This document shows, piece after piece, positions 1-64,000 of a stretch of DNA of 64,000 bases. The first letter of the stretch is position 1; every line of letters starts with the position of its first letter. The position numbers were made by a program, and so were the translations under genes. Location: contig JAHBWZ010000001.1 in the NCBI GenBank assembly GCA_019636755.1, positions 1 through 64,000 on the forward strand. The letters are read 5' to 3'. This DNA is from Phycisphaeraceae bacterium. GTDB lineage: Bacteria; Planctomycetota; Phycisphaerae; Phycisphaerales; SM1A02. Below the pieces are notes generated by a model. The model saw only the letters and a program-made list of their open reading frames with translations. It was not told where the DNA came from and searched no databases.

Positions 1-79
1 GGCGCGCGCGCGCGAGCGCGACCGGGCGGTGTCGTTCATGACGTCGTCGGTCGAGGCGCACCCGCGCGGGCCGATGCGG

Positions 80-517
80 TCACGGCTCCACGATCATCTC
101 CATCCGCACAGTCTCGCCGCTGTCGAGCGTGAGGTCCGTGTAGAAACGGGCGCCGTCGGTGCGGCGCGGATAGAGGCGGCCTCGCATCGCGACCGCGACC
201 GACTCGCCGGGCTCGAGCGTGATCGGGAGCCGACGATACTCGGGAAGGCTCCAGACCGTGTTGACCGTGTGTGCCGAGTCAACGAATGTCGCCGGGGCCG
301 CGCCTTCGTTGTGCAGGGTGAAGGTGTGATGCAGATCGACGAACCGCGCGGTGCCGGCCGAGACATCACCCGTCCGGACATCCGTGATACGGACGATGCG
401 GTCGCCGGTGATCCGGACCTTCGCGTCGGCCTGGTGCGGCGCCGTCCCGCCGGTCGAGGTGCAGCCGGCCGTGGTCGCGAGTGCGAGGGCGCAGAGGAAC
501 AGTGCTGAGGTGTTCAT
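80..517 (-). CDS. Putative lipoprotein of unknown function, 145 aa
   Basis: The short version starting at the ATG at 517 is preferred. It begins directly with a signal peptide (MNTSALFLCALALATTAGC), and GGAG lies about 11 bases upstream of the ATG. The lipobox is imperfect, with Thr at -3, so lipidation is likely but not certain. The remaining roughly 125 residues look like a small beta-sandwich (FTLHNEGAAPATFVD, then ITLEPGESVAVAMRG), a pattern seen in periplasmic chaperone-like or DUF1573-like domains. That link is only a resemblance. No catalytic motif is visible. The neighbouring gene downstream on the same strand, 420 bases upstream of this start, is another lipoprotein (DUF1684). The frame stays open upstream to 871, but that extension is Arg/Pro-rich and not protein-like. 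Confidence 0.6.
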   Translation of the reverse strand: MNTSALFLCALALATTAGCTSTGGTAPHQADAKVRITGDRIVRITDVRTGDVSAGTARFVDLHHTFTLHNEGAAPATFVDSAHTVNTVWSLPEYRRLPITLEPGESVAVAMRGRLYPRRTDGARFYTDLTLDSGETVRMEMIVEP

Positions 518-937
518 TCCGGGGGATCTCCGTTCGGGCATGTCGTCGGACTCCGGACGATCGTGCATGGGTCGTTCGAACGCGTGTGCGGAGTGACGAG
601 GCCTGCCCGACGTCCGGTTCCAGCCCCGCGTGCCGCTGGAGTGCTTCCGCGGGCAACGCCGCGGCAGGCACCCCATTGCCCCGACCGGGAGAGATTCCAG
701 CATTTCCACGACGACGCCGCCCGCCGGGGCGGCGCGATCGGCGACTGAGGTCGACGGAGGATCGCGCTGATGCCAGGCGTGCAAAGGTGGGCCGGGCGGA
801 CGCCCGCGACCATCGCGCGCCCCGCCGGCAACGCCCACGCAGCCGGCCTGCGAGCCGCGGCACCACAGCACGACGCCGACGATCCCCTGGCGGTGTGCGC
901 ATCGAGGCGACGATCCTCACGGCGGACCAGGGGCGGC
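518..937. other. Non-coding gap, nothing recognised
   Basis: This 420-base stretch lies between two minus-strand lipoprotein genes. Open frames are present on both strands, but all are Arg/Pro/Ala-rich compositions typical of GC-rich shadow frames. No hairpin terminator, tRNA or clear promoter was seen. It presumably holds the promoter of the lipoprotein ending at position 80. Confidence 0.4.
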
Positions 938-1732
938 TCAGCGCGGAAGCACCGTCTCCGGCGCTCGCTCACCTGCCGTGATCTCCACCGCCAGCCGGTT
1001 CTCCGCCGGCGGCAGCGGACACGTCGCGTACGGCGTGAACGCGCAGGGCGGGTTCGTGGCGCGGTTGAAGTCGATCACCGTCCGGCCACCGACCGGCGCG
1101 GGCACATCCAGGAACCCGGTCACGTTCATGATCTCGATCGTCTCCCCGGGTGCGGGCGGGACCACGCGGGCATCACACAGCGCGTCGCGATCGAAGGGGA
1201 ACCGATCGATCCCGCGGAACGCGCGGCGCACGGGGCTCTCCGCGTCGCGCACGCGCAGCGCGAGCCGCCCGTTCCGCCGGACCAGCGTGAACGAGACGCG
1301 CCCGCTGCGCACCACCGAGGGCGCCCCCGCGTCATCCGCCGTGAGCGGCTGCCCGGGCGCGCCGCGCGCGACCTCGACCGCCGCGCCCGGTCGCGGATGA
1401 AAGCGGACCAGGTCCCCGTCGACCTCGAACGAGCCGATCACCGGCGCCGCGCAGCCGTCGTACCGGAGGGAGACGTGTGCATCGCCGCCCCCCTGCCCCG
1501 CCGGGTGATCACCATCCTCCAGGAAGACGAGCCCGACCAGCGTGAGCCATCCGTCGGGCGCGGCCAGGGCCGTGAGCCGCTGCGCGTGCCACGCGTCCCA
1601 CGCGGCCTGCGCTGCGGGCGCGCCCGGTGCGTCCTCGCCGGGGGCGCGTTCCGGCGCCGCGGCGCAGCCGCCCGCGACGAGCATGACGACAGGAGCGAGC
1701 AGGGCAAGGAGGAGGTGTGACTCGGCGGTCAT
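938..1732 (-). CDS. DUF1684 family lipoprotein, 264 aa
   Basis: The C-terminal half carries the DUF1684 signature IDFNRATNPPCAFTPYATC followed by PLPPAENRLAVEI, and the N-terminal half has the family opening WDAWHAQRLTALAAPDGWL with LVGLVFLEDG. The family is widespread in bacteria and its biochemical role is unknown. The start at 1732 (MTAESHLLLALLAPVVMLVAGGC) gives a signal peptide with a lipobox-like end (Cys23, with an unusual Ala at -3). An Ala/Pro-rich linker then leads into the domain at about residue 40. Length is normal for the family. The gene stands alone, so context says nothing about function. Family assignment is secure; lipidation is inferred. Confidence 0.85.
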   Translation of the reverse strand: MTAESHLLLALLAPVVMLVAGGCAAAPERAPGEDAPGAPAAQAAWDAWHAQRLTALAAPDGWLTLVGLVFLEDGDHPAGQGGGDAHVSLRYDGCAAPVIGSFEVDGDLVRFHPRPGAAVEVARGAPGQPLTADDAGAPSVVRSGRVSFTLVRRNGRLALRVRDAESPVRRAFRGIDRFPFDRDALCDARVVPPAPGETIEIMNVTGFLDVPAPVGGRTVIDFNRATNPPCAFTPYATCPLPPAENRLAVEITAGERAPETVLPR

Positions 1733-1995
1733 CTGTATCCGTGTGTGCGAGCCACGCGAGCCGCGTGGCCGGACATCGGGGCGATCAGGACTGAGGCGCA
1801 GTGTACCGGCACACATCGATCGGGAACCGGCGTCCGACCGGTCCGCGCCCGCGCCGTGCATCGGCACACGCGCGTCCGGCACGATCAGGCCCGGCTTGCC
1901 CTGGATCCGCCGCCGGTCTCAGCACGATCGACGGCGTCGGCGGCGCGTGTCCGCGTGCATAAGGGAGGACGGACGCGTCGCGGGACGGTCTGCGC

Positions 1996-3033
1996 TCAGT
2001 GCCGGATGAGATACACGTCATACCGCAGCAGAGTCCCCCGGATCACGTGATCCGGCAGCACCGTTGACCTGGCGTCGACCCGGGAAGCGCCGCCGGCGGC
2101 GGTGTCACCGGCGCATGCGCCCGCGGAATCGCCCGGTGTGCCACGACTGCTTGCATCCGTGCCGGTTCCATCACCATGCCCGCCGGCATCGATCACTGGT
2201 GACCTGCCTCGTCTCTTCACGACGACCCGTCGGCGGGCGGTCCGCCGCGCGATGGCGAGGAGGTCCGCGGCGTCGGGGTCGTCACCGACGACCGCGCGGA
2301 GGAGGCGCAGGGGCAGCGGCGCGAGCGCGGAGGCGCGTCGGCGCGGTTCGAACATGGGATCCAGGTAGATGACGTCGGGCGCGGGGTCGAGGGTGGGCAG
2401 GATGGTGCGCGCGTCGCCCGTGCGGAGGTCGATGCGCCGCGCGATGGCCCGGGCTCGGTCGGTGCCGGCGGCGAGCGCCGCGAGTGCGCACTCGATCATG
2501 TACGCGCCGAGGGGCGAACGTTCGATCGCGATGACGAGCGGGGCGAGCGCCGCCAGGAGCACGGTGTCCTCGCCCAGGCCCGCGGTTGCATCCACGACCA
2601 GGTCCCGGTGATCGCCCAGCGCGCGGCCGAGCGCGGAGCGCCGGCCCGGCGGGCGCGCGGCCAGGGCGGCGTGGTCCGGCCGGTAGCCGCCGCGCTCGGG
2701 CTGCGCGCCGCTGCGCAGAACGGGACCGCTGGCGGTCAGGCGCAGGATGACGTCGCCGTCGTGCGTTTCCTGCACGGGCGGCGTCGTGGCGCCGCGCACG
2801 CGGCCGTGCGCCAGCCGCGTGCCCGGCGTCACCAGGGTGCCGCCCAGGCGCGCGGCGAGGCGCCGGGCGTCGTCCGCGCGGACGGGGTCATCGGCTTCGA
2901 TCCACAGCACGGGTCGTGACGATACCCGGTCGTCGGCGGGGCGCGCCACTGGCGCGGCATCGCACCGCGGGCCGGTGATCTTCCGCCGGCATGGGGGCGG
3001 AGCCGGGCAGTCGCGCGGCGGTGCCGGCGTCAT
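1996..3033 (-). CDS. rsmJ: 16S rRNA (guanine1516-N2)-methyltransferase RsmJ-like, 345 aa
   Basis: This SAM-dependent methyltransferase matches the RsmJ/DUF548 family, which methylates G1516 of 16S rRNA. The SAM motif VVDATAGLGED is at about residues 147-157, followed by the family-specific IERSPLGAYMIECAL. The motif IV region is PDVIYLDPMF, then RRRVVVKRRGRSP, and the protein ends RGTLLRYDVYLIRH, close to the usual RsmJ terminus. A Gly/Ala/Thr-rich, low-complexity insert of about 45 residues separates the VVVKR strand from that terminus, which is unusual. The first 40 residues are Pro/Arg-rich and may not be translated. The ATG at 3033 is the last plausible start before the domain, because the Val opening the conserved part is GTA. 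The gene is monocistronic, with repeats upstream. Confidence 0.85.
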   Translation of the reverse strand: MTPAPPRDCPAPPPCRRKITGPRCDAAPVARPADDRVSSRPVLWIEADDPVRADDARRLAARLGGTLVTPGTRLAHGRVRGATTPPVQETHDGDVILRLTASGPVLRSGAQPERGGYRPDHAALAARPPGRRSALGRALGDHRDLVVDATAGLGEDTVLLAALAPLVIAIERSPLGAYMIECALAALAAGTDRARAIARRIDLRTGDARTILPTLDPAPDVIYLDPMFEPRRRASALAPLPLRLLRAVVGDDPDAADLLAIARRTARRRVVVKRRGRSPVIDAGGHGDGTGTDASSRGTPGDSAGACAGDTAAGGASRVDARSTVLPDHVIRGTLLRYDVYLIRH

Positions 3034-3067
3034 GCGCACGCGCGATTGGTGGCTCGATGTCGTTCGA

Positions 3068-3121
3068 TGACCTCGGGTTGACCTCGGGTTGACCTCGGGT
3101 TGACCTCGGGTTGACCTCGGT
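3068..3121. repeat. Five tandem copies of an 11-base unit
   Basis: The unit TGACCTCGGGT occurs five times head to tail, the last copy imperfect, starting at 3068. It lies just upstream of rsmJ and borders the composite hairpin repeat. The 11-base period is close to one helical turn. No function can be assigned; slippage-generated copy-number variation is the simplest explanation. Confidence 0.9.
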
Positions 3122-3126
3122 CCCCC

Positions 3127-3700
3127 CTGATCACTCGGATTTCCGTCCGGGGGCGCGAGCGCAGGGGGGGCTGAGGCCCCCCCTGCAACCCCCTTGCGCG
3201 CATGGGGGTGGTTGGGGGTCAGCCGGCGCGCGAGTGGTCGGATGGGCGCGCATCGGGTCCAGGGTCGCGCGCCGGGGACGTCCGGCGAGGACGGCGCGTC
3301 CGCGACCGATGATTCGCGCGCCAGGGCGCTCCCGCGGTCGTCCATCCGTCGGGGGGGTTGCAGGGGGGCGCTTCAGCCCCCCTGCGCATGCGCGTGCAGA
3401 GGGCGACGGCGTGCACGGCGACGTGCTCGAGCGCGTCGTCAGATCACTGACTCGTTCCGCGTGCGAGCGCGCGCTCGATTGCTCGATGTCTGTCAAGGAC
3501 CGCGGTTGACGATTGGTCCTGTTGATCACGCGGATTTCCGTCCGGGGGCGCGAGCGCAGGGGGGGCTGAGGCCCCCCCTGCAACCCCCTTGCGCGCATGG
3601 GGGTGGGTGTGGTCAGCCGGCGCGCGAATGGTGGTGGCTGCGCGCATTGCGGTCAGCGTCGAGCGATGAGGACGCCTGCCGACGACGAGGCGTCCGGCGT
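3127..3700 (+). repeat. Composite hairpin repeat, locus 1 (modules A-B-A)
   Basis: Three modules are seen. Module A (about 3127-3265 and again about 3520-3680) contains TTTCCGTCCGGGGGCGCGAG followed by a 26-base hairpin with 11-bp perfect GC stems (3161-3186 and 3556-3581), then CATGGGGGTGG and CAGCCGGCGCGCGA. Module B (about 3345-3510) has a different hairpin at 3360-3385 (GCAGGGGGGC / GCCCCCCTGC) and a conserved tail running through TCAGATCACTGACTCGTTCC. The same modules recur in reverse orientation at 45569-46259. No coding capacity is convincing. The element lies between two minus-strand genes, so the hairpins could also serve as terminators for rsmJ-side or aminotransferase-side transcripts. 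Confidence 0.9.
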
Positions 3701-3707
3701 GCCTTCG

Positions 3708-5048
3708 TCATCCCGCCGTCGCTGCGATCCGCTCGAACCCGGATGCCATCGCCGCGACCAGCGCGTCGATCTCCGCCTCAGTCATCGGCGTGGAGAGCGT
3801 GGCGGAGCAGCTGTTGATCATCATGATGCCGGACGCGAAGAGGTGATCCAGCAGCAGGGTCGTCCGGCGCTTCTCGTCGGGCGTGGGGAACGCTTCGCGG
3901 TAATTGCGCGGCGGCGTGGACTTCATGTGCACCCGGAACATCGAGCCGGTGCCGGTCACGCAGGCGGGGATGCCCGAGTCGCGGATGGCCCGCTCGATCC
4001 CCTTGATGGCGCGATCGGCGAGCGTGTTGAGGCGCGCCACCGCCGGCGCATCGTACTTCTCCATCGCGGCCAGTCCCGCCGTGAGCGTGATCGGATTGGC
4101 GGAGAAGGTCCCCGAGTGCGGGAAGAGCAGTCGGCCCGCGCGCCGCGGGTTCATGACATCCATGACCTCCGCCCGGCCGGCGACCGCGCCCACGGGGAAT
4201 CCCCCGCCGATCATCTTGCCCAGCGCGGTCAGGTCGGGCCGCACGTCGAAGCGCGACTGCAGTCCGCCGACTTCCGTGCGGAACGTGATGACTTCATCCA
4301 GCACCAGGAGCGCCCCGTTCCGGTCCGTCCAGTCCCGGATCGCGCGGACGAACCCGGGGTCGGCCGGGACGACGCCGACGCGATGCGGCATGAGGTCGAG
4401 GACCACGCACGCCAGGTCAGCGGCGTGCCCGTCGAGGATGGCGATCGCCCGCTCCGGATCGTTGAACGGGATGATGACCACCTCCTGCATCGCGGACTCG
4501 GGCGTGCCGTGGACCAGCGGGACGCGGCGCGGTCGTTCCACGTCGCCCCAGGTCGACGGGTCGGACTCCTGGCTGATCTCCACGTAGTCGTACGCGCCGT
4601 GGTACGCGCCTTCGACCTTCGCCAGTTTCGGCCGGCCCGTGAAGGCGCGGGCCGCCTTCAGGGCCACCATGAGCGCCTCGGTGCCGGAGTTCACGAAGCG
4701 GATCTTCTCGAACGACGGGGCGCGCCCGCACAGGTGCTCGGCGTAGCGCACCTCCACCTCGGTGGCCATCGTGAACGCCGTTCCGCGCGCCAGTTGCGCG
4801 GTGACGGCCGTGACGATCCCGGGGCAGGCGTGCCCGTGAATGAGCGAGGCCATGTTGTTCGCGAAGTCGATCCGCTCCACGCCGTCGACATCCGTCACGC
4901 GGCAGCCCGCGGCGTGATCGGCGTAGAGCGGATGCGGATCGCGGAGCACGGTGTTGCGGCTGACGCCGCCGGGAAGCACGCGGAGGGCGCGTTCGTAGAG
5001 CGCGGCGCTGCGGGAGGTGGCGGCCGGGGCGTGTGTCAGTTCAGGCAT
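3708..5048 (-). CDS. Class III aminotransferase (GSA-aminomutase-like, YodT-like), 446 aa
   Basis: PLP-dependent fold-type I enzyme. The PLP region is clear: FVNSGTEAL (about 118-126), LVLDEVITFR with Asp251, and LGKMIGGGFPVGAV with the Schiff-base Lys278. Overall it resembles glutamate-1-semialdehyde 2,1-aminomutase and related transaminases. It is the last gene of a four-gene operon and overlaps the CoA-transferase B gene by 8 bases. Next to a KamA-type 2,3-aminomutase and a CoA transferase, the likely role is removing the amino group from a beta-amino acid or its product to give a 3-oxo acid. That is an inference from context; hemL function is unlikely here. Bacillus kamA-yodRST has the same combination of families. 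Confidence 0.85.
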   Translation of the reverse strand: MPELTHAPAATSRSAALYERALRVLPGGVSRNTVLRDPHPLYADHAAGCRVTDVDGVERIDFANNMASLIHGHACPGIVTAVTAQLARGTAFTMATEVEVRYAEHLCGRAPSFEKIRFVNSGTEALMVALKAARAFTGRPKLAKVEGAYHGAYDYVEISQESDPSTWGDVERPRRVPLVHGTPESAMQEVVIIPFNDPERAIAILDGHAADLACVVLDLMPHRVGVVPADPGFVRAIRDWTDRNGALLVLDEVITFRTEVGGLQSRFDVRPDLTALGKMIGGGFPVGAVAGRAEVMDVMNPRRAGRLLFPHSGTFSANPITLTAGLAAMEKYDAPAVARLNTLADRAIKGIERAIRDSGIPACVTGTGSMFRVHMKSTPPRNYREAFPTPDEKRRTTLLLDHLFASGIMMINSCSATLSTPMTEAEIDALVAAMASGFERIAATAG

Positions 5049-5757
5049 CGGTTGAACGTTCCGCGATGAGCGCGATGGGCGGAATGGGCGCGACAGGAAG
5101 GACCGGTGCGCCGGTGCGCGCGCGGATCAGGTCGAGATCGACGCCGGGGGCGGGTTCGACGAGCCTGAATCCCGCGGGCGTGATGTCGATCACCGCAAGG
5201 TCCGTGTACACGCGGTCGACGACGCGAAGGCCGGTGAGCGGATAGGTGCAGCGCTCGACCAGCTTCGGTTCGCCGGTCCGCGTGCAGTGCTGCGTGACGA
5301 CGAAGATCCGCTTGACGCCGGCGACGAGGTCCATTGCGCCGCCGACCGCGGGAATGTCGTCGTCCGCGCCCGTGGACCAGTTCGCCAGGTCCCCCTGCTG
5401 CGACACCTGCATCGCGCCCAGCACGCACAGGTCGAGGTGGCCGCCGCGGATCATGGCGAAGCTGTCGGACTGGTGAAAGAACGAGGCGCCCGGGATCGCC
5501 GTCACCTGCCGCTTGCCCGCGTTGATGAGTTCGGGATCGCCCCGGCCCGGTGCGGGCGACGGGCCCATGCCGAGGAGGCCGTTCTCGGTGTGGTAGATGA
5601 GTTCACGGCCCTCGGGCACGAAGCGGGCGACCAGTTCCGGGATCCCGATGCCGAGGTTGACGTACGAGCCGTCCGGGATGTCCTGCGCGACGCGCGCCGC
5701 CATCTCGTCACGCGTCCAGCCGAGGACCTGTCCGGTCTCCGAGGCCGCCCGTGTCAT
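5041..5757 (-). CDS. 3-oxoacid/acyl CoA-transferase subunit B, 238 aa
   Basis: Beta subunit of a class I CoA-transferase (ScoB/AtoA/YodS type). It has the glycine-rich LGIGIPELVARF and the catalytic motif YHTENGLLGMGPSP, where Glu58 forms the acyl-glutamyl-CoA intermediate in this family. GKRQVTAIPGASFFHQSDSF and GGHLDLCVLGAMQVSQQGDL are further family blocks. Length is normal. The start overlaps the stop of subunit A in an ATGA, implying translational coupling and a 1:1 complex. The stop overlaps the aminotransferase start. The acyl substrate cannot be read from the sequence; the operon suggests a 3-oxo acid derived from an amino acid. Confidence 0.9.
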   Translation of the reverse strand: MTRAASETGQVLGWTRDEMAARVAQDIPDGSYVNLGIGIPELVARFVPEGRELIYHTENGLLGMGPSPAPGRGDPELINAGKRQVTAIPGASFFHQSDSFAMIRGGHLDLCVLGAMQVSQQGDLANWSTGADDDIPAVGGAMDLVAGVKRIFVVTQHCTRTGEPKLVERCTYPLTGLRVVDRVYTDLAVIDITPAGFRLVEPAPGVDLDLIRARTGAPVLPVAPIPPIALIAERSTDA

Positions 5758-6464
5758 GGGTAGGACGCCCCTGCCGCGACCAGTTCCGACTCGTGCGCGG
5801 GACTCGGAACGTGGACGACCCGATCCACGAAGATGCCCGGCGTGACGACGGCCTCCGGGTCGATGTCACCCGGCGGCACCACGTCTGACGCCTGCACGAT
5901 CGTGATCCTGCCCGCCATCGCCATGAGCGGTCCGAAGTTCCGCGCGGTCCGGTTGTAGACCAGGTTGCCGTGGCTGTCGGCCCGCCGCGCCTTGATCAGC
6001 GCGAAGTCCGCCGTCAGTCCGTGCTCCATCAGGTACTCGCGATCGCCGAAGCGGCGGTGTTCCTTGCCTTCGCCGAGCGGCGTCCCGACCGCGGTCGGCG
6101 TGTAGAAGGCCGGGATGCCCGCGCCGCCCGCCCGGATGCGCTCGGCCAGCGTGCCCTGGGGAACGAGTTCCAGCCGCGTGTACCCGCTTCGATAGAGTCC
6201 GGGGAAGACGGTGGAGTTCGCGGTGCGCGGGAACGAGCAGATCATCTTCGCGACGCGACGCGCCTTGAGCAGCGCCGCCAGTCCGACCTCGCCGCTGCCG
6301 CAGTTGTTGCTGATCACGGTGAGGTCGCGCGCCTCCTGGTCGATGAGCGCGTGGATGAGTTCGATCGGACTGCCGGCTTCGCCGAAGCCGCCGATCATGA
6401 CGGTCGCGCCGTCGTGGATGTCCGCGACCGCCGCGGCCGGGCTCGCCACCCGCTTGTCGATCAT
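5754..6464 (-). CDS. 3-oxoacid/acyl CoA-transferase subunit A, 236 aa
   Basis: Alpha subunit of the same class I CoA-transferase (ScoA/AtoD/YodR type). The N-terminus has the CoA-binding motif VMIGGFGEAGSPIELI, followed by LTVISNNCGSGEVGLAALL, and a LIKARRADSHGNLVYNRTARNF block typical of the family (residue positions about 160-182). The ATG at 6464 is chosen because it overlaps the kamA-like stop (ATGA) and begins exactly with the conserved domain (MIDKRVASP). The frame stays open further upstream but only as a shadow of the aminomutase gene. It works with the adjacent subunit B; the reaction moves CoA from an acyl-CoA donor to a free organic acid. Confidence 0.9.
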   Translation of the reverse strand: MIDKRVASPAAAVADIHDGATVMIGGFGEAGSPIELIHALIDQEARDLTVISNNCGSGEVGLAALLKARRVAKMICSFPRTANSTVFPGLYRSGYTRLELVPQGTLAERIRAGGAGIPAFYTPTAVGTPLGEGKEHRRFGDREYLMEHGLTADFALIKARRADSHGNLVYNRTARNFGPLMAMAGRITIVQASDVVPPGDIDPEAVVTPGIFVDRVVHVPSPAHESELVAAGASYP

Positions 6465-7924
6465 GCAGGGATGCCCGCGGCGGCGCACCCGCCCGTGCTC
6501 ACCGGGGCCAGGCCCGGCTTCCTGACGCGCGTGTAGTCGTAGAGGCCCGCCTCGTCGAAGAGGACGCGATCGTCGTAGCCGTCGAACCAGAGCGCCTCCG
6601 GGTTGCGGCCGACGATGCAGACCTTGCCGCGGTCGGAGGCGCGGCCCGCGTTCCGCAGGATCTTGAAGATGACGACGCCGTTCTCGCTGCCGGCCAGCCC
6701 CGGGATCGGCCTGCTGGTCACGGCGTTGACCTCGGTCTTGCCCTTGTAGTGCGTGATCGAGAGCCGGGCGTGGGTCTCGACGCCGGAGAGTCCCTTCTGG
6801 GACTCGTTGAGCACGTTCCACGCGGTCTCGATCGGGACGTTGAAGGCCCGGTACGCGACGATGTCCCGGCCGCAGAAGAAGTAGTGATTCTCCGCGCCCG
6901 CCCGCTTGATCTCCCGCTGCAGGATGCGCAGCGCGTCCGGATCGTCGTTGATGCCCTTGATGATGGGCGCCTGGTTCTCGACGGTCAGCCAGCCGCGCGA
7001 GACGAGATCGCGCATCGCCTTCCCGGTGGCCGGGACCCACTGCTTGAAGCCCTGGGCGTCCTCGATGTAGTGGCCGTCGGGATCCTTGGCGAGGAACTCA
7101 TCGGGATGCTCGAAGTGCACCATCATGTGGAGACCGACCTGCGGATAGGTCTCGTGGAACCGGTCCAGCATGGCGAGGAAGGGCGCGTCGAACCGCTGCG
7201 GGTAGAACGCCATTTCCTTCGTGCCGATGCGGATCGACTCGACGTCGGACTCGGCCAGCGCCGCGAGCCAGGCACCGAGCTTCGCGTTGTTGAGCACCAT
7301 CGGGTCACCGCCGGACAGCAGGATTTCGCGCAGTTTCTCGCGGCCGCTCTCCGGATGCACGCCGCCGTTCCGGGCGACGGCCTCGTTGTGTGCCCGGATG
7401 TACGCGGTGATCTCCGGGATCTGCGCCAGGCCCTTCTTCGCGACCGTGCCGTCCTGCCGCTTGATCTCCTTCCGGGCGATCAGTTCCTCGCGGTAGCAGA
7501 AGCGGCAGTGCGCCGAGCACGTGGACACCACGTACATCAGGCCCATCTCGTACTTGTGCAGCAGGCCTTCGACGGGGCTGTAGTCCATCTGGAAGCCGGG
7601 GTCCTCGGACCCGGCGAGGTCCCTCGTCTCGTCCGGGCTGGCCTTGACGATGCGCTGGATGGCGGCGCTGTGTCTGGCCAGTTCGTAGTAGTGCCGGGTG
7701 ATCTTGACCGGCATGCGCGACTCCACGTCGCGCTCGCTGCCCTTGAGTACACGCAGCTGAACGATCTCGTCCGGGCTGTAGAAGTTGAGCATGTCCGCCG
7801 GGGCGCGCTCGTCGAAGAACGGCGCGAGCCCGTTGATGATCTCGCGCACGTACTTCGGATCCTCGATACCGCCGAGGAACGCCTGTTCCCGTTCGGTGGG
7901 GACATAACCCTGCTTCTGAATCAT
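6461..7924 (-). CDS. kamA: KamA-family radical SAM 2,3-aminomutase, 487 aa
   Basis: Radical SAM enzyme of the lysine 2,3-aminomutase family. The 4Fe-4S motif CSAHCRFCYR (Cys136, Cys140, Cys143) is followed by REILLSGGDPMVL, typical of the family. Known members use SAM, PLP and an iron-sulfur cluster to move the amino group of L-lysine or L-glutamate from C2 to C3. The usual PLP-binding PGGGGK segment near the C-terminus is replaced by ITHYKGKTEV, which keeps GKT but not the glycine run. The substrate therefore should not be taken as lysine. First gene of an operon with CoA-transferase A/B and an aminotransferase; all junctions overlap. The symbol is family-level only. Confidence 0.85.
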   Translation of the reverse strand: MIQKQGYVPTEREQAFLGGIEDPKYVREIINGLAPFFDERAPADMLNFYSPDEIVQLRVLKGSERDVESRMPVKITRHYYELARHSAAIQRIVKASPDETRDLAGSEDPGFQMDYSPVEGLLHKYEMGLMYVVSTCSAHCRFCYREELIARKEIKRQDGTVAKKGLAQIPEITAYIRAHNEAVARNGGVHPESGREKLREILLSGGDPMVLNNAKLGAWLAALAESDVESIRIGTKEMAFYPQRFDAPFLAMLDRFHETYPQVGLHMMVHFEHPDEFLAKDPDGHYIEDAQGFKQWVPATGKAMRDLVSRGWLTVENQAPIIKGINDDPDALRILQREIKRAGAENHYFFCGRDIVAYRAFNVPIETAWNVLNESQKGLSGVETHARLSITHYKGKTEVNAVTSRPIPGLAGSENGVVIFKILRNAGRASDRGKVCIVGRNPEALWFDGYDDRVLFDEAGLYDYTRVRKPGLAPVSTGGCAAAGIPA

Positions 7925-8487
7925 GGACGGGGCTCCCGGGGGAGTGGGGTGGTGGTCGCGGGTGGCGAGGGCCGCCGGACGCGGTCGGACCTGGCGCGAA
8001 ACGCGGGCGGGTACCAGCGTACCGCGCGGTACCGCGAAGACAATGGACGCCGGACTCGGATCGGAGGGCGGCCGATGGTGATCGGCTTCATCCGGCGCCG
8101 TGATCGACAGATTGATCGTACGGGGTGCGCGGGGCCGGAGGCGCTGCCGTCATGACACCCGGGCCGCCGCGGGTCCATCGGCCCGCGCGCTCACCCGGTT
8201 TCCGGACCGGCGTCCGGTGGTGGTTCCCCGGGGGTCGGAGTCGGCCGAGGCCGGCGGTCGACGGGGCGCCCGCGGTTCCGGCACCCGGGCCGGGGAACCG
8301 CGGGCGATCGCGGTGGCCAGATCTGGAGATCAATGTCTAGAATCGACCGTCCGTCGCAACGACCCTCGACACGTCGCCGGCACGGCCGGCCCGATGGCGG
8401 GCTGGCACTCCGGGGGTCCGTTGTGCCGGCCGTCCCCCCCACTCCCTGCCTCCGCCGGCACACACCCACCCCCGGACGCCCATCGCC
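7925..8487. other. Divergent intergenic region with a 14-bp palindrome
   Basis: This 563-base region separates the minus-strand kamA operon from the plus-strand RIC gene and should contain both promoters. A perfect palindrome GTACCGCGCGGTAC lies at 8019-8032, about 95 bases upstream of the kamA start, and could be an operator. A possible -10 (TAGAAT) is at 8338-8343, without a convincing -35. No gene was recognised. Confidence 0.4.
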
Positions 8488-9294
8488 ATGCGGAACCCCC
8501 GAACCCTCGCCGTTCTCTCCACAGTCACCGCCGTCCTCGCCGCCTGCACCGCCGCACCGGATCAGCGCACCGGCGCCCTCCCGGCTCCGGAAGCGGCGGC
8601 GGCTGCCTGGAACGAGCAGACGCCCGTCGGTCGGATCGTGCGCGACCAGCCGGAGACGGCGCGGATCTTCGCCCTCGTCGAGATCGACTACTGCTGCGGC
8701 GGCGACGCGTCCCTGGGAGAGGCAGCGGCCGCGAAACAGGTCAACGTGCACCGGTTGCTCAACGCACTCGCCGCGGTCCGCGGAGGCCCGGTCGACGGGG
8801 CGACGCAGGTCCTGCCGCACGCGACGGTCGACGACCTGATGACGCACATCATCGATGTCTACCACGCCCCGCTGCGCCGTGACCTGCCGGACCTGGAGGA
8901 CCGCATCGCCACCGTTGTCCGTGTCCACGGTGACGGACATCCGGAACTGCCGGAGGTCCAGGTGACGTTCCGGGCGCTGCGTGCCGGCATGGAGCAGCAT
9001 CTGCAGGTCGAGGAAGCGCGTGTCTTCCCGGCGATCGCCCACCTGGCCGCGGGCAGGCCGGTCGATGCCATGGAGCCGATGATCCAGGCGCTGTACGATG
9101 ATCACGACGAGGTGGCCGCGGCACTGCAGACCCTGCATCGTCTCACGAACGGCTATGCGCCCCCGACCCGCGCCTGCGCGCTGTACCGCGGCGTGCTTCG
9201 CGATCTCGACCATCTGGAGCGACAGACCATGGCGCACGTGCACCTGGAGAACCAGGTCCTGCTGCCCAGGGCGCGTGCGATGCTTCCCCGATGA
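8488..9294 (+). CDS. RIC/YtfE-type di-iron protein with a lipoprotein signal, 268 aa
   Basis: Residues from about 43 match the RIC (YtfE/ScdA) iron-sulfur cluster repair family. An N-terminal ScdA-type domain contains the hallmark IDYCCGGDASLGEA (Cys69, Cys70). A hemerythrin-like four-helix domain follows, with candidate iron ligands in HIIDVYH, MEQHLQVEEARVFP (His171, Glu175), LYDDHDEV and MAHVHLENQVLLP. Known family members act in the cytoplasm to repair Fe-S centres damaged by nitric oxide or oxidants. Here the protein opens with a good signal peptide and lipobox (VLAAC, Cys20), so it should be anchored outside the cytoplasm. That is unexpected for the family. No Met near residue 40 offers a cytoplasmic start. 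Confidence 0.85.
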   Translation: MRNPRTLAVLSTVTAVLAACTAAPDQRTGALPAPEAAAAAWNEQTPVGRIVRDQPETARIFALVEIDYCCGGDASLGEAAAAKQVNVHRLLNALAAVRGGPVDGATQVLPHATVDDLMTHIIDVYHAPLRRDLPDLEDRIATVVRVHGDGHPELPEVQVTFRALRAGMEQHLQVEEARVFPAIAHLAAGRPVDAMEPMIQALYDDHDEVAAALQTLHRLTNGYAPPTRACALYRGVLRDLDHLERQTMAHVHLENQVLLPRARAMLPR

Positions 9295-9396
9295 TCGGGC
9301 CCCGCGCGGGTCGCCGACGCCCGGGACCGACCCGGCATGGTGACCGGTCCGCGGACTCACCCCGGTACGGCGGTGCGGGTACGCTTCGCCCGACCG

Positions 9397-9876
9397 ATGA
9401 AGATCGATCTCACCGAATCCGTCGCGGCCGGCACCGACGCCGGCACGCTCTGGCGGCGCGTGCTGGAGCCCGGCGCCGTGATCGGGCTTCTCGGTGGCAC
9501 CACGTCGGACGTCCGCGACTATGCGGATCCCGATGAACCCGCCGCCCGCGGCCACACGTTCCGTTCCACCGGGATCGGCGGTGGTCTCTATCACGCGCGG
9601 ATCGACGAGTGCGTCGAGCCGGTGACGGTGTCGTATGTCATCTGGCGGGATGACGCGCCGGAAACCGTCGCGCTGCTGACCTGGTCCATCGCGGTCGAAC
9701 GCTCACGCACGGTGCTCACCGGGACGCTGAACATGGACCTGCCCGTCGAGACGCTCCTGGCGTCCTTCTCGCCGGCGACCGCCCTCGCGCTCCCGATCGT
9801 GCAGCCGTTCGTGGCGCGGTCGGTGCGGAACCGACTGCGGCAACGACTCGTCGCGATGGCGGACGGAGCGCGTTAG
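9397..9876 (+). CDS. Hypothetical SRPBCC-like protein, 159 aa
   Basis: A small soluble protein starting MKIDLTESVAAGTDAGTLWRR. The opening ESVAAGTDAGTLWRRVLEP, the mid-section VTVSYVIWRDDAPETVALLTW and the ending ALALPIVQPFVARSVRNRLRQRL suggest an alpha/beta ligand-binding fold like the SRPBCC (START/polyketide cyclase) superfamily. This is judged from pattern only. No catalytic residues are recognisable. The ATG at 9397 is preferred because the upstream in-frame segment from 9337 is Arg/Pro-rich. It follows the RIC gene by 102 bases on the same strand and could be cotranscribed with it. Confidence 0.6.
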   Translation: MKIDLTESVAAGTDAGTLWRRVLEPGAVIGLLGGTTSDVRDYADPDEPAARGHTFRSTGIGGGLYHARIDECVEPVTVSYVIWRDDAPETVALLTWSIAVERSRTVLTGTLNMDLPVETLLASFSPATALALPIVQPFVARSVRNRLRQRLVAMADGAR

Positions 9877-9928
9877 GCGGAGGGGCGCGGCCACCGCCGG
9901 CGGCGCCCGGACGCCGCGGGGCCATGCG

Positions 9929-10462
9929 CTACTTCGGCGGCTTCGGCACGTGCTGATCGATCAGGATCGGATTGCCGTCGGGATCGACGAGCATGATGTG
10001 CGCGGGGCCCGTCGATGATGCATCGGCGGTCGCGGTCAGGGGGATGCCGCGGCTGGCGAGCGCCCGCTGGATGTCGCGCACGTCATCGAACTCGGCGAGC
10101 GGGTGCCCGTCTGCATCCCAGCCTGGGTTGAAGGTGAGGATGTTCCGCTCGAACATGCCCTGGAACAGCCCGATCGTGGCGTGTCCGCTCCGCAGGATCA
10201 CCCAGTGCTGCGCCGGATCTCCGCCGATCATGCGGAAGCCGAGCGCTTCATAGAACGAACGCGAGGCCGCGAGATCCGCGGTCGCAAGACTGACCGAGAA
10301 GTTCCCGAGCTGCATCGCCGGTTCGGGCGCCTGCCGGGCGGCGCGAGACTCCGTGGCGCCGGTCGCGGCGCAGCCGGCGGTCACACACAGAAGAAGCGTC
10401 GCGGCCGGATGTCTCAGGGGATATCTCCCGCGATGCTGTATGGGATGCAGGGAAACCTTCAT
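9929..10462 (-). CDS. VOC/glyoxalase-fold putative lipoprotein, 177 aa
   Basis: The domain from about residue 50 is a vicinal oxygen chelate (glyoxalase/bleomycin resistance) module: NFSVSLATADLAASRSFYEALGFRMIGG at the start of the family fold, then HWVILRSGHATIGLFQGMF and a C-terminal IMLVDPDGNPILIDQH. Single-domain VOC proteins usually dimerise and bind a metal. The reaction here is unknown. Start at 10462 (MKVSLHPIQ) gives an N-terminal signal ending LLLCVTAGC; the lipobox has Thr at -3, so lipidation is probable rather than certain. An extracytoplasmic VOC protein is uncommon. It converges with the hypothetical gene ending at 9876. Confidence 0.75.
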   Translation of the reverse strand: MKVSLHPIQHRGRYPLRHPAATLLLCVTAGCAATGATESRAARQAPEPAMQLGNFSVSLATADLAASRSFYEALGFRMIGGDPAQHWVILRSGHATIGLFQGMFERNILTFNPGWDADGHPLAEFDDVRDIQRALASRGIPLTATADASSTGPAHIMLVDPDGNPILIDQHVPKPPK

Positions 10463-10595
10463 GGTCGGCTCCGATCGGGTCCGGGGGATGCCGGCAGCGT
10501 ACCGCCGCACCGGGTGCGGCGGTGCAGCGCGCCGGGAGGCACCGGTGCCCGCCGCGCTGAAGAACGCCGCTGCCACGTCGGCCCCCGGCCGGTGC

Positions 10596-11108
10596 TCACG
10601 GGCCGCGGACGACGGTCAGGGCGACATCGGTGTCCAGGACCCGCGCGTGCGCCGGCAGGTCCGTGCAGGCGCACCGGATCCGCCGCGTGATCGCATAAGG
10701 CTCGCGCTCGACCCGTCCGGTGAAGTCATGCACCCACACGGACACCTCGCCACAGTCATGGACAACCGCGGTCAGCAGGTCCGTGACCACCGCGTGCAGG
10801 CCGTCGCCGGGACGGGGCGCTGTCCGCATCGACGCGATGGCCCGCTCGATCTTCGCCTCGCTCCAGCCCAGCCGCCGGTACTTCGCCTCCGCCCGCGCGC
10901 GATCGTTGGGCGGACCGGTGCCGGGGCGCTGGTACCACGCGCAGGAGCACCCGCCGCCAGTCACGAGCAGCGGCGTGCGCGCCGGTCCGGCGGCCTCGAC
11001 CGCGGACGGGTTGCCGGTCCGATCGATGCGGAGCCCGGGTTCCGCATGCCGCCGCGCCACCGCATCGGCGACCTCCGCGGGGACGGCCATGGTGATGAAG
11101 AAACACAT
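10596..11108 (-). CDS. Conserved-looking hypothetical protein, 170 aa
   Basis: I do not recognise this family. It begins MCFFITMAVPAEVADAV and contains a Cys-rich GGGCSCAWYQRPG block and a later RRIRCACTDLPAHARVLD. Between them are an RAEAKYRRLGWSEAKIERAI helix and a hydrophobic HAVVTDLLTAVVHDCGEVSVWVHDF stretch. The ordered hydrophobic pattern and the start coinciding with MCFFIT argue for a real cytoplasmic protein. The five Cys in SC, CAW and CAC settings might bind a metal, but this is a guess. It lies divergent from the GNAT gene starting at 11259. Confidence 0.6.
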   Translation of the reverse strand: MCFFITMAVPAEVADAVARRHAEPGLRIDRTGNPSAVEAAGPARTPLLVTGGGCSCAWYQRPGTGPPNDRARAEAKYRRLGWSEAKIERAIASMRTAPRPGDGLHAVVTDLLTAVVHDCGEVSVWVHDFTGRVEREPYAITRRIRCACTDLPAHARVLDTDVALTVVRGP

Positions 11109-11258
11109 GGGGCCGTGAGTATCCACGCTCGGGCGGCCGCATGCCTGCGGCGCCGCCGCGCCGAAGCAGGCCCGGTACACTCGGACCGTGGCCGGCCCGG
11201 CGCCGGCCCGGAGCGGACGACCGGTCCTGCCCGACCGGACCGTCGGAGGCGCATCACG

Positions 11259-12065
11259 ATGACGACCGCCATGCCGCACCCATCCCTCCGCTCCCTCGGC
11301 GCGGAGATCGGCCGGGTATCCGCACAGCACATCGACCGGGTCTTCAGGTCGGTCCTCGCCGGCCCGGGCGTGGTCAGCGAGTCGCGCTTCCTGCGCCTGA
11401 TCACCGGCGAACCGCATCCCTTCGGGAACTTCGCGCTGGTCCGCACCCCGGCGGATGCGCCGGGCCTGCAGGCGGCGATCGAGCCCCTGCTGGCGTGCGG
11501 GGCGCCGTCGGCGGTCCTCTTCACCGAGCCCGCCTCCGCGGCCGCGGAAGGCGTGCTGCACGGCGCCGGGTTCGAGCCGCACGGCGCGATGCCCGCGATG
11601 GCGGTCGACATCGATGCCCTGACCGCCCTCGACCTGCCGGACGGATACACGTGGGCGCGATTCGGTCCCGATGCCGACGCCGACGCGTGGACCGACGCGT
11701 TCTCCATCGGCTACGAACTGCCGCGCGGCGTCGGCGAGCGCTTCTCGCCCGCCGCGATCCCGGCCGGTTCGAACGCGGCGGACGCGATCCGGTTCTACGC
11801 GGTCCTCCGCGATGACCGCATCGTCTCGACGTCGATGATGTATCTCGCCGACGGCGTCGCCGGGATCTACTGCGTGTCGACCGTTCCGGATGAGCGCGGC
11901 AAGGGACTCGGGGCGTACTCGACCGCGGCGCCGCTGCGGCGCGCCCGGGCGCTCGGATATCGCGTCGGCGTGCTCCAGTCATCGCCGGCCGGTCACGCCG
12001 TCTATCGCCGCCTGGGGTTCGTCGACGTCGGCACCGTGCCGCTCTTCGTGCGGATCCCGACGTGA
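11259..12065 (+). CDS. GNAT-family N-acetyltransferase, 268 aa
   Basis: The C-terminal half is a GNAT domain: IYCVSTVPDERGKGLGAYSTAAPLRRAR (motif A, with the acetyl-CoA pyrophosphate loop R-G-K-G-L-G) followed by VLQSSPAGHAVYRRLGFVDVG (motif B). The N-terminal half, with FGNFALVRTPADAPGL and FEPHGAMPAMAVDI, looks like a degenerate GNAT copy, a common two-copy arrangement. The ATG at 11259 is supported by GGAGG nine bases upstream. The acetyl acceptor is unknown. No operon partner; the next plus-strand gene is far away and the following desaturase is on the other strand. Confidence 0.85.
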   Translation: MTTAMPHPSLRSLGAEIGRVSAQHIDRVFRSVLAGPGVVSESRFLRLITGEPHPFGNFALVRTPADAPGLQAAIEPLLACGAPSAVLFTEPASAAAEGVLHGAGFEPHGAMPAMAVDIDALTALDLPDGYTWARFGPDADADAWTDAFSIGYELPRGVGERFSPAAIPAGSNAADAIRFYAVLRDDRIVSTSMMYLADGVAGIYCVSTVPDERGKGLGAYSTAAPLRRARALGYRVGVLQSSPAGHAVYRRLGFVDVGTVPLFVRIPT

Positions 12066-12142
12066 CCCGCCCGGCGCGGTGCGCCCGTCATCCGGCCGAT
12101 CCCCGCGCCGGCACTGGCGGCCTGACCGGGGTGTGGGACCGG

Positions 12143-13252
12143 TTACGCCGCGCGGCCCATGCGGACCAGCCATCGCTGGTGCGACGCGATCGCGGACCAG
12201 ATGGTCCGGTGCGCTGAATAGCGGATGCCGAACTCGCGGCACGTGTCCTCGACGAGTCTCGAGAGCGCCGGGTAGTGCACGTGACAGATCCGGGGAAAAA
12301 GATGGTGCTCGACCTGGAAGTTCAGACCGCCCAGGAACCAGCAGAGCACGCGACTGCCGCGGGCGAAGTCCACCGTGGTCTGGACCTGGTGCACCGCCCA
12401 CCCGGTCTGCATGCGCTGCCCGCCCTTCTCGTCGTCGACCGGCACCGGGAACTCGGCTTCGGCAACGCAGTGCGCAAGCTGAAAGACGACGCTGAGAACG
12501 ACGCCGCTCACGAAGGCGGCGATCGCGTAGACCGACACCACCGCCCACGCGGGGTGCAGCAGCATGGGGATCACGAACGCGATGGAGAAGAACACCGCCT
12601 TGCCGGCGATGAAGATCACCAGGTCCCAGCCCCTGGGGCGCGGGATCGCATGCTCGCCGATCCGGCCGACGATCACGTTGTAGAAGTCGTCCACGAAGTG
12701 CCACTTGATGGCCAGGAAGCCGTAGAGCAGCCAGAGGTAGATGCCCTGGAACCGGTGGAACCAGTAGCGCTTCTGCTGCGGCGACAGCCGACCGAGCGCG
12801 CCCACGTTGATGTCGTCGTCGTGGCCGTCGATGTTCGGATACGTGTGGTGAAACGAGTTGTGCTTCCAGTTCCACAGATAGGAACTGCCGCCCATCATGT
12901 CCAGCGTGAGCGCCATGAGCCGGTTCACCCAGCGCCGGTCGGAATATGCCTTGTGCCCGCCGTCGTGCTGGATGTTGAACCCGATGGCTGCGACCGAGAC
13001 GCCCAGCACGATCGCGAGCGGAACGACGGTCCACCATGCGGTCGCGACGAAAAGCAGGGCCAGGTAGGCCGAGAGGAACCAGGCGAGAATCGTGGCCGTC
13101 TTCACGTACATCGCCGGACAGTCCCGCCGGCGCCTGCCCGTGCGCTCGAAGTAGGCGTCTGCGCGCTGTCTGAGTTCCTGGATGAAGCGGTCACCGGCGG
13201 TGTACTTGAGGCCGGGGGCGGAGATCGGCCTCGGGGATTGGGTCGTCTGCAT
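12143..13252 (-). CDS. Front-end acyl-lipid/acyl-CoA desaturase, 369 aa
   Basis: Membrane di-iron desaturase of the linoleoyl-CoA (delta-6) type. The three histidine boxes are HDGGH (96-100), HNSFHH (131-136) and QVEHHLFP (313-320); a Gln in the third box marks front-end desaturases. Four hydrophobic segments lie at about 53-90 and 215-260. There is no fused cytochrome b5 domain, unlike eukaryotic relatives, so electrons must come from a separate donor. The start MQTTQSPRP at 13252 is preferred over a Pro/Arg-rich extension. The expected role is introducing a double bond into membrane fatty acids between an existing one and the carboxyl end; substrate not determined. Confidence 0.9.
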   Translation of the reverse strand: MQTTQSPRPISAPGLKYTAGDRFIQELRQRADAYFERTGRRRRDCPAMYVKTATILAWFLSAYLALLFVATAWWTVVPLAIVLGVSVAAIGFNIQHDGGHKAYSDRRWVNRLMALTLDMMGGSSYLWNWKHNSFHHTYPNIDGHDDDINVGALGRLSPQQKRYWFHRFQGIYLWLLYGFLAIKWHFVDDFYNVIVGRIGEHAIPRPRGWDLVIFIAGKAVFFSIAFVIPMLLHPAWAVVSVYAIAAFVSGVVLSVVFQLAHCVAEAEFPVPVDDEKGGQRMQTGWAVHQVQTTVDFARGSRVLCWFLGGLNFQVEHHLFPRICHVHYPALSRLVEDTCREFGIRYSAHRTIWSAIASHQRWLVRMGRAA

Positions 13253-13588
13253 GCTGATTCCTGGTCGGAGCGGATCCCCCGGGGCCCGGGGGGGCGTGCG
13301 CGGTCTGGACATCCTGTCTCGCCGGCCCTGGCGCGGTGGCGTCACCGCCCGGCTGCCACGGCGCGGATACCACCGCCCGGATAGCGGCACCGCCGCTGGC
13401 GCGACAGGAAAGCCGTCGCGGACGGCGGCGGAGGGCGGTCATTCTATTCGTCCGCGTGACGTGCCGCCAGACGACAGGTGGGCAGACGCGCGGTCTGACG
13501 GCGTGCCGATTCGCGTCTGTCGATCCGAGCGTGCCGGCGCCGCCCCGACGGCCACCGGTCGGTCCGTCGGATCAGACCGGCCCGCGGA
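13253..13588. other. Non-coding gap, nothing recognised
   Basis: These 336 bases separate two minus-strand genes (desaturase upstream region and the HD-domain gene end). Only Arg-rich shadow frames are present. No clear hairpin, repeat or promoter pair was found. Confidence 0.4.
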
Positions 13589-14224
13589 TCACCGTCCGGT
13601 GTCCTGCGTCGATGCCTGTGCCGCGGGTGCGCCGGCTGGCATGAACAATCGCGGCGCGGCCTCCCGCAGCGCGACAATGCAGGCGCGCAGGTGGCTCTCC
13701 TCGTCGATCCCGAACGCCTGCGCCACCTCGGCGCAGCCCGCGGCCACGTCGGCGCGGCTCACGCCTGCCGCGAACGCCCTGTCCCGGAGTTTCTTCCGGA
13801 CGCTCGCCGGCTCCAGCCCGTCGAAGCGGCCCGGCCGGACGCGGGCGCACGCCGTGATGAATCCGCTGAGTTCGTCCACGGCGAAGAGCATCGTGGCCAT
13901 CGGCGTGGTCCGCGGTGTCCCGGTGTACCCGGCGTGTCCCATGATGGCGTCGAGGATCTCCGCGTCGACGTCGCCGCGCGAGCGCAGGTGTGCGACGGCG
14001 GTCATCGGGTGTTCCGCGGGCGTCGGATGGCGCTCGTAATCCAGGTCGTGCAGGAGCCCGGCCACCGTCCATCGATCGACCTCGTCGGGGGCCAGCCGGC
14101 GGGCGTACGCCGCCATGCACGCGGCGACCCCCTCGCAGTGGGTCCGCAGTGCCTCGCCGGCGACCCAGGTGTGCAGCAGGTCACGCGCTGCGTCCACGGT
14201 GATCGAATGCATGCGATCCGACAT
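13589..14224 (-). CDS. HD-domain phosphohydrolase, 211 aa
   Basis: Metal-dependent HD superfamily protein. The order is H in LRTHCEGVAACM, the HD pair in AGLLHDLDYERHP, then AEHPMTAVAHLRS and DAIMGHAGYTGTPRTTPMATML, giving the usual H...HD...H/D pattern. Later KKLRDRAFAAGVSRADV forms the C-terminal helices. Proteins of this size hydrolyse phosphomonoesters or nucleotides; the substrate is unknown. The tail after residue 190 is Ala/Pro-rich. Start at 14224 (MSDRMHSI) fits the family length. It could be cotranscribed with the small gene at 14255-14554. Confidence 0.8.
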   Translation of the reverse strand: MSDRMHSITVDAARDLLHTWVAGEALRTHCEGVAACMAAYARRLAPDEVDRWTVAGLLHDLDYERHPTPAEHPMTAVAHLRSRGDVDAEILDAIMGHAGYTGTPRTTPMATMLFAVDELSGFITACARVRPGRFDGLEPASVRKKLRDRAFAAGVSRADVAAGCAEVAQAFGIDEESHLRACIVALREAAPRLFMPAGAPAAQASTQDTGR

Positions 14225-14254
14225 GGCCGCGGATGGTACGGGATCGGCCCGGCG

Positions 14255-14554
14255 CTACTCCCGGAGAAAGAGTCCGTAGGCGCGCGACCGCGCCGGATCC
14301 GACCCGTGCACGGTCCCGAGGACCATCCGGCGCCCCGTGCGGGGCGAGGAGAAGCGGCGTTCGCCGCCCCGGTCGAGCAGCGCGCTGAAGGAGAAGAGGC
14401 CGGTCCGCGCGTGGTGATACTCGTTGGTGCCGCCCTCGCCCTGCGTGGATCCGGCGGCGGCGGTGAACTGGTTGACACCGCCCTCCACGACCAGCACCGC
14501 GATCGACTGGTGCGCTGCAGCGTACCGGCCCGCCCCGGGAGGTGGCCGGGTCAC
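14255..14554 (-). CDS. Small hypothetical protein, 99 aa
   Basis: Unrecognised. The central part reads like a folded protein (SIAVLVVEGGVNQFTAAAG, then TNEYHHARTGLFSFSALLD and RMVLGTVHGSDPARSRAYGL), unlike the Arg/Pro-rich shadow frames around it. It sits 30 bases upstream of the HD-domain gene on the same strand. It starts only 28 bases from the divergent fdhD start, so its upstream region overlaps the fdhD promoter. No signal peptide or known motif. Real gene status is uncertain. Confidence 0.45.
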   Translation of the reverse strand: MTRPPPGAGRYAAAHQSIAVLVVEGGVNQFTAAAGSTQGEGGTNEYHHARTGLFSFSALLDRGGERRFSSPRTGRRMVLGTVHGSDPARSRAYGLFLRE

Positions 14555-14581
14555 GCCGTCCCGCGGGTATCCTGCGGCGCG

Positions 14582-15445
14582 ATGTCAGAGGAGGCGACTC
14601 CGTACAGGGTGCTGCGATACCGCGACGACCGGCCGGCCGAGCCTGCGCACGAGGAGGTTGCCCGGGAGGCGCCGCTCATCATCCGGCTGGCCGGGCGCGA
14701 TGTGGGCGTGACGATGCGGACGCCGGGCCATGACGCGGAACTCATCCCGGGTTTTCTCTTCGGTGAAGGCGTCATCGCGCGGCGCGCCGATGTCCGGGCC
14801 ATCCACCCGTGCGATGCGGCCGCGGGTGACTGCCTGGACGTGACGCTGGCGCCGGGCGTTCCGGTGGACTTCGCGCGGCTCAGCCGGCACGTGTTCGCGT
14901 CGTCGAGTTGCGGCATCTGCGGCTCGGTCAGCATCGAGCGCCTTCGGGCGCGCGTTTCGAGGGCGGGAGACGGGCCGCGCCTGGACCCGGCCGTCATCCA
15001 TGCCCTGCCCGGCTCGCTGCGCTCGGCGCAGCCGACGTTCGACCGTACGGGCGGTCTGCACGCGGCCGCGCTGTTCGATGCGGACAGTCGTCGCCTGGTG
15101 GTGCGGGAGGACATCGGGCGTCACAACGCTGTGGACAAGGTCGTGGGTCATGCCCTCTGGTCGGAGATGCTGCCGCTCGTCCGGCACATCCTCCTGGTGA
15201 GCGGCCGGGCATCGTTCGAGATCGTGCAGAAGGCCGCCTGCGCGGGGATCCCCGTCGTGGCGGCGGTGTCGGCGCCGTCGTCGCTGGCGATCGACCTGGC
15301 GCGCGACCTGAACATGACGCTCATCGGATTCCTCCGCGACGGACGGTTCACCGTCTACGCCGGCGCGGAGCGGCTCCGCGCATCCCAGGGGCGCGCGGCG
15401 GGGATCACGGATCCCGCCGCGCACGCGGATCGTCCGCCGGGGTGA
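14582..15445 (+). CDS. fdhD: Formate dehydrogenase accessory sulfurtransferase FdhD, 287 aa
   Basis: FdhD carries sulfur from the IscS desulfurase to the molybdenum cofactor of formate dehydrogenase, an essential activation step. The family Cys pair CGIC (Cys110, Cys113) lies in the flexible loop SSSCGICGSVSIE. Other family blocks are the opening APLIIRLAGRDVGVTMRTPGHDAELIPGFLFGEG region (30-63), EDIGRHNAVDKVVGHAL (about 178-194), and ILLVSGRASFEIVQKAACAG with PSSLAIDLA. Length is normal. It is convergent with fdhA, 30 bases apart, so enzyme and maturation factor lie together but on opposite strands. Confidence 0.95.
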   Translation: MSEEATPYRVLRYRDDRPAEPAHEEVAREAPLIIRLAGRDVGVTMRTPGHDAELIPGFLFGEGVIARRADVRAIHPCDAAAGDCLDVTLAPGVPVDFARLSRHVFASSSCGICGSVSIERLRARVSRAGDGPRLDPAVIHALPGSLRSAQPTFDRTGGLHAAALFDADSRRLVVREDIGRHNAVDKVVGHALWSEMLPLVRHILLVSGRASFEIVQKAACAGIPVVAAVSAPSSLAIDLARDLNMTLIGFLRDGRFTVYAGAERLRASQGRAAGITDPAAHADRPPG

Positions 15446-15475
15446 CGACCGGGGACGAGGCGCCGGGGCCCGTGA

Positions 15476-18187
15476 TCACGTCGCTGCTTCCTCCGCCGGC
15501 GACAGCGCCACCGCCACGACCTTGTAGTCCGGGCAGCGGCTGGTCGGGTCCGTGTACGGGCCGACGACGCGATTGGTCTGCGTCTGCGGGAAGTGGAACG
15601 AGAGGAACACGGTGCCCGGGATCATCCGGCGGGAGAGCCTGGCCGGTGCGACGGCCTGTCCCCAGCGGCTCGTGATGCGGACGCGCGCGCCGTCGTGGAT
15701 GCGGAGCCTGGCGGCATCCTCCGGGTGCAGTTCAAGGTCGTCCTGCCCGACGAGCGCGGCGCTGGGTGTCCGGCGCGTCATCGTGCCCACGTTGTAGTGA
15801 TCGAGCACCCGCCCGGTGATCAGCACGTACGGATGGCTCCCGTCCGTCGCGTCCTGCGGCGGCGCATACTCGACGCACATGAGCAGCGCCCGGCCGCGGA
15901 CGAAGCCGTCGGCGTGCACGGTCCGCGTGCCGGGATGGTCCGCATCAGGACAGGGCCACTGCAGGCCGTCCGCGCCCAGTCGCGCATACGACACGCCGCC
16001 GAAGAGGTGCGGTGCCACCTGCGCCAGTTCGTCCATCACCTCCGACGGCCGGGTGAACGCCCAGCGTCCGTCGCGTCCGGACATCGCCCGCGCGACGTCG
16101 CGGATGACCTCCCAGTCCGGGCGCGCCTCGCCCGGCGGCGGCACCGCCGCGCGGACGCGCTGGATGCGCCGCTCCCCGTTCGTGAACGTGCCGTCCTGCT
16201 CGAAGACCGACGCCGCCGGGAAGACGACGTGGGCCCGCCTGGCGGTTTCCGTCAGGAAGAGCTCCTGCACGATCAGCAGGTCCAGGCTCTCCAGGGCGCG
16301 CAGGACGTGCGTGGTATTCGGATCGCTCTGCGCCACGTCCTCGCCCTGGATCCACAGGGCCCGGAGGCGTCCGGCGACGGCGGCGTCGTACATCTCCGGG
16401 ATCGTCATCCCCGGCTCCGCCGGTGGTGCCGCGCCCCAGGCCGCGCGGAGGCGCGCCTGCACCTGCGGATCATCCGGCTTCAGGTAGCCCGTGAGCGCGT
16501 AGGGCTGCGCGCCCATGTCGGCGTTGCCCTGCACGTTGTTCTGTCCCCGCAGCGGCAGCATGCCCGCGCCGCGCCGTCCCAGTGAGCCGGTGAGCAGCCC
16601 GAGGTTGCAGTACGCCATGACGCCGGCCACGCCCTGCGTCTGCTCGGACAGCCCGAGGCCGCTGATGAAGAGGCCCGGACCGCGCGAGCCGATGATCCGT
16701 GCGGCCTTCCGGACCAGGTCCGGCGGGACGCGCGTGACGGTCGCCATCCCGTCCAGCGACTGCCGGCGCAGGAACGCGCGCAGCTCGTCGAAGCCTTCAC
16801 AGCGCCCGGCGACGTAGGACTCGGCGCAGAGCCCCTCCTCGATGAGCACCTTCGCGAGCGCATTGAACAGCACGACGTTCGAACCCGGCCACGCGGGCAG
16901 GTGGACATCCGCGTACGCCGCGAGTTCGATCCGCCGCGGATCGATCACGATGAGCGCTGCGCCGCGGAGCGCCGCCTGCCGGATGCGGGCCCCGACGACC
17001 GGGTGGGCCTCGGTGGGATTCGCCCCGGCGACGACGAGAAGCCCGGCCTCCTCCAGGTCCGCGTAGGACGCCGTCGCCGCGCCGGTGCCCGTCACGAGGC
17101 CCAGGGCGACCGCCGTCGAGGAGTGGCAGACGCGCGCGCAGCAGTCGGTGTTGTTCGTGCCGATGACGCTCCGGAAGAGTCTCTGCAGCAGGTACGCCGC
17201 CTCGTTGGTCGATCGCGAGGAGGTCATCGTTCCCAGCGCGTCCGCCCCGTCCCGGTCCCGGATCTCGAGCAGTCGACGGGCGGCGAACGCGATCGCCTCG
17301 GACCAGGTTGCCGGCCTGAATCCGCCGCCGCGGTCGCGGAGCAGCGGCGTCGTGAGCCGGTCGGCCGAGTGGTGGAACGCGTGCGCGTAGCGACCCTTGA
17401 CGCAGAGATGGCCGCGGTTCACCGCGGCATCACGGACGCCCGTCACCCGGAGGACGATGCCGTCCGCGGACTCGACGTGTCCGCGGCAGCCGACGCCGCA
17501 GTATCCGCACACGGAGTCGACCGCGCGATCGGACCGCGCGCCGCCCGACGGGACCCGGTCCCGATCGGTGATCGCGCCGGTCGGGCAGACATCCACGCAT
17601 GCGCCGCAGGCGACGCACGCGCTGTCGGCGAAGCGGTCGGTCGGGCCGTAGATGAGCCGCGCCGCGCCGCCGCGTCCCTCGATGCCGTACACGAACTGTC
17701 CCTGGACCTGCTCGCAGGCATTGAGACAGAGCCGGCAGGTGATGCACTTCGACCGGTCGAACCGCATGTAGGGATGGCTCTCGTCCATCGCCGGGCGCGG
17801 CGCGCTGGAGGCGACCTCCGCGGGAACGTCGTACGCCGCGAGCAGGCGCTCGAACCGGGTGCCCGCCGGGTCCGGCCGGACGGCATCGGCGGGCAGCGCG
17901 GCGCGCATGAGCGACAGGAGGCTCCGTCGTGTGTGTCGCAGTCGATCGCCGGTGGTGCGCACGATCATGCCGGGCGCGATCGGCGTGTGGCACGCCGCCT
18001 GCGGTCGCTGGCCATCGATCTCGACCAGGCAGAGCCGGCAGCCGCCCTCCGGCGCGAGTGCATCGGCGTGGCAGAGCGTCGGGATGTCGATCCCGTGCTG
18101 CGCGGCGACGGACAGGATCGTCGCGCCCGCCCGGACGGGGACCACGCGTCCGTCGATCGTCGCCGTGGGGGGCGGAGGATCGCTCAT
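15476..18187 (-). CDS. fdhA: NAD-linked formate dehydrogenase catalytic subunit, 903 aa
   Basis: Mo/W-bis-MGD oxidoreductase that oxidises formate to CO2. Domains in order are: N-terminal 2Fe-2S (Cys39, 50, 53, 66); two 4Fe-4S clusters (about Cys148-158 and Cys191-201); the proximal 4Fe-4S (Cys227, 230, 234, 262); then the molybdopterin domains and a C-terminal MGD-binding domain (ITGRVLDHYNVGTMTRRTP). The metal ligand is Cys354 in CCARVCHSS, not selenocysteine. The N-terminal ferredoxin-like region is the one found in cytoplasmic, NAD-reducing enzymes. The start overlaps the fdhB stop (ATGA), implying coupled expression. No TAT signal, so it acts in the cytoplasm. Confidence 0.93.
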   Translation of the reverse strand: MSDPPPPTATIDGRVVPVRAGATILSVAAQHGIDIPTLCHADALAPEGGCRLCLVEIDGQRPQAACHTPIAPGMIVRTTGDRLRHTRRSLLSLMRAALPADAVRPDPAGTRFERLLAAYDVPAEVASSAPRPAMDESHPYMRFDRSKCITCRLCLNACEQVQGQFVYGIEGRGGAARLIYGPTDRFADSACVACGACVDVCPTGAITDRDRVPSGGARSDRAVDSVCGYCGVGCRGHVESADGIVLRVTGVRDAAVNRGHLCVKGRYAHAFHHSADRLTTPLLRDRGGGFRPATWSEAIAFAARRLLEIRDRDGADALGTMTSSRSTNEAAYLLQRLFRSVIGTNNTDCCARVCHSSTAVALGLVTGTGAATASYADLEEAGLLVVAGANPTEAHPVVGARIRQAALRGAALIVIDPRRIELAAYADVHLPAWPGSNVVLFNALAKVLIEEGLCAESYVAGRCEGFDELRAFLRRQSLDGMATVTRVPPDLVRKAARIIGSRGPGLFISGLGLSEQTQGVAGVMAYCNLGLLTGSLGRRGAGMLPLRGQNNVQGNADMGAQPYALTGYLKPDDPQVQARLRAAWGAAPPAEPGMTIPEMYDAAVAGRLRALWIQGEDVAQSDPNTTHVLRALESLDLLIVQELFLTETARRAHVVFPAASVFEQDGTFTNGERRIQRVRAAVPPPGEARPDWEVIRDVARAMSGRDGRWAFTRPSEVMDELAQVAPHLFGGVSYARLGADGLQWPCPDADHPGTRTVHADGFVRGRALLMCVEYAPPQDATDGSHPYVLITGRVLDHYNVGTMTRRTPSAALVGQDDLELHPEDAARLRIHDGARVRITSRWGQAVAPARLSRRMIPGTVFLSFHFPQTQTNRVVGPYTDPTSRCPDYKVVAVALSPAEEAAT

Positions 18188-19848
18188 GCGGATGCCTCCG
18201 GAAGCGACTGCGCCGCGGACATCTCCAGGATGGTCCGGATCGGTCCCGGCGTCTCCCGCCCGAAGGCGCAGAGACTCGCATCCTTCATGAGCGCCATGAT
18301 GTGCCCCAGTTCGGCGAGCGACGCGCCGGCGAGTCCACCGTGTACCAGTTCATGCGCGCGCCGGGAGCCCAGGCGGCACGGCACGCACCGGCCGCAGGAT
18401 TCATCGCGCATGAAGGTCACCAGGTGGCGCAGAATCATGGCCCGGTCGGTGCCCTTCGGAATCGCGACCATGCCGCCGTGCCCCAGGTTGATGCCGAGGC
18501 GTGACATCGCGGCGAAGCAGATGGGGGCATCCCAGAGATCCGGTGTCACGAGGCTGCCCATGGGGCCGCCGAGGAGAACCGCCTCGAGTTCCGTCCCGTC
18601 CCGACCCCCGCCCGCCAGGGTCTCGATCGCATCGCGCAGCGTCACGCCGAACTCCACTTCCACGATGCCCGGACGCGCGAAGCCGTGATTGAAGCAGAGC
18701 GCCTTGGTGCCGCGACTCTCCGCGGTCCCCAGCGCCGCGAACGCGGCGGCGCCGTGCACCAGGATCCAGGGCACGTTCGCCAGCGTCTCCACGTTGTCCA
18801 CCACCGTCGGCCGCCCGAACAGGCCCGCCTCGACCGGGTAGGGCGGCCGCGGCGAGACCTCGCCGCGCCGGCCTTCGATGGCCGCGAGCAGCGCGGTCTC
18901 CTCTCCGCACACGTACGAACCCATGCCGCGGACGACCTCCACGGTGAAGGACCGCTGCGGTCCCAGGCAGTCGGTCCCGAGCCGACCGGCGCGGACGGCG
19001 CTGTCGATCGCGCCGGTCATCACCCGCGCCGCGACCGGGTACTCGGAACGGATGAAGACGATGCCGCGCGCGGCGCCGACCGCGTGCGCCGCGATGGCCA
19101 TGCCCTCGAGGATGGCGTGCGCGTCGCGCTCCATGAGTTCCCGGTCGATGAACGACCCCGGGTCGCCCTCGTCGCCGTTGGCCACGATGAACCGCAGTGG
19201 TCCGGGTGCCGCGGCCGCGAGATCCCACTTCCGTCCCGTCGGAAACGCGGCGCCGCCCCGGCCGCGCAGTCCGGCCGCGCTGACCGCGTGCCGGACGGCG
19301 GCGGGCGGCCGTGCGAGCGCGGCCCGGAGCCCGGCGTAATCGGGCGCGGGATCGACCGGCGCGGTCGTCCGGCCGAGGCGCGCGGTGATGACGGCGTGGC
19401 GCGCGGTGCACCGGATGGACGGCGGTTCCGGGTGCGGAGGCTCGGCGCCGGCGCCGCAGAGCGCGGTCGAGGCGGCATCGAGCCGCGGGATGACATGGTC
19501 CCGGGCCGTCATCGCCACCGGCGAACGATCGCAGTAGCCGAGACAGTACACGGGACGGCACGGGTGTTCCGCGCCGATCGTCCGGGCGATGTCCGCGCCG
19601 CCGGCGAGCGCGCAGGACAGTCCCGCGCACACCCGGACGGCGCGCGGGTCAGAGACGGCGTCCTCGAAGGTCGACAGGGCGCCGCGCACGGCGGCGATCG
19701 GCAGATGGACCGACTGCGCCAGCCGGTCCATCGCCGGTGCATCCATGCGCGGTTCCTCCGCGACCGCGGCGTGAAACTGCGGCAGCGCGGGCGTCATCGC
19801 ATTTTCCCGGTCGTGGGCGGCGCGGTAGGTGCTGGCTCGTCCGGTCAT
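18184..19848 (-). CDS. fdhB: Formate dehydrogenase NADH-oxidoreductase subunit (NuoE-NuoF fusion), 554 aa
   Basis: This subunit passes electrons from FdhA to NAD. The N-terminal third is a NuoE-like 2Fe-2S thioredoxin fold (VRVCAGLSCALAGG and VYCLGYCDRSPVAM, the C-x4-C and C-x3-C pattern). The rest is NuoF-like: GLRGRGGAAFPTGRKW (NADH), ANGDEGDPGSFIDRELM (FMN), GMGSYVCGEETALL, and a 4Fe-4S motif ESCGRCVPCRLGS with the fourth Cys in DASLCAFGRE. The ATG at 19848 gives the longest form; an in-frame ATG at 19797 (MTPALPQF) is equally possible. It lies 45 bases after fhs and overlaps fdhA by 4 bases, so fhs-fdhB-fdhA form one operon. Confidence 0.92.
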   Translation of the reverse strand: MTGRASTYRAAHDRENAMTPALPQFHAAVAEEPRMDAPAMDRLAQSVHLPIAAVRGALSTFEDAVSDPRAVRVCAGLSCALAGGADIARTIGAEHPCRPVYCLGYCDRSPVAMTARDHVIPRLDAASTALCGAGAEPPHPEPPSIRCTARHAVITARLGRTTAPVDPAPDYAGLRAALARPPAAVRHAVSAAGLRGRGGAAFPTGRKWDLAAAAPGPLRFIVANGDEGDPGSFIDRELMERDAHAILEGMAIAAHAVGAARGIVFIRSEYPVAARVMTGAIDSAVRAGRLGTDCLGPQRSFTVEVVRGMGSYVCGEETALLAAIEGRRGEVSPRPPYPVEAGLFGRPTVVDNVETLANVPWILVHGAAAFAALGTAESRGTKALCFNHGFARPGIVEVEFGVTLRDAIETLAGGGRDGTELEAVLLGGPMGSLVTPDLWDAPICFAAMSRLGINLGHGGMVAIPKGTDRAMILRHLVTFMRDESCGRCVPCRLGSRRAHELVHGGLAGASLAELGHIMALMKDASLCAFGRETPGPIRTILEMSAAQSLPEASA

Positions 19849-19893
19849 GTCGACACTCGCGGCGTGCGGAAGGTCCGTCCGTCCCGGGACCCG

Positions 19894-21789
19894 TCAGAAG
19901 AGTCCCTCGATGCGACCGGACACGGGATCGAGGTCCACGTCCATGAAGGCCGCCCGCGGCGGCAGCCCCGGCATCGTCCGCATCGAGCCGACGAGCGGAT
20001 AGATGAAGCCCGCGCCGACGGACGCCCGCACATCACGGATCGTGATCCGGAAGCCCTCCGGCGCGCCCTTGAGATCCGGATCCTCGGAGAACGACAGGTG
20101 CGTCTTCGCCATGCAGACAGGGAGCCGGCCGTATCCCAGGTCCGTGTAGAGCCGGATCCGCTCGGATGCCTCCGGTGCATACGACACCCCGGCGGCCCCA
20201 TAGCTTCTCGCGATCGATCCGATCTTCTGCTCGATGGAATCCTCGTCGGCATACAGCATGCGGAATGCGCCGGGCTGGTCGCAGGCGTGGATCACCGCCT
20301 CTGCCAGGTCACAGGCGCCGAGCCCCCCGTCGGCCCACACCGAGGTCTTCACCGCGCTCAGCGCGCCGGCCTCGATCGAGGCCCGCCGGACCAGGTCGAT
20401 CTCCTCATCCGTGTCGGTCGTGAAGGCGTTGACCGCCACCACGACGGGCACGCCGTACTGGCGCACGTTCCGGATGTGCCGGAGCAGGTTCGGCAGCCCT
20501 GCTTCCACGAGCGCGGTGTTGCCGGTCGTGTACGCGGCGTCGATCGGCCGGCCGGCAACGACCTTCGGTCCGCCGCCGTGCATCTTGAGGGCGCGGATGG
20601 TGGCGACGATGACCGCGCAGTCCGGCGCGAGGCCGCTCGTCCGGCACTTCAGGTTGGCGAACTTCTCGAAGCCGATGTCGGATCCGAAGCCCGCCTCCGT
20701 CACCACGTAGTCCGCCAGCCGCAGCGCGATCCGGTCCGCGATGACCGATGAGTTCCCGTGCGCGATGTTGGCGAAGGGCCCGGCGTGCACGAAGACCGGG
20801 GTCCCCTCCAGCGTCTGCATGAGGTTGGGCATGATCGCGTCCCTGAGGAGCACGGTCATGGCGCCGGCGGCGCCGAGGTCGTCCGCGGTGACCGGCCGTC
20901 CACTGCGATCGAACCCGACGACCATGCGGCGCAACCGGTCCCGCATGTCTTCGAGTCCCGTGCTGAGTGCGAGCACGGCCATGACCTCGCTGGCGACGGC
21001 GATGTCGAAGCCGGTGGTGCGCGGGTGGTTCTCCTCGGGGCCGAGACCGATCCGGATCTGCCGGAGCATCCGGTCATTGACGTCCAGCACGCGGTTCCAC
21101 GTGATCGTGTCCGGATCCACGTCGAGGCGGAAGACGGACCGGACATGGTCATCGGTGAGCGTGTCCGGCGCGCCGGCCGGAAGGCCGAGGCGGGTCATGC
21201 GCCGCAGGTGGCACGCCGCGGGAACCGGTCGGCCGTCGCGACCCCGGCGGCACTGGGCGAGCATCAGCTGGCGGTCGTCGGGATGCGTTGCCTCGTAGAG
21301 CATCCGCGTGTCCAGCGCCGCCGCGAGCAGGTTGTTCGCCGCGGTGACCGCGTGCGTGTCGCCGGTCAGGTGGAGGTTGAAGTCCTCCATCGGGATGACC
21401 TGGCTGTAGCCCCCTCCCGCGGCGCCGCCCTTGATGCCGAACGTCGGTCCCATGGAGGGCTGCCGGATGCATGTGAACGCCCGCCGCCCGAGGTGGGCCC
21501 CGAGCGCCTGCGCCAGCCCGACGGTGACCGTGGTCTTCCCCTCTCCCAGAGGCGTCGGCGTGATGGCGGTCACGACCACGTACTTCCCCTGCGGTCCCTG
21601 GGCCAGCCGATCGCACACGGAGAGGTGGACCTTCGCCTTGGTGTGGCCGTATGGCTCGATCTCGTCACGGCGCAGTCCGAGGTCGTCTGCGATCCCGGTG
21701 ATCGGAAGCGGCGTGGCGGCCTGTGCGATCTCCAGGTCCGACGGAACGGGGCGCTTCAGCATGAGCGGCGCGCGCTCGGTCCGGGTCAT
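19894..21789 (-). CDS. fhs: Formate-tetrahydrofolate ligase, 631 aa
   Basis: Catalyses ATP-dependent formation of 10-formyl-tetrahydrofolate from formate, the entry of formate into C1 metabolism. Visible signatures are the N-terminal [12 protein letters not shown], the P-loop [39 protein letters not shown], and [16 protein letters not shown]. The family C-terminus ([20 protein letters not shown] with a terminal IEGLF) is intact. Some 70 residues are longer than the usual 555-560, part of it around the divergent [21 protein letters not shown] stretch (about 200-220), so an insertion is likely. Start at 21789 (MTRTERAPL) is chosen; MLKRPV at 21761 is an alternative. Directly followed by the formate dehydrogenase genes. 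Confidence 0.93.
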
Positions 21790-21907
21790 GGCGGGTGCGG
21801 ATGCGGATGTTCGAAGCATGCGGGGCCCTGCCGGTCGACTGGTGCCGTCCGGATCCTACATCGTGCATCCGGCCTCGAAACCGGGAGAATGCCCCGATCC
21901 GCGCGCG

Positions 21908-22648
21908 TCACTCCAACCGCGCCGGCGAGCCGGACAGGGTCTCCTTCATGACCGTGTCCAGATCCAGGAGGGCCCGGGCGCCGTCGCCGGTGAAGGAACT
22001 GCCGTGCATGGTGGCGAGCGTCTTCGGCCGGAGGGCCGCCAGTCCCTCCAGCAGCGGACGCGTCCGCGGCGTGTACGGCATGTAATCCATGAGGGGGCCG
22101 GCCTGGAAGTCGATCATCGACTGGCGCGTGCGCCCCACGATGTCGGACGCCGTGATCGCCTCGACATCGCCGTTGTGCGTGAAGAGGTCCGAGCAGAACA
22201 GCACCTGCTGCGTCTCCTCGAACAGCACGCCCGCATCCCAGCCGTGCGGCAGGTGCGGCGTGGGACGGTAGCGGAATCGAAGGCGCCCGGTGCTGAACGT
22301 CTCATCGGCGTTGAGGGCCCGCGGCGGGCGGTCGGCAAAGTCCGTGAGATTGACCAGCGCGCCGACGACGCCGGAGACCGCCTGCGCCCCGGGCGCCACC
22401 TTGAGCCAGTCGTTGAGCGAGCCGCACTCGTCCACTTCGAAGTGGCTGAAGCCGATCCAGCGCAGGCGCGCCGGATCGATGACCTTCCGGACCGCGTCCA
22501 GCACCGCGGGAAACATGCGGCGCATCCCGGTGTGATAGAGAAGCGGTTCCTCGTCGAGGACCAGGAAGTGGTTGAACTGGAGGTTGATCTCCGGCATGTA
22601 CACGGAGATGCGATGGACAGAGGGCGCGATCTCGGTGATGGACGGCAT
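21908..22648 (-). CDS. ODP-type metallo-beta-lactamase (flavodiiron-like, no flavodoxin), 246 aa
   Basis: Metallo-beta-lactamase fold of the oxygen/NO-binding di-iron (ODP, FprA-like) branch. The metal motif is [13 protein letters not shown], i.e. H-x-E-x-D-E rather than the hydrolase H-x-H-x-D-H, as in flavodiiron proteins. Further family parts are [25 protein letters not shown] and the C-terminal [14 protein letters not shown]. The C-terminal flavodoxin of full flavodiiron enzymes is absent, so a separate electron donor would be needed if it reduces O2 or NO. Such stand-alone proteins are known but poorly studied. Single gene, with an 837-base region upstream. Confidence 0.8.
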
Positions 22649-22699
22649 CGGGGTCCTCTCGGGTCCGGATGTGTCGGAGCGCGTGACCGGGGCGCGATC

Positions 22700-23224
22700 A
22701 TACAGCGTCCAGGCGCGCGCCCCGTGCTCCGCGTCTCCTGCGCCGTGAGAATCTCCCGCAGGCGGTCGGCCGTCCGCCGTTCGCGTTCCAGGCGGTGGGT
22801 CAGCAGTTCCCGTCGGGCGTCGTTCTGGACGGGATCCGGCGATGGAACGCCGGCCTCCCCCGCCTGCTCCAGCGGGGCGTCCAGGATCTCCAGACGTTCC
22901 CGCCGCGCCTGCCCATCCGCGCCGCGGCAGACCTCGACGACATCGCGGATCGCGCCGCGCCGCGCCGGGTCGGCGCAGTCATCGCGCCGCACCGCCGAGA
23001 GGGCGGCGTCGAGCGGTCCGGCGCGCCGCGTCACCTTCGGGGAAGTACCACGTCCGGACGGCATCCAGCCACCGTGAGGCCGCGTCGCGGTCCAGGTGGC
23101 CGGCGATCGACGCATGAAGCGCGCGGCGGGCGGTGGCCTCCGCACGCATGGCATGCGTCAGTGGCGCTGCGATCGCCGTCTCGAGGCCCGTCGTGGAGAG
23201 GACGGCAGGCAGCCGGGCGTGCAT
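22700..23224 (-). pseudogene. Possible frameshifted gene remnant
   Basis: On the minus strand an ATG at 23224 opens a protein-like frame (STTGLETAIAAPLTHAMRAE, then HLDRDAASRWLDAVRTWYFP). It turns into Arg-rich sequence after about residue 64. In the next frame over, from about 23030 downwards, protein-like sequence resumes ([20 protein letters not shown], then [20 protein letters not shown]). A single indel near 23030 would join the two into a helix-rich protein of about 170 residues. I do not recognise the family, and the 3' end is not defined. It could be a decayed gene, a sequencing error or chance. Boundaries are approximate. Confidence 0.33.
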
Positions 23225-23234
23225 CGATGACGCC

Positions 23235-23260
23235 GGGGGCGCCTCCGTCGCGGCGCCCCC
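23235..23260. terminator. Strong GC hairpin
   Basis: A 9-bp perfect stem (GGGGGCGCC / GGCGCCCCC) with an 8-base loop lies just beyond the start of the possible minus-strand remnant and upstream of the VOC-cupin gene. There is no T-tract on either side, so a terminator role is only one possibility. Confidence 0.35.
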
Positions 23261-23485
23261 GGCTCCGTCCGGAAGGCTGAGGGTGCCGCACGATCCGGCC
23301 TGCAGTCCGCCGGCCGGTCACGCCTGGCGCAGAGCGGCGACGAGGGGGACGCGCGCCGGCCGGCCGGCACCGCCGCCGGGCCCGCCGGTTGCGTCACCCC
23401 CGTGCCCGATCTACCGTGGCCCGCGCCCGGGATCACGCCCACCGCGCGTGCCGTGGATCGCGGGATCCACGCCACGGGACGAGCC

Positions 23486-24241
23486 ATGGCCGGCGCCCGC
23501 ACGATCCTCTTCGTCCGCGACCAGGCCGGCGCCTGCGCCTTCTGGCGCGCCGCGCTCGGGTCGGCGCCGCGCCTGCATGTGCCCGGCATGACGGAGTTCG
23601 ATCTGCCCGGCGGCGCCTGCCTCGGCCTCATGCCGGACAGCGGCATCCGCAGGCTGCTCGGCGACGCACTTCCGGCCGCGCCGGCGGCAGGCAGCGGACC
23701 GAGGGCGGAGATCTACCTGCTCGTCCCCGATCCGGAGGCGCGGCTGCGGATCGCGATCGACGCCGGCGCCACGCCGGTGGCGCCGGTGACCGATCGCACC
23801 TGGGGTGATCGCGCCGGCTACTGCCTGGATCCCGACGGACACCTGCTGGCCTTCGCGGCGCCGGCGGTGCGTCCGGCGCCAGAGGCGCTTCCCGCATCGG
23901 CGGCGCCGATCGATCTCGAGGCCGCGTTCCGCTCCGTCGACGCGCACTGGTCGCCGCGCGTCGTCGCCGCGCTCAACGGCCAGCACGTCCGGATCGCGCG
24001 CCTGCTCGGCGCGTATCACTGGCATCGTCATCACGACGAGGACGAACTCTTCCTGGTGCGCCGCGGCACGCTCGAGATCCAGTTCCGCGACCGGACCGTC
24101 CGGCTCCCGCCGGGATCGCTCTTCGTCGTGCCCCGCGGCGTCGAACATCGCCCGGTCTGTGACGCCGAGGTCGAGGTTCTGCTCTTCGAGCCGGCGGAGA
24201 CGGTGCCAGCCGGCACGCCGGGGGATGCGGCGGCGCCATGA
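23486..24241 (+). CDS. VOC-cupin two-domain fusion protein, 251 aa
   Basis: Two metal-binding folds in one chain. Residues about 1-125 are a VOC/glyoxalase half (ARTILFVRDQAGACAFWRAAL ... EFDLPGGACLGLMPDSGI ... EIYLLVPDPEARLRIAIDAG ... GYCLDPDGHLLAFAAP). Residues about 145-240 are a small cupin: GAYHWHRHHDEDELFLVRRGTLEIQFR carries the cupin-1 histidines and glutamate (H-x-H-H-x4-E), and LPPGSLFVVPRGVEHRPVC is the cupin-2 motif with its His. A Pro/Ala linker joins them. Start at 23486 (MAGARTIL) fits the first beta strand. The reaction is unknown; both folds suggest a metal-dependent enzyme or sensor. It ends 4 bases past the first ATG of the next frame but the dehydrogenase gene probably starts at 24349. 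Confidence 0.8.
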   Translation: MAGARTILFVRDQAGACAFWRAALGSAPRLHVPGMTEFDLPGGACLGLMPDSGIRRLLGDALPAAPAAGSGPRAEIYLLVPDPEARLRIAIDAGATPVAPVTDRTWGDRAGYCLDPDGHLLAFAAPAVRPAPEALPASAAPIDLEAAFRSVDAHWSPRVVAALNGQHVRIARLLGAYHWHRHHDEDELFLVRRGTLEIQFRDRTVRLPPGSLFVVPRGVEHRPVCDAEVEVLLFEPAETVPAGTPGDAAAP

Positions 24242-24348
24242 CCGGACGGCCACCCGGCGCCGCGCGATCGGCGCGGCTCGCCGGCGATGCGATAGGATGC
24301 GCGCCCGGCGCGCGGCATGCCGTCACGCGCCTGCATGGAGACCGGTCC

Positions 24349-25395
24349 GTGTCGATCCGAGCCTACGCCGCGCACGCCCCCACCACGCCGCTTGTCCCGT
24401 TCGCGATCAGCCGGCGCGAACCGCGTCCGACGGATGTCGACATCGAGATCCTCTACTGCGGCGTCTGTCACAGCGATCTGCACTTCGCACGCAATGAATG
24501 GGGCATGACGACCTTTCCCGTCGTCCCCGGTCACGAGATCCTGGGACGCGTGACGCGCGTCGGCGGATCCGTGACGAAAGTGCGCCCGGGCGATCTTGCC
24601 GCCGTGGGCTGCATGGTGGATGCCTGCCGGACCTGCGAACCGTGTCAGCGCGGGCTGGAGCAGTTCTGCCTGAACGGGGCCATCTTCACCTACAACGGCG
24701 AGGACCGGCACTCCGGTGGACTGACCTACGGCGGCTACTCGCAGCGCATCGTGGTGGACGAGGCATTCACGCTCCGCGTGCCGGCCGGCCTGGATCCCGC
24801 CGGCGCCGCGCCCCTGCTCTGCGCGGGGATCACCACCTACTCTCCGCTGCGCCGGTGGAATGCCGGGAAGGGACGGAAGGTGGGCGTGGTCGGCCTCGGC
24901 GGACTCGGACACATGGGCGTTCGGTTCGCGCACGCGTTCGGCGCGCACACCGTTCTCTTCACCACGTCGCCCGGCAAGGCCGAGGATGGCCGGCGACTCG
25001 GCGCCGACGAGGTGGTGATGTCCCGCGACGCGGACGCGATGGCCCGACACGCCGGCAGTTTCGACGTGATCCTGGATACCGTGTCGGCGGACCACGACAT
25101 CAACGCGTATCTCTCGCTGCTGCGGCTGGACGGCACGCTGGTGCTGGTCGGGGCGCCGCCCGCGCCGCTGGCCCTCTCCGCATTCAGCGTCCTCTTTCCA
25201 AGGCGGCAGGTCGTCGGATCGCTCATCGGCGGCATCGCCGAGACGCAGGAGATGCTCGACTTCTGCGGGGCGCATCGCATCACGTGCGACGTGGAACTGA
25301 TCCGCATGGACCAGATCAACGACGCCTACGAACGGCTTCTGCGCAGCGACGTCCGGTACCGGTTCGTGATCGACATGGCGTCCCTGGCGGAGTGA
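24349..25395 (+). CDS. Zinc-dependent NADP alcohol dehydrogenase (CAD/YahK type), 348 aa
   Basis: Medium-chain dehydrogenase of the cinnamyl-alcohol dehydrogenase branch. Catalytic zinc: CGVCHSDLHFARNEWG and VVPGHEILG. Structural zinc: the four-Cys lobe CRTCEPCQRGLEQFC. The NADP-binding Rossmann motif is VGVVGLGGLGHMGVRFAHAFG. The C-terminus (ETQEMLDFCGAHRITCDVELI) is typical. The GTG start at 24349 is chosen because GGAGA sits eight bases upstream and the conserved fold begins at SIRAYAAHAP; this gives the normal length of about 350. The enzyme reduces aldehydes to alcohols in related bacteria. It follows the VOC-cupin gene by 107 bases and may share its promoter. Confidence 0.9.
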   Translation: MSIRAYAAHAPTTPLVPFAISRREPRPTDVDIEILYCGVCHSDLHFARNEWGMTTFPVVPGHEILGRVTRVGGSVTKVRPGDLAAVGCMVDACRTCEPCQRGLEQFCLNGAIFTYNGEDRHSGGLTYGGYSQRIVVDEAFTLRVPAGLDPAGAAPLLCAGITTYSPLRRWNAGKGRKVGVVGLGGLGHMGVRFAHAFGAHTVLFTTSPGKAEDGRRLGADEVVMSRDADAMARHAGSFDVILDTVSADHDINAYLSLLRLDGTLVLVGAPPAPLALSAFSVLFPRRQVVGSLIGGIAETQEMLDFCGAHRITCDVELIRMDQINDAYERLLRSDVRYRFVIDMASLAE

Positions 25396-25509
25396 GGCGG
25401 CCCGGCCGCGGACGCGGGTGGGCCGCCGCCCGGCTATCGGACCGTGGCGCGCGGTGCCGGTGCGCTGGGCGCCCTGGCCGATCGATCCGATGAACCGGTG
25501 GGCCGGGAC

Positions 25510-25538
25510 TTGCCCGGAGCCCTCCGGTCTGGTGTAAT
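25510..25538 (+). promoter_or_regulatory. Candidate sigma-70-type promoter of the exporter operon
   Basis: TTGCCC (25510-25515) and TGTAAT (25533-25538) are separated by 17 bases. Predicted transcription would start near 25545, which coincides with the GTG start of the Cys-rich protein, so the first cistron may be leaderless. Spacing is ideal but the -35 matches only four of six. Confidence 0.4.
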
Positions 25539-25544
25539 GAGATC

Positions 25545-26000
25545 GTGCGGCATCCCCTCGCCCATCTGCCCGCCCTGCTCATCCTGCTGGTGCACGCCGT
25601 CCTCGGGACGGTGTCGCCGGCGGCGGTGATCTGCGTCAGCCACGCCCGCACCGGCGGTCCTCCGGGCGGTGGGATGCCGGCGGGCGGCTGCGGACAGCAC
25701 GCCTGCTGCACTGCGGATGCATCGACCGGCGAGGCGCCGCAGTCCATCGCGCTCAGCGTGCCCTGCGATGCCGGGTGCCCGGGCTGCGTCGATATCAGGC
25801 TGCCTGACCTTGACATGCTCGGCGCGTCGCGCGCGGCGCCGGACACGCCGGTCCCCGATCCGTGCAGCCGTGCGCTGCCGCAACTCGACGCGCCGGGCCT
25901 GCCGCCGGGACCGTCGGCGTGGCCACCGGCCACCGGCCCGCCGCGCCGGGCGGGCTGTCCGCACCGTGCGGTCCTGCGATCGACGCGACTCCTTCTCTAG
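25545..26000 (+). CDS. Secreted Cys-rich protein of unknown function, 151 aa
   Basis: The N-terminus is a signal peptide or membrane anchor (LAHLPALLILLVHAVLGTVS). The next 60 residues are Cys- and His-rich: VICVSH, CGQHACCTADA, then VPCDAGCPGCVDIRLPD. With two later Cys there are about ten in all. The spacing C-x3-C-x2-C resembles thiol-based metal sites, so periplasmic metal binding is plausible but unproven. The C-terminal half is Pro-rich and probably disordered. The GTG start at 25545 follows a promoter-like pair directly. It heads a same-strand run into a TolC-MFP-ABC exporter, 112 bases before the TolC gene, suggesting a linked role. Confidence 0.6.
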   Translation: MRHPLAHLPALLILLVHAVLGTVSPAAVICVSHARTGGPPGGGMPAGGCGQHACCTADASTGEAPQSIALSVPCDAGCPGCVDIRLPDLDMLGASRAAPDTPVPDPCSRALPQLDAPGLPPGPSAWPPATGPPRRAGCPHRAVLRSTRLLL

Positions 26001-26111
26001 CCGTTTCCGCGTCCATGAGACGTTCCCGTCCGCGGTGACGGGCGTGTCGTGCGGCGCGGGCGCGCTGCATCGGCACGCACGGACCCGTGCGACGGTGTCC
26101 CACCCCCGGAC

Positions 26112-27530
26112 ATGGCGCCGGAGCGGTTTCGCGTGCATTCTCTGCATCACTCACGACTCACCGCGGCTCTGATGACCGCGCTGCTCCCGCTCGCGAGCGC
26201 GGGCTGCCGGTCGTACGCGCCGGAGCCGCCGGATCTCGAGGCGCATCATGCCGCCTGGCTGGAGCGCAGCCCGACCAGCGGCGAGGTGCTGGCGTTCGCG
26301 GAGACCCTTCGGCGGGCCCCCGCGCCGCCGGCGGCGTCCGATCCCGCCGGACGCCTGACCGCGTCGGACGCGGAAGTGGTCGCCCTGGTGTTCAACGCGG
26401 ACCTCCGGGCGGCCCGCGCGCGCGCTGGCGTGACACGGGCCACGCGCGACCATGCGGGCCGGTGGAGCGACCCCGTTCTGAGCGTGATTCCGGAGCGACT
26501 GCTTTCCGGTGGACCGCATCCGTGGTCGGTCGCCGCGTCGATCGGTCTCACCCTGCCGGTCTCCGGACGGCTCGCGATCGAGCGACGGCGCGCCGATGCG
26601 GCCCATCTGGCGACGCTCCTCGCCGTCGTCGAACTGGAGTGGCAGATCCGGATGGATGTCCGCCGGGCCTGGATCGCGTGGTCCGCAGCCGCGATCGCGC
26701 TGCACGAGACGCGGGACTTCCTGGATCGCTTCGAGGAGATCACCCGGCTGGTTGCCCGCATGGAGGACGTGGGCGAACTGGCGCCGATGCTCGGTCGACC
26801 GTTCCGGATCGAGCACGCCCGGCGCCGCAACGCGCTCCTGGCGCTGGAGGCGGTGGTGGAGGAGCGGGCCCTGGCGCTCCGCCGTGTGCTCGGCCTGGCC
26901 CCATCGGCGCCGCTCGCGGCCGTCCCCGAGGTTGCCTTCACCGTGGTCACGCCCGGCGCTCTGGATGCGGCGGCGCGCATCCGGGCGCACCACCCTCGTC
27001 TCCGGACGCTGCTCGCCGCGCATTCGGCGGCGGAGCGCACGCTGGAACTCGCGGTCCGGGGACAGTATCCGGACCTCGTGATCGGTCCCGGCTACAGCCG
27101 TGACGACGGCGCGGACCACGTCATGCTCGGCCTCTCGCTGCCGATCCCGATCTTCCACCGCAATCGGCAGCAGATCGCCGAGGCGCTCGCGGCTCGCGCG
27201 GAGGCGGCCGTCCTGGTGGAGACGACGTACGAGGCGCTCCTTCACGATCATGCACTGGCCGGGATCCGCCTTGCGTCCGTCGATGCGCAGCGCGCGCGCG
27301 TGATCGAGACGATCCTTCCGCTGGTCGAGCGCCAGTCCATGGATGCCCGTCGCAGCGCTGAACTGGGCGAGGTGGACACGCTGCTGCTGCTCGACACGCT
27401 CAGCCGGTCCCTGGACGCCAGGCTGGACCTGGTCGACCTGGAGGCGCGGCGATCGCACGAGGCCATCCGCATGGCGGAACTGCTCGGTCCGCCGGAGATC
27501 GACGCCGTCGAGGGAGCGGACCATGAATGA
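26112..27530 (+). CDS. TolC-family outer membrane efflux lipoprotein, 472 aa
   Basis: Outer membrane factor of the TolC/CusC/CzcC type. Two OEP repeats are seen: the first with VVALVFNADLRAARARAGVTRATRDHAG (about 80-110) and SDPVLSVIP ... GLTLPVSGRLAIERRRADAA, the second with IRAHHPRLRTLLAAHSAAERTLELA (about 290-315), YPDLVIGPGYSRDD and LGLSLPIPIFHRNRQQIAEA. The latter is the canonical second-repeat motif. The start at 26112 gives a lipoprotein-like signal ending ASAGC (Cys32). It forms the trans-envelope channel for the membrane fusion protein encoded next, with which it overlaps by 8 bases. Confidence 0.9.
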   Translation: MAPERFRVHSLHHSRLTAALMTALLPLASAGCRSYAPEPPDLEAHHAAWLERSPTSGEVLAFAETLRRAPAPPAASDPAGRLTASDAEVVALVFNADLRAARARAGVTRATRDHAGRWSDPVLSVIPERLLSGGPHPWSVAASIGLTLPVSGRLAIERRRADAAHLATLLAVVELEWQIRMDVRRAWIAWSAAAIALHETRDFLDRFEEITRLVARMEDVGELAPMLGRPFRIEHARRRNALLALEAVVEERALALRRVLGLAPSAPLAAVPEVAFTVVTPGALDAAARIRAHHPRLRTLLAAHSAAERTLELAVRGQYPDLVIGPGYSRDDGADHVMLGLSLPIPIFHRNRQQIAEALAARAEAAVLVETTYEALLHDHALAGIRLASVDAQRARVIETILPLVERQSMDARRSAELGEVDTLLLLDTLSRSLDARLDLVDLEARRSHEAIRMAELLGPPEIDAVEGADHE

Positions 27531-28989
27531 TGCATCGGCCGGCCTGCACACGCTTCGACGCCCGGCGGATCGTCCCGGCGGCGCCGGCGCCGCGGTGCCG
27601 ATGCCGCGCTCCCGCTGGGTGCTTCGATACGTGCTCCCGATCGCGATCGTCGCTGCCGCGGCGCTGCTCCTGGTCCGTGCGGGGTGGGAGGCGTGGGTGC
27701 CGGCGATCGAGGTCGAGGTCGAACCGGTCGTGACACGTCCGGCCATCGGCGCGGAGGCCTCCGCCGCGGTCGGCGGCGCCGATCCGCGCCCGGGCGCGGC
27801 ACCGCGCGCCGGATCGTCTGTCGTCGCGCAGGCGCCGGGGTGGATCGAGCCGGATCCGTTCGCGATCACCGTGCAGTCACTCGTCCCCGGCGTCGTCGAG
27901 GCGGTGCTGGTGCTGGAGGGCGAACGTGTGTCCGCGGGAGACGGGATCGCGCGCCTGGTCTCGGTGGACGCGGAACTGGGGCTGCTCCGTGCGCAGGCGG
28001 AACTGGCCGGACTGGAGGCGGCGGCGGCCCGCGCGGCGGCCGAGGTCACGGCGGCGGAGGCGCGCCTGGCAGAGACCCGGGATGAAGTCGAACGCTCGCG
28101 GGCGCTGGTCGACATCGGCGCCGTGTCCCCCGGCACGTTCGCGCGGCTGGGTCTCCGGGCGCAGCGTGCGCAGGCGGAGGCGGAGGCGGCGCGGGCCTCG
28201 CACCGGGAGGCCACGGCCCGCATCGATCGACAGCACGTCGTCATCCGGGAGGCCTCGCTGGCGCTGGAGCGCACGATCGTGCGCGCTCCGGTGGACGGCG
28301 TCGTGCTGTCGCGCTGGGTGGTGCCGGGCACACGGCTCACGGCGATGGGGAGCGACGGCGCCGGGGACGGACAGGTCCCCGGCGTGGTCCGTCTCTATGA
28401 CCCGGCGCGACTCCAGGTCCGCACCGAGGTGCCCCTCGGCGACGCGGCGAAGGTCGGTGTCGGTACGCACGCGCGCATCACGACCGACATCCTGCCCGAT
28501 CACGTGTTCCATGGCGAGGTGACGCGGATCATGCACCTCGCGGACATCCAGCGGAACACCATGCAGGTCAAGGTGCGGATCGACGAGCCATCGCCGCTGC
28601 TCCGGCCGGACATGCTGGCGCGCGTCCGGTTCCTGGGGAGCGATGGAGCAGAGCGCGTCGATGGCGCGGCCGGCGAGGCGGTGAACGACGGTGCCGGAGG
28701 CCCGGATGGTTCGCGGCGGCTTTACGCGACCCTGCGCGCCGTCCGGGATCGATCGGGCGATCTCGCCGCGGTCTGGGTGGCGGCGCCGACGGATGACGGA
28801 CGGGGACGGCGCGCCAGCCGCCGGGAGATCACCATCGGGGCCGTCGATGGCGACCTCGTGCGCGTGCACGGGGGGCTGCGCCCCGGCGACCGCCTCATCG
28901 TGGATCCGCCCGCCGGACTGAGGGAGGGTGCGCGCGTGCGCATCCGCCCGGCGCATGACGGGAGCGACCGCGGGACCGGAGAGCCGTGA
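27523..28989 (+). CDS. Membrane fusion (adaptor) protein, 488 aa
   Basis: HlyD/MacA/CzcB-type periplasmic adaptor linking an inner membrane exporter to the TolC channel. One N-terminal membrane anchor is at about 35-53 (VLRYVLPIAIVAAAALLLV). The lipoyl half-motif QSLVPGVVEAVLVLEGERVSAGDGIARL is followed by a long coiled-coil hairpin (LRAQAELAGLEAAAARAAAEV to about residue 245). The second lipoyl half is RTIVRAPVDGVVLSRWVVPGTRL, and a beta-barrel follows with KVGVGTHARITTDILPDHVFHGEVTRI. The membrane-proximal end (VHGGLRPGDRLIVDPPAGLREGARVRI) is typical. The ABC ATPase gene follows after one base. Confidence 0.9.
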   Translation: MNDASAGLHTLRRPADRPGGAGAAVPMPRSRWVLRYVLPIAIVAAAALLLVRAGWEAWVPAIEVEVEPVVTRPAIGAEASAAVGGADPRPGAAPRAGSSVVAQAPGWIEPDPFAITVQSLVPGVVEAVLVLEGERVSAGDGIARLVSVDAELGLLRAQAELAGLEAAAARAAAEVTAAEARLAETRDEVERSRALVDIGAVSPGTFARLGLRAQRAQAEAEAARASHREATARIDRQHVVIREASLALERTIVRAPVDGVVLSRWVVPGTRLTAMGSDGAGDGQVPGVVRLYDPARLQVRTEVPLGDAAKVGVGTHARITTDILPDHVFHGEVTRIMHLADIQRNTMQVKVRIDEPSPLLRPDMLARVRFLGSDGAERVDGAAGEAVNDGAGGPDGSRRLYATLRAVRDRSGDLAAVWVAAPTDDGRGRRASRREITIGAVDGDLVRVHGGLRPGDRLIVDPPAGLREGARVRIRPAHDGSDRGTGEP

Positions 28990-28990
28990 C

Positions 28991-29689
28991 ATGACGTTCA
29001 TCAGGTGCCGAGAACTGACGAAGACCTACCGCAAGGGCGACGTCCTGATCACGCCGCTGGAGCGGCTGGACCTGGACGTCGCGCGCGGCGAGTTCCTTGC
29101 GCTGATGGGCCCGTCGGGCAGCGGGAAGACGACGCTGCTGAACCTGATCGCCGGGATCGACCGTCCGACGGACGGATCACTGCACATCGGCGGCGTGGAC
29201 ATCGCGGCGCTGTCCCGGGGTCGCCTGGCAGACTGGCGCGCCGCGAACGTCGGATACGTCTTCCAGCTCTATCACCTTGTCCCGGTACTGACGGCGTACG
29301 AGAACGTGGAACTGCCGCTGCTGCTGCACGCGATGCCGCGCCGCGAACGGCACCGGCGCGTTGCCGCGGCGCTGGACCTGGCGGGCATCCCGGACCGGCA
29401 TGATCACTATCCCCGTCAGCTCAGCGGCGGCCAGGAGCAGCGCGTGGCGATCGCCCGTGCACTGGTGACGGATCCCGCCCTCATCGTGGCCGATGAACCG
29501 ACCGGCGATCTCGATCGTGACTCGGCCGCCCTGATCCTTGGACTGCTGACGCGGCTCTCGAGTGAACTCGGGAAGACGCTCGTCATGGTCACCCACGATC
29601 CGGGCTCCACGCGCTTCGCCTCGCGCACACTGCATCTGGAGAAGGGACGCCTGGTCGAGTCCGGCATCGCAGAGACACCCCGTTCATGA
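28991..29689 (+). CDS. ABC transporter ATPase, MacB/LolD type, 232 aa
   Basis: Stand-alone nucleotide-binding subunit for FtsX-type permeases. Walker A is GPSGSGKTTLLN (about 39-50), the Q-loop is YVFQLYHLVPVLTAYENVELPL as in the MacB/LolD class, the signature is LSGGQEQRVAIARAL (Glu replaces the usual Gln in QQQR), Walker B is LIVADEPTGDLD and the H-loop is VMVTHDP. The ATG at 28991 lies one base after the adaptor gene stop, and the gene overlaps the first permease by ATGA. It should energise a mechanotransmission exporter with the two permeases. Confidence 0.93.
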   Translation: MTFIRCRELTKTYRKGDVLITPLERLDLDVARGEFLALMGPSGSGKTTLLNLIAGIDRPTDGSLHIGGVDIAALSRGRLADWRAANVGYVFQLYHLVPVLTAYENVELPLLLHAMPRRERHRRVAAALDLAGIPDRHDHYPRQLSGGQEQRVAIARALVTDPALIVADEPTGDLDRDSAALILGLLTRLSSELGKTLVMVTHDPGSTRFASRTLHLEKGRLVESGIAETPRS

Positions 29690-30837
29690 TCCGTCCGCGG
29701 TACATCCCCGTCGTCCTGAAACAGGTGCTCCGGCATGGCACGCGCAGTGCGCTCACGGTGGCGGGCGTCGCCATCGCGATGTTCCTGTTCATCACCGTGC
29801 AGACCCTCCAGCGGAGCGTCCATGCCGCGACCAGTGTCGCGGCGGGCGACACCACGCTGATCGTGTACCGGGCCAACCGGTACTGTCCGGCCACGAGCCG
29901 GCTTCCGGAACACTACGGCGACCGGATCGGCCGGATGGACGGCGTCCGCAGCGTCATCCCGTTCATGATCACGGTCAACAACTGCGGAGCGGCCCTGGAT
30001 GTCATCACGTTCCGAGGCATCCCGTCGGACCACCTCGAGACGCTCAGCCGCACCTGGACGACGGTCGACGGCGATCCCCGCGCGTGGAGCGCACGGTCCG
30101 ACGCGGCGATCCTGGGTGAGCGGCTTGCCCTGCGGCGCGGCTTCCGGGTGGGGGACTCGTTCACCGCCGCGGGCGTGACGGTCACGGTAGCCGCCATCAT
30201 CCGGTCCTCCGAAGCGCAGGATCAGAACGTCGCCTGCGTGCAGTTGCCCTTCCTCCAGCAGGCAGCGCCGCAGGGATCTCCCGGCGTCGTCACCGGGTTC
30301 GCGGTCCGGGTCGAGGATCCGGCGCGCCTGGAGGCGATCGCCGCCGCGATCGACGACGCGTTCAGGCATGATGTCGAGCCGACGCAGACCTCGCCGGAGA
30401 AGTCGTTCATCGCGCAGGCAGGTGCCGACGTGGTGACGCTGGTGGGCTTCACCCGCTCGCTCGGCTGGGGCTCGCTCGTCGCCGTCCTGGCGCTGATCGC
30501 CAATGCCATCGTGCTCGGCGTCCAGGACCGCATCCGGGAGCACGCGATCCTGCAGACGCTCGGCTTCCGCCGCGGACTGATCGCGCGGCTGATCCTGTGC
30601 GAGGGCGTGGTCCTCGGTCTCGTCGGCGGGCTCGCAGGCACGGCGGGTGCCGCCGCGCTGGTGCACTTCGGTCGGTTCACGCTGTCGAACGAGGGACTGC
30701 ACATCCTGGTGGACATGGACGGCGGGACGGCGGGGCTCGGACTCGCGGTCGCCGCGGGCGTGGGTGTGCTCGCCGGCCTGGTTCCCGCGTGGCAGGCGGG
30801 GCGGAGAGAGATCGCGGCATGCTTCCGCGCCGTGTGA
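29686..30837 (+). CDS. FtsX/MacB-type ABC permease, first copy, 383 aa
   Basis: Four-helix FtsX-family permease: TM1 at about 20-42 (ALTVAGVAIAMFLFITV), a large periplasmic MacB-type core from 43 to about 255, then three helices (GWGSLVAVLALIANAIVLGV, LILCEGVVLGLVGGLAGTAG, AGLGLAVAAGVGVLAGLVPAW). The characteristic QDRIREHAILQTLGFRRGLIARL follows TM2. The periplasmic core has isolated Cys in NRYCPATSR, VNNCGAA and VACVQLP. It is only distantly similar to the next permease, so a heterodimeric exporter is likely. Overlaps the ATPase stop by four bases and is followed after 10 bases by the second permease. Confidence 0.9.
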   Translation: MIRPRYIPVVLKQVLRHGTRSALTVAGVAIAMFLFITVQTLQRSVHAATSVAAGDTTLIVYRANRYCPATSRLPEHYGDRIGRMDGVRSVIPFMITVNNCGAALDVITFRGIPSDHLETLSRTWTTVDGDPRAWSARSDAAILGERLALRRGFRVGDSFTAAGVTVTVAAIIRSSEAQDQNVACVQLPFLQQAAPQGSPGVVTGFAVRVEDPARLEAIAAAIDDAFRHDVEPTQTSPEKSFIAQAGADVVTLVGFTRSLGWGSLVAVLALIANAIVLGVQDRIREHAILQTLGFRRGLIARLILCEGVVLGLVGGLAGTAGAAALVHFGRFTLSNEGLHILVDMDGGTAGLGLAVAAGVGVLAGLVPAWQAGRREIAACFRAV

Positions 30838-30847
30838 TGGAGGACCG

Positions 30848-32026
30848 ATGAGACGCCTGCCGTTCGAATACGCCGTCCGCAATCTCGGCCGCTCCGCGAC
30901 CCGCCTGGTGCTGATCACCGGCGGCAGCGCGCTGCTCGTGCTGATCATGCTCTCCGCGGCGGCGTTCGTGCGCGGCATGGACCAGGCGCTCCGCGCCACC
31001 GGCGGCGCGGACAACGTCATCCTGCTGGGGGCCGGCAGCGAGGAGTCCGTCGAACGGAGCGAACTCGACCCGGGCGTGGCGGGCGTCGCGGCGGCGTCCG
31101 TTCCCGGTATCCGCGAACTCGGCGGGGTTGCATTCGTGTCACCGGAAGTGCACGTCATGCTCCCCGTCCGCACGGCCGATCGCCTCGATGCGCCGCACGG
31201 CACGCTGGCGACGATCCGCGGCGTGACCCCGGAAGCCCTGCTCGTCCACGCCGGCATCACGGTCACGGAGGGTCGCTTTCCCGAGCCGGGACGGGACGAG
31301 GTCCTCGCGGGTTCGACGGCGGCCACCCGACTCGGTGTGCCCGACGCGGCGCTGGCCGTCGGCCGCGACCTGGAAATCGGCGGCCGGACCTGGCGGGTGG
31401 TCGGCCGGTTCGGCGCCGGGGGCACGATGACGGAGTCCGAACTCTGGACCGGCCTGGGCGATCTCCTGGCCCTGGCGCGGCGCGAGAGTCTCTCGTGCGT
31501 GGTCATCACGCTCGATCCTGCCGCCGGTGCGTTCGATGATGTCGCTGTTTTCACGATGATGCGGCCGGACCTCGAGCTCGTCGCCCTCCGGGAGACGGCG
31601 TACTACGGCGCGCTCGCGGCGTTCTTCTCGCCCATCCGCGCCGTCGTCTGGATCACCGCGGCGCTGATCGCCCTCGGCGGATTCCTCGGTGGTCTGAACA
31701 CCATGTATGCGGCCTTCGTCAGCCGCGTCCGCGAGTTCGGAACGCTCCAGGCGATCGGATTCCGGCGCCGGGCGATCGCGCTGAGTCTCGTGCAGGAGTC
31801 GATGGTTGCGACGGCGGCGGGCACGCTGCTCGCCTGCGCCGTCGGCGTGTTCCTGGTCGACGGACTCGCGGTCCGGTTCTCGATGGGCGCGTTCGGTCTG
31901 GTGGTGGATCCACCGGTTCTCGCGTTCGCGCTGATCACGGGATTCGCGCTCGGCCTGCTCGGGGCGATCCCGCCGGCCCTGCGGTGTCTCCGACTGCCCA
32001 TCCCGATCGCGCTCAAGGCGATCTGA
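30848..32026 (+). CDS. FtsX/MacB-type ABC permease, second copy, 392 aa
   Basis: Same architecture as the preceding gene: TM1 about 17-38 (RLVLITGGSALLVLIMLSAA), periplasmic core to about 255, then VVWITAALIALGGFLGGLNTM, VATAAGTLLACAVGVFLVDG and FALITGFALGLLGAIPPALR. The coupling region SRVREFGTLQAIGFRRRAIALSLV matches the FtsX family. Its periplasmic core carries one Cys (ESLSCVVITLDPA), unlike the three in the first permease. Two different permeases with one ATPase, an adaptor and an outer membrane factor suggest a heteromeric MacAB-TolC-like or Lol-like machine. Substrate unknown. Starts 10 bases after the first permease. Confidence 0.9.
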   Translation: MRRLPFEYAVRNLGRSATRLVLITGGSALLVLIMLSAAAFVRGMDQALRATGGADNVILLGAGSEESVERSELDPGVAGVAAASVPGIRELGGVAFVSPEVHVMLPVRTADRLDAPHGTLATIRGVTPEALLVHAGITVTEGRFPEPGRDEVLAGSTAATRLGVPDAALAVGRDLEIGGRTWRVVGRFGAGGTMTESELWTGLGDLLALARRESLSCVVITLDPAAGAFDDVAVFTMMRPDLELVALRETAYYGALAAFFSPIRAVVWITAALIALGGFLGGLNTMYAAFVSRVREFGTLQAIGFRRRAIALSLVQESMVATAAGTLLACAVGVFLVDGLAVRFSMGAFGLVVDPPVLAFALITGFALGLLGAIPPALRCLRLPIPIALKAI

Positions 32027-32074
32027 CCCGCCGTTCTTCACGATCCGTTCACCCTCGCGTGCAAGGAGTCGAGC

Positions 32075-33049
32075 ATGTCCATCCGAACGAAGTCCCGCCG
32101 CCTCGGGCGTGCGACCGCAGTCACCACGGTCCTCGCCAGTGCCGCGCACGCTGCCGCCGCGCCACCGGATGTCCTGCCCGGGTCCATGGTCCTGGAGCGG
32201 CTGCCGGCCGGTGCGCTGGAGGTCGGCGAGGCGATGAAGCGGGCGAAGGTCGGTGAGGAGATCATCCTGCGCGGCCGCATCACCGACGGGACCGATGTCT
32301 TCGTCTCCAGTCGCGCGATGTTCCGGCTGGCGGACGAGAGCGCCGTTCCCGCGTGCTGCGCGTCGCACGGCCCTGCCCCGGCGACCGGCGCCGCCGCCTG
32401 CAGTGTTCCCGCGGAGAAGCGTGCCACCATCCAGTTCCTCGATGCCCGCGGACGACTCATCGGCACCGGGCTGCAGGGCCGCCACGGACTCACCGTGGGC
32501 CGCGAGGTCTTCGTCGTCGGGAAGGTCCACCAGGCTGACAATGACAAGGTGCTGATCGTGACCGCGACCGGCCTCCACGTGCCGGAGGCGGACGTGCCCT
32601 TCGGACTGATGCTGGACCGCGCGCCGGAGAACGCGCTGGACGTCGCCGATGCGAAGGCGGCGGCGACGCCCGGCGCGGCGGTCGTGATCCGCGGCCGGGT
32701 CGGCGGCTCGATGAAGCCGTTCGTGGACGGTCGCGCCGTGTTCACGATCGTCGGCCAGGGACCGAAGGCGTGCTCCGACATCCCGGGCGACGCGTGCCGG
32801 ACGCCATGGGATTACTGCTGCGTGCCGCGCCCGGAGATCCTGGCGAACGCCGCGACGATCCAGGTGGTCGATGCCGCGAACGTACCGATCCGCACCGACA
32901 TCCGCGGACGGCGCGGCATCCGGGAACTCTCGGAGGTGACCGTCGTGGGAACCGTGGTCACGTCCGAGCGCGGCGCGCTGATCGTCAAGGCGACCGGAAT
33001 CCACGTGCACGACGGGCGCGAGGCGCCCCGTGACGACCGGGCCCCCTGA
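32075..33049 (+). CDS. Exported Cys-containing protein with a duplicated OB-like domain, 324 aa
   Basis: After a signal peptide (cleavage near AAHAAAA, residue about 28), the chain is two copies of one domain: about 52-170 and 192-312. Each copy has a GxxVVIRGRxx strand, a VSSRAMFRL / VDGRAVFTI strand, a Cys-rich loop (Cys94, 95, 109; Cys233, 241, 248, 249 in PWDYCC), ATIQxxDAxxxxI, and a closing VxGKVxxx ... LIVxATGxHV pair. The beta pattern suggests a small OB-like barrel, by eye only. I do not know a named family. AAGGAG lies six bases before the ATG. It closes the exporter operon 48 bases after the second permease; a substrate-binding, metal or redox role is inferred from context. Confidence 0.75.
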   Translation: MSIRTKSRRLGRATAVTTVLASAAHAAAAPPDVLPGSMVLERLPAGALEVGEAMKRAKVGEEIILRGRITDGTDVFVSSRAMFRLADESAVPACCASHGPAPATGAAACSVPAEKRATIQFLDARGRLIGTGLQGRHGLTVGREVFVVGKVHQADNDKVLIVTATGLHVPEADVPFGLMLDRAPENALDVADAKAAATPGAAVVIRGRVGGSMKPFVDGRAVFTIVGQGPKACSDIPGDACRTPWDYCCVPRPEILANAATIQVVDAANVPIRTDIRGRRGIRELSEVTVVGTVVTSERGALIVKATGIHVHDGREAPRDDRAP

Positions 33050-33079
33050 GGTCCGGACACGCCGGGCCGCCCGCAGCCG

Positions 33080-33181
33080 TCAGGCGCGCAGGACGGCGAA
33101 CACGATCACGGCGCCCAGCAGCAGCGCGCCGCAGAGCCAGGCCAGGCGACGGACGCGGATGTGCTGCAGTATGGCCTTCAC
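33080..33181 (-). CDS. Predicted 33-residue single-span membrane protein
   Basis: A GTG at 33181 opens a 33-codon frame ending TGA at 33080. The peptide begins MKAILQHIRVRRLAW, which is basic, and continues into one hydrophobic helix (LCGALLLGAVIVFAVL) with a short positive end (RA). This is the usual N-in topology of a small inner membrane protein. GGAGAGA lies about 10 bases upstream of the GTG. It occupies the gap between the convergent exporter operon and the ferric-reductase-like gene, and lies 91 bases downstream of the latter, so it could be its last cistron. Too short for homology; coding status is inferred from composition and ribosome site. Confidence 0.45.
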   Translation of the reverse strand: MKAILQHIRVRRLAWLCGALLLGAVIVFAVLRA

Positions 33182-33272
33182 GGGTGCGTCTCTCCTGCCC
33201 CGGCGGGCAACGGGGTGCGCGCGCCCCCCGGCGCGCAGGGTACCGGACAGGTCCGCTGCGGGCGCTGGAACG

Positions 33273-34631
33273 TCACACCACGTTGAACCGCTCGGAGCGG
33301 ATCCGGGCGTGATCGACGCCGAGCGACAGGAGCGCGTGTTCGCACGCGTCCATCATGACATCCGGCCCGCAGATCAGGACGCAGGACGGCGCCGTCCCGG
33401 CCACGGCGAGTTCCGCCGCCAGCAGGTCACGCGTGATGTACCCATGCGGTCCCTGCCATCCCGGCGGCGGCGTCTCGGGCACGTGGACGATCCGCAGCCG
33501 CAGCGGTCCGGACAGCGTCACGAGTTCGTCGCGGAACACCGCCTTCTCCAGCGTCGCGTTCCCGTAGATCAGCGTGACCGGTCGCCGGTCGCCGCGATCC
33601 CGCATGGTCCGGAGGATGCTCATCATCGGCGTGATCCCGATCCCGCCGGCGATCAGCACGGCGCCGGGCGCGGACGCCGGAAGTCCGAAGCCGCCGGCCG
33701 GCCCCTCGACGTGGACCGGTGTCCCCGGCGGGATCCGGGCGACCGTGGCCGTGAAGTCGCCGAGCGCCTTGATCGTGAACGCGAGGCGATGCGGATGCGC
33801 CGCGCTGGACGCGATCGTGAAGGGGTGCTGGCGGAGCGCGAGCGGCGAGGCCGCGAACGTGAGCCACGCGAACTGACCCGGCTCGAAGCGCAGCGGCGGC
33901 GCCCCGTCCGGTTCGAGGACGACCGTCCAGACCTGCGGGCGCTCCGTGCGGACTTCCGCCACGCGCCAGGCGCGATGGCGCCGCAGCAGGGGTCGGACGA
34001 CGCGTCCGGACGCGAGAAACCCGACCGGCCCGAGGATGAGGAGGACCAAGAGCACCGCCTTGTACGGCGGCCCGGCGTACCGGCCGACCATGAGGACATG
34101 GGCGACCGCGACGACCATGATGAAACCCGCGAGGAGACCGTGAAGCAGGCGCCACCACTCGTACTGGAGCGAGAGCCGGGCGCGGAGCATCGATGATCCG
34201 ATGAGCAGCAGCAGCGCGAGATTCACCGCGCTGAGGGCGAAGGCCCGGGGAAGATTGGCGCGCGGATCGAAGAACGCGGCGTACGCCGGGTCGGCAAGGA
34301 TCAGCAGCACGGGATGCGCCACGATGAAGCCGGCGGCGATGATGCCTGCGTGCCTGTGGAACTGCAGCAGCGTGTCCTGGCCGATCCGGCGGGAGAGCCA
34401 CGGCGCGCGGGCCGAGAGCACGAACTGCAGTCCCATCATCGCGAGCCCGACGAAACCGAGCCCGATGCCGATCTCCACCCACACCGCCCGGGGCGGCGGC
34501 GCCGGCGCCGCGGCGGCAATGACGAGCGGTAGGATCGCGCCGGCCAGGTAGACCAGGACGAATACGCCGCCGCGCGACGGTGTCGCACCCCCGGTCACCA
34601 CTGCGTTCTGCTTCGTTGCCGGTGCGGTCAT
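33273..34631 (-). CDS. Ferric-reductase-like flavocytochrome, 452 aa
   Basis: Membrane oxidoreductase with two parts. The N-terminal 220 residues hold six hydrophobic helices of the ferric-reductase transmembrane domain; candidate haem ligands are the His in LLQFHRHAGIIAAGFIVAHP and in RLLHGLLAGFIMVVAVAHVL. The C-terminal half is a ferredoxin-reductase-type module: FEPGQFAWLTF, RQHPFTIASSAAHP (FAD), IAGGIGITPMMSILRTM (NAD(P)H) and CVLICGPDVMMDACEHAL. It would carry electrons from NAD(P)H through FAD and haem across the membrane, to ferric iron or another acceptor. It lies upstream-oriented beside the zinc ABC genes on the same strand, 75 bases after them. Confidence 0.88.
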   Translation of the reverse strand: MTAPATKQNAVVTGGATPSRGGVFVLVYLAGAILPLVIAAAAPAPPPRAVWVEIGIGLGFVGLAMMGLQFVLSARAPWLSRRIGQDTLLQFHRHAGIIAAGFIVAHPVLLILADPAYAAFFDPRANLPRAFALSAVNLALLLLIGSSMLRARLSLQYEWWRLLHGLLAGFIMVVAVAHVLMVGRYAGPPYKAVLLVLLILGPVGFLASGRVVRPLLRRHRAWRVAEVRTERPQVWTVVLEPDGAPPLRFEPGQFAWLTFAASPLALRQHPFTIASSAAHPHRLAFTIKALGDFTATVARIPPGTPVHVEGPAGGFGLPASAPGAVLIAGGIGITPMMSILRTMRDRGDRRPVTLIYGNATLEKAVFRDELVTLSGPLRLRIVHVPETPPPGWQGPHGYITRDLLAAELAVAGTAPSCVLICGPDVMMDACEHALLSLGVDHARIRSERFNVV

Positions 34632-34706
34632 GGGCGTCGCGTCCGGGCCGGGGCTCCCCTGCCCGCCGGGACCGGGCTGCAGAATACCGCGGCGCGATGC
34701 GCGCCG

Positions 34707-35465
34707 TCAGCGGAAGCGCCGCCACGCCCATGCGACGATGAACGTCGCCGCGCAGAGGAGAACGACGCAGGCGCCGGGTGCGAGGGCGAGCGGAAACGAG
34801 AGAAGCAGCCCGAGAAACATCGATCCCGTCCCGATGGCGGTGGCGATCACCATGAGCGGCAGGAGTCGGCGGGCGAGCAGTGCCGCCGTGGCGGCGGGGG
34901 TGACGAGCAGGGCGCTCGTCAGGATGACCCCGACGACACGGATGCCGGAGACGACCGCGAGCGCGAGGAGCCCGAGGAGAAGCAGGCGGAGAAGCCGTGT
35001 CCGGATCCCGATCTGCTCCGCGTACACGGGATCGTACGAGGAGAGTTCCAGTTCCTTGTGCAGGAGCGCCAGACAGAGGATGACGATGATCGACACCGCG
35101 CCGAGCAGGACGAGATCGATGGTGCCGACACCGAGAATGCTGCCGAAGAGCAGGTGCGTGAAATCGAGAAATGACCGGCGCAGGGACATGAGCAGGATGC
35201 CGAGTGCCAGCATCGCGGTGAAGACGACCCCGATCGCGGTGTCCTCGCGGAGCCCGCGGCGCCGGAGCGGACCGCCCGAGAGCGCGGCGATGCCGCCCGC
35301 CGTGACGGCGTTGCTCGCGAGCGCGCCGGCGAAGAGACTCCACCCCTGGGCATGGGCGATGACGAGCCCCGGCAGCGCGGTGTGGGCCATCGCATCGCCG
35401 ACGAAGGCCATCCGCCGGAAGACGACGTACACGCCGAGCAGTGAACAGGAGACCGCGGCGAGCAT
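34707..35465 (-). CDS. znuB: Zinc/manganese ABC transporter permease (ZnuB type), 252 aa or longer
   Basis: Polytopic permease of the metal ABC-3 family. The family opening MLAAVSCSLLGVYVVFRRMAFVGDAMAHTALPG and the LSSYDPVYAEQIGIRTRLL and SGIRVVGVILTSALLVTPAATA blocks are clear, with about seven to eight helices. The ATG at 35465 starts inside the family domain. The frame upstream encodes LIEPFAYEFFRRGIAAG, which matches the usual N-terminus of such permeases, but offers only a CTG (35516) and no ATG, GTG or TTG. The real start may thus be CTG 35516 or an unusual codon overlapping the ATPase stop. It imports the metal delivered by the binding protein at 36297-37328. Confidence 0.88.
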   Translation of the reverse strand: MLAAVSCSLLGVYVVFRRMAFVGDAMAHTALPGLVIAHAQGWSLFAGALASNAVTAGGIAALSGGPLRRRGLREDTAIGVVFTAMLALGILLMSLRRSFLDFTHLLFGSILGVGTIDLVLLGAVSIIVILCLALLHKELELSSYDPVYAEQIGIRTRLLRLLLLGLLALAVVSGIRVVGVILTSALLVTPAATAALLARRLLPLMVIATAIGTGSMFLGLLLSFPLALAPGACVVLLCAATFIVAWAWRRFR

Positions 35466-35532
35466 GCCCGCGGCGATCCCCCGCCGGAAGAACTCGTACG
35501 CGAAGGGTTCGATCAGCCAGTGATGGATGATG

Positions 35533-36288
35533 TCAGTGATGGCGATGGCCCCCGTGATGCCCGGCGTGTCCGTGGCCGCAGGCGTTCACGTCCACCTGCC
35601 GGCCGGCCTGGAGGCAGACCACGGCGTCGAAGAGATCCTCGCCCCAGTCCGGATCGTGAGTGACGATGACCACGGACCGGCCCTCGCGGCGCAGGCGGGA
35701 CAGAACCCGGAGAATCACGTCGCGCGTTTCCGCATCGACGGCGTTGAGCGGCTCGTCCAGCAGGAGCAGTTCCGCCTGCTGCACCAGCGCCCGCGCCAGC
35801 ATCACGCGCTGCTGCTGCCCGCCGGAGAGGTCGCCGATCGGGCGATCCGCGATCGAGGTGAGGCCGAGGTCGGAGAGGGCGCCGGAGACGAACGCGCGAT
35901 CGGCGTCGGTCACGCGTCTGAGCCACCCGCGATGCACGTAGCGTCCCGCCAGCACGAACCGCCGGACGTCGACCGGGAACGGCCATTCGATCTCCGTGCG
36001 CTGCGGCAGGTACGCGGTCCGGTGATGGCAGCCGCCCACCGGCAGTCCGAAGATGCGGATCACACCCGATCTCGGCCGCAGCAGTCCCGCGACCGACTTG
36101 CACAGCGTGCTCTTGCCCGAGCCGTTCGGGCCGATGAGCGCGAGGCATGAGCCGGCGGAAACGTCGAGGCTGACGCCGTCCAGCGCCCGCTCCTCGCGGT
36201 CGGGATAGGACACGACAAGATCCTGCACGTGCAGTGCGACCGACGCATCCGCCTTCGCATGATGGTGCCGGCCTCCGTAGTGGAACAC
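35533..36288 (-). CDS. znuC: Zinc ABC transporter ATPase (ZnuC type), 251 aa
   Basis: ATP-binding subunit of a metal importer. Walker A is GPNGSGKSTLCK (about 53-64), family-specific RTAYLPQRTEIEWPFPVDVRRFV follows, the signature is LSGGQQQRVMLARAL, Walker B is LLLLDEPLNAVD and the H-loop is VIVTHDPDW. Both ends are histidine-rich (GGRHHHAK at the start; GHGHAGHHGGHRHH at the end), as is frequent in zinc transport ATPases. It lies 8 bases after the binding-protein gene and just before the permease, so znuA-znuC-znuB form one operon. Confidence 0.92.
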   Translation of the reverse strand: MFHYGGRHHHAKADASVALHVQDLVVSYPDREERALDGVSLDVSAGSCLALIGPNGSGKSTLCKSVAGLLRPRSGVIRIFGLPVGGCHHRTAYLPQRTEIEWPFPVDVRRFVLAGRYVHRGWLRRVTDADRAFVSGALSDLGLTSIADRPIGDLSGGQQQRVMLARALVQQAELLLLDEPLNAVDAETRDVILRVLSRLRREGRSVVIVTHDPDWGEDLFDAVVCLQAGRQVDVNACGHGHAGHHGGHRHH

Positions 36289-36296
36289 GCGCGTGA

Positions 36297-37328
36297 TCAG
36301 GGGCGCCTCGCCGTCGAGTCGGCGGCCGGCATGAGGGCCGACACGATCGCCAGGGTGTTCGATCGCATCAGCCCGGCGTACGTCGAGGTGGCCTCGGTCC
36401 GGCCGAGACCGTCCGTATACAGCGTCTCGACGATGCGCACGCGCGCCTCCCGCGCGACGGCGCGGGCAAGCCGGGGGTCATGGGACGCGTCCGCGAAGAT
36501 CACGGGAACGTCGAGTACCCGGATGCGCCGCGCGAGCGCGCCGAGTTCCGCCGGAGAGGGATCGACCGACGTGGTGGAGACCGACGGAATCACCATGCCG
36601 ACGACGTCGAAGCCGTAGGCCTCGGCGAAGTACCCGAGGCTCTCGTGCGCGGTCACGAGGCGACGCCGATCGGCCGGCAGGTCGGCGACGGTGGCGCGGA
36701 TCCACGCGTCCAGCGCCGCCAGTTCGCCGTCGAATCGCGCCGCGCGGGCGCGGATGTCCACGGCGCGTGACGGAAGCGCCTCGACCAGCACGTCACGGAT
36801 CCGCGCCGCCATCGTCCGGACGTGACCGACGTTGTGCCAGACATGCGGATCGACGCCCGCCACGGAACCGGCGGGAGGCCCGGCACTCGGGTCTGCGGGC
36901 GGGGCGTCACCGTGGTCGTGTCCGTGCCCCGGGCAGCACGTCCCGGCGCCGTGCCGGACGGGCAGTCCCTCGCCGAGCCGGATGCGCCGTGCGGTCGATC
37001 CGCTTGCCGACACGAGCGGATCGAGCCACGACTCGAAGCCGAGGCCGATCTCGATGATGATCGAGGCGTGGACCAGCGCGCGCGCATCGGCGGAGGTCGG
37101 CTCGAAGGCGTGCGCATCGCTGCCGGCGCCGACGAGCGTCGTGAGGCGAACATCATCGCCGCCGATCCGGGCCACGAGGTCACCGATGATGCTGAACGAC
37201 GCAACGACGAGCGGCCGCGCTCCCTCGATCTGAGGCGCGGCCAGGGCGCGGGGCGACAGCGGCACCGACGTCGCGATGATCAGAAGAAGTCCGCCGAGCA
37301 CGACCGTGCACCGCCCGAGAGATCGCAT
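36297..37328 (-). CDS. znuA: Zinc ABC transporter substrate-binding protein (ZnuA type), 343 aa
   Basis: Cluster A-I metal-binding protein. The signal peptide is at 1-30 (VLGGLLLIIATSVPLSPRALA). Metal-site signatures are VGAGSDAHAFEPTSADARAL (first His), then VDPHVWHNVGHV (second His), LVTAHESLGYFAEAYGFDVVG (third His) and the acidic VIFADASHDPRLA. A Cys/His-rich loop, CCPGHGHDHGDAPPADP, sits in the usual ZnuA position and argues for zinc rather than manganese. No lipobox. It binds periplasmic zinc and hands it to the permease. First gene of its operon, divergent from the Fur-family gene; the promoter overlaps the palindrome at 37391-37410. Confidence 0.93.
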   Translation of the reverse strand: MRSLGRCTVVLGGLLLIIATSVPLSPRALAAPQIEGARPLVVASFSIIGDLVARIGGDDVRLTTLVGAGSDAHAFEPTSADARALVHASIIIEIGLGFESWLDPLVSASGSTARRIRLGEGLPVRHGAGTCCPGHGHDHGDAPPADPSAGPPAGSVAGVDPHVWHNVGHVRTMAARIRDVLVEALPSRAVDIRARAARFDGELAALDAWIRATVADLPADRRRLVTAHESLGYFAEAYGFDVVGMVIPSVSTTSVDPSPAELGALARRIRVLDVPVIFADASHDPRLARAVAREARVRIVETLYTDGLGRTEATSTYAGLMRSNTLAIVSALMPAADSTARRP

Positions 37329-37385
37329 GAAGACGTCGTCCTTTCGTCGCCCGGCGCCCGCGCCCGTCGGCGCCGCCGCGGCGGT

Positions 37386-37415
37386 ATGCTAATGGGAATG
37401 GATTCCCAATGTCAA
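37386..37415 (-). promoter_or_regulatory. Candidate znuA promoter
   Basis: Reading on the minus strand, TTGACA (37415-37410, a perfect -35) is followed after 18 bases by TAGCAT (37391-37386). Transcription would start near 37380, about 50 bases before the znuA ATG at 37328. The spacer is almost entirely filled by the inverted repeat described separately, the classic layout for repression. Confidence 0.6.
37391..37410. promoter_or_regulatory. Candidate Zur/Fur operator
   Basis: An inverted repeat AATGGGAAT-GG-ATTCCCAAT with eight of nine positions paired. It lies between the divergent znuA and Fur-family genes, inside the znuA promoter spacer and about 50 bases before the regulator start. Its size and symmetry are those of Fur-family operators, though its sequence is not the enterobacterial Zur consensus. 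Confidence 0.6.
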
Positions 37416-37459
37416 CCGGCCGCCGTCCGGCGGGTGCGCCCCTGTCCGCGGAGGACCCG

Positions 37460-37843
37460 ATGGAGCGGATGACGCGCCAGCGCCGCGCGATCGAGGAGGC
37501 ATTCGCCCAGGCCGCGCGGCCCCTCTCGCCGGCGGAGATCCTGACGATCGCCGTGCGGGCCGTACCGGCGCTGGGGCTCAGCACGGTGTATCGCACGCTT
37601 CGCGCCATGGAGGACGCCGGCGTGATCGTCGCGGTTCAACTCCCGGGCGAACCGCCCCGGTACGAGCGCGCCGGGGTCGCCGGCGCCCACCACCATCACT
37701 TCCACTGCCGGGCGTGCGACAAGGTGTTCGACGTGCGCGGCTGTCCGGGCGGGCTGCAGCGGATGCTGCCCCGCGGCTTCGTCCTGGAGGATCACTCCAT
37801 CGTGCTCGAAGGGCGCTGCGCCGACTGCCGGCACGCGGTCTGA
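37460..37843 (+). CDS. zur: Fur-family repressor, probably Zur, 127 aa
   Basis: Winged-helix regulator. The DNA-binding half has MTRQRRAIEEAFAQAARPLSPAEILTIA and the recognition-helix region LGLSTVYRTLRAMEDAGVI. The dimerisation half has the His cluster AHHHHFHCRACDKVFDV and the two structural-zinc pairs CRAC and CADC. Start at 37460 is chosen: GGAGG lies five bases upstream, and the longer version from 37409 would place the operator inside the gene. Zinc sensing is inferred from the divergent zinc uptake operon and the shared palindrome; Fur or PerR specificity cannot be excluded by sequence alone. Confidence 0.88.
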   Translation: MERMTRQRRAIEEAFAQAARPLSPAEILTIAVRAVPALGLSTVYRTLRAMEDAGVIVAVQLPGEPPRYERAGVAGAHHHHFHCRACDKVFDVRGCPGGLQRMLPRGFVLEDHSIVLEGRCADCRHAV

Positions 37844-37860
37844 CCGGCATGCCGCGTGTC

Positions 37861-40800
37861 TCAGGCGGCCGTTTCCGCGCCGGATCCGGCGACTGTCCCA
37901 GCGCGGTACCCGGTGAGGCACGTCGCGCAGGCTGCGATGAAGCGTGCCCGGTCGATCGGCTTGTTGAGGTGATCACTGCAGCCCGCGGCGAGGCTCGCCG
38001 CGCGATCCTCCGCCCTGGCGTGGGCGGTCAACGCGATGATGCCCACCGTCATGCCGCGAGCGCGGATGGCACGCGCAAGTGCGTGTCCGTCCATCTCCGG
38101 CATCTGCACGTCCGTCACGATGAGATCGAACGGGCGACCGTCGGCCGCCGAGTCGTCGAGCACAGCGAGCGCAAGCCGGCCGTTCTCTGCCAGCGTGACC
38201 TCGGCGCCGGCCGCGCGGAGGGTGTACGCGATGAGCCGGCGGTTGTCCGGACCGTCCTCCGCGACCAGAACACGGACGCCGCGCAGATGGCCCTCGGCGG
38301 ATCCGGGCAGGGGGCGCACCGCCTGGCCGGGCGCGTCGTCGCTCGCCTCGCCGGTCACCGCGGCAAGCGGCAGTTCGACGCGGAAGCAGGTGCCATGGCC
38401 GGGTGTGCACGACTCCAGCACGACATCGCCGCCCATGAGACGCGCGAAGCGCCGGCTGATCGCGAGTCCGAGCCCGGTCCCGCCATGGCGACGGGTCACG
38501 CCGGTGTCCGCCTGGCGGAACGGTTCGAAGAGCCGGCCGACCAGTTCCGCATCCATGCCGGGGCCGGTATCGCGGACATGGATGATGAGCCACTCCCGCG
38601 CCGATCGCTCGACCCATCCGGCGCGCACCTCGACGCTGCCCTGTTCCGTGAATTTGGTCGCATTGCCGACGAGATTGAGAAGGATCTGCCGGAGGCGCAC
38701 GGGATCTCCCATGACCCGCGCCGGGACCGATGTCTCCAGGTGCGACGAGAACGCCAGCCCCCGGCCGGTCGCCCGCGGCGACATGAGTCGATCGACCTCG
38801 GCCATGATCTCCCGCGGGGAGAACGGGACTGCATCGACGGGCATCGCGCCTGCTTCGATCTTCGAGAGATCCAGGACATCGTTGATGATCGCCAGGAGAT
38901 GCGCGCCTGCCTGCCGGATGGTCTCGATCATGGACGCCCGCTCGCCGGGATCCACGTGCCCGGTCTCCATCTCATGCAGCAGGTCCGTGAATCCGAGGAT
39001 CGCCGTGAGCGGTGTCCGGATCTCGTGGCTCATGTTGGCCAGGAACTCTGATTTCGCCCGGGCGGCGGCCTCCGCGCCCTCCCGCGCCGACCGCAGCAGG
39101 CGGGTCGTGCGGTCCCGGAGAATCTCGATCGCAATGAGTTCGCCGACGTGATCGAGCGCCTGCCGCCAGGCCGGGTCGATGTCGCGCTCCTCGATGCCGA
39201 CCAGCAGGAGCCCGCCCTCATGCGTCCGGGCGTGACGCAGCGGCACGACCACGTATGGAACCGCCGGTGCGACACCGGGTGACTCCGCGAGGGTGCCGCG
39301 CTCCACGGCCCGGCGCACCACGGTCGTCCACGCCGTCAGCGGGATGCCGCCTGGCAGGGGCGGATGGGCGGCGTCGACTGCGTGCAGCGGGCACCATGCC
39401 CGATCCGCATCATCGCGGAGGAAGACCGTCGACTCGATGTCCGACCGTGCCGGGTCGATCCGGAGGACCGCCGAAACCGCCTCGGAGAGGCGGGACGCCA
39501 GCGGCCCATCGCCGGCCAGGATGCGTGCGGCGGCGGCGCGAACCTCGGCCAGGTCGCGTGCCCGGCGCTCCACCTGTTCCCGCGTCACCACCGCGGTGAT
39601 GTCGCGCTCCACGGCGACGAATCCGGTGACGGCGCCGGTGTCGCTGCGGATCGGTGTGACGAGACGTTCCACCCAGAATGCGTCGTGCGTCGCGGTCCCG
39701 CTCAGCACATCGCCGGACGGTGCGGGCGCGGGGCGCCGATAGAGCAGGCGACCGCTCCATCGATTCCCGGCCTGGACGGCGGCGCGCATGTACTCCTCGT
39801 CCGGCGCCGGTATCTCCGCGGTTCGCAGCGCGTCCGGAGTCCGGCCGCGGAGCAGGTCTGCTGCGACCCCGGTCATGCGCTCGAACGCGGGGTTCACCGC
39901 AGTGATGCGGAGGTCGCGATCCATGAGCATGATCGCGTCGTCGGCGGCGTTCACCGCCGCCGCAAGGGCGCGGAGCCGGGCGTCATCATTCGCACGCTCG
40001 ATCGCCACGGCCGCAAGTTGCGCGGCCATGTGGATGAGTCCGACCTGGGACTCCGTCGGTGCGCCGACCTGCCGGTGATACATCGCGAACGTGCCGACCA
40101 CGACGCGGCGTGAATCGAGGACCGGCTCGGACCAGCACGCGCGCAGGCCATACCGCGCCGCGGGTTCGCGGGCGGGCGCCCATCGAGGATCGGTGGACGT
40201 GTCCTCGGCGATGATGCGCTGACCGGTGAAGGCCGCCGTTCCGCACGAGCCTGCCGCGGGCCCGATCTCCAGGCCGTCCACGGCGGCGCAGTACGCTGCG
40301 GGGAGACTTGGCGCCGCACCATGGAAGAGTCGACCGCCGCGGACGTGCAGGACGCTCGTCCGCATCTGCGGTTCCTGCTCCTCGACCATGCGGCAGATCG
40401 CCTCGAGGATGCTGTCCAGCGGACGCTGGACCGCCACCATGTGCAGCACCTCGGCCTGTCGCTCCCGCAGGACGGCCGCCAGCCGGCGGGCACGATCGGA
40501 CCGCATCGCCGCGGACGTCCGGTCCCGCTGCAGGCAGGACAGCGCGATGAGCATGCACGCAACCGCGATGAGCCCGACGCCTGCGCCCGCCGCGGCGAAG
40601 GCATACAGCGAGCGCGTTTTCCCCGCCTCGGCGGCGTCGGACCGGAGCGCGGCGTTGAGCGCGTCGATGGATCGGACGGCCTCCAGCCGGGCGGCGGCGA
40701 ATGCGGTCGCCGTGTCCTCTTCACCGGTGACCGGTTCGCGGCGGATCATCCGCGCCGCGAGATACCGCAGCCGATCGGCGGCCGCAATGGCGCGCTCCAT

Positions 40801-41136
40801 GGCCGCGGGAAGCGCGGTGTCCCCGGGGCCGTCGATGCCGTGTGCCGCGAGTCGTGTCTCGAGGCGATCGACCGCGGCGCCGTATTCGGCGACCGCGCGG
40901 ATGAGATCACGCTCCGCCGGGGCGTCCGGCGCGAGGGACTCTCGGCGGTTCGCAAGATGCACGGCGATCCGCTCGGCCAGGTAGCGCAGACGGCCCGCGT
41001 CGTCCGCCACCGCGAGAAGCGAGCCATCCCGCGCCGTCCCGAGCAGGAATGCAAGGGAAGCGACCAGTGCGATCAGGCCCGCACCCCCCGTGGCGAGGGC
41101 CATTGTCCGGCGCGTGCGCGGCGGAGGCTCGGGCAT
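37861..41136 (-). CDS. Hybrid sensor histidine kinase, 1091 aa
   Basis: Membrane sensor with domains in order: TM1 (about 12-33); a periplasmic PilJ/NarX-like helical region (RLRYLAERIAVHLANRRES, about 49-165); TM2 (about 178-201); a GAF domain (about 230-375, GPAAGSCGTAAFTGQRIIAEDT); a PAS domain (about 390-510, DDAIMLMDRDLRITAVNPAFERMTG); a second GAF-like region (about 540-690); HisKA with ANMSHEIRTPLTAILGFTDL; HATPase with NLVGNATKFTEQ, DTGPGMD and GGTGLGLAI; and a receiver domain (LIVTDVQMPEMDGHALA). The ATG at 41136 is chosen; a GTG at about 41195 is possible. It ends 18 bases from the zur stop, convergent. The signal is unknown. Confidence 0.92.
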   Translation of the reverse strand: MPEPPPRTRRTMALATGGAGLIALVASLAFLLGTARDGSLLAVADDAGRLRYLAERIAVHLANRRESLAPDAPAERDLIRAVAEYGAAVDRLETRLAAHGIDGPGDTALPAAMERAIAAADRLRYLAARMIRREPVTGEEDTATAFAAARLEAVRSIDALNAALRSDAAEAGKTRSLYAFAAAGAGVGLIAVACMLIALSCLQRDRTSAAMRSDRARRLAAVLRERQAEVLHMVAVQRPLDSILEAICRMVEEQEPQMRTSVLHVRGGRLFHGAAPSLPAAYCAAVDGLEIGPAAGSCGTAAFTGQRIIAEDTSTDPRWAPAREPAARYGLRACWSEPVLDSRRVVVGTFAMYHRQVGAPTESQVGLIHMAAQLAAVAIERANDDARLRALAAAVNAADDAIMLMDRDLRITAVNPAFERMTGVAADLLRGRTPDALRTAEIPAPDEEYMRAAVQAGNRWSGRLLYRRPAPAPSGDVLSGTATHDAFWVERLVTPIRSDTGAVTGFVAVERDITAVVTREQVERRARDLAEVRAAAARILAGDGPLASRLSEAVSAVLRIDPARSDIESTVFLRDDADRAWCPLHAVDAAHPPLPGGIPLTAWTTVVRRAVERGTLAESPGVAPAVPYVVVPLRHARTHEGGLLLVGIEERDIDPAWRQALDHVGELIAIEILRDRTTRLLRSAREGAEAAARAKSEFLANMSHEIRTPLTAILGFTDLLHEMETGHVDPGERASMIETIRQAGAHLLAIINDVLDLSKIEAGAMPVDAVPFSPREIMAEVDRLMSPRATGRGLAFSSHLETSVPARVMGDPVRLRQILLNLVGNATKFTEQGSVEVRAGWVERSAREWLIIHVRDTGPGMDAELVGRLFEPFRQADTGVTRRHGGTGLGLAISRRFARLMGGDVVLESCTPGHGTCFRVELPLAAVTGEASDDAPGQAVRPLPGSAEGHLRGVRVLVAEDGPDNRRLIAYTLRAAGAEVTLAENGRLALAVLDDSAADGRPFDLIVTDVQMPEMDGHALARAIRARGMTVGIIALTAHARAEDRAASLAAGCSDHLNKPIDRARFIAACATCLTGYRAGTVAGSGAETAA

Positions 41137-41568
41137 CGGGTCCGCGGGCGCGAGCGGCGCGGGATGCGACCGTGGGCCGGCCGGAGTCGTCACGTCGTCC
41201 AAAAGAGCGCTCCTCGGAAAGTGGCGGATCGGGCCACGGCGCGCCCCCGGATTCCGGGACGCGGACCGAAGCAGTGCATCGGCCGGATCAGACGGTGCGT
41301 GAAGCGAAACCCGGGACCTGCCGCGGCGCCGCGACGGCTGCGGGGAGCGCATGCCGGCGCTTGACGGCCGGGGGCGTCCGGGTCCGTGGCCGGGGCGGAT
41401 CCGGGCGCCGTCGCCAGGTCCGGTGCACCCTCCACGGAGGTGGGTATCCATTGGTCCCCCGGCTTGACCAGGCCGCGGGCCACCGGCGTATCGGGCCGGA
41501 GTGGTGCATAACAGTCGTATGCCGGATCAGCGAAGCGTATATCACTTGCAACTTTCGTCAGAACTGCG
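41137..41568. other. Intergenic region upstream of the sensor kinase
   Basis: About 430 bases lie between the divergent kinase and transglutaminase-like genes. The frame of the kinase stays open here to 41451, but the sequence is Arg/Pro-rich and not protein-like. No hairpin or repeat stood out. The kinase promoter should be here; none was recognised. Confidence 0.35.
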
Positions 41569-41578
41569 ATGTCTCCGG

Positions 41579-41606
41579 TTGAATGTGTGCAGCATCGATG
41601 TATTCT
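41579..41606 (+). promoter_or_regulatory. Candidate promoter of the transglutaminase-like gene
   Basis: TTGAAT (41579-41584) and TATTCT (41601-41606) are 16 bases apart in a locally AT-richer stretch. Transcription would start near 41613, about 31 bases before the ATG at 41644. Confidence 0.45.
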
Positions 41607-41643
41607 CCGCCGCGAGGCACCCACAGCAGCTATGGAGTTCCCG

Positions 41644-42747
41644 ATGCATACCTCGGCTCGAACCGGTTCCGGACTCGCCGCGCTCGTCTTCTCGGTACTC
41701 GCCCTGGCTGGCTGCCAATCGGCGTCCACCGGGGTGGCACTCCAGCCGGATGCTGGCGCGTCCGTCAGGACTGCGGCGATGCCCGACGCGAATCTCGCGG
41801 AGTTGACATACCAGTTCCGGCAGTCGATCGAGGTCCGGGACGTGCCCGCGTCCGCAACGACCGTCCGGGTCTGGCTGTGGCTTCCGAACGACGAGGGACA
41901 GAGCGTGCTCGATCTCCGCGTCGACGGAGCGCCGGCCGGATTCCGGGTGATCGACCCCACAGGGTCCGGTGACCGGGCGGTTGTGGTCGAGGTTCCCGGC
42001 GGTCGCGCGGGCGACCTGCGGATCTCGACCGCGGCGCTCGTCCGGCGGTCCGAGGTTCGATCCGTCGCCGACCCCTCGCTGGCGGGTCCGATCACCGAGG
42101 TCCACCGCAAGGCATTCGCCGAAGACCTGCGCGGGGACGTTCCGTACATGCAGGTGACCGCCGACATCCGGGCGCTGGCCGATCGCATCTGCGGGACCGA
42201 GTCCAATGTCCTGCTGCAGGCGCGTGCGCTGTACGACCACGTCATCGATACGACCGATCACTACTCCAGGAAGACCGCCCCCGCCTCCTCGTCGGGCTGC
42301 CATGAGCACTGTCGTGCCCATGGCGGCGGATCCTGCACCGACATGCACAGCCTCTTCATCGCCCTCTGCCGGGCACGTGGCATTCCGGCCCGCATCTGCT
42401 TCGGGTCGCGGCTCCAGCCGAAGAACGAGGGCGCGGAGCACGATCCGGGCTATCGCTGCTGGGCCACCTTCTTCTGCCCCGGCCTGGGATGGCTCCCGTG
42501 CGATGTGGCTGCGGGCGACACCGTGGAGGGTGGTCGGGACACCTACTTCGCCGGGCTGGATGCGAACCGTCTGTGCTTCGTCCGGGGCCGCGATCTGCAG
42601 CTCGGCAAGGACGGTCCCCGTGTCAACATCGTGACCCGCGCCGCGTGGGTCGAGGTGGACGGTGTTCCGCACGATGCGTTTGCGCGGACGGTCTCGTTCC
42701 GGACGCTGGATCGATCGACGACCGCACGGGCGCAGGCCGCGCGGTGA
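41644..42747 (+). CDS. Transglutaminase-like lipoprotein with altered active site, 367 aa
   Basis: A lipoprotein signal ends in a good lipobox (LALAGC, Cys24). A beta-sandwich region (about 55-165) precedes a transglutaminase-like fold. The catalytic Cys is Cys231 in GGSCTDMHSLFIALCRARGIPAR. The Asp of the triad is Asp287 in GLGWLPCDVAAG. At the position of the usual His before the conserved Cys-Trp (normally HCW or HAW), this protein has Arg271 (GYRCWATFF). Extra Cys and His (GCHEHCRAHGGG, 218-229) precede the nucleophile and might bind metal. The change suggests a non-catalytic or modified enzyme. Start at 41644 is preferred; ATG 41632 gives four more residues. Confidence 0.85.
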   Translation: MHTSARTGSGLAALVFSVLALAGCQSASTGVALQPDAGASVRTAAMPDANLAELTYQFRQSIEVRDVPASATTVRVWLWLPNDEGQSVLDLRVDGAPAGFRVIDPTGSGDRAVVVEVPGGRAGDLRISTAALVRRSEVRSVADPSLAGPITEVHRKAFAEDLRGDVPYMQVTADIRALADRICGTESNVLLQARALYDHVIDTTDHYSRKTAPASSSGCHEHCRAHGGGSCTDMHSLFIALCRARGIPARICFGSRLQPKNEGAEHDPGYRCWATFFCPGLGWLPCDVAAGDTVEGGRDTYFAGLDANRLCFVRGRDLQLGKDGPRVNIVTRAAWVEVDGVPHDAFARTVSFRTLDRSTTARAQAAR

Positions 42748-42796
42748 GCACGGCCGCGATCGCAGGCACGTGCCGCGCTGCTTCATGTCTCACCCC

Positions 42797-42845
42797 GGCA
42801 GGGGGCGGAGCCACGCACTGTTGCGAGGCTTCGCCCCCTGCTGCC
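42797..42845 (+). terminator. Long hairpin between transglutaminase-like gene and porin
   Basis: GGCAGGGGGCGGAGCC pairs with GGCTTCGCCCCCTGCTGCC around a loop of about 14 bases. It lies 50 bases after the upstream stop codon and 28 bases before the porin ATG, with no run of T after it. It may terminate the upstream transcript, act as an attenuator, or protect the porin mRNA 5' end. Confidence 0.6.
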
Positions 42846-42873
42846 ATTGTTCGACTGAAAGGAGTCTTTCCCG

Positions 42874-44214
42874 ATGCTTCGATTCGTTCCTCTCCGCCGG
42901 CTCTCGGCGCTGGCGCCGATTGTCCTGGCGGTACCGTTGGCCGACGGCGCCGGGCCGGCCGTCGACCGGGTCGATGATGCACTCGAGCGGGTCTCCCGCG
43001 CGCTCGCGGATGATCCGGCACTTGCGCCGGAAACACGCGACGCGCTGCGTGACCTCGTGACCACGCTCCGCGCGGAGCGGGGGGACACCGCCGAGCCCGT
43101 CCGGGCAATGCAGCAGAGCCCGGTCCCGCCCGTCGCCGAGTTGCCCTCGGCCCGGACCCTGCTGGAGCGCGTCAAGGTGAGCGGTGACCTGCGCCTGCGG
43201 CACGAGTCATCGTTCCTCGACGCGGGAACCGACCGCCACCGCCAGCGGCTGCGCCTGCGGGTGGGCGCGGACCTGGACCTTTCCGAGGAGGTGCGCATCG
43301 GCGCGCGGGTCACCACCGGTGATCCGCAGGACGCCCGTTCGCCCTACCAGACCTGGGGTGACGGGGGTCGGAAGTTCGACCTGAACCTGGATCGGGCCTT
43401 CGCGACCTGGACGCCGGCGTGGGGACGCGGCGCCTGGGCGACCGCCGGGAAGTTCGGTCACCCGTTCCGAAGCAACCCGATCTACGGCGAACTTCTCTGG
43501 GATGCAGACCTCCAGCCGGAGGGTGTCGCGATGGGATGGAGCGGCAAGGACGTGGGCATGCTCTCGGACCTCCGCTTCGTCGGCGGCGCGTACAACGTGC
43601 TCGAGCGCGGGGCGGGGACCGATGCGTTCGCGCTGGTCGTGCAGGGATCCGCCTCGGCGAAGCTGGCGGACGATGTCTCGATGACCGCGTCGCTCGGATA
43701 CCTGCACTTCACCAATCCGACGCCTGGCGGGGCGACGCGGATCCTGGGGGACAATCGCGGCAACGCGACGGTCGACACGAACAGTGACGGGACCGCGGAC
43801 GCGTACATGTCGGACTTCGGACTGCTCAACCCGATCCTGGCGGTCACGATGTCCGGCTGGGAGCGGCCGGTGACCTTCGCCGGCGAGGTCTTCTGGAACA
43901 CGCAGGCGGAAGGCTCTCGCGACTTCGGATGGGCGCTCGGCGCGGCGATCGGATCCACGCGCGCGCCCGGCGACTGGCAGCTCTATTACCAGTGGCAGGT
44001 GATCGAACAGGACGCGATCTTCACGCCGTTCGCCCAGGACGACTTCCTGCTCGCGACGAACTTCCGCGGCCACGTCTTCGGCGGGAAGTACCGGTTCACC
44101 CCGTGGGCGGACGCGCACCTCTTTGCGCTGGTCTCGCGCGCCGATGATCCCGCCGCCGGCGGATCCCGGAGCGATGACTGGCGGGTCCGATTCGATCTCA
44201 CGTTCACGTTCTGA
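42874..44214 (+). CDS. Putative outer membrane porin, 446 aa
   Basis: Signal peptide (SALAPIVLAVPLADGA), then a helical region at about 30-85 (VDDALERVSRALADDPALAP) and a C-terminal beta-barrel from about 95. Barrel strands alternate polar and hydrophobic residues: VKVSGDLRLRHESS, QRLRLRVGADLDLSEEVRIGARVTTG, FDLNLDRAFATWTPAW, WQLYYQWQVIEQ. The last strand ends in Phe (VRFDLTFTF), the usual BAM recognition. The layout matches the putative porin family seen in many Gram-negatives with a GD.R.R..... start. AAGGAG lies 11-16 bases upstream of the ATG. Solute specificity is unknown. Confidence 0.85.
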   Translation: MLRFVPLRRLSALAPIVLAVPLADGAGPAVDRVDDALERVSRALADDPALAPETRDALRDLVTTLRAERGDTAEPVRAMQQSPVPPVAELPSARTLLERVKVSGDLRLRHESSFLDAGTDRHRQRLRLRVGADLDLSEEVRIGARVTTGDPQDARSPYQTWGDGGRKFDLNLDRAFATWTPAWGRGAWATAGKFGHPFRSNPIYGELLWDADLQPEGVAMGWSGKDVGMLSDLRFVGGAYNVLERGAGTDAFALVVQGSASAKLADDVSMTASLGYLHFTNPTPGGATRILGDNRGNATVDTNSDGTADAYMSDFGLLNPILAVTMSGWERPVTFAGEVFWNTQAEGSRDFGWALGAAIGSTRAPGDWQLYYQWQVIEQDAIFTPFAQDDFLLATNFRGHVFGGKYRFTPWADAHLFALVSRADDPAAGGSRSDDWRVRFDLTFTF

Positions 44215-44383
44215 TCCCGCGGGAGATTTCGCGCCAGGACAGGTCTGCCGACCGTCGCGGCCCGGGGCCACCCGCCCCGGCCGCGACGGGCCCGCCTCCT
44301 TTCCCGGGATCGCGGAGACCCCCTGCGACCGTGCTGCGGTAGCATCCGCGTCCACGGGGAGGCCTTCCAACGGACCACACGCG

Positions 44384-45439
44384 TTGTACGAGCCGATCGC
44401 TCCTGACGAGTTCACCGCCGCGGCGCTGGAGACCGGCGCGCGGTCACTGGCCGGCATTGCCGCCGCGACCCTGGCGGAGGAGGATGGTCTGTCCGGTGCG
44501 GATCTCACACGATGGCAGGGTTTCCTCGCGAGAACGGCGCTCGACCTGGCCGCGTCGATCCGATTCGGGTCGGCGCGATCATTCCATGGCATGGCCGGCT
44601 GGCAGCTCGCCGCGGTCGGCGATGCCCCGGCAGAGGTCGCCCGGCTCCGCCGCGCCTTCCGCGCACTTGCGGCGGTCGTCGGCGAGCGCCTTCCCGGTCC
44701 CGGCCACCTGGGTGCCGTCCGGCTCCTGACCGAGGCCGCCACGCTTGAGCCGGTTCCCGCGACGCGCGCGGCCATCGCACTGGACCCGCGGGATGCCACG
44801 GACCGGCTCGCCCTGGAACTGCTGCAGGCGGTCCTGGAGGGTGATCGTCGGACCGCGACGCAGCACATGGAGCGCGCGCTGGATGCGGGGCTCAGCGTTC
44901 GCGACGCCTACCTGCGCGTGATCGGTCCGGCGCTGGTCGAGATCGGGCGACTGTGGCACGCTGGTGACGTCTCGATCGCGGAGGAGCACCTGTGTACCGA
45001 GGCGATGCGCACCGTCCTCGCGGTCGTCTCGTATCGCGCTCCCGTGGCGCGCCCGAGGTCCATTACCGCCGTGACGGCGGCGGTGGCAGAGAACGCGCAT
45101 GACGTGGGCATCCGGATCGTGTCGGATCTCCTGGAACTGGATGGATTCAAGGTCATCCCGCTCGGCGCGGATGTCCCGGCGACCGAGGTCGCACGGGCCG
45201 CGATCCTGTTCGAGGCGGACTGCGTGCTGATCTCCGCCGCGCTGCTGTGTCACCTGACGGCGGTGCGCAACACTGTCTCCGTAGTGCGCGCCAGCACGCC
45301 GTCCACGCTGCCCATCATCGTGGGCGGCGGAGCGTTTTCCTCGGACCCGGACCTCGCCCAGCGCCTCGGTGCCGACGCCGTCGCAGTCCGCGCGGAAGAT
45401 GCCACCGCCGTGGTCCTGCGGCTGCTGGGCCGCGCGTGA
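44384..45439 (+). CDS. Stand-alone B12-binding domain protein, 351 aa
   Basis: Residues about 150-215 form the four-helix cap module found before B12 domains (LLQAVLEGDRRTATQHMERA ... IGPALVEIGRLWHAGDVSIAEEHL). Residues about 225-345 form the Rossmann-like cobalamin domain: AENAHDVGIRIVSDLLELDGF keeps the lower-ligand His and Gly of D-x-H-x-x-G but has Asn for Asp, then VIPLGADVP, DCVLISAAL and PIIVGGGAF. The N-terminal 120 residues are unrecognised helices. No HTH or methyltransferase domain, so it may be a regulator partner or corrinoid carrier. The TTG at 44384 is chosen as the start; an upstream start is possible because the frame stays open. Confidence 0.8.
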   Translation: MYEPIAPDEFTAAALETGARSLAGIAAATLAEEDGLSGADLTRWQGFLARTALDLAASIRFGSARSFHGMAGWQLAAVGDAPAEVARLRRAFRALAAVVGERLPGPGHLGAVRLLTEAATLEPVPATRAAIALDPRDATDRLALELLQAVLEGDRRTATQHMERALDAGLSVRDAYLRVIGPALVEIGRLWHAGDVSIAEEHLCTEAMRTVLAVVSYRAPVARPRSITAVTAAVAENAHDVGIRIVSDLLELDGFKVIPLGADVPATEVARAAILFEADCVLISAALLCHLTAVRNTVSVVRASTPSTLPIIVGGGAFSSDPDLAQRLGADAVAVRAEDATAVVLRLLGRA

Positions 45440-45568
45440 GTGGACGGTCCGATTCCGGCGCCGAACGCATTCCGCCTGATCCCGCGCGTGTCATTCCATG
45501 ATCTCCGGAGGCACGCGCACCCGTACGGAGAATCTCGTGGCCTGGGAGCCCCGAGGGCAACCCGATCC

Positions 45569-46259
45569 TTGAAAGACATCGGGCGAGCGAGCGTGCGCAC
45601 GCACGCGGAACGAGTCAGTGATCTGACGACGCGCTCGAGCACGCCGCCGTGCACGCCATCGCCCTCTGCACGCGCATGCGCAGGGGGGCTGAAGCGCCCC
45701 CCTGCAACCCCCGGCGGATGGACGACCGCGGGAACGCCCTGGCTCGCGAATCATCGGTCGCGGATGCGCCATCGTCGGCAGGCGTCCTCATCGCTCGACG
45801 CTGACCGCAATGCGCGCAGCCACCACCACTCGCGCGCCGGCTGACCCCCAACCACCCCCATGCGCGCAAGGGGGTTGCAGGGGGGGCCTCAGCCCCCCCT
45901 GCGCTCGCGCCCCGGACGGAAATCCGCGTGATCAACAGGACCAATCGTCAACCGCGGTCCTTGACAGACATCGAGCAATCGAGCGTGCGCACGCACGCGG
46001 AACGAGTCAGTGATCTGACGACGCGCTCGAGCACGCCGCCGTGCACGCCGTCGCCCTCTGCACGCGCATGCGCAGGGGGGCTGAAGCGCCCCCCTGCAAC
46101 CCCCCTCGCGGATGAACGGTTCAGGGACCGCCCTGGCGCGCGACCCTGGACCCGATGCGCGCCCATCCGACCACTCGCGCGCCGGCTGACCCCCAACCAC
46201 CCCCATGCGCGCAAGGGGGTTGCAGGGGGGGCCTCAGCCCCCCCTGCGCTCGCGCCCCC
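45569..46259 (-). repeat. Composite hairpin repeat, locus 2 (modules A-B-A-B, inverted)
   Basis: Read on the minus strand, the same modules as at 3127-3700 appear in the order A-B-A-B. The hairpins are at 46222-46247 and 45877-45902 (module A type) and 46072-46097 and 45680-45705 (module B type). The linker at about 45780-45850 also matches the tail at about 3600-3680. The whole intergenic space between the convergent B12-binding and PEP-CTERM genes is filled by it. No open frame here looks like a protein. Copies are nearly identical over long stretches but the linkers differ, so the array probably grew by duplication of A-B units. Confidence 0.9.
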
Positions 46260-46273
46260 GAATCGAGAGACAT

Positions 46274-46324
46274 CAGAACGCCGGACCAGAACGTCGGACC
46301 AGAACGCCGGACCAGAACGCCAGG
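46274..46324. repeat. Four tandem copies of a 13-base unit
   Basis: CAGAACGCCGGAC is repeated from 46274, with one C-to-T change in the second copy and an incomplete fourth. It directly borders the composite repeat, as the 11-base tandem repeat does at locus 1. No function is apparent. Confidence 0.85.
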
Positions 46325-46471
46325 CGCCACGCAGGGCACGCCACGGCCATGTCTGCGCGACGTGATCGCGACAGGAGCATGATGCGTGCCACGCGACGCG
46401 CCCGAGACACCCGATCCGCCTCGTCATCCGGTCCATCGAACCCCCGGGAAGCGCCCGGACACCAGAGAAAG

Positions 46472-46501
46472 ACACCACCCCGGCCGAGGCCGGGGTGGTG
46501 T
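46472..46501 (-). terminator. Rho-independent-type terminator of the PEP-CTERM gene
   Basis: A 13-bp perfect stem (CACCACCCCGGCC / GGCCGGGGTGGTG) with a 3-base loop is followed on the minus strand by TCTTTCTCT. It lies about 75 bases after the stop of the PEP-CTERM gene. Confidence 0.75.
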
Positions 46502-46575
46502 GCATGAATCACTGAGGTCGTGTCGACCGAGATCCGGGGTCCCGTCGAGGACGGTGGCCCGCGATCCGCAGTGGA

Positions 46576-47262
46576 TCACGCGCGACGCCGACGGCCGGCG
46601 AGGGCGGCGAGGCCGAGGAGGGCCAGCGCGCCGGGGGCCGGGACGGGATTCGACGTCACGAAGAACGACTCGCGGACGAGGGCACCGGTGACGTTGCCGG
46701 CCAGGTAGTCCGACATGCCGCCGAACTCGAAGCGGGCGTCGTCAGCCAGGGTGAACTGGGCGATGACGATGTCCGGTCCGAAGACCTCGGAGCCGACGCC
46801 GGGGTTCTGGTCGAAGTAGCCGCCGTTGTTGACCTGGCCCCAGGAAGCGCCCTGGATGACCGAGTTCGTGCCGTTGCCGCCGGCGAAGCCCGGGGAGAAC
46901 GCGACGTTCGAATTGGCGGCGTTGAGGCCGAGGGTCACCCACGAGTCGTAGGCGAACTGCACGGGGCTGCCGGCACCCTGGTAGATGTCGAGCAGCGGGT
47001 ACAGCGGGAACGCCTCGCCCTGAACGAGCGGGCTGGTCGCGCTGAAGCTCAGCGCGACGCCGCCGGGGACTTCGCCCTGCGCGCCGGAGACGGCGAGCTG
47101 CTTGTCGAGCGGGTTGTCGTAGTGAAGGACGACACGGTAGGTCGTGGTGCCGGCGAGCAGCGAGCCCATGTTCTGGATCGACGCGCCGGTGAGGGCGGCG
47201 TTCGCAGCACCGGCGAAACCGGTGGCGGCGAGGCCGGCCAGTGCGAGAGCCTTGATCTTCAT
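46576..47262 (-). CDS. PEP-CTERM-type exported protein, 228 aa
   Basis: Signal peptide (MKIKALALAGLAATGFAGAANA), a beta-rich extracellular body and a C-terminal sorting signal: VPAPGALALLGLAALAGRRRRA, i.e. a proline motif, one hydrophobic helix and an Arg cluster (about 205-228). Such tails are processed by exosortase-like systems; none is encoded in this window. The body shares blocks with the protein at 53983-54717 (TTYRVVLHYDNPLD, YDSWVTLGL, GGYFDQNPGVGSEVFG, IVIAQFTL), so the two are paralogues. It has its own strong promoter and terminator. Function unknown; probably surface or cell-wall associated. Confidence 0.88.
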   Translation of the reverse strand: MKIKALALAGLAATGFAGAANAALTGASIQNMGSLLAGTTTYRVVLHYDNPLDKQLAVSGAQGEVPGGVALSFSATSPLVQGEAFPLYPLLDIYQGAGSPVQFAYDSWVTLGLNAANSNVAFSPGFAGGNGTNSVIQGASWGQVNNGGYFDQNPGVGSEVFGPDIVIAQFTLADDARFEFGGMSDYLAGNVTGALVRESFFVTSNPVPAPGALALLGLAALAGRRRRA

Positions 47263-47365
47263 AGCGGGGGAACCTTTCTTCTTGAATGGACCAGACGGAG
47301 AACTTGAACCATCGACACGACCGCTCGCTCCGGAGCCGCCGTGTTGTCCCTTACTTCCGGGTACG

Positions 47366-47393
47366 AAGATACCTCGTCCACCCCCGGTGTCAA
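47366..47393 (-). promoter_or_regulatory. Strong sigma-70-type promoter of the PEP-CTERM gene
   Basis: On the minus strand TTGACA (47393-47388) is separated by 16 bases from TATCTT (47371-47366). The predicted transcript starts near 47359 and has a leader of roughly 97 bases before the ATG at 47262, with AAAGG about 11 bases upstream of the ATG. Confidence 0.65.
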
Positions 47394-47472
47394 GACGTCG
47401 ACCCGCCGGGATGCCCGCCTTTTTTTCTCCGGGCGGCCCGGACCCCGGATGAACCGCCGGATCTTCCCCGCT

Positions 47473-49242
47473 TCACGCGCCCACCCCCGGCGCTGCCCAT
47501 GCCGGCGCCTGGACCTCTCCATGGAGGAGGAGGGGCCCGCTTCCCACGATCCGGACCTCGACCAGCGAACCGACGAGCGAGGACGGGTCGGCCGCGGCCG
47601 GCACGTCGAACACCGTGATGAGATCTCCCCTCGTCCGTCCGGACACCTGGACCAGGTCACTCCCGGTCGCCGCCGGTGGCGTGCCCGGGCTTCCGGCCAG
47701 GTTTCCGGAACCGGGCCCGGATCCCGCCGTCCACCGGAGTTCGACGGCCCTGGACGTGCCGGGGCGATGCGGTGCCTGCCCGCGCGACCTGTGTCCGGTC
47801 ACCCGCTCGACGAGCACGGTCTCGGTCCGCCCGACCCAGCCGGCATGCACCTCCCTCGAGATCACCGCCTGCAGGGCGAGCAGATCGTTGTTCCGTCGCC
47901 GCTTGACGGCCTCGGGCACATCATCGAGCTGCCGGTCGAACGCCGTGGTTCCCGGCCGCGGGGAGTACTTGAAGATGAAGGTGTTCTTGTATCGGACGCG
48001 CTCCAGGAGCGAACGTGTCTCGTCGTACTCCGCGTCGGTTTCGCCGCAGAATCCGACGATGATGTCGCCCGCGATGCACACGTCCGGCAACCGATCTCGC
48101 ACGCGATCGATCAGGTCAAGGTAGATCTCGCGCGTGTACCCCCGGTTCATCCTGGCCAGGACCGTGTTCGATCCGCTCTGCGCCGGCAGGTGCAGGTAGC
48201 GGCAGAGGCGCGGTGAGGCCGCCATCACGTCCAGGATGTCGTCGCCGAAATCGCGCGGATAACTCGTGACGAATCGGAGCCGCGCGAGGTGCGGCACCTC
48301 CTCGTGGATGCGGTGGAGCAGGTCTGCGAACGTCGTCACCCGCTGCCCCGCGCGACCGGATCCGTGCCGCGCCAGCGCCCGCATGGCGGCCTCATCCCGG
48401 AACGCCGCGCCGGGCGGACCGACCTGCGCCAGTTCCCGCCCGTCCGCGCCGACCGCGGCGCCGTGGACATACAGGTAGTGGTTCACCGTCTGCCCGAGCA
48501 GCGTGATCTCGTGGACGCCCGCGTTGGCGAGTCGCCGGCACTCGTCGACGATGGCGTCCGGCGGCCGATGGATCTCCGGCCCGCGCGTCCTCGGGACCAC
48601 GCAGTAGGTGCAGAACTTGTTGCACCCGCGCGTGATCCGGACGTACGCCGATCGACCAGCGCCGTCCGCCCGCTGCTCCGGATCGAACGCGCGGCTGAGA
48701 TCGAGCAGTTCCAGCGAATCGGCGGCGGCCTCCAGCGTCTTCGAACGGCGCGACGAGGATCCCTGGAGCGCCACGCGTTCGGCTCGCTCCAGCGCCTCGG
48801 CACGAAGGACGTTGTCCAGGAGGTGCGGCAGCCGATCGAGTTCGCCCGGGCCGCAGAGAAAGTCGATCTGCGGGAACCGGCTCAGAAGTCGCGCCCCCTC
48901 CCGCTCCGCCAGGCAGCCGATCAGCCCGAGCACGAGCCGCCGCCCGGCGGCCTTCCGCCGACCGAGGATGCCGACCTCGCTGAGCGCCTTGTTCTCCGCC
49001 TGCTCGCGGACGGAGCATGTGTTCAGCAGGATCACATCCGCCCCGGCGTCGTCGGCGGTGATCCGGTACCCGAGCGCCGCGAGGGATCCACGCACCAGTT
49101 CGCTGTCCAGTTCATTCATCTGGCATCCCCATGTATGGATGCAGACGGAGAGTCCAGGCGCCCCGTGATCCGGGCCCGGTTCGCGGAGGGAGCCACCGGG
49201 TTCGACCGGTGCGAGGATGGGAAGCGGCGCGTCGGCGGGCAT
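47473..49242 (-). CDS. miaB: tRNA-2-methylthio-N6-dimethylallyladenosine synthase MiaB, 589 aa
   Basis: Methylthiotransferase that adds the 2-methylthio group to i6A37 of tRNAs reading UNN codons. The N-terminal UPF0004 domain has its three cluster Cys in HTWGCQMNELDSE, LLNTCSVREQAENKA and LGLIGCLAEREG. The radical SAM cluster is RGCNKFCTYCVVPRTRG. A TRAM domain closes the protein (VSGRTRGDLITVF). It is longer than usual, with an insert at about 270-310 (VHGAAVGADGRELAQ...) and a Gly/Pro-rich stretch around 510-540. Start at 49242 adds a 30-residue leader before the conserved LSVCIHTWGC. Single gene. Confidence 0.95.
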   Translation of the reverse strand: MPADAPLPILAPVEPGGSLREPGPDHGAPGLSVCIHTWGCQMNELDSELVRGSLAALGYRITADDAGADVILLNTCSVREQAENKALSEVGILGRRKAAGRRLVLGLIGCLAEREGARLLSRFPQIDFLCGPGELDRLPHLLDNVLRAEALERAERVALQGSSSRRSKTLEAAADSLELLDLSRAFDPEQRADGAGRSAYVRITRGCNKFCTYCVVPRTRGPEIHRPPDAIVDECRRLANAGVHEITLLGQTVNHYLYVHGAAVGADGRELAQVGPPGAAFRDEAAMRALARHGSGRAGQRVTTFADLLHRIHEEVPHLARLRFVTSYPRDFGDDILDVMAASPRLCRYLHLPAQSGSNTVLARMNRGYTREIYLDLIDRVRDRLPDVCIAGDIIVGFCGETDAEYDETRSLLERVRYKNTFIFKYSPRPGTTAFDRQLDDVPEAVKRRRNNDLLALQAVISREVHAGWVGRTETVLVERVTGHRSRGQAPHRPGTSRAVELRWTAGSGPGSGNLAGSPGTPPAATGSDLVQVSGRTRGDLITVFDVPAAADPSSLVGSLVEVRIVGSGPLLLHGEVQAPAWAAPGVGA

Positions 49243-49486
49243 CGGAGGGCGGGGCGGGTCCTGCGGGCAGGCCGATCGTACCCGCGGGGTCCTGTGGGTT
49301 GCGATGTTCGTTCATGCCGGCCCCGCGGCCAGGCCGACAGAAACTCGCGGGCCGGGCGTTGCAGGTCGGGGCTACCGGACCCGGGCCTGATCCGATATCC
49401 TGATGGTCATCGATCTCCGCATGCGACCCCACGTGCCACCACACCACCTGCCCCCCCCTGCCCGACGCACTCGAAACGCGGGCGTG

Positions 49487-49735
49487 ATGGTGCGGGTCGG
49501 ACTGGTGACGGCGGTCATGGCGGCCACGGCGTGCTCGACCGGATGTGTGTCGCAGAGCGCGACCGACTGGGCGCAGATGTCGCCATCGCTGTCGCCGAGC
49601 GTCGACGAGGACGTCGCGGCTCGTCGCTGGTCTGCGCTGGGCACCGTCGGACCGCTCCGGACGGCGGCGGATGTCGACGGCGCCATCGGCGACACGGGGA
49701 AATCCCGTCCGGCGCCGGAGCGCACGCGATTTTGA
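49487..49735 (+). CDS. Small putative lipoprotein, 82 aa
   Basis: A short plus-strand frame starting at ATG 49487. The N-terminus looks like a signal peptide (MVRVGLVTAVMAATACSTGC), and the remainder is polar (DWAQMSPSLSPSVDEDVAAR) without a recognisable motif. It lies 36 bases upstream of ftsW and may be cotranscribed. Composition is less Arg-rich than nearby shadow frames, but it could still be non-coding. Confidence 0.4.
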   Translation: MVRVGLVTAVMAATACSTGCVSQSATDWAQMSPSLSPSVDEDVAARRWSALGTVGPLRTAADVDGAIGDTGKSRPAPERTRF

Positions 49736-49771
49736 CCCTGCATCCGGATGTGAACCGATAACCGACCGCGG

Positions 49772-50980
49772 ATGCTTCGGCCGGGACACGGTCTCTTCTG
49801 CGCGGCGATCTCGCTGCTGATCCTCGGCGTGCTCATGGTCACGAGCGCCTCGCTGCGCATTGATGCGGAGGCGCCGCTCACCGTCGCAGGCGTCCTCACC
49901 TCGCGGACGAGCATGCTCGCGGCCATCGCGGTCGCGGTCCTGCTCATCGCCGCGCACCTGCCGATCGGCCGGCTCGCCGATGCGCCGCGGGCCCGCACCG
50001 CGGCGTGGCTGCTCGGCACGCTCGCGCTCATCCTCGTGCTGCTGCCGCTGGTGCCCGGCGTGGGTCGCAGCGTCAAGGGAGCGAGTCGCTGGCTTGAGTT
50101 CGGCGGGCTCTCGTTCCAGCCGAGCGAGATCGCGAAGTACCTCTGCGTGCTTCTCCTGGCGTGGTATGCGTCACGCCGGCCGCAGCGCATGGAGTCGTTC
50201 TTCGCCGGGTTTCTTCTGCCCTCGGTCGCCGTCCTGGTCCTCGTCGCGGCGATCGCGATCACGGACCTCGGGACGGCGGTCCTCATCGCGGCCGTGGCCG
50301 GCATCCTGCTCATGGCGGCCGGCGTCCGCCCGATGCACCCGCTGCCGTTCATCCCGCTCGTTCTCGCCGGCGTGGCCGCGGCGATCCTGCATCCGCGCTA
50401 CCGCTATCGCCTGGAGCGACTCGAGACCTTCCGGGATCCATTCGCCGACCCGGCGAACGCCGGCTACCAGGCGCTTCAGTCGATGGCCGCCGTCTCGGGC
50501 GGCGGTCCGGCGGGACGAGGGCTGGGCAACGGCATCCAGAAGTTCGGCTACCTGCCGGAGGACACCTCCGACTTCATCTTCGCGATCATCTGCGAGGAAC
50601 AGGGATTGGTCGGCGCGGCCATCGTCTGCAGCCTGTTCATCGCCATCATCGGGTGCGGCATCGCGATCATCGCCCGCGCCCGGACCGCGTTCGGCCGCCT
50701 GCTCACGACCGGCGTCATGCTGACGATCGGGTTCCAGGCGGTGATCAACCTGCTCGTCGTCACCGGCCTCGCGCCGACGAAGGGGATCGCGCTGCCCCTG
50801 GTGTCGCTGGGCGGCACCGGCTGGATCGTGACCTCGTTCTTCCTCGGTCTGGTCATCGCCGTGGACCGGGAGACCCATCTGCCGACGCCGCAGGACGCCG
50901 AGGCGCCATGGGACGCCGAGGAACCGGCGGGCGAGGGACCGGGTTCGAGGACGCCACTGGATCACGCGGTCCCGGCATGA
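49772..50980 (+). CDS. ftsW: SEDS-family cell division/shape protein FtsW, 402 aa
   Basis: Polytopic peptidoglycan polymerase of the FtsW/RodA/SpoVE family with about ten helices. Landmarks are VKGASRWLEFGGLSFQPSEIAK (about 92-113), ITDLGTAVLIAAV, the extracytoplasmic YRLERLETFRDPFADPANAGYQALQS block, the GRGLGNGIQKFGYLPEDTSDFIFAII signature with its catalytic-site Asp, and LVSLGGTGWIV near the end. The C-terminal tail (about 375-402) is acidic and disordered. The stop overlaps the murG start in an ATGA, so polymerase and lipid II synthase are coupled. Adjacent murG favours FtsW over RodA. Confidence 0.93.
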   Translation: MLRPGHGLFCAAISLLILGVLMVTSASLRIDAEAPLTVAGVLTSRTSMLAAIAVAVLLIAAHLPIGRLADAPRARTAAWLLGTLALILVLLPLVPGVGRSVKGASRWLEFGGLSFQPSEIAKYLCVLLLAWYASRRPQRMESFFAGFLLPSVAVLVLVAAIAITDLGTAVLIAAVAGILLMAAGVRPMHPLPFIPLVLAGVAAAILHPRYRYRLERLETFRDPFADPANAGYQALQSMAAVSGGGPAGRGLGNGIQKFGYLPEDTSDFIFAIICEEQGLVGAAIVCSLFIAIIGCGIAIIARARTAFGRLLTTGVMLTIGFQAVINLLVVTGLAPTKGIALPLVSLGGTGWIVTSFFLGLVIAVDRETHLPTPQDAEAPWDAEEPAGEGPGSRTPLDHAVPA

Positions 50981-52104
50981 ACGCGTCCGGGCTGATCGTC
51001 ATGGCGGGCGGTGGGTCCGGCGGCCATCTCAGTCCGGGGCTCGCTGTCCGCGAGGCGGTCGAGGCCCGGGTGGGCGATGCGGTGCGCATCGTCTTCGCAT
51101 GCAGCGAGCGAGAGATCGATCGCGTGATGCTGACCGCGGCCGGCGCCACCTTCCGGCCGGTGCCGGCGCGCCCGCCGTCGCTTCGTCCCGATCGCCTGGT
51201 GCAATTCGCCCGGGGATTCCGCGCCGCGCGCCGCGCTGCCGTCGACATGCTCCGGGCAGAGACGGGGCGTTCGGCGGTGCTGGCGCTGGGCGGCTTCGTG
51301 TCCGCACCGATCGTCACCGCAGCGCGGTCGCTCGGTGTCCCGCGTGTCCTGCTGAACCTGGACGCGGTCGCCGGGCGCGCGAACCGGTTCGTCGCGGCGC
51401 GCTCCACGCTTGTGCTGTCCGCGGTGCCGGTCGTCCGGCTGGGGCGGACGACCGCCGAGGTCGTCGGCATGCCGATCCGGCGTGCCGCCCGTGCGCCGGG
51501 CGATGCGGCGACGTGTCGCGCGGCGCTCGGCCTCGATCCGGGGACCGACACGCTCTTCATCACCGGCGCCTCGCAGGGCTCGAGCTCCATCAACGCCTTC
51601 GTCACCGCCCTGGCCCGCGCCGATCCGTCTCTCTTCCGCGGGTGGCAGGTGATCCACCTCGCCGGCGCGTCGGCGTGTGCCGGCGCCGAGGCCGCGTGGG
51701 CGGCGGCGGGCATCCGCGCGCACGTCGCTCCGTTCATGCACGAGATCGGGCGCGCGTGGGGCGCGGCATCGCTTGCGGTCAGTCGCGCGGGCGCGAACTC
51801 CGTGGCCGAGGCCGCGGCGAATCGCGTGCCGACGCTCTTCCTCCCCTACCCCTGGCACCGCGACCGGCACCAGGCGTTCAACGTGCAGCCGCTCGTCGCC
51901 GCGGGCGCCGCGGCCGTGGCGGAAGATCGCGTCGACCCCGCCCTGATGCTCGGCGAGGCCGGCGCGGTGCTCGGGGCATTGATGGGAGACCCTGAGGCCC
52001 GACGCGCGATGGTGGATCGGCTGGCGCGGTCGGCGCCGGCCGACGCGGCCACGCACGTGGCGGACATCCTGCTCGGCCTGCTCCGGGCGGGCGGATCGCG
52101 GTGA
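50977..52104 (+). CDS. murG: UDP-GlcNAc:lipid I N-acetylglucosaminyltransferase MurG, 375 aa
   Basis: GT-B glycosyltransferase making lipid II on the cytoplasmic membrane face. The first G-loop is MAGGGSGGHLSPGLAVREAV (9-28), the second is LALGGFVSAPIVTAARSLGVPRVLLNLDAVAG; normal MurG has HEQN at that spot, so the LNLDAVAG variant is unusual. The C-terminal donor site has FITGASQGSSSINAF (usual GGSQGA), then SRAGANSVAEAAANRVPTLFLPYPW and the DRHQAFNV loop replacing the family DHQ-x-x-N. Start at 50977 overlaps ftsW. The variant motifs are still consistent with MurG, and context supports it. Confidence 0.88.
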   Translation: MNASGLIVMAGGGSGGHLSPGLAVREAVEARVGDAVRIVFACSEREIDRVMLTAAGATFRPVPARPPSLRPDRLVQFARGFRAARRAAVDMLRAETGRSAVLALGGFVSAPIVTAARSLGVPRVLLNLDAVAGRANRFVAARSTLVLSAVPVVRLGRTTAEVVGMPIRRAARAPGDAATCRAALGLDPGTDTLFITGASQGSSSINAFVTALARADPSLFRGWQVIHLAGASACAGAEAAWAAAGIRAHVAPFMHEIGRAWGAASLAVSRAGANSVAEAAANRVPTLFLPYPWHRDRHQAFNVQPLVAAGAAAVAEDRVDPALMLGEAGAVLGALMGDPEARRAMVDRLARSAPADAATHVADILLGLLRAGGSR

Positions 52105-52185
52105 CCGGCGGCTCCCGTCGGAGGCGTCCCAGGATTCGTCCGCGCATCGATGATCGTCTCTGTAGAATCGTCGGTGGGAGAAGCG

Positions 52186-52746
52186 ATGGCGGCCGACGGC
52201 TCAGGAATTCGAGGTGTCCTGCTGGTCCCGGGTGACCGGATGGATGTCCCGTCGCCCGCGCCGGACGCGGCCCGGGCGCGCGACGACGATCCGCACTGGT
52301 CCCGCGCCACCGATCCCTGGATGGCGGCGGCGCTCCTGGGAGTCCTGCTGCGACAGAAGCGCGATCGCGCCGCCTGGGGCCTGGAGCCCCGGCCGATCGA
52401 ACTCCGGGTCGAGGCCGATGTCGGCGCGGACGACCGGGCGATGTTCCTCCGGCTGGCGACGTGCGTCGCCGGGCTCTTCCCTGGTGAAGTCGTCCTGGAC
52501 GATGCGATCTCCGCGTCGGCGCCGGCGTGCGCCATCGATGGTGACGGCGCGTTCCCCGGTCCGCGGCCGATCCGGACGCAGGACGGGGTGCCCGCCGTGC
52601 CGCCGGACACGTGCGAACCCGGACCGCGGACCGGATCCCCGCGCCGGGCCGGTGCGGGCGCCGCCCGGGATCCATCGCTTTCGGCCGAGGAGATCGCGAT
52701 GCTCCTCGGGTCGCCCGCGCCGATGGCGCCGGAGCGCGCCCCGTGA
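52186..52746 (+). CDS. Hypothetical protein coupled to a GGDEF cyclase, 186 aa
   Basis: Unrecognised. A start at 52186 (MAADGSGIRG) is chosen because GGAG lies five bases upstream; a possible -10 (TAGAAT, 52163-52168) would make a very short leader. Visible parts: DDDPHWSRATDPWMAAALLG, PRPIELRVEADVGADDRAMFLRLATCVAG, and a short C-terminal helix PSLSAEEIAMLLGSPAP after a Pro/Gly-rich linker. The terminal SAEEIAMLL motif resembles short binding peptides, but this is speculation. The stop overlaps the GTG start of the diguanylate cyclase gene (GTGA), so the two products are made together and may interact. Confidence 0.6.
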   Translation: MAADGSGIRGVLLVPGDRMDVPSPAPDAARARDDDPHWSRATDPWMAAALLGVLLRQKRDRAAWGLEPRPIELRVEADVGADDRAMFLRLATCVAGLFPGEVVLDDAISASAPACAIDGDGAFPGPRPIRTQDGVPAVPPDTCEPGPRTGSPRRAGAGAARDPSLSAEEIAMLLGSPAPMAPERAP

Positions 52747-54017
52747 CCGGCGCGCCGATCTCGCATGCCGGGCAGGACCGCCGCAGCACCGATCGGTTCC
52801 TGGCGTGCGTTCCGCGCGACGCCCGCATCGCCGGGTGCGCGGATCGCACGGACTGCCTGCTGACGGCCATCCTCCGCATCGCATGTCCGGCACACGGGGT
52901 GCGATACAGCCACCTGCTCCTGGATCCGTCCCGACTCCCCGCGGACGCGGAGTCGCGTCGTCAGGCCCGCCGCGCAATGGCGCTGGCGGACCCATCCCTG
53001 CACGTCGTCATGCGGCAGGGTGATGCCGACCGCGCGGACGCGGACAGCGGCGGCCATGCACCGCCGGACGCGCACGACGACCAGGTGGTCCATGGGACGG
53101 CGTCCGCGCCGCCGATTGAGGCCGCGCCGGTCCCGGGGCCCCTGTCCGCCGGTCACCCGGACCGACGCCCCGACCCGCCCGGACCGCCGGATCCGGAGCC
53201 GTCGCTGCTGCACGCCGTCGCCATGGGCGACGAGCGCCTGGAGCACCTGCTGACGGAACGAGCCCGGGCGCTCAGCGGGTGCCCGGATCTCTGCATTCTC
53301 CCGGTCGGCGCGCCGCGCGCGGACGTGCTGGGCGCCTGCCCGATTGCCGGCGACGGGATCGACCTGGGGACACTGGTCGCACCGTCGCTCGGCGAGGATC
53401 AGCGACGCGCCTGGGCGGCCTGGTCCGCCGCGTGGATCGCCGCGCGCGATCGCGTGCACGCGAGCCGGGAACTCGCGTACCGCGACGACCTCACCGGCAT
53501 CTGGAACCGACGGTACTTCCGGCTCTTCCTGGATCGATCGATCACCGAGGCGCGCCGGGTCCGGCGCCCGGTCACGATCATGCTCTTCGACATCGACGAC
53601 TTCAAGCGATACAACGACGCGTTCGGACACGAAGCCGGCGACGAGATCCTGCGCGAGACCGTCCGGCTGCTGCTGTCGACGGTGCGCGCGGGCGACCGCG
53701 TCTGCCGGATCGGCGGCGATGAGTTCGCCGTCGTCTTCGCGGACCTGGAGCAGCCGCGCACCGCGGGCTCATCGCACCCGGACTCGGTCGAGCAGCTCGC
53801 CGAACGGTTCCGCGATCAGATCCGCCGCGCCCGCTTTCCGAAACTGGGCTGCGATGCGCCGGGCACCGTCACCATCTCGGCCGGGCTGGCGACATTCCCG
53901 TGGGACTCGCACGAGCCGGAGGAACTGCTGCGGATCGCCGACGCGCGCCTGCTGGAATCCAAGTCGCGCGGGAAGAACTGCCTTACCTTCGGTCCGGACG
54001 GCGCCGCCTGCGGCTGA
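52743..54017 (+). CDS. GGDEF-domain diguanylate cyclase, 424 aa
   Basis: The C-terminal 180 residues are a GGDEF domain that should make cyclic di-GMP: YRDDLTGIWNRRYFRLFLDR, IMLFDIDDFKRYNDAFGHEAGDEIL, and the intact signature RIGGDEFAVVF. An inhibitory I-site RAGD lies exactly five residues upstream of GGDEF, implying product feedback. The N-terminal 250 residues contain RFLACVPRDARIAGCADRTDCLLTAI and a Pro-rich linker (about 105-155), possibly a degenerate GAF-like sensor; no membrane segment is seen. GTG start overlaps the stop of the upstream gene. The last 35 bases overlap the PEP-CTERM gene on the other strand. Confidence 0.9.
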   Translation: MTGAPISHAGQDRRSTDRFLACVPRDARIAGCADRTDCLLTAILRIACPAHGVRYSHLLLDPSRLPADAESRRQARRAMALADPSLHVVMRQGDADRADADSGGHAPPDAHDDQVVHGTASAPPIEAAPVPGPLSAGHPDRRPDPPGPPDPEPSLLHAVAMGDERLEHLLTERARALSGCPDLCILPVGAPRADVLGACPIAGDGIDLGTLVAPSLGEDQRRAWAAWSAAWIAARDRVHASRELAYRDDLTGIWNRRYFRLFLDRSITEARRVRRPVTIMLFDIDDFKRYNDAFGHEAGDEILRETVRLLLSTVRAGDRVCRIGGDEFAVVFADLEQPRTAGSSHPDSVEQLAERFRDQIRRARFPKLGCDAPGTVTISAGLATFPWDSHEPEELLRIADARLLESKSRGKNCLTFGPDGAACG

Positions 54018-54717
54018 GCGGCGGCAGCGCGGTCGCGATGACCGCCGCCGCGCCCGGTGCGGGCACCACCTGCACGTGGAACGGCACGTCCTCGGTCGTC
54101 AGCACGGTGAACGGCCAGTAGTGCAGCATCCCGGAATAGGTGAACCCGGCCCCCGTGGTCACGGTGAACTGCGCGATGACGACTTCGCCGGAGGCCCCGG
54201 CGTAGACCTCGGATCCGGGTCCCGGGTTCGCGTCGAAATACCCTGCGCCCGAGAGACTGAAGCCGGTTCCGGCAACGACCTGCCCCACCGGCCAGCCCGG
54301 CGAGGTTGCGACGTCCGCGAGGACCGGGTCGAGGCCAAGCGAAAGCCACGAGTCGTGCGCCTGCTGAAACGGTCCCCATGGCCCGAGGCCACCCTGGTAG
54401 AAGTCCATCTCCGGATACGCCGGCAGCAGTTCGCCGTTGACGATCGATCCGCCGGTCACGGAGAGGACCAGCGGATTCACCGCGCCGTAGATGGTGGCCA
54501 CCTGGTCCAGCGGTGAATTGAACGTCGCGATCACGCGATACGTCGTCGATCCCGGCTGGATCGTGCCCAGGCTCTGCGCGTACGCCCCGGTGAACGCCGC
54601 GTGCGCCGCCGGCGCCGAGACCAGCGGGAAGACGGTCGCCACCCAGGCCACGGCGGCGCAGCCGCGTGCGGCACGAGGGGCATATCCCGGAGCGACGCTG
54701 ACGCGACGGACTGACAT
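53983..54717 (-). CDS. PEP-CTERM-like exported protein, paralogue, 244 aa
   Basis: Signal peptide (about 15-40, AVAWVATVFPLVSAPAAHA), then a body paralogous to the protein at 46576-47262: TTYRVIATFNSPLD, HDSWLSLGLDP, AGYFDANPGPGSEVYAG and VVIAQFTVTT are shared blocks. The tail VVPAPGAAAVIATALPPLSRRRRR has the proline motif and Arg cluster of a PEP-CTERM signal, but its hydrophobic stretch is shorter and broken by two Pro, so anchoring may be weak. It is tail-to-tail with the GGDEF gene with a 35-base overlap. Function unknown. Confidence 0.83.
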   Translation of the reverse strand: MSVRRVSVAPGYAPRAARGCAAVAWVATVFPLVSAPAAHAAFTGAYAQSLGTIQPGSTTYRVIATFNSPLDQVATIYGAVNPLVLSVTGGSIVNGELLPAYPEMDFYQGGLGPWGPFQQAHDSWLSLGLDPVLADVATSPGWPVGQVVAGTGFSLSGAGYFDANPGPGSEVYAGASGEVVIAQFTVTTGAGFTYSGMLHYWPFTVLTTEDVPFHVQVVPAPGAAAVIATALPPLSRRRRRPDRR

Positions 54718-54801
54718 GCGGTTGCCCTCCGATGATCGGAGCCGTCGACCGTCCGCGGACGGCGGTGCCGATCGATGATGTCAGGACGGGCCTCACATGG
54801 T

Positions 54802-55878
54802 CTACGCGACCGTGATCGACTCGTCCAGGTAGACGTCCTGGATCGCATTGAGCAGGCGGATCCCTTCGCTCATGGGCCGCTGGAATGCCTTGCGCCCGGA
54901 GATCAGCCCCATGCCCCCCGCCCGCTTGTTGATGACCGCGGTCCGGACGGCCTGCTCGAGATCGTTCTCCCCGGAGCCGCCGCCCGAATTGATCAGGCCG
55001 GCGCGTCCCATGTAGCAGTTCATGACCTGGTAGCGCGTCAGGTCGATCGGATGATCGGAGGCGAGTTCGGTGTAGATCCGCTTGTCGAACTTTCCGTACG
55101 ACGAACCGCCCATGTTGAGCGCGGCGTATCCGCCGTTGTTCTCCGGCTGCTTCTGCTTGATGATGTCCGCCTGGATCGTGACACCAAGGTGGTTCGCCTG
55201 GCCGGTGAGGTCGGCGGACACGTGGTAATCGGTGTCGGCCTTCCTGAACGCCGGGTTCCTGAGGTAGCACCAGAGAATCGTGGCCATACCCAGTTCATGC
55301 GCGTGCTGGAATGCGTGGGCGATCTCCACGATCTGGCGCCCCGAATGCTCACTGCCGAAGTAGATGGTCGCACCGACGGCCACCGCACCCAGGTTCCACG
55401 CTTCCTCGACCGTCCCGAACAGGACCTGGTCGAACTGATTGGGATGGGTCAGCAGTTCGTTGTGATTGACCTTCACGATGAACGGGATCCGGTGGGCATA
55501 CTTCCGCGCGACCGAACCGAGGACGCCGAACGTCGTCGCCACGGCATTGCACCCGCCCTCGACGGCGAGCTTCACGATGTTCCCGCCGTCGAAATAGATC
55601 GGGTTTCGCGCGAAGGACGCGCCGGCGGCGTGCTCGATGCCCTGGTCGACCGGGAGGATCGAGAGGTACCCGGTGCCGCCGAGCCGGCCGTGATCGAAGA
55701 GTGCCTGGATCGACCGGAGCACCTGGGGCGATCGATCGCTCAGTGCATAGACGCGATCGACGAAGTCCGGACCCGGGAGATGCAGCGAGGAACGGTCGAC
55801 CTTCGCCTTCCACGTCAGCAGCGACTCGGCCTCGTTGCCAAGGAGTGCCTCGATCCTCGATCCGGTCGTGATGGACAT
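54802..55878 (-). CDS. fbaB: Class I fructose-bisphosphate aldolase, DhnA/FbaB type, 358 aa
   Basis: Archaeal-type class I aldolase that interconverts fructose-1,6-bisphosphate with DHAP and glyceraldehyde-3-phosphate through a Schiff base. Family blocks are [50 protein letters not shown], and the phosphate-binding [41 protein letters not shown] region (about 290-335). Start at 55878 is supported by GGAG eight bases upstream; a candidate -10 (TATAGT, minus strand 55915-55910) lies just beyond. Length is normal for the subgroup. It is divergent from the M14 pair. Confidence 0.93.
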
Positions 55879-56004
55879 GCGGTGCTCCTGCTCGATGTTC
55901 GACGTCCCGACTATACCGCGAGGAGCCTCCGGATGCCGATGGTTCCGGCGTGCCACCGCGTCCGCGCGGCGCGGTAGAACCGGCCCCGATCCCGGACACC
56001 CTGC

Positions 56005-57780
56005 ATGCCGTACATCGCACCTGCTCCGCTCGTCGTCTGTGTCGCATCGTTCCTTCCGGGCGCCCCGGGTGCGACACCGGCGAGCGCTCAGTATCCGCAG
56101 GCCATCGAGATCGCCAGGACACCGGATGGCCGGCCCGTCCTCGTGCATCGGTACGGTCCGGCCGCGACGGCCGGGACACCGGCGGTACTCGTCGTGGCCG
56201 GCGCAGACGGTCGTTTCCGCAGCGCGGTCGAGATCGCCCGGGCGCTGGGCGCACGGTTCGCCGAGGCGGCACGCGAGGACGCCGCCGACACCGCATCCCG
56301 GAGGATTCCGGAGGGGACCGCGGTGTACATCCTGGCCGTTCTCAATCCCGATCACACGGCGTGGCGCACGGCACCCGGCACACCGGGCGTGGACTGGGGT
56401 CGCGCGCCCGGCGTGGATGACGCGGACCGTGACGGCCGTACGGGCGAGGACGGCGGCGCGGACCTGGACGGGGACGGGTTCATCACGCAGATGCGCGTGC
56501 GCGATCCGGATCCCCGGTACGGACTCGACACGGGCTGGGTCATCGATCCGGATGACGCGCGGCGCATGCGCCGCGCGGATCCGGCCCGTGGCGAGACCGG
56601 AACACACGCGCTGCTCATCGAGAGCACGGATCAGGACGGCGACGGGCGCTTCGCGGAGGACGGCATCGCGGGCGCGGCCGGCGGGGGAATCGACCTCGAT
56701 CTCAACTTCCCGGCGCTGTGGCCGGAGTTCATCGACGGTGCCGGGCCGGCGCCGCTCTCTCGCCCGGAGACGCGCGGTCTCGCGGAGTGGCTGCTCACGC
56801 GGCCGGAAATCGTCGCCCTGGTGGTGCTCGGCCGGCACGACTCGATCGTGAACGTGCCGGTGCCAGGCCGGTTCGACGCGACCGGGCGCGTGCCGCTCGG
56901 CATCGAGGAGGGAGACCGCGCCCTGTACGAGCGCGTGAGCCGCCGGTTCCGCGACCTGACCGGCCGCACGTCGTCGGAGGCGCCGGATGACGCGGGATCG
57001 CTGGCGCGCTGGTCGTATGCGCACCTCGGACTGCCGACCTTCGCGGTGCGCACGGCCCCGCAGCCGACTGCGGCCGCGGACGGGCGCACCGAGGCGCCCG
57101 GCCCCGGTCCCGCGACCGGCGATCCGCCCGCGCCGGCCGCCGACAGCGGTCCACCGCGCACCGGCGGTCCGCCGGCACGGCGCGGGCGCGGCGGCGCCGC
57201 ACCGGCCGGAGCGGCGCGGACAGCGCCGGCCGCCGAAGGCGACGACGCGGCGTGGCTTCGAATGAGCGACGAGCGCGGCGGCGCCGGGTTCATTCCGTGG
57301 CGCGCGTTCCAGCATCCCAGGCTCGGCGCGGTCGAGATCGGCGGATTCACGCCCGGCTTCCGGTATGCACTCAGCGCGGACGAACAGGCCAGCCTGACGG
57401 ACCACCTGGAGCAGACGATCATCGACCTGCTCCGGGACCTCCCGCGCCTCGTGTTTGACGTCCGCGCCGTCACGCGGGAGGCCTCGGGGCTCTGGCGCAT
57501 CCATGTCCGGCTGGAGAACGCGGGGCGCATGGCGACCGCGACCGCCATGCTCGAGAAGACGCGCCGCCTTCCCCCGCTCGTCGCGTCGATCGGCGTGCCG
57601 CCGGATCGCATCGTGGCCGGGACTCCGCTGATCCGGTGGAGCACCCTGGCGCCGGGCGAATCGGTGACCGGGACGTGGCTCATCCGCGCCGAGGACGGCG
57701 CCTCGATCGACATCACGCTCCGGTCTGTCGTGTCCGGCGACCAGACCCGCACCATCCGTCTCGAGGAATCACGTCCGTGA
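56005..57780 (+). CDS. M14-family carboxypeptidase homologue without zinc ligands, 591 aa
   Basis: Secreted (signal ending ATPASA, about 28). The fold follows its neighbour: [21 protein letters not shown] (61-81) aligns with the neighbour's zinc-binding segment but has no H-x-x-[14 protein letters not shown] aligns with the substrate-binding N-R-N-W and has lost the Arg; RHDSIV keeps a His. DxDxDG loops occur at 139-160 ([20 protein letters not shown]) and 209-220 ([12 protein letters not shown]). An Ala/Pro/Gly insert fills about 355-420. It is therefore probably a pseudoenzyme or a binding partner. The stop overlaps the GTG of the catalytic M14 gene, so the two are coupled. Confidence 0.82.
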
Positions 57781-59558
57781 GCACGCCGCTGCACGACACC
57801 GTCATCCGTGTTCTCCGCCTGCTGTCCGTGTGCGCGACGATCGCACCGCTGGTCACCGTACCCCGGGTCGCCACCGCCCAGCCGCACGTTCCGGCGCGCG
57901 TGGACGTGGCCTGGAACCGGTACTACACGTTCGAGCAGTGCGAGCGCATCCTGCGCGACATCGCCGACGCGTACCCCGGACTCGTGACCCTGCGCTCGAT
58001 CGGGACCTCATGGGAAGGGCGTGACATCCACGTCGCGACCGTCGCGGCGCCGGGCGATGACGATCCGGACGATCCGCGGCCTGCGATGTGGATCGACGGC
58101 AGCATCCACGCGAACGAGATCCAGGCGACGGAGGTGGTCCTGTATTCCATCTGGTACCTCACGAAGATGTACGGCGTCAATCCGCGGCTCACCGCGCTGC
58201 TGGACAACGTGACGTTCCACTTCTGCCCGGTGGTGAACCCCGACAGCCGCGTGGCGTGGTTCGAGCGCCCGGCGACGCCGCATGCATTCCGGCACAACCA
58301 GCGGCCGATCGACTCGGATCGGGACGGCCTGGTCGACGAGGATGCGCCGCACGACCTGGACGGAGACGGGTCCATCACGCGCCTGTGGAAGCAGGATCCC
58401 GGCGGCGAGTGGATACGCGACCGGTTCGACGACCGGATCTTCCGCCGTGTCCCGCCCGGTGAGCGGGGCGACTGGACGTCGCTCGGCGCGGAGGGCATCG
58501 ACCGGGACGGCGACGGACGCAGCGGAGAGGACGGGCCCGGCGGCTATGACATGAATCGGAACTGGCCCGGCGACTGGCAGCCGGACTACGTGCAGGGCGG
58601 CGCCGGGTACTTTCCGCTTTCCTCGCCGGAGACGCGCGCGATCGCCGCGTTCATCATGGCGCGTCCGGAGATCGGGGCCGCGCAGGCGTATCACAACACC
58701 GGCGGCATGATCCTGCGCGGGCCCGGCGCGGAAGCACGCGAGAGCTTCTATCCGGGTCCGGATCGCACCGTCTATGACCAGATCGCGAAGGACGGCGAGA
58801 AGATGCTCCCGTACTACCGCGCGCTCGTGATCTGGAAGGACCTCTACCGCGTGCACGGCGGCTTCGTGACGTGGCTGTCGGAGAGTCTCGGGATCTTCGG
58901 GTTCACGAATGAACTCTGGACGGTCGCCAAGTACTTCCAGAACGCCGCGGAACGACCCGACGAGGACATGATGCGGTTCTTCCGTGACCACCTGGAGTTC
59001 GGACAGACCTGGACGGACTACTCGGCGGTCGATCATCCCGGGCACGGCGAGGTGCTCGTCGGCGGCGCGAACAGGTGGTCCAGCCGCGCCACGCCGACGT
59101 TCATGCTGGAGGAGGAGTGCCATCGGAACTTCGCGTTCTCCATGTATCACGCCGACCAGCTCCCACGGCTCGAGTGGGGCCGGCTGGACGTGCAGGATCT
59201 GGGGGGCGACCTGTGGCAGGTCACCGCGGAGATCCGCAACCTGCGCATGATTCCGACGCGGAGTGCGCTCATGCAGAGCCGCGGCATCGGCGCGCACGAC
59301 CGGTTGGAGACCACGCCGGCGGCCGGCCGCGTGGTGACCGGCGGACGACCGGACACCTGGTGGTCCCCGGCCATCCGTGAGTCGCGCTTCGAGCCGGAGC
59401 GCCTGCTGCTCCCGGACGGTGTTCCATCCCGCGGAACCGCCCTCGTCCGCGTGTACGTGGAGGCGCCCGCCGGCACCGAGGTGACGCTCGCGTATCGAAG
59501 CGAGCGGGCGCGCGACCTCGTGCGGACGCTGCGCCTGGGCGACCAGGGCGCCATGTGA
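57777..59558 (+). CDS. Secreted M14 zinc carboxypeptidase with DxDxDG loops, 593 aa
   Basis: Metallo-carboxypeptidase of the M14 family. Signal peptide at 1-35. Zinc ligands: His111 and Glu114 in DGSIHANEIQATE, and His306 in AQAYHNTGG. Substrate carboxylate site: Asn260-Arg261 in YDMNRNWPGDW. Catalytic Glu379 in FGFTNELW. All match carboxypeptidase A positions. Two acidic loops, DSDRDGLVDEDAPHDLDGDG (179-198) and DRDGDGRSGEDG (242-253), resemble EF-hand or dockerin calcium loops. A C-terminal beta-sandwich starts near 460. GTG start at 57777 overlaps the stop of the related gene before it. It trims C-terminal residues from peptides or proteins outside the cell; specificity is unknown. Confidence 0.92.
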   Translation: MSTPLHDTVIRVLRLLSVCATIAPLVTVPRVATAQPHVPARVDVAWNRYYTFEQCERILRDIADAYPGLVTLRSIGTSWEGRDIHVATVAAPGDDDPDDPRPAMWIDGSIHANEIQATEVVLYSIWYLTKMYGVNPRLTALLDNVTFHFCPVVNPDSRVAWFERPATPHAFRHNQRPIDSDRDGLVDEDAPHDLDGDGSITRLWKQDPGGEWIRDRFDDRIFRRVPPGERGDWTSLGAEGIDRDGDGRSGEDGPGGYDMNRNWPGDWQPDYVQGGAGYFPLSSPETRAIAAFIMARPEIGAAQAYHNTGGMILRGPGAEARESFYPGPDRTVYDQIAKDGEKMLPYYRALVIWKDLYRVHGGFVTWLSESLGIFGFTNELWTVAKYFQNAAERPDEDMMRFFRDHLEFGQTWTDYSAVDHPGHGEVLVGGANRWSSRATPTFMLEEECHRNFAFSMYHADQLPRLEWGRLDVQDLGGDLWQVTAEIRNLRMIPTRSALMQSRGIGAHDRLETTPAAGRVVTGGRPDTWWSPAIRESRFEPERLLLPDGVPSRGTALVRVYVEAPAGTEVTLAYRSERARDLVRTLRLGDQGAM

Positions 59559-59574
59559 CCCGCGGGGCCGCGGG

Positions 59575-60378
59575 TCAGGCAAGCACGCCCATTGCCCGTG
59601 CGCCGGCGGTGGACGCGGCGACGGCGACGTTCCGCAGGATCCGGTCGCGGTGGCGCCCGGAGGACTGCAGGTCGGCGGCGAGGCACCGCACCTGCAGCCG
59701 CGGGATTCCGAAGAGATCTCGATCGGGGTCCGGCGCCGCGAGCGCGGCGCGTCCCGCCTCCAGCAGTCCCCACCCCGTGGGAAGTTCGCGCGGACGGATG
59801 GTTCCGGTCGGCGCGCAGATGTAGAGGCGATCGGCCAGGCGGTAGCGGCGCAGCGTCGCGAATTTGGTCTCCCCGTAGAGCGTCCGCTCGAGCCGGTTGA
59901 GACGCCGGACGACCGCCCGATAGGAGGGCGAGGTGATCGCCGATTCATCGACCGACTCGACGTCGACGAAGAGCGACGCCGCCGCGCCCGGTCGCAGCGG
60001 TGCGCCCCGGGCCAGGGAGCGCTCCAGCAGGTGCGTCCTGAGCGCCTCCAGGTGATCGCGCTCGCGCAGCAGGCGCGCGGCATCCCGGGCGTCCCGGAGG
60101 AAGTCGGTCCGGCTCGCCTTGCATTCGACGATGATCGTCCTCGGGTCGCAGCGCCGGGATCCTGCGGTCGTCGGGCGGACATCCATCGCCTCGTGACGGC
60201 TGCCCGTGGTGTCGGCGTACCCCGCCACGTCCAGCCGGAAGCGCGCGATCGGGCACCGCACCTCGGTCGCGACCACCCGGCACCCGTGCTCGCGCAGAAA
60301 GGCGACCGCAAGTCGTTTGAGCGCGCGATGAACGTCCGACTCCACGGACCCGAGTGTACCCGAACGGATCCCGATCAT
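59575..60378 (-). CDS. MmcB-like PD-(D/E)xK domain protein, 267 aa
   Basis: The N-terminal half matches the MmcB/COG5321 family: ESDVHRALKRLAVAFLREHG, then EVRCPIARFRLDVAGYADTTG and RTIIVECKASRTDFLRDARD. The D-x-x-G-Y ... E-C-K pattern is the PD-(D/E)xK nuclease-type core (about residues 53-95). Members are linked to DNA repair in alphaproteobacteria. The C-terminal part has a TKFATLRRYRLADRLYICAP region typical of these proteins. The ATG at 60378 is taken; a GTG at 60345 (VESDVHRAL) is equally good and has TACACT just upstream. Divergent from pyrB. Confidence 0.78.
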   Translation of the reverse strand: MIGIRSGTLGSVESDVHRALKRLAVAFLREHGCRVVATEVRCPIARFRLDVAGYADTTGSRHEAMDVRPTTAGSRRCDPRTIIVECKASRTDFLRDARDAARLLRERDHLEALRTHLLERSLARGAPLRPGAAASLFVDVESVDESAITSPSYRAVVRRLNRLERTLYGETKFATLRRYRLADRLYICAPTGTIRPRELPTGWGLLEAGRAALAAPDPDRDLFGIPRLQVRCLAADLQSSGRHRDRILRNVAVAASTAGARAMGVLA

Positions 60379-60452
60379 CGCACCGCGGGAAGCACACCTC
60401 CCGCGCGCTGTCCGCCACGCCCGCCCGGAATGGCGGTGGTACGATCCGCGCC

Positions 60453-61556
60453 ATGACGACCGCGATACGTGCGTCCGGGGCCCCGACCGTGCGCCGGTCG
60501 GACGAAGCCATGCCCGAGTCCTACGAGGAGTTCCGATCGTGGTCGCCGCGGCAGCGCTCCGGCATCCTGCGGGGCCCGGACGGCCGGCTCCGCGCCCTGC
60601 TGTACGCGCAGCAGTTCGACCGGGCGCTCCTCGAACAGCTCGTCGCCCTTGCCGAGCGCATCCGCAGCGCCGAGCCGGAAGGCGCCTTCCGGGCCGCGTT
60701 GAGCCGGGCGCTGCGCGGTCGCGCCGCCGCGCTCTACTTCCAGCAGCCCTCGACGCGGACGTTCGTCTCCTTCTCCCTGGCGGCGCAGGGCATCGGCATG
60801 GTGACCGAGGAGATCCGCTCCCCCGAGCGGGCGTCGCTGGTCAAGGGTGAGACGACGCTCGACACCCTGCTGACCCTGGCCGAACTCTCGGACTGCGTGA
60901 TCCTGCGGCACGATGATCCGGAGGCGATCGAGCGGTTCGCGTGGGAGATCCATGATCGCGGGCTGCCGACGCGCCTCGTCAATGCCGGCAGCGGCGCGGA
61001 TCAGCACCCGACGCAGGCGCTGCTCGACATCGCCACGCTGATCAGCCGCTTCGACCTGTCGCGGACGGATCCGCCGCTCACCGTGGGAATCGTCGGCGAC
61101 CTGCGCCGCGCGCGGACCGCCCGCTCGCTCTCCTACCTCCTGGCGCTGTACCCGACGGTCCGCCAGGTGTTCATCGCACCGCCGGACCTTGCGATGGGTC
61201 GCGACCTCGTGACCGCTCTGGAGGAGCGCGGCGTCACCCTGGTGGAGACCACCGAGTTCGATGCGGTGATCGAGGAACTCGATGCCGTGTACCTGACGCG
61301 CATGCAGGACGAGTACGGCGAGACGAGCGAGACCGTCCGCGCGCTCTTCGGCAACTATCGCCTCTCGAGTGAGCGGGCCGCGCGGCTCCGGCCGCACGCG
61401 TGCGTCCTGCATCCCCTGCCGCGCCGCGAGGAACTCCCGATCGAACTCGACCGGGATCCGCGCACACGCCACTGGGAAGCGGTGCATCGCGGCCGGTTCC
61501 TGCGCATGGCGCTGCTGCTGCACATGTTCGGGAAGGACACGACAGACCTGTCCTGA
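60453..61556 (+). CDS. pyrB: Aspartate/ornithine carbamoyltransferase, probably PyrB, 367 aa
   Basis: Transcarbamoylase. The carbamoyl phosphate loop is QQPSTRTFVSFSLAA (S100-T101-R102-T103). NAGSGADQHPTQALLDIATL and the second-domain VGIVGDLRRARTARSLSYLLAL follow; HPLPRREELPIELD is the aspartate-type 230s loop rather than the ornithine SMG loop. It therefore should condense carbamoyl phosphate with aspartate in pyrimidine synthesis. The first 45 residues are an extension beyond the usual bacterial start; MPESYEEFRSW at residue 20 is an alternative start. No regulatory chain or other pyr gene is in the window. Confidence 0.9.
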   Translation: MTTAIRASGAPTVRRSDEAMPESYEEFRSWSPRQRSGILRGPDGRLRALLYAQQFDRALLEQLVALAERIRSAEPEGAFRAALSRALRGRAAALYFQQPSTRTFVSFSLAAQGIGMVTEEIRSPERASLVKGETTLDTLLTLAELSDCVILRHDDPEAIERFAWEIHDRGLPTRLVNAGSGADQHPTQALLDIATLISRFDLSRTDPPLTVGIVGDLRRARTARSLSYLLALYPTVRQVFIAPPDLAMGRDLVTALEERGVTLVETTEFDAVIEELDAVYLTRMQDEYGETSETVRALFGNYRLSSERAARLRPHACVLHPLPRREELPIELDRDPRTRHWEAVHRGRFLRMALLLHMFGKDTTDLS

Positions 61557-61644
61557 CGCTGCGCCCGCCGGTGACGGCGCCGGTGCCGCTGGCGGACGGT
61601 CTGTCAGCGGGAGGACATCCCGGGCACGCCCCGCCGATGCGCGA

Positions 61645-62904
61645 TCAGCCGGTGGGCGTCGCGCGCGCCAGGACCCGTTCGAACCGCTCGGCGGCCCAGT
61701 CCAGGTCCGACTCCTCGATGGTCAGCGGCGGCGCGATGCGGATGACGTGCTCGCTGGTCTCCTTGCAGAGGATGCCCTCCTTCATGAGCGCCTTGCACCA
61801 CGGCTTGCCGCCGCCCGCTTCCGGGTGGAGTTCGACGCCGATGAGCAGGCCGCGTCCGCGGACCTCGCGGATGTGCGGCGAGCGGATCTGCCGGAGCTGC
61901 GCCATGAACGCGGTGCCGAGCCGGTCCGCGCGCTCGGCAAGCCGCTCGTCGCGCAGCGTCTCCAGGGCCGCCGTCGCGACGGCGCACGCGAGCGGATTGC
62001 CGCCGAAGGTGCTGCCGTGATCGCCCGGCTGGAACACGCCCAGCACTTCGCGCCGGGCGAGCACCGCGGACACGGGCATCATCCCGCCGCCCAGCGCCTT
62101 GCCGAGGATGAGCACATCCGGAATGACGTTCTCGTGATCGCAGCACAGGCGACGGCCGGTGCGCCCGAGCCCGGTCTGGATCTCGTCGGCCATGAAGAGC
62201 ACGTTCCGTTCGCGGCAGATGTCCCGGCAGCGCGCCAGGTAGCCCGGCGGGGGAACGTTGATCCCCCCCTCGCCCTGGATCGGCTCGACGAGGAATGCGA
62301 CCGTCCGGTCCGTGATCGCGGCGGCGAGCGCGGCGGCATCGCCGTAGGGCACCGACCGGAATCCGGGCGTCACCGGGCCGAAGTCCTCCTGGTTGAACGA
62401 GTCCGGCGAGAAACTCACGATCGAGATGGTCCGGCCGTGGAAGTTGTCTCCGCAGACGATGATCTCCGCGGTGTCGCGGGCGACGCCCTTGACGTGGTAG
62501 CCCCACTTGCGCGCCGTCTTGAGCGCGGTCTCCACCGCTTCGGCGCCGGTGTTCATCGGCAGCACCAGGTCCTGTCCGAACGTCTCCGTGATGAGTCGGC
62601 AGAACGGACCGAAACGGTCGTTGTGGAACGCGCGGCTGGTGAGGGTCAGGGTCTGCGCCTGACGGACGAACACCTCCGTGATGCGCGGATGCCGGTGGCC
62701 GAAGTTGAGCGCGGAGTACGCGCTGAGCATGTCCAGGTACCGGGCGCCGTCGACGTCGTGCACCCAGGACCCTTCCCCGCGCGCGATGACCACCGGGAGC
62801 GGTGCGTAGTTGCGGGCGCTGTGCCGATCGACCAGTTCGATGTGCTCGGCGGTCTTCGTGCGGGTCGCCGCGGGCGCGGCGGAAGTCGTGGGTGTCGAAG
62901 GCAT
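61645..62904 (-). CDS. rocD: Ornithine aminotransferase, 419 aa
   Basis: Class III PLP aminotransferase of the RocD type, moving the delta-amino group of ornithine to 2-oxoglutarate to give glutamate-5-semialdehyde. Landmarks: YLDMLSAYSALNFGHRHPRI, LPMNTGAEAVETALKTARKWGY, FHGRTISIVSFS, VEPIQGEGGINVPPPGYL, FMADEIQTGLGRTG with Asp240, and ILGKALGGGMMPVSAVL with Lys269. GSTFGGNPLACAVA near 310 is also typical. The SAYSALNFGH and TGAEAVETA blocks favour ornithine over acetylornithine transaminase. ATG at 62904 gives a 16-residue leader before the domain; the frame is open further but Arg-rich. Convergent with pyrB. Confidence 0.93.
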   Translation of the reverse strand: MPSTPTTSAAPAATRTKTAEHIELVDRHSARNYAPLPVVIARGEGSWVHDVDGARYLDMLSAYSALNFGHRHPRITEVFVRQAQTLTLTSRAFHNDRFGPFCRLITETFGQDLVLPMNTGAEAVETALKTARKWGYHVKGVARDTAEIIVCGDNFHGRTISIVSFSPDSFNQEDFGPVTPGFRSVPYGDAAALAAAITDRTVAFLVEPIQGEGGINVPPPGYLARCRDICRERNVLFMADEIQTGLGRTGRRLCCDHENVIPDVLILGKALGGGMMPVSAVLARREVLGVFQPGDHGSTFGGNPLACAVATAALETLRDERLAERADRLGTAFMAQLRQIRSPHIREVRGRGLLIGVELHPEAGGGKPWCKALMKEGILCKETSEHVIRIAPPLTIEESDLDWAAERFERVLARATPTG

Positions 62905-63023
62905 CGTCGGCGTGCTCCGTGGCTCGGGGGAAGCGGGCACCGTACTGCGAAGGCGGGTGCGTCGCAACGCCGCCGTTGCCCGTGCCGCCGCCGCGGTTGC
63001 ACGCGACGCGACGAACGGCGACG

Positions 63024-64000
63024 ATGGCCGGCATGACCGCACCAGTCCCGAATCACCACGACGGACCCGCAGACCTTGCCGCCCGCTTCGAATCGCTGCA
63101 TGCCGAGTTCCAGGCGCTGAAGGCCGGCGATGGCGGCAGGCGTCGCCCGGCGCGCTGGAAGGACATCGGCATCGGCGCGGGTGCCGCCACGCTGCTCTGC
63201 CTGGTCCTCGGCGCCGCGGAGCGGGCGGTGCCGGTGCTGCAGACGAACCGGCTCGAGATCCTGGGCGCCGACGGACAGCTCGTTGCCGTGCTGGGTGCGG
63301 ACGAACGGGGCGGGCGACTGGATCTCTGGTCGGCCGCAGGGCGGAATGCGCTGCGGGCGAGCGTCAACGATCAGGGTGGCGACTTCAATCTCTGGAACAC
63401 CGCCGGTCGATCGGTGCTCGCCGCATTCACCACCGCGCAGGGCGGCGAACTGGGCGTGTGGAACGCCTTCGGCCAGCGGCAGGGCGTCATGTCCGCCGGC
63501 GCAGAGGGCGGCGCCCTGTCGGTCTTCGCCGCGGATCATCCGGTCGTGCGGGTGGATGCGGGCCGGCCCGAACAGGCCATCACCGTCGCGGCCGGCGAAC
63601 CCGGAACGGCGGCGGTGGCGATCGGCCGGACCCCGGCCGGAACCGGGCGGGTGGGCATCGGTGACGAAGCGGGGCGCGTGGTCGTGCGCGCCGAGGTCCA
63701 GCCGGGCGGCATGGGGTCGGTCTCGGTGCACCAGCCCGACGGCGCCCGCGTCGCAGCAATCGCGGGACTGGCGGAGGGCGGCGTGCTGCTGCTCGACCGT
63801 CCGGGCGGCGTTCCCGCGTTCGCGGCCGGCCCGGTGGAGGGTGGCGCCGTCATGGATCTGCACAACAGCCAGGGCGAGCGCATCGCGCGACTCGGCGCGA
63901 ATGCCGGGGGCGGCGGCCGCCTCTCGCTCTCCGCGCCCGGGCCGGTCGAGGGATTCGCGGTCGAGTGCGTGGATGGGGCCGGAACCACGCTGGCGCTGCT
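63024..64000 (+). CDS. Membrane-anchored beta-repeat protein, incomplete at window end
   Basis: Open from ATG 63024 (or ATG 63033) without a stop to the last base, so at least 325 residues. One membrane segment lies at about 51-69 (IGIGAGAATLLCLVLGAAE), after a short cytoplasmic part with LAARFESLHAEFQALK. Then come degenerate repeats of about 27 residues of the form L-x-L-W-N/S-A-A-G-x-x-x-L-x-A-x-x-x-x-x-G-G: LDLWSAAGRNALRA, FNLWNTAGRSVLAA, LGVWNAFGQRQGVM, LSVFAADHPVVRV. Later repeats read MDLHNSQGERIARLG. This suggests a beta-helix or propeller-like extracellular stalk. Family unnamed. Divergent from rocD; the 3' end is missing. Confidence 0.8.
   Translation, partial: MAGMTAPVPNHHDGPADLAARFESLHAEFQALKAGDGGRRRPARWKDIGIGAGAATLLCLVLGAAERAVPVLQTNRLEILGADGQLVAVLGADERGGRLDLWSAAGRNALRASVNDQGGDFNLWNTAGRSVLAAFTTAQGGELGVWNAFGQRQGVMSAGAEGGALSVFAADHPVVRVDAGRPEQAITVAAGEPGTAAVAIGRTPAGTGRVGIGDEAGRVVVRAEVQPGGMGSVSVHQPDGARVAAIAGLAEGGVLLLDRPGGVPAFAAGPVEGGAVMDLHNSQGERIARLGANAGGGGRLSLSAPGPVEGFAVECVDGAGTTLAL

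Follow-up and report, generated by a model that had tools for sequence, protein, structure and literature searches.

A RIC Gene With a Predicted Lipoprotein Signal

The window, a stretch of 64,000 nucleotides from a Phycisphaeraceae bacterium, contains on its forward strand, at 8488..9294, a gene for a 268-residue protein of the RIC/YtfE/ScdA family (window RIC), predicted to be exported. The gene is defined by its open reading frame, whose stop codon lies within these coordinates, by its Pfam domains and by the sole start codon before them. The protein carries the feature typical of bacterial lipoproteins, a signal peptide with a lipobox ending in cysteine. The predicted lipoprotein signal peptide (residues 1–19, 8488..8544, +) reads MRNPRTLAVLSTVTAVLAA up to the cleavage site ahead of C20 and combines an n-region bearing R2 and R5 with the hydrophobic core LAVLSTVTAVLA. 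The lipobox LAAC occupies residues 17–20, as the preliminary description of this DNA had noted when it pointed out the frame and a VLAAC lipobox. The codon of Cys20, the predicted lipidation site, lies at 8545..8547 (+); this assignment draws on the sequence, on a cysteine in the same alignment column of the homologue L036, and on a separate lipobox in the homologue L096. An Ala/Pro-rich linker of 20 residues (residues 21–40, 8548..8607, +) leads from Cys20 to Trp41, and its residues 24–38 are modeled with low confidence by AlphaFold2.

A lipoprotein rule, which demands a net positive n-region, a 12-residue hydrophobic core, and the motif [LVI][ASTVI][GAS]C, was passed at 4 of the 1964 starts in the real window, namely by the RIC gene, by a transglutaminase-domain gene at 41644, and, at 21638, by one ORF with two passing starts. 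In five random windows drawn from a first-order Markov model, none of the 7255 starts passed. The gene at 41644-42744 (+) encodes a transglutaminase-core protein with a clear lipoprotein signal of its own (LAGC). The window RIC is likely located in the cell envelope, with predicted lipid anchoring outside the cytoplasm.

An internal start that yields a cytoplasmic form had been named beforehand as an objection to this prediction. From the upstream stop to the domain, ATG 8488 is the sole in-frame ATG, GTG, or TTG codon. An internal cytoplasmic start was rejected because translation table 11 offers no usable codon for it, the next candidate (the GTG of V51) being situated inside the ScdA_N domain. 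ATG 8488 lacks a visible Shine-Dalgarno sequence upstream, and the third-position GC content of the signal and linker (0.80) barely exceeds that of the upstream in-frame stretch (0.76), so that there is no codon-bias step at this codon. The start call therefore rests on missing alternatives and on homologues, not on codon bias. Upstream of the gene, the best FNR-like box has 3 mismatches in 10 positions and was discarded as support; one sigma-70-like match at 8314-8343, where 0.1 is expected, was not taken as support either.

Domain Architecture and Di-Iron Site

The order of ScdA_N followed by a hemerythrin-like domain, which marks RIC proteins, was found in the window RIC with both Pfam domains scoring over their cut-offs. 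ScdA_N (DUF542, PF04405, E 2.1e-16) spans residues 44–97 (8617..8778, +), and the hemerythrin-like di-iron domain (PF01814, E 3.2e-16) spans residues 118–262 (8839..9273, +). The CCGG motif (C69 C70 G71 G72) is encoded at 8692..8703 (+); its two cysteines occur in 6/6 members of the clade described below and in 100/100 other RICs. By reference to the ligand numbering of YtfE (PMC9268430), the di-iron ligands are H126, H171, E175, H206, H250, and E254. These six columns are invariant in 106/106 aligned RIC domains, and four His and two Glu ligands together with vicinal cysteines are found in all six clade members. The RIC identity proposed earlier from the CCGG signature and the hemerythrin-like ligands is hence upheld. 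Over the whole NCBIfam model TIGR03652, the window RIC scores 204.4 bits, the cut-off of 204.7 being 0.3 higher; clade member L096 reaches 230.7 bits.

The AlphaFold2 model, computed with an alignment of 28 rows, has a mean pLDDT of 85.8. A Foldseek search with it retrieved the YtfE/ScdA fold, as all 12 PDB matches at E<=0.001 are YtfE or ScdA chains. YtfE from Escherichia coli (PDB 5fnn, 7bha) is alike in fold (TM 0.91 to 5fny in Foldseek, normalized by target length), in ligands, and in the Cys pair. YtfE is a cytosolic iron donor and nitrite reductase with E125 and E159, the glutamates of the iron exit channel, whereas the window RIC keeps neither: Gly167 (8986..8988, +) aligns with E125, the residue to which PMC8117158 assigns a role in iron donation, and Asp205 (9100..9102, +) aligns with E159. 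ScdA from Staphylococcus aureus (PDB 9r7j, 9j47), the best PDB sequence match (E 1.9e-35), shares the two domains, the CCGG motif, and the six ligands, and it carries the same G/D pair at the E125/E159 positions. The ScdA sequence in the PDB aligns from its residue 5, leaving no space for an export signal. Features of the window RIC that set it apart from ScdA are the lipoprotein signal, the tether of 20 residues, W41, and L63.

A Clade of Export-Type RICs in Planctomycetota

Homologues were gathered from overlapping source sets: relatives (16/61 genomes matching), the family (23/181), named genomes (30 loci), the order (100/400), the phylum (160/392), and the family of genome G580 (8/12); the order of G580 (10/17) and the class (93/397) were added later. 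From 122 matching frames in the loci gathered first, we retained 106 distinct full-length RIC domains after dropping partial or identical rows. Six of them are export-type RICs, all from Planctomycetota: the window RIC (genome G000), L036 (also L004; genome G019, same family as the window genome), L037, L038 (Mariniblastus), L039 (also L095; genome G634), and L096 (G580). They form one clade with an SH-aLRT of 98 in the tree of 106 rows, and with a bootstrap of 100 and an SH-aLRT of 97 in a tree of 51 rows; for both trees, the first three residues were removed along with the N-terminal extension. The clade is rare, being represented by the four genomes G000, G019, G580, and G634 and the named records L037 and L038. 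A census of the class by score brought no further member: after the 418 bits of the window gene, the next match reaches 263 bits, as compared with 385 bits or more for G580 and G634.

The survey for other lipoprotein RICs suggested by the preliminary description thus yielded a clade in which three of the six members carry a lipobox Cys (LAAC in the window RIC, MASC in L036, and AGAC in L096). L036, whose ATG is preceded by GGAGG, shares the lipobox Cys in the same alignment column and a homologous linker with the window RIC. In L037, L038, and L039, the N-termini resemble signal peptides or anchors but lack the lipobox Cys, and ATG codons are also present between signal and domain in L036 and L037. 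A strict export rule is passed by 5/6 clade members vs 0/100 other RICs, L038 failing because its n-region is net neutral; a relaxed rule is passed by 6/6 vs 1/100 (L057). As judged from these N-termini, the predicted export trait is a property of one clade and not of one protein.

Among 16 RICs read later, of which eight were hand-picked, mostly for a frame or match reaching far upstream, and which therefore do not make a fair sample, two passed the relaxed signal rule and one the strict rule (L138, lipobox-like; L147, anchor-like). Both fall outside the clade and were left ambiguous, since a purine-rich stretch followed by an ATG at the domain offers each of them an internal start. If real, their putative export signals would be separate gains of export. 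In L138 (1477-2355, +), a lipobox-like FSGC lies in frame upstream of the likely internal start, which may reflect a dual start or a separate gain. The ATG of L147 (25-1235, +) overlaps the stop codon of a gene whose end resembles that of a heme-copper oxidase (NCBIfam match of 20 bits) and may be that of an NO reductase.

Residue Changes Accompanying Predicted Export

The clade differs from other RICs within the domains as well, although the following counts are not phylogenetically independent, since the six members share one ancestor. From Trp41 to the end, all six contain exactly three cysteines (C69, C70, and C230 in window numbering), as compared with 7/100 other RICs having three and 93/100 having four to eight. 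We count this apparent depletion in favor of export, as an independent trace of an oxidizing compartment. W41 and L63 mark the clade, occurring in 6/6 members each vs 1/100 and 0/100 others, respectively. The column of YtfE E125 reads A/A/A/S/G/E in the clade vs E or D in 96/100 others, the Glu being lost in five of six members; at the E159 column, D occurs in 5/6 vs 7/100. L039 retains E/E at both positions. Cytosolic-type RICs of Planctomycetota, e.g., the neighbor of L096 in G580, have family and phylum in common with the window RIC but lie outside the clade; their start codon sits beside the domain, and most of them have E/E at 125/159 and more cysteines.

According to PMC8117158, YtfE needs E125 for iron release and for cluster building on IscU, and the E125L and E125N substitutions abolish iron donation to IscU. 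The loss of the Glu in most of the clade argues against a YtfE-like iron-donating repair protein. However, whereas E125L blocks the channel, the small residues at this position may keep it open.

Genome Context

The window RIC is the only RIC that we found in its genome, listed as 99.43% complete. A second, cytosolic RIC was rejected, as the protein search returned only this gene and the PF04405 search only this gene and an NnrS-type fusion. The latter (L002:1444-3096, -; G000 contig C1 near 649208-649366) is a membrane protein of the NnrS family whose C-terminus holds a ScdA_N-like domain; this domain scores 23.5 bits, below the cut-off of 32.5, and has its own Cys pair (TCCS). NnrS is an NO-stress factor, and our literature search found no combination of NnrS with DUF542. 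In the window genome we found no Hcp, no NirK over cut-off (a 37-bit fragment match lies below it), and no NO-reductase-type oxidase, both PF00115 matches being aa3 and cbb3-type oxidases. A partner in a nitrite/NO pathway is thus not evident in the genome.

Next to the window RIC, we recognized neither an operon partner with an obvious NO function nor a signaling gene. Divergent from it, at 6461-7924 (-), lies a gene for a KamA-like radical SAM protein of 487 residues, which is weak to all aminomutase models (best 85.6 of 199.2 bits). A formate dehydrogenase-type cluster at 14585-21819 includes a molybdopterin subunit and a NuoE/NuoF-like subunit; presumably it also holds the genes for FdhD and formate-tetrahydrofolate ligase. 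The neighborhoods of L036–L039 have nothing obvious in common. In G580 (L096:1492-3662, -), a TetR-type regulator, a cytosolic-type RIC, and the lipoprotein RIC adjoin, with gaps of a few bases and of about 40 bases; a third RIC sits on another contig. The pair is as expected if its members were to serve two compartments.

Possible Functions of a Probably Exported RIC

The role of RIC proteins is disputed between Fe-S repair by iron donation (PMC8117158) and the formation of NO from nitrite (PMC9052748). YtfE is described as a nitrite reductase in PMC9052748, and PMC12412097 reports that ScdA reduces nitrite. The bacterial RIC activities discussed in the relevant parts of PMC9268430, PMC9052748, and PMC12412097 are cytoplasmic, consistent with the earlier statement that characterized RICs reside there. 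Our searches of the open-licence PMC literature, together with the portions consulted of PMC9268430, PMC9052748, PMC12412097, PMC8117158, PMC5701242, and PMC2556348, brought up no exported bacterial RIC. The nearest case by description is RIC2 of Trichomonas vaginalis, a eukaryotic RIC paralogue said to have a signal peptide and reported as nuclear, DNA-binding, and devoid of a di-iron centre (PMC9268430).

We favor, with close to even confidence, a window gene encoding an exported, lipid-anchored family member that acts on nitrite/NO, and not a cytosolic Fe-S iron donor. As predicted from the sequence, the Sec signal would be cleaved ahead of Cys20 and Cys20 lipidated. A flexible tether of about 20 residues would then keep the ScdA_N and hemerythrin domains on the outer face of a membrane. 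Conservation and the model show that the H4E2 di-iron site is retained in full, as is the Cys pair of ScdA_N. By analogy with YtfE (PMC9052748) and ScdA, this site could carry out nitrite/NO chemistry. A role as cytosolic Fe-S iron donor is disfavored because the protein would be outside, is the only RIC found in the genome, and has Gly in place of the iron-release Glu of YtfE. Taken by itself, the proposed function, nitrite/NO chemistry by a di-iron protein anchored in the envelope, is tentative, and we rate it somewhat below an even chance. Several points count against the favored reading. An exported Cys pair would depend on a thiol donor in the envelope, failing which it would remain oxidized, and the vicinal cysteines could lock as a disulfide. 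The predicted lipidation is not conserved across the clade, three of the six members lacking the Cys. That ScdA is active with G/D demonstrates compatibility, not specificity. Of the functions suggested in the preliminary description, NO chemistry is favored in the form of nitrite/NO chemistry, while repair by YtfE-like iron donation loses ground with the E125 Glu, absent in 5/6 of the clade.

Alternatively, the di-iron site might bind, sense, or buffer NO or O2 in the envelope without catalytic turnover, which we consider unlikely. The three kinds of N-terminal attachment in the clade would keep the domain on the membrane or close to it, and the aa3 and cbb3-type oxidases of the genome imply that oxygen supply may matter; no linked signaling gene was recognized beside the window RIC. 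Di-iron sites bind NO and O2, but RIC-type bundles differ from O2-binding hemerythrins (both PMC9268430).

An iron donor or Fe-S repair protein of the envelope, keeping the RIC function for exported iron or Fe-S proteins such as Rieske, hydrogenase, or formate dehydrogenase subunits, would agree with the full di-iron site and fold, yet appears distinctly improbable. We know of no IscU-type scaffold in the envelope, and clusters are normally inserted in the cytosol, before Tat export. Iron donation is described for YtfE (PMC8117158), but E125 is lost in five of the six clade members.

That the N-terminus is a chance extension of a cytoplasmic protein is very improbable: the weak start context and the possibly fortuitous signal-like sequences upstream of the internal ATGs of L138 and L147 would allow it, but the window gene has no alternative start, export-type N-termini follow one clade, the clade is depleted in Cys, and L036 has the homologous lipobox Cys and linker.

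The broader proposal that Planctomycetota moved RIC to the envelope as a lipid-anchored di-iron nitrite reductase or NO protein is, in our view, somewhat unlikely as a whole. If true, a RIC that lacks the iron-exit Glu but has the di-iron site and the Cys pair would show that a role in nitrogen-oxide chemistry is possible without cytosolic iron donation. A clade with predicted export that has lost the iron-exit Glu in five of six members but otherwise retains the family features, with one member as the sole RIC found in its genome, offers a natural test between the repair and nitrite models. An exported RIC would also extend the envelope nitrite/NO enzymes by a candidate that uses neither heme nor copper.
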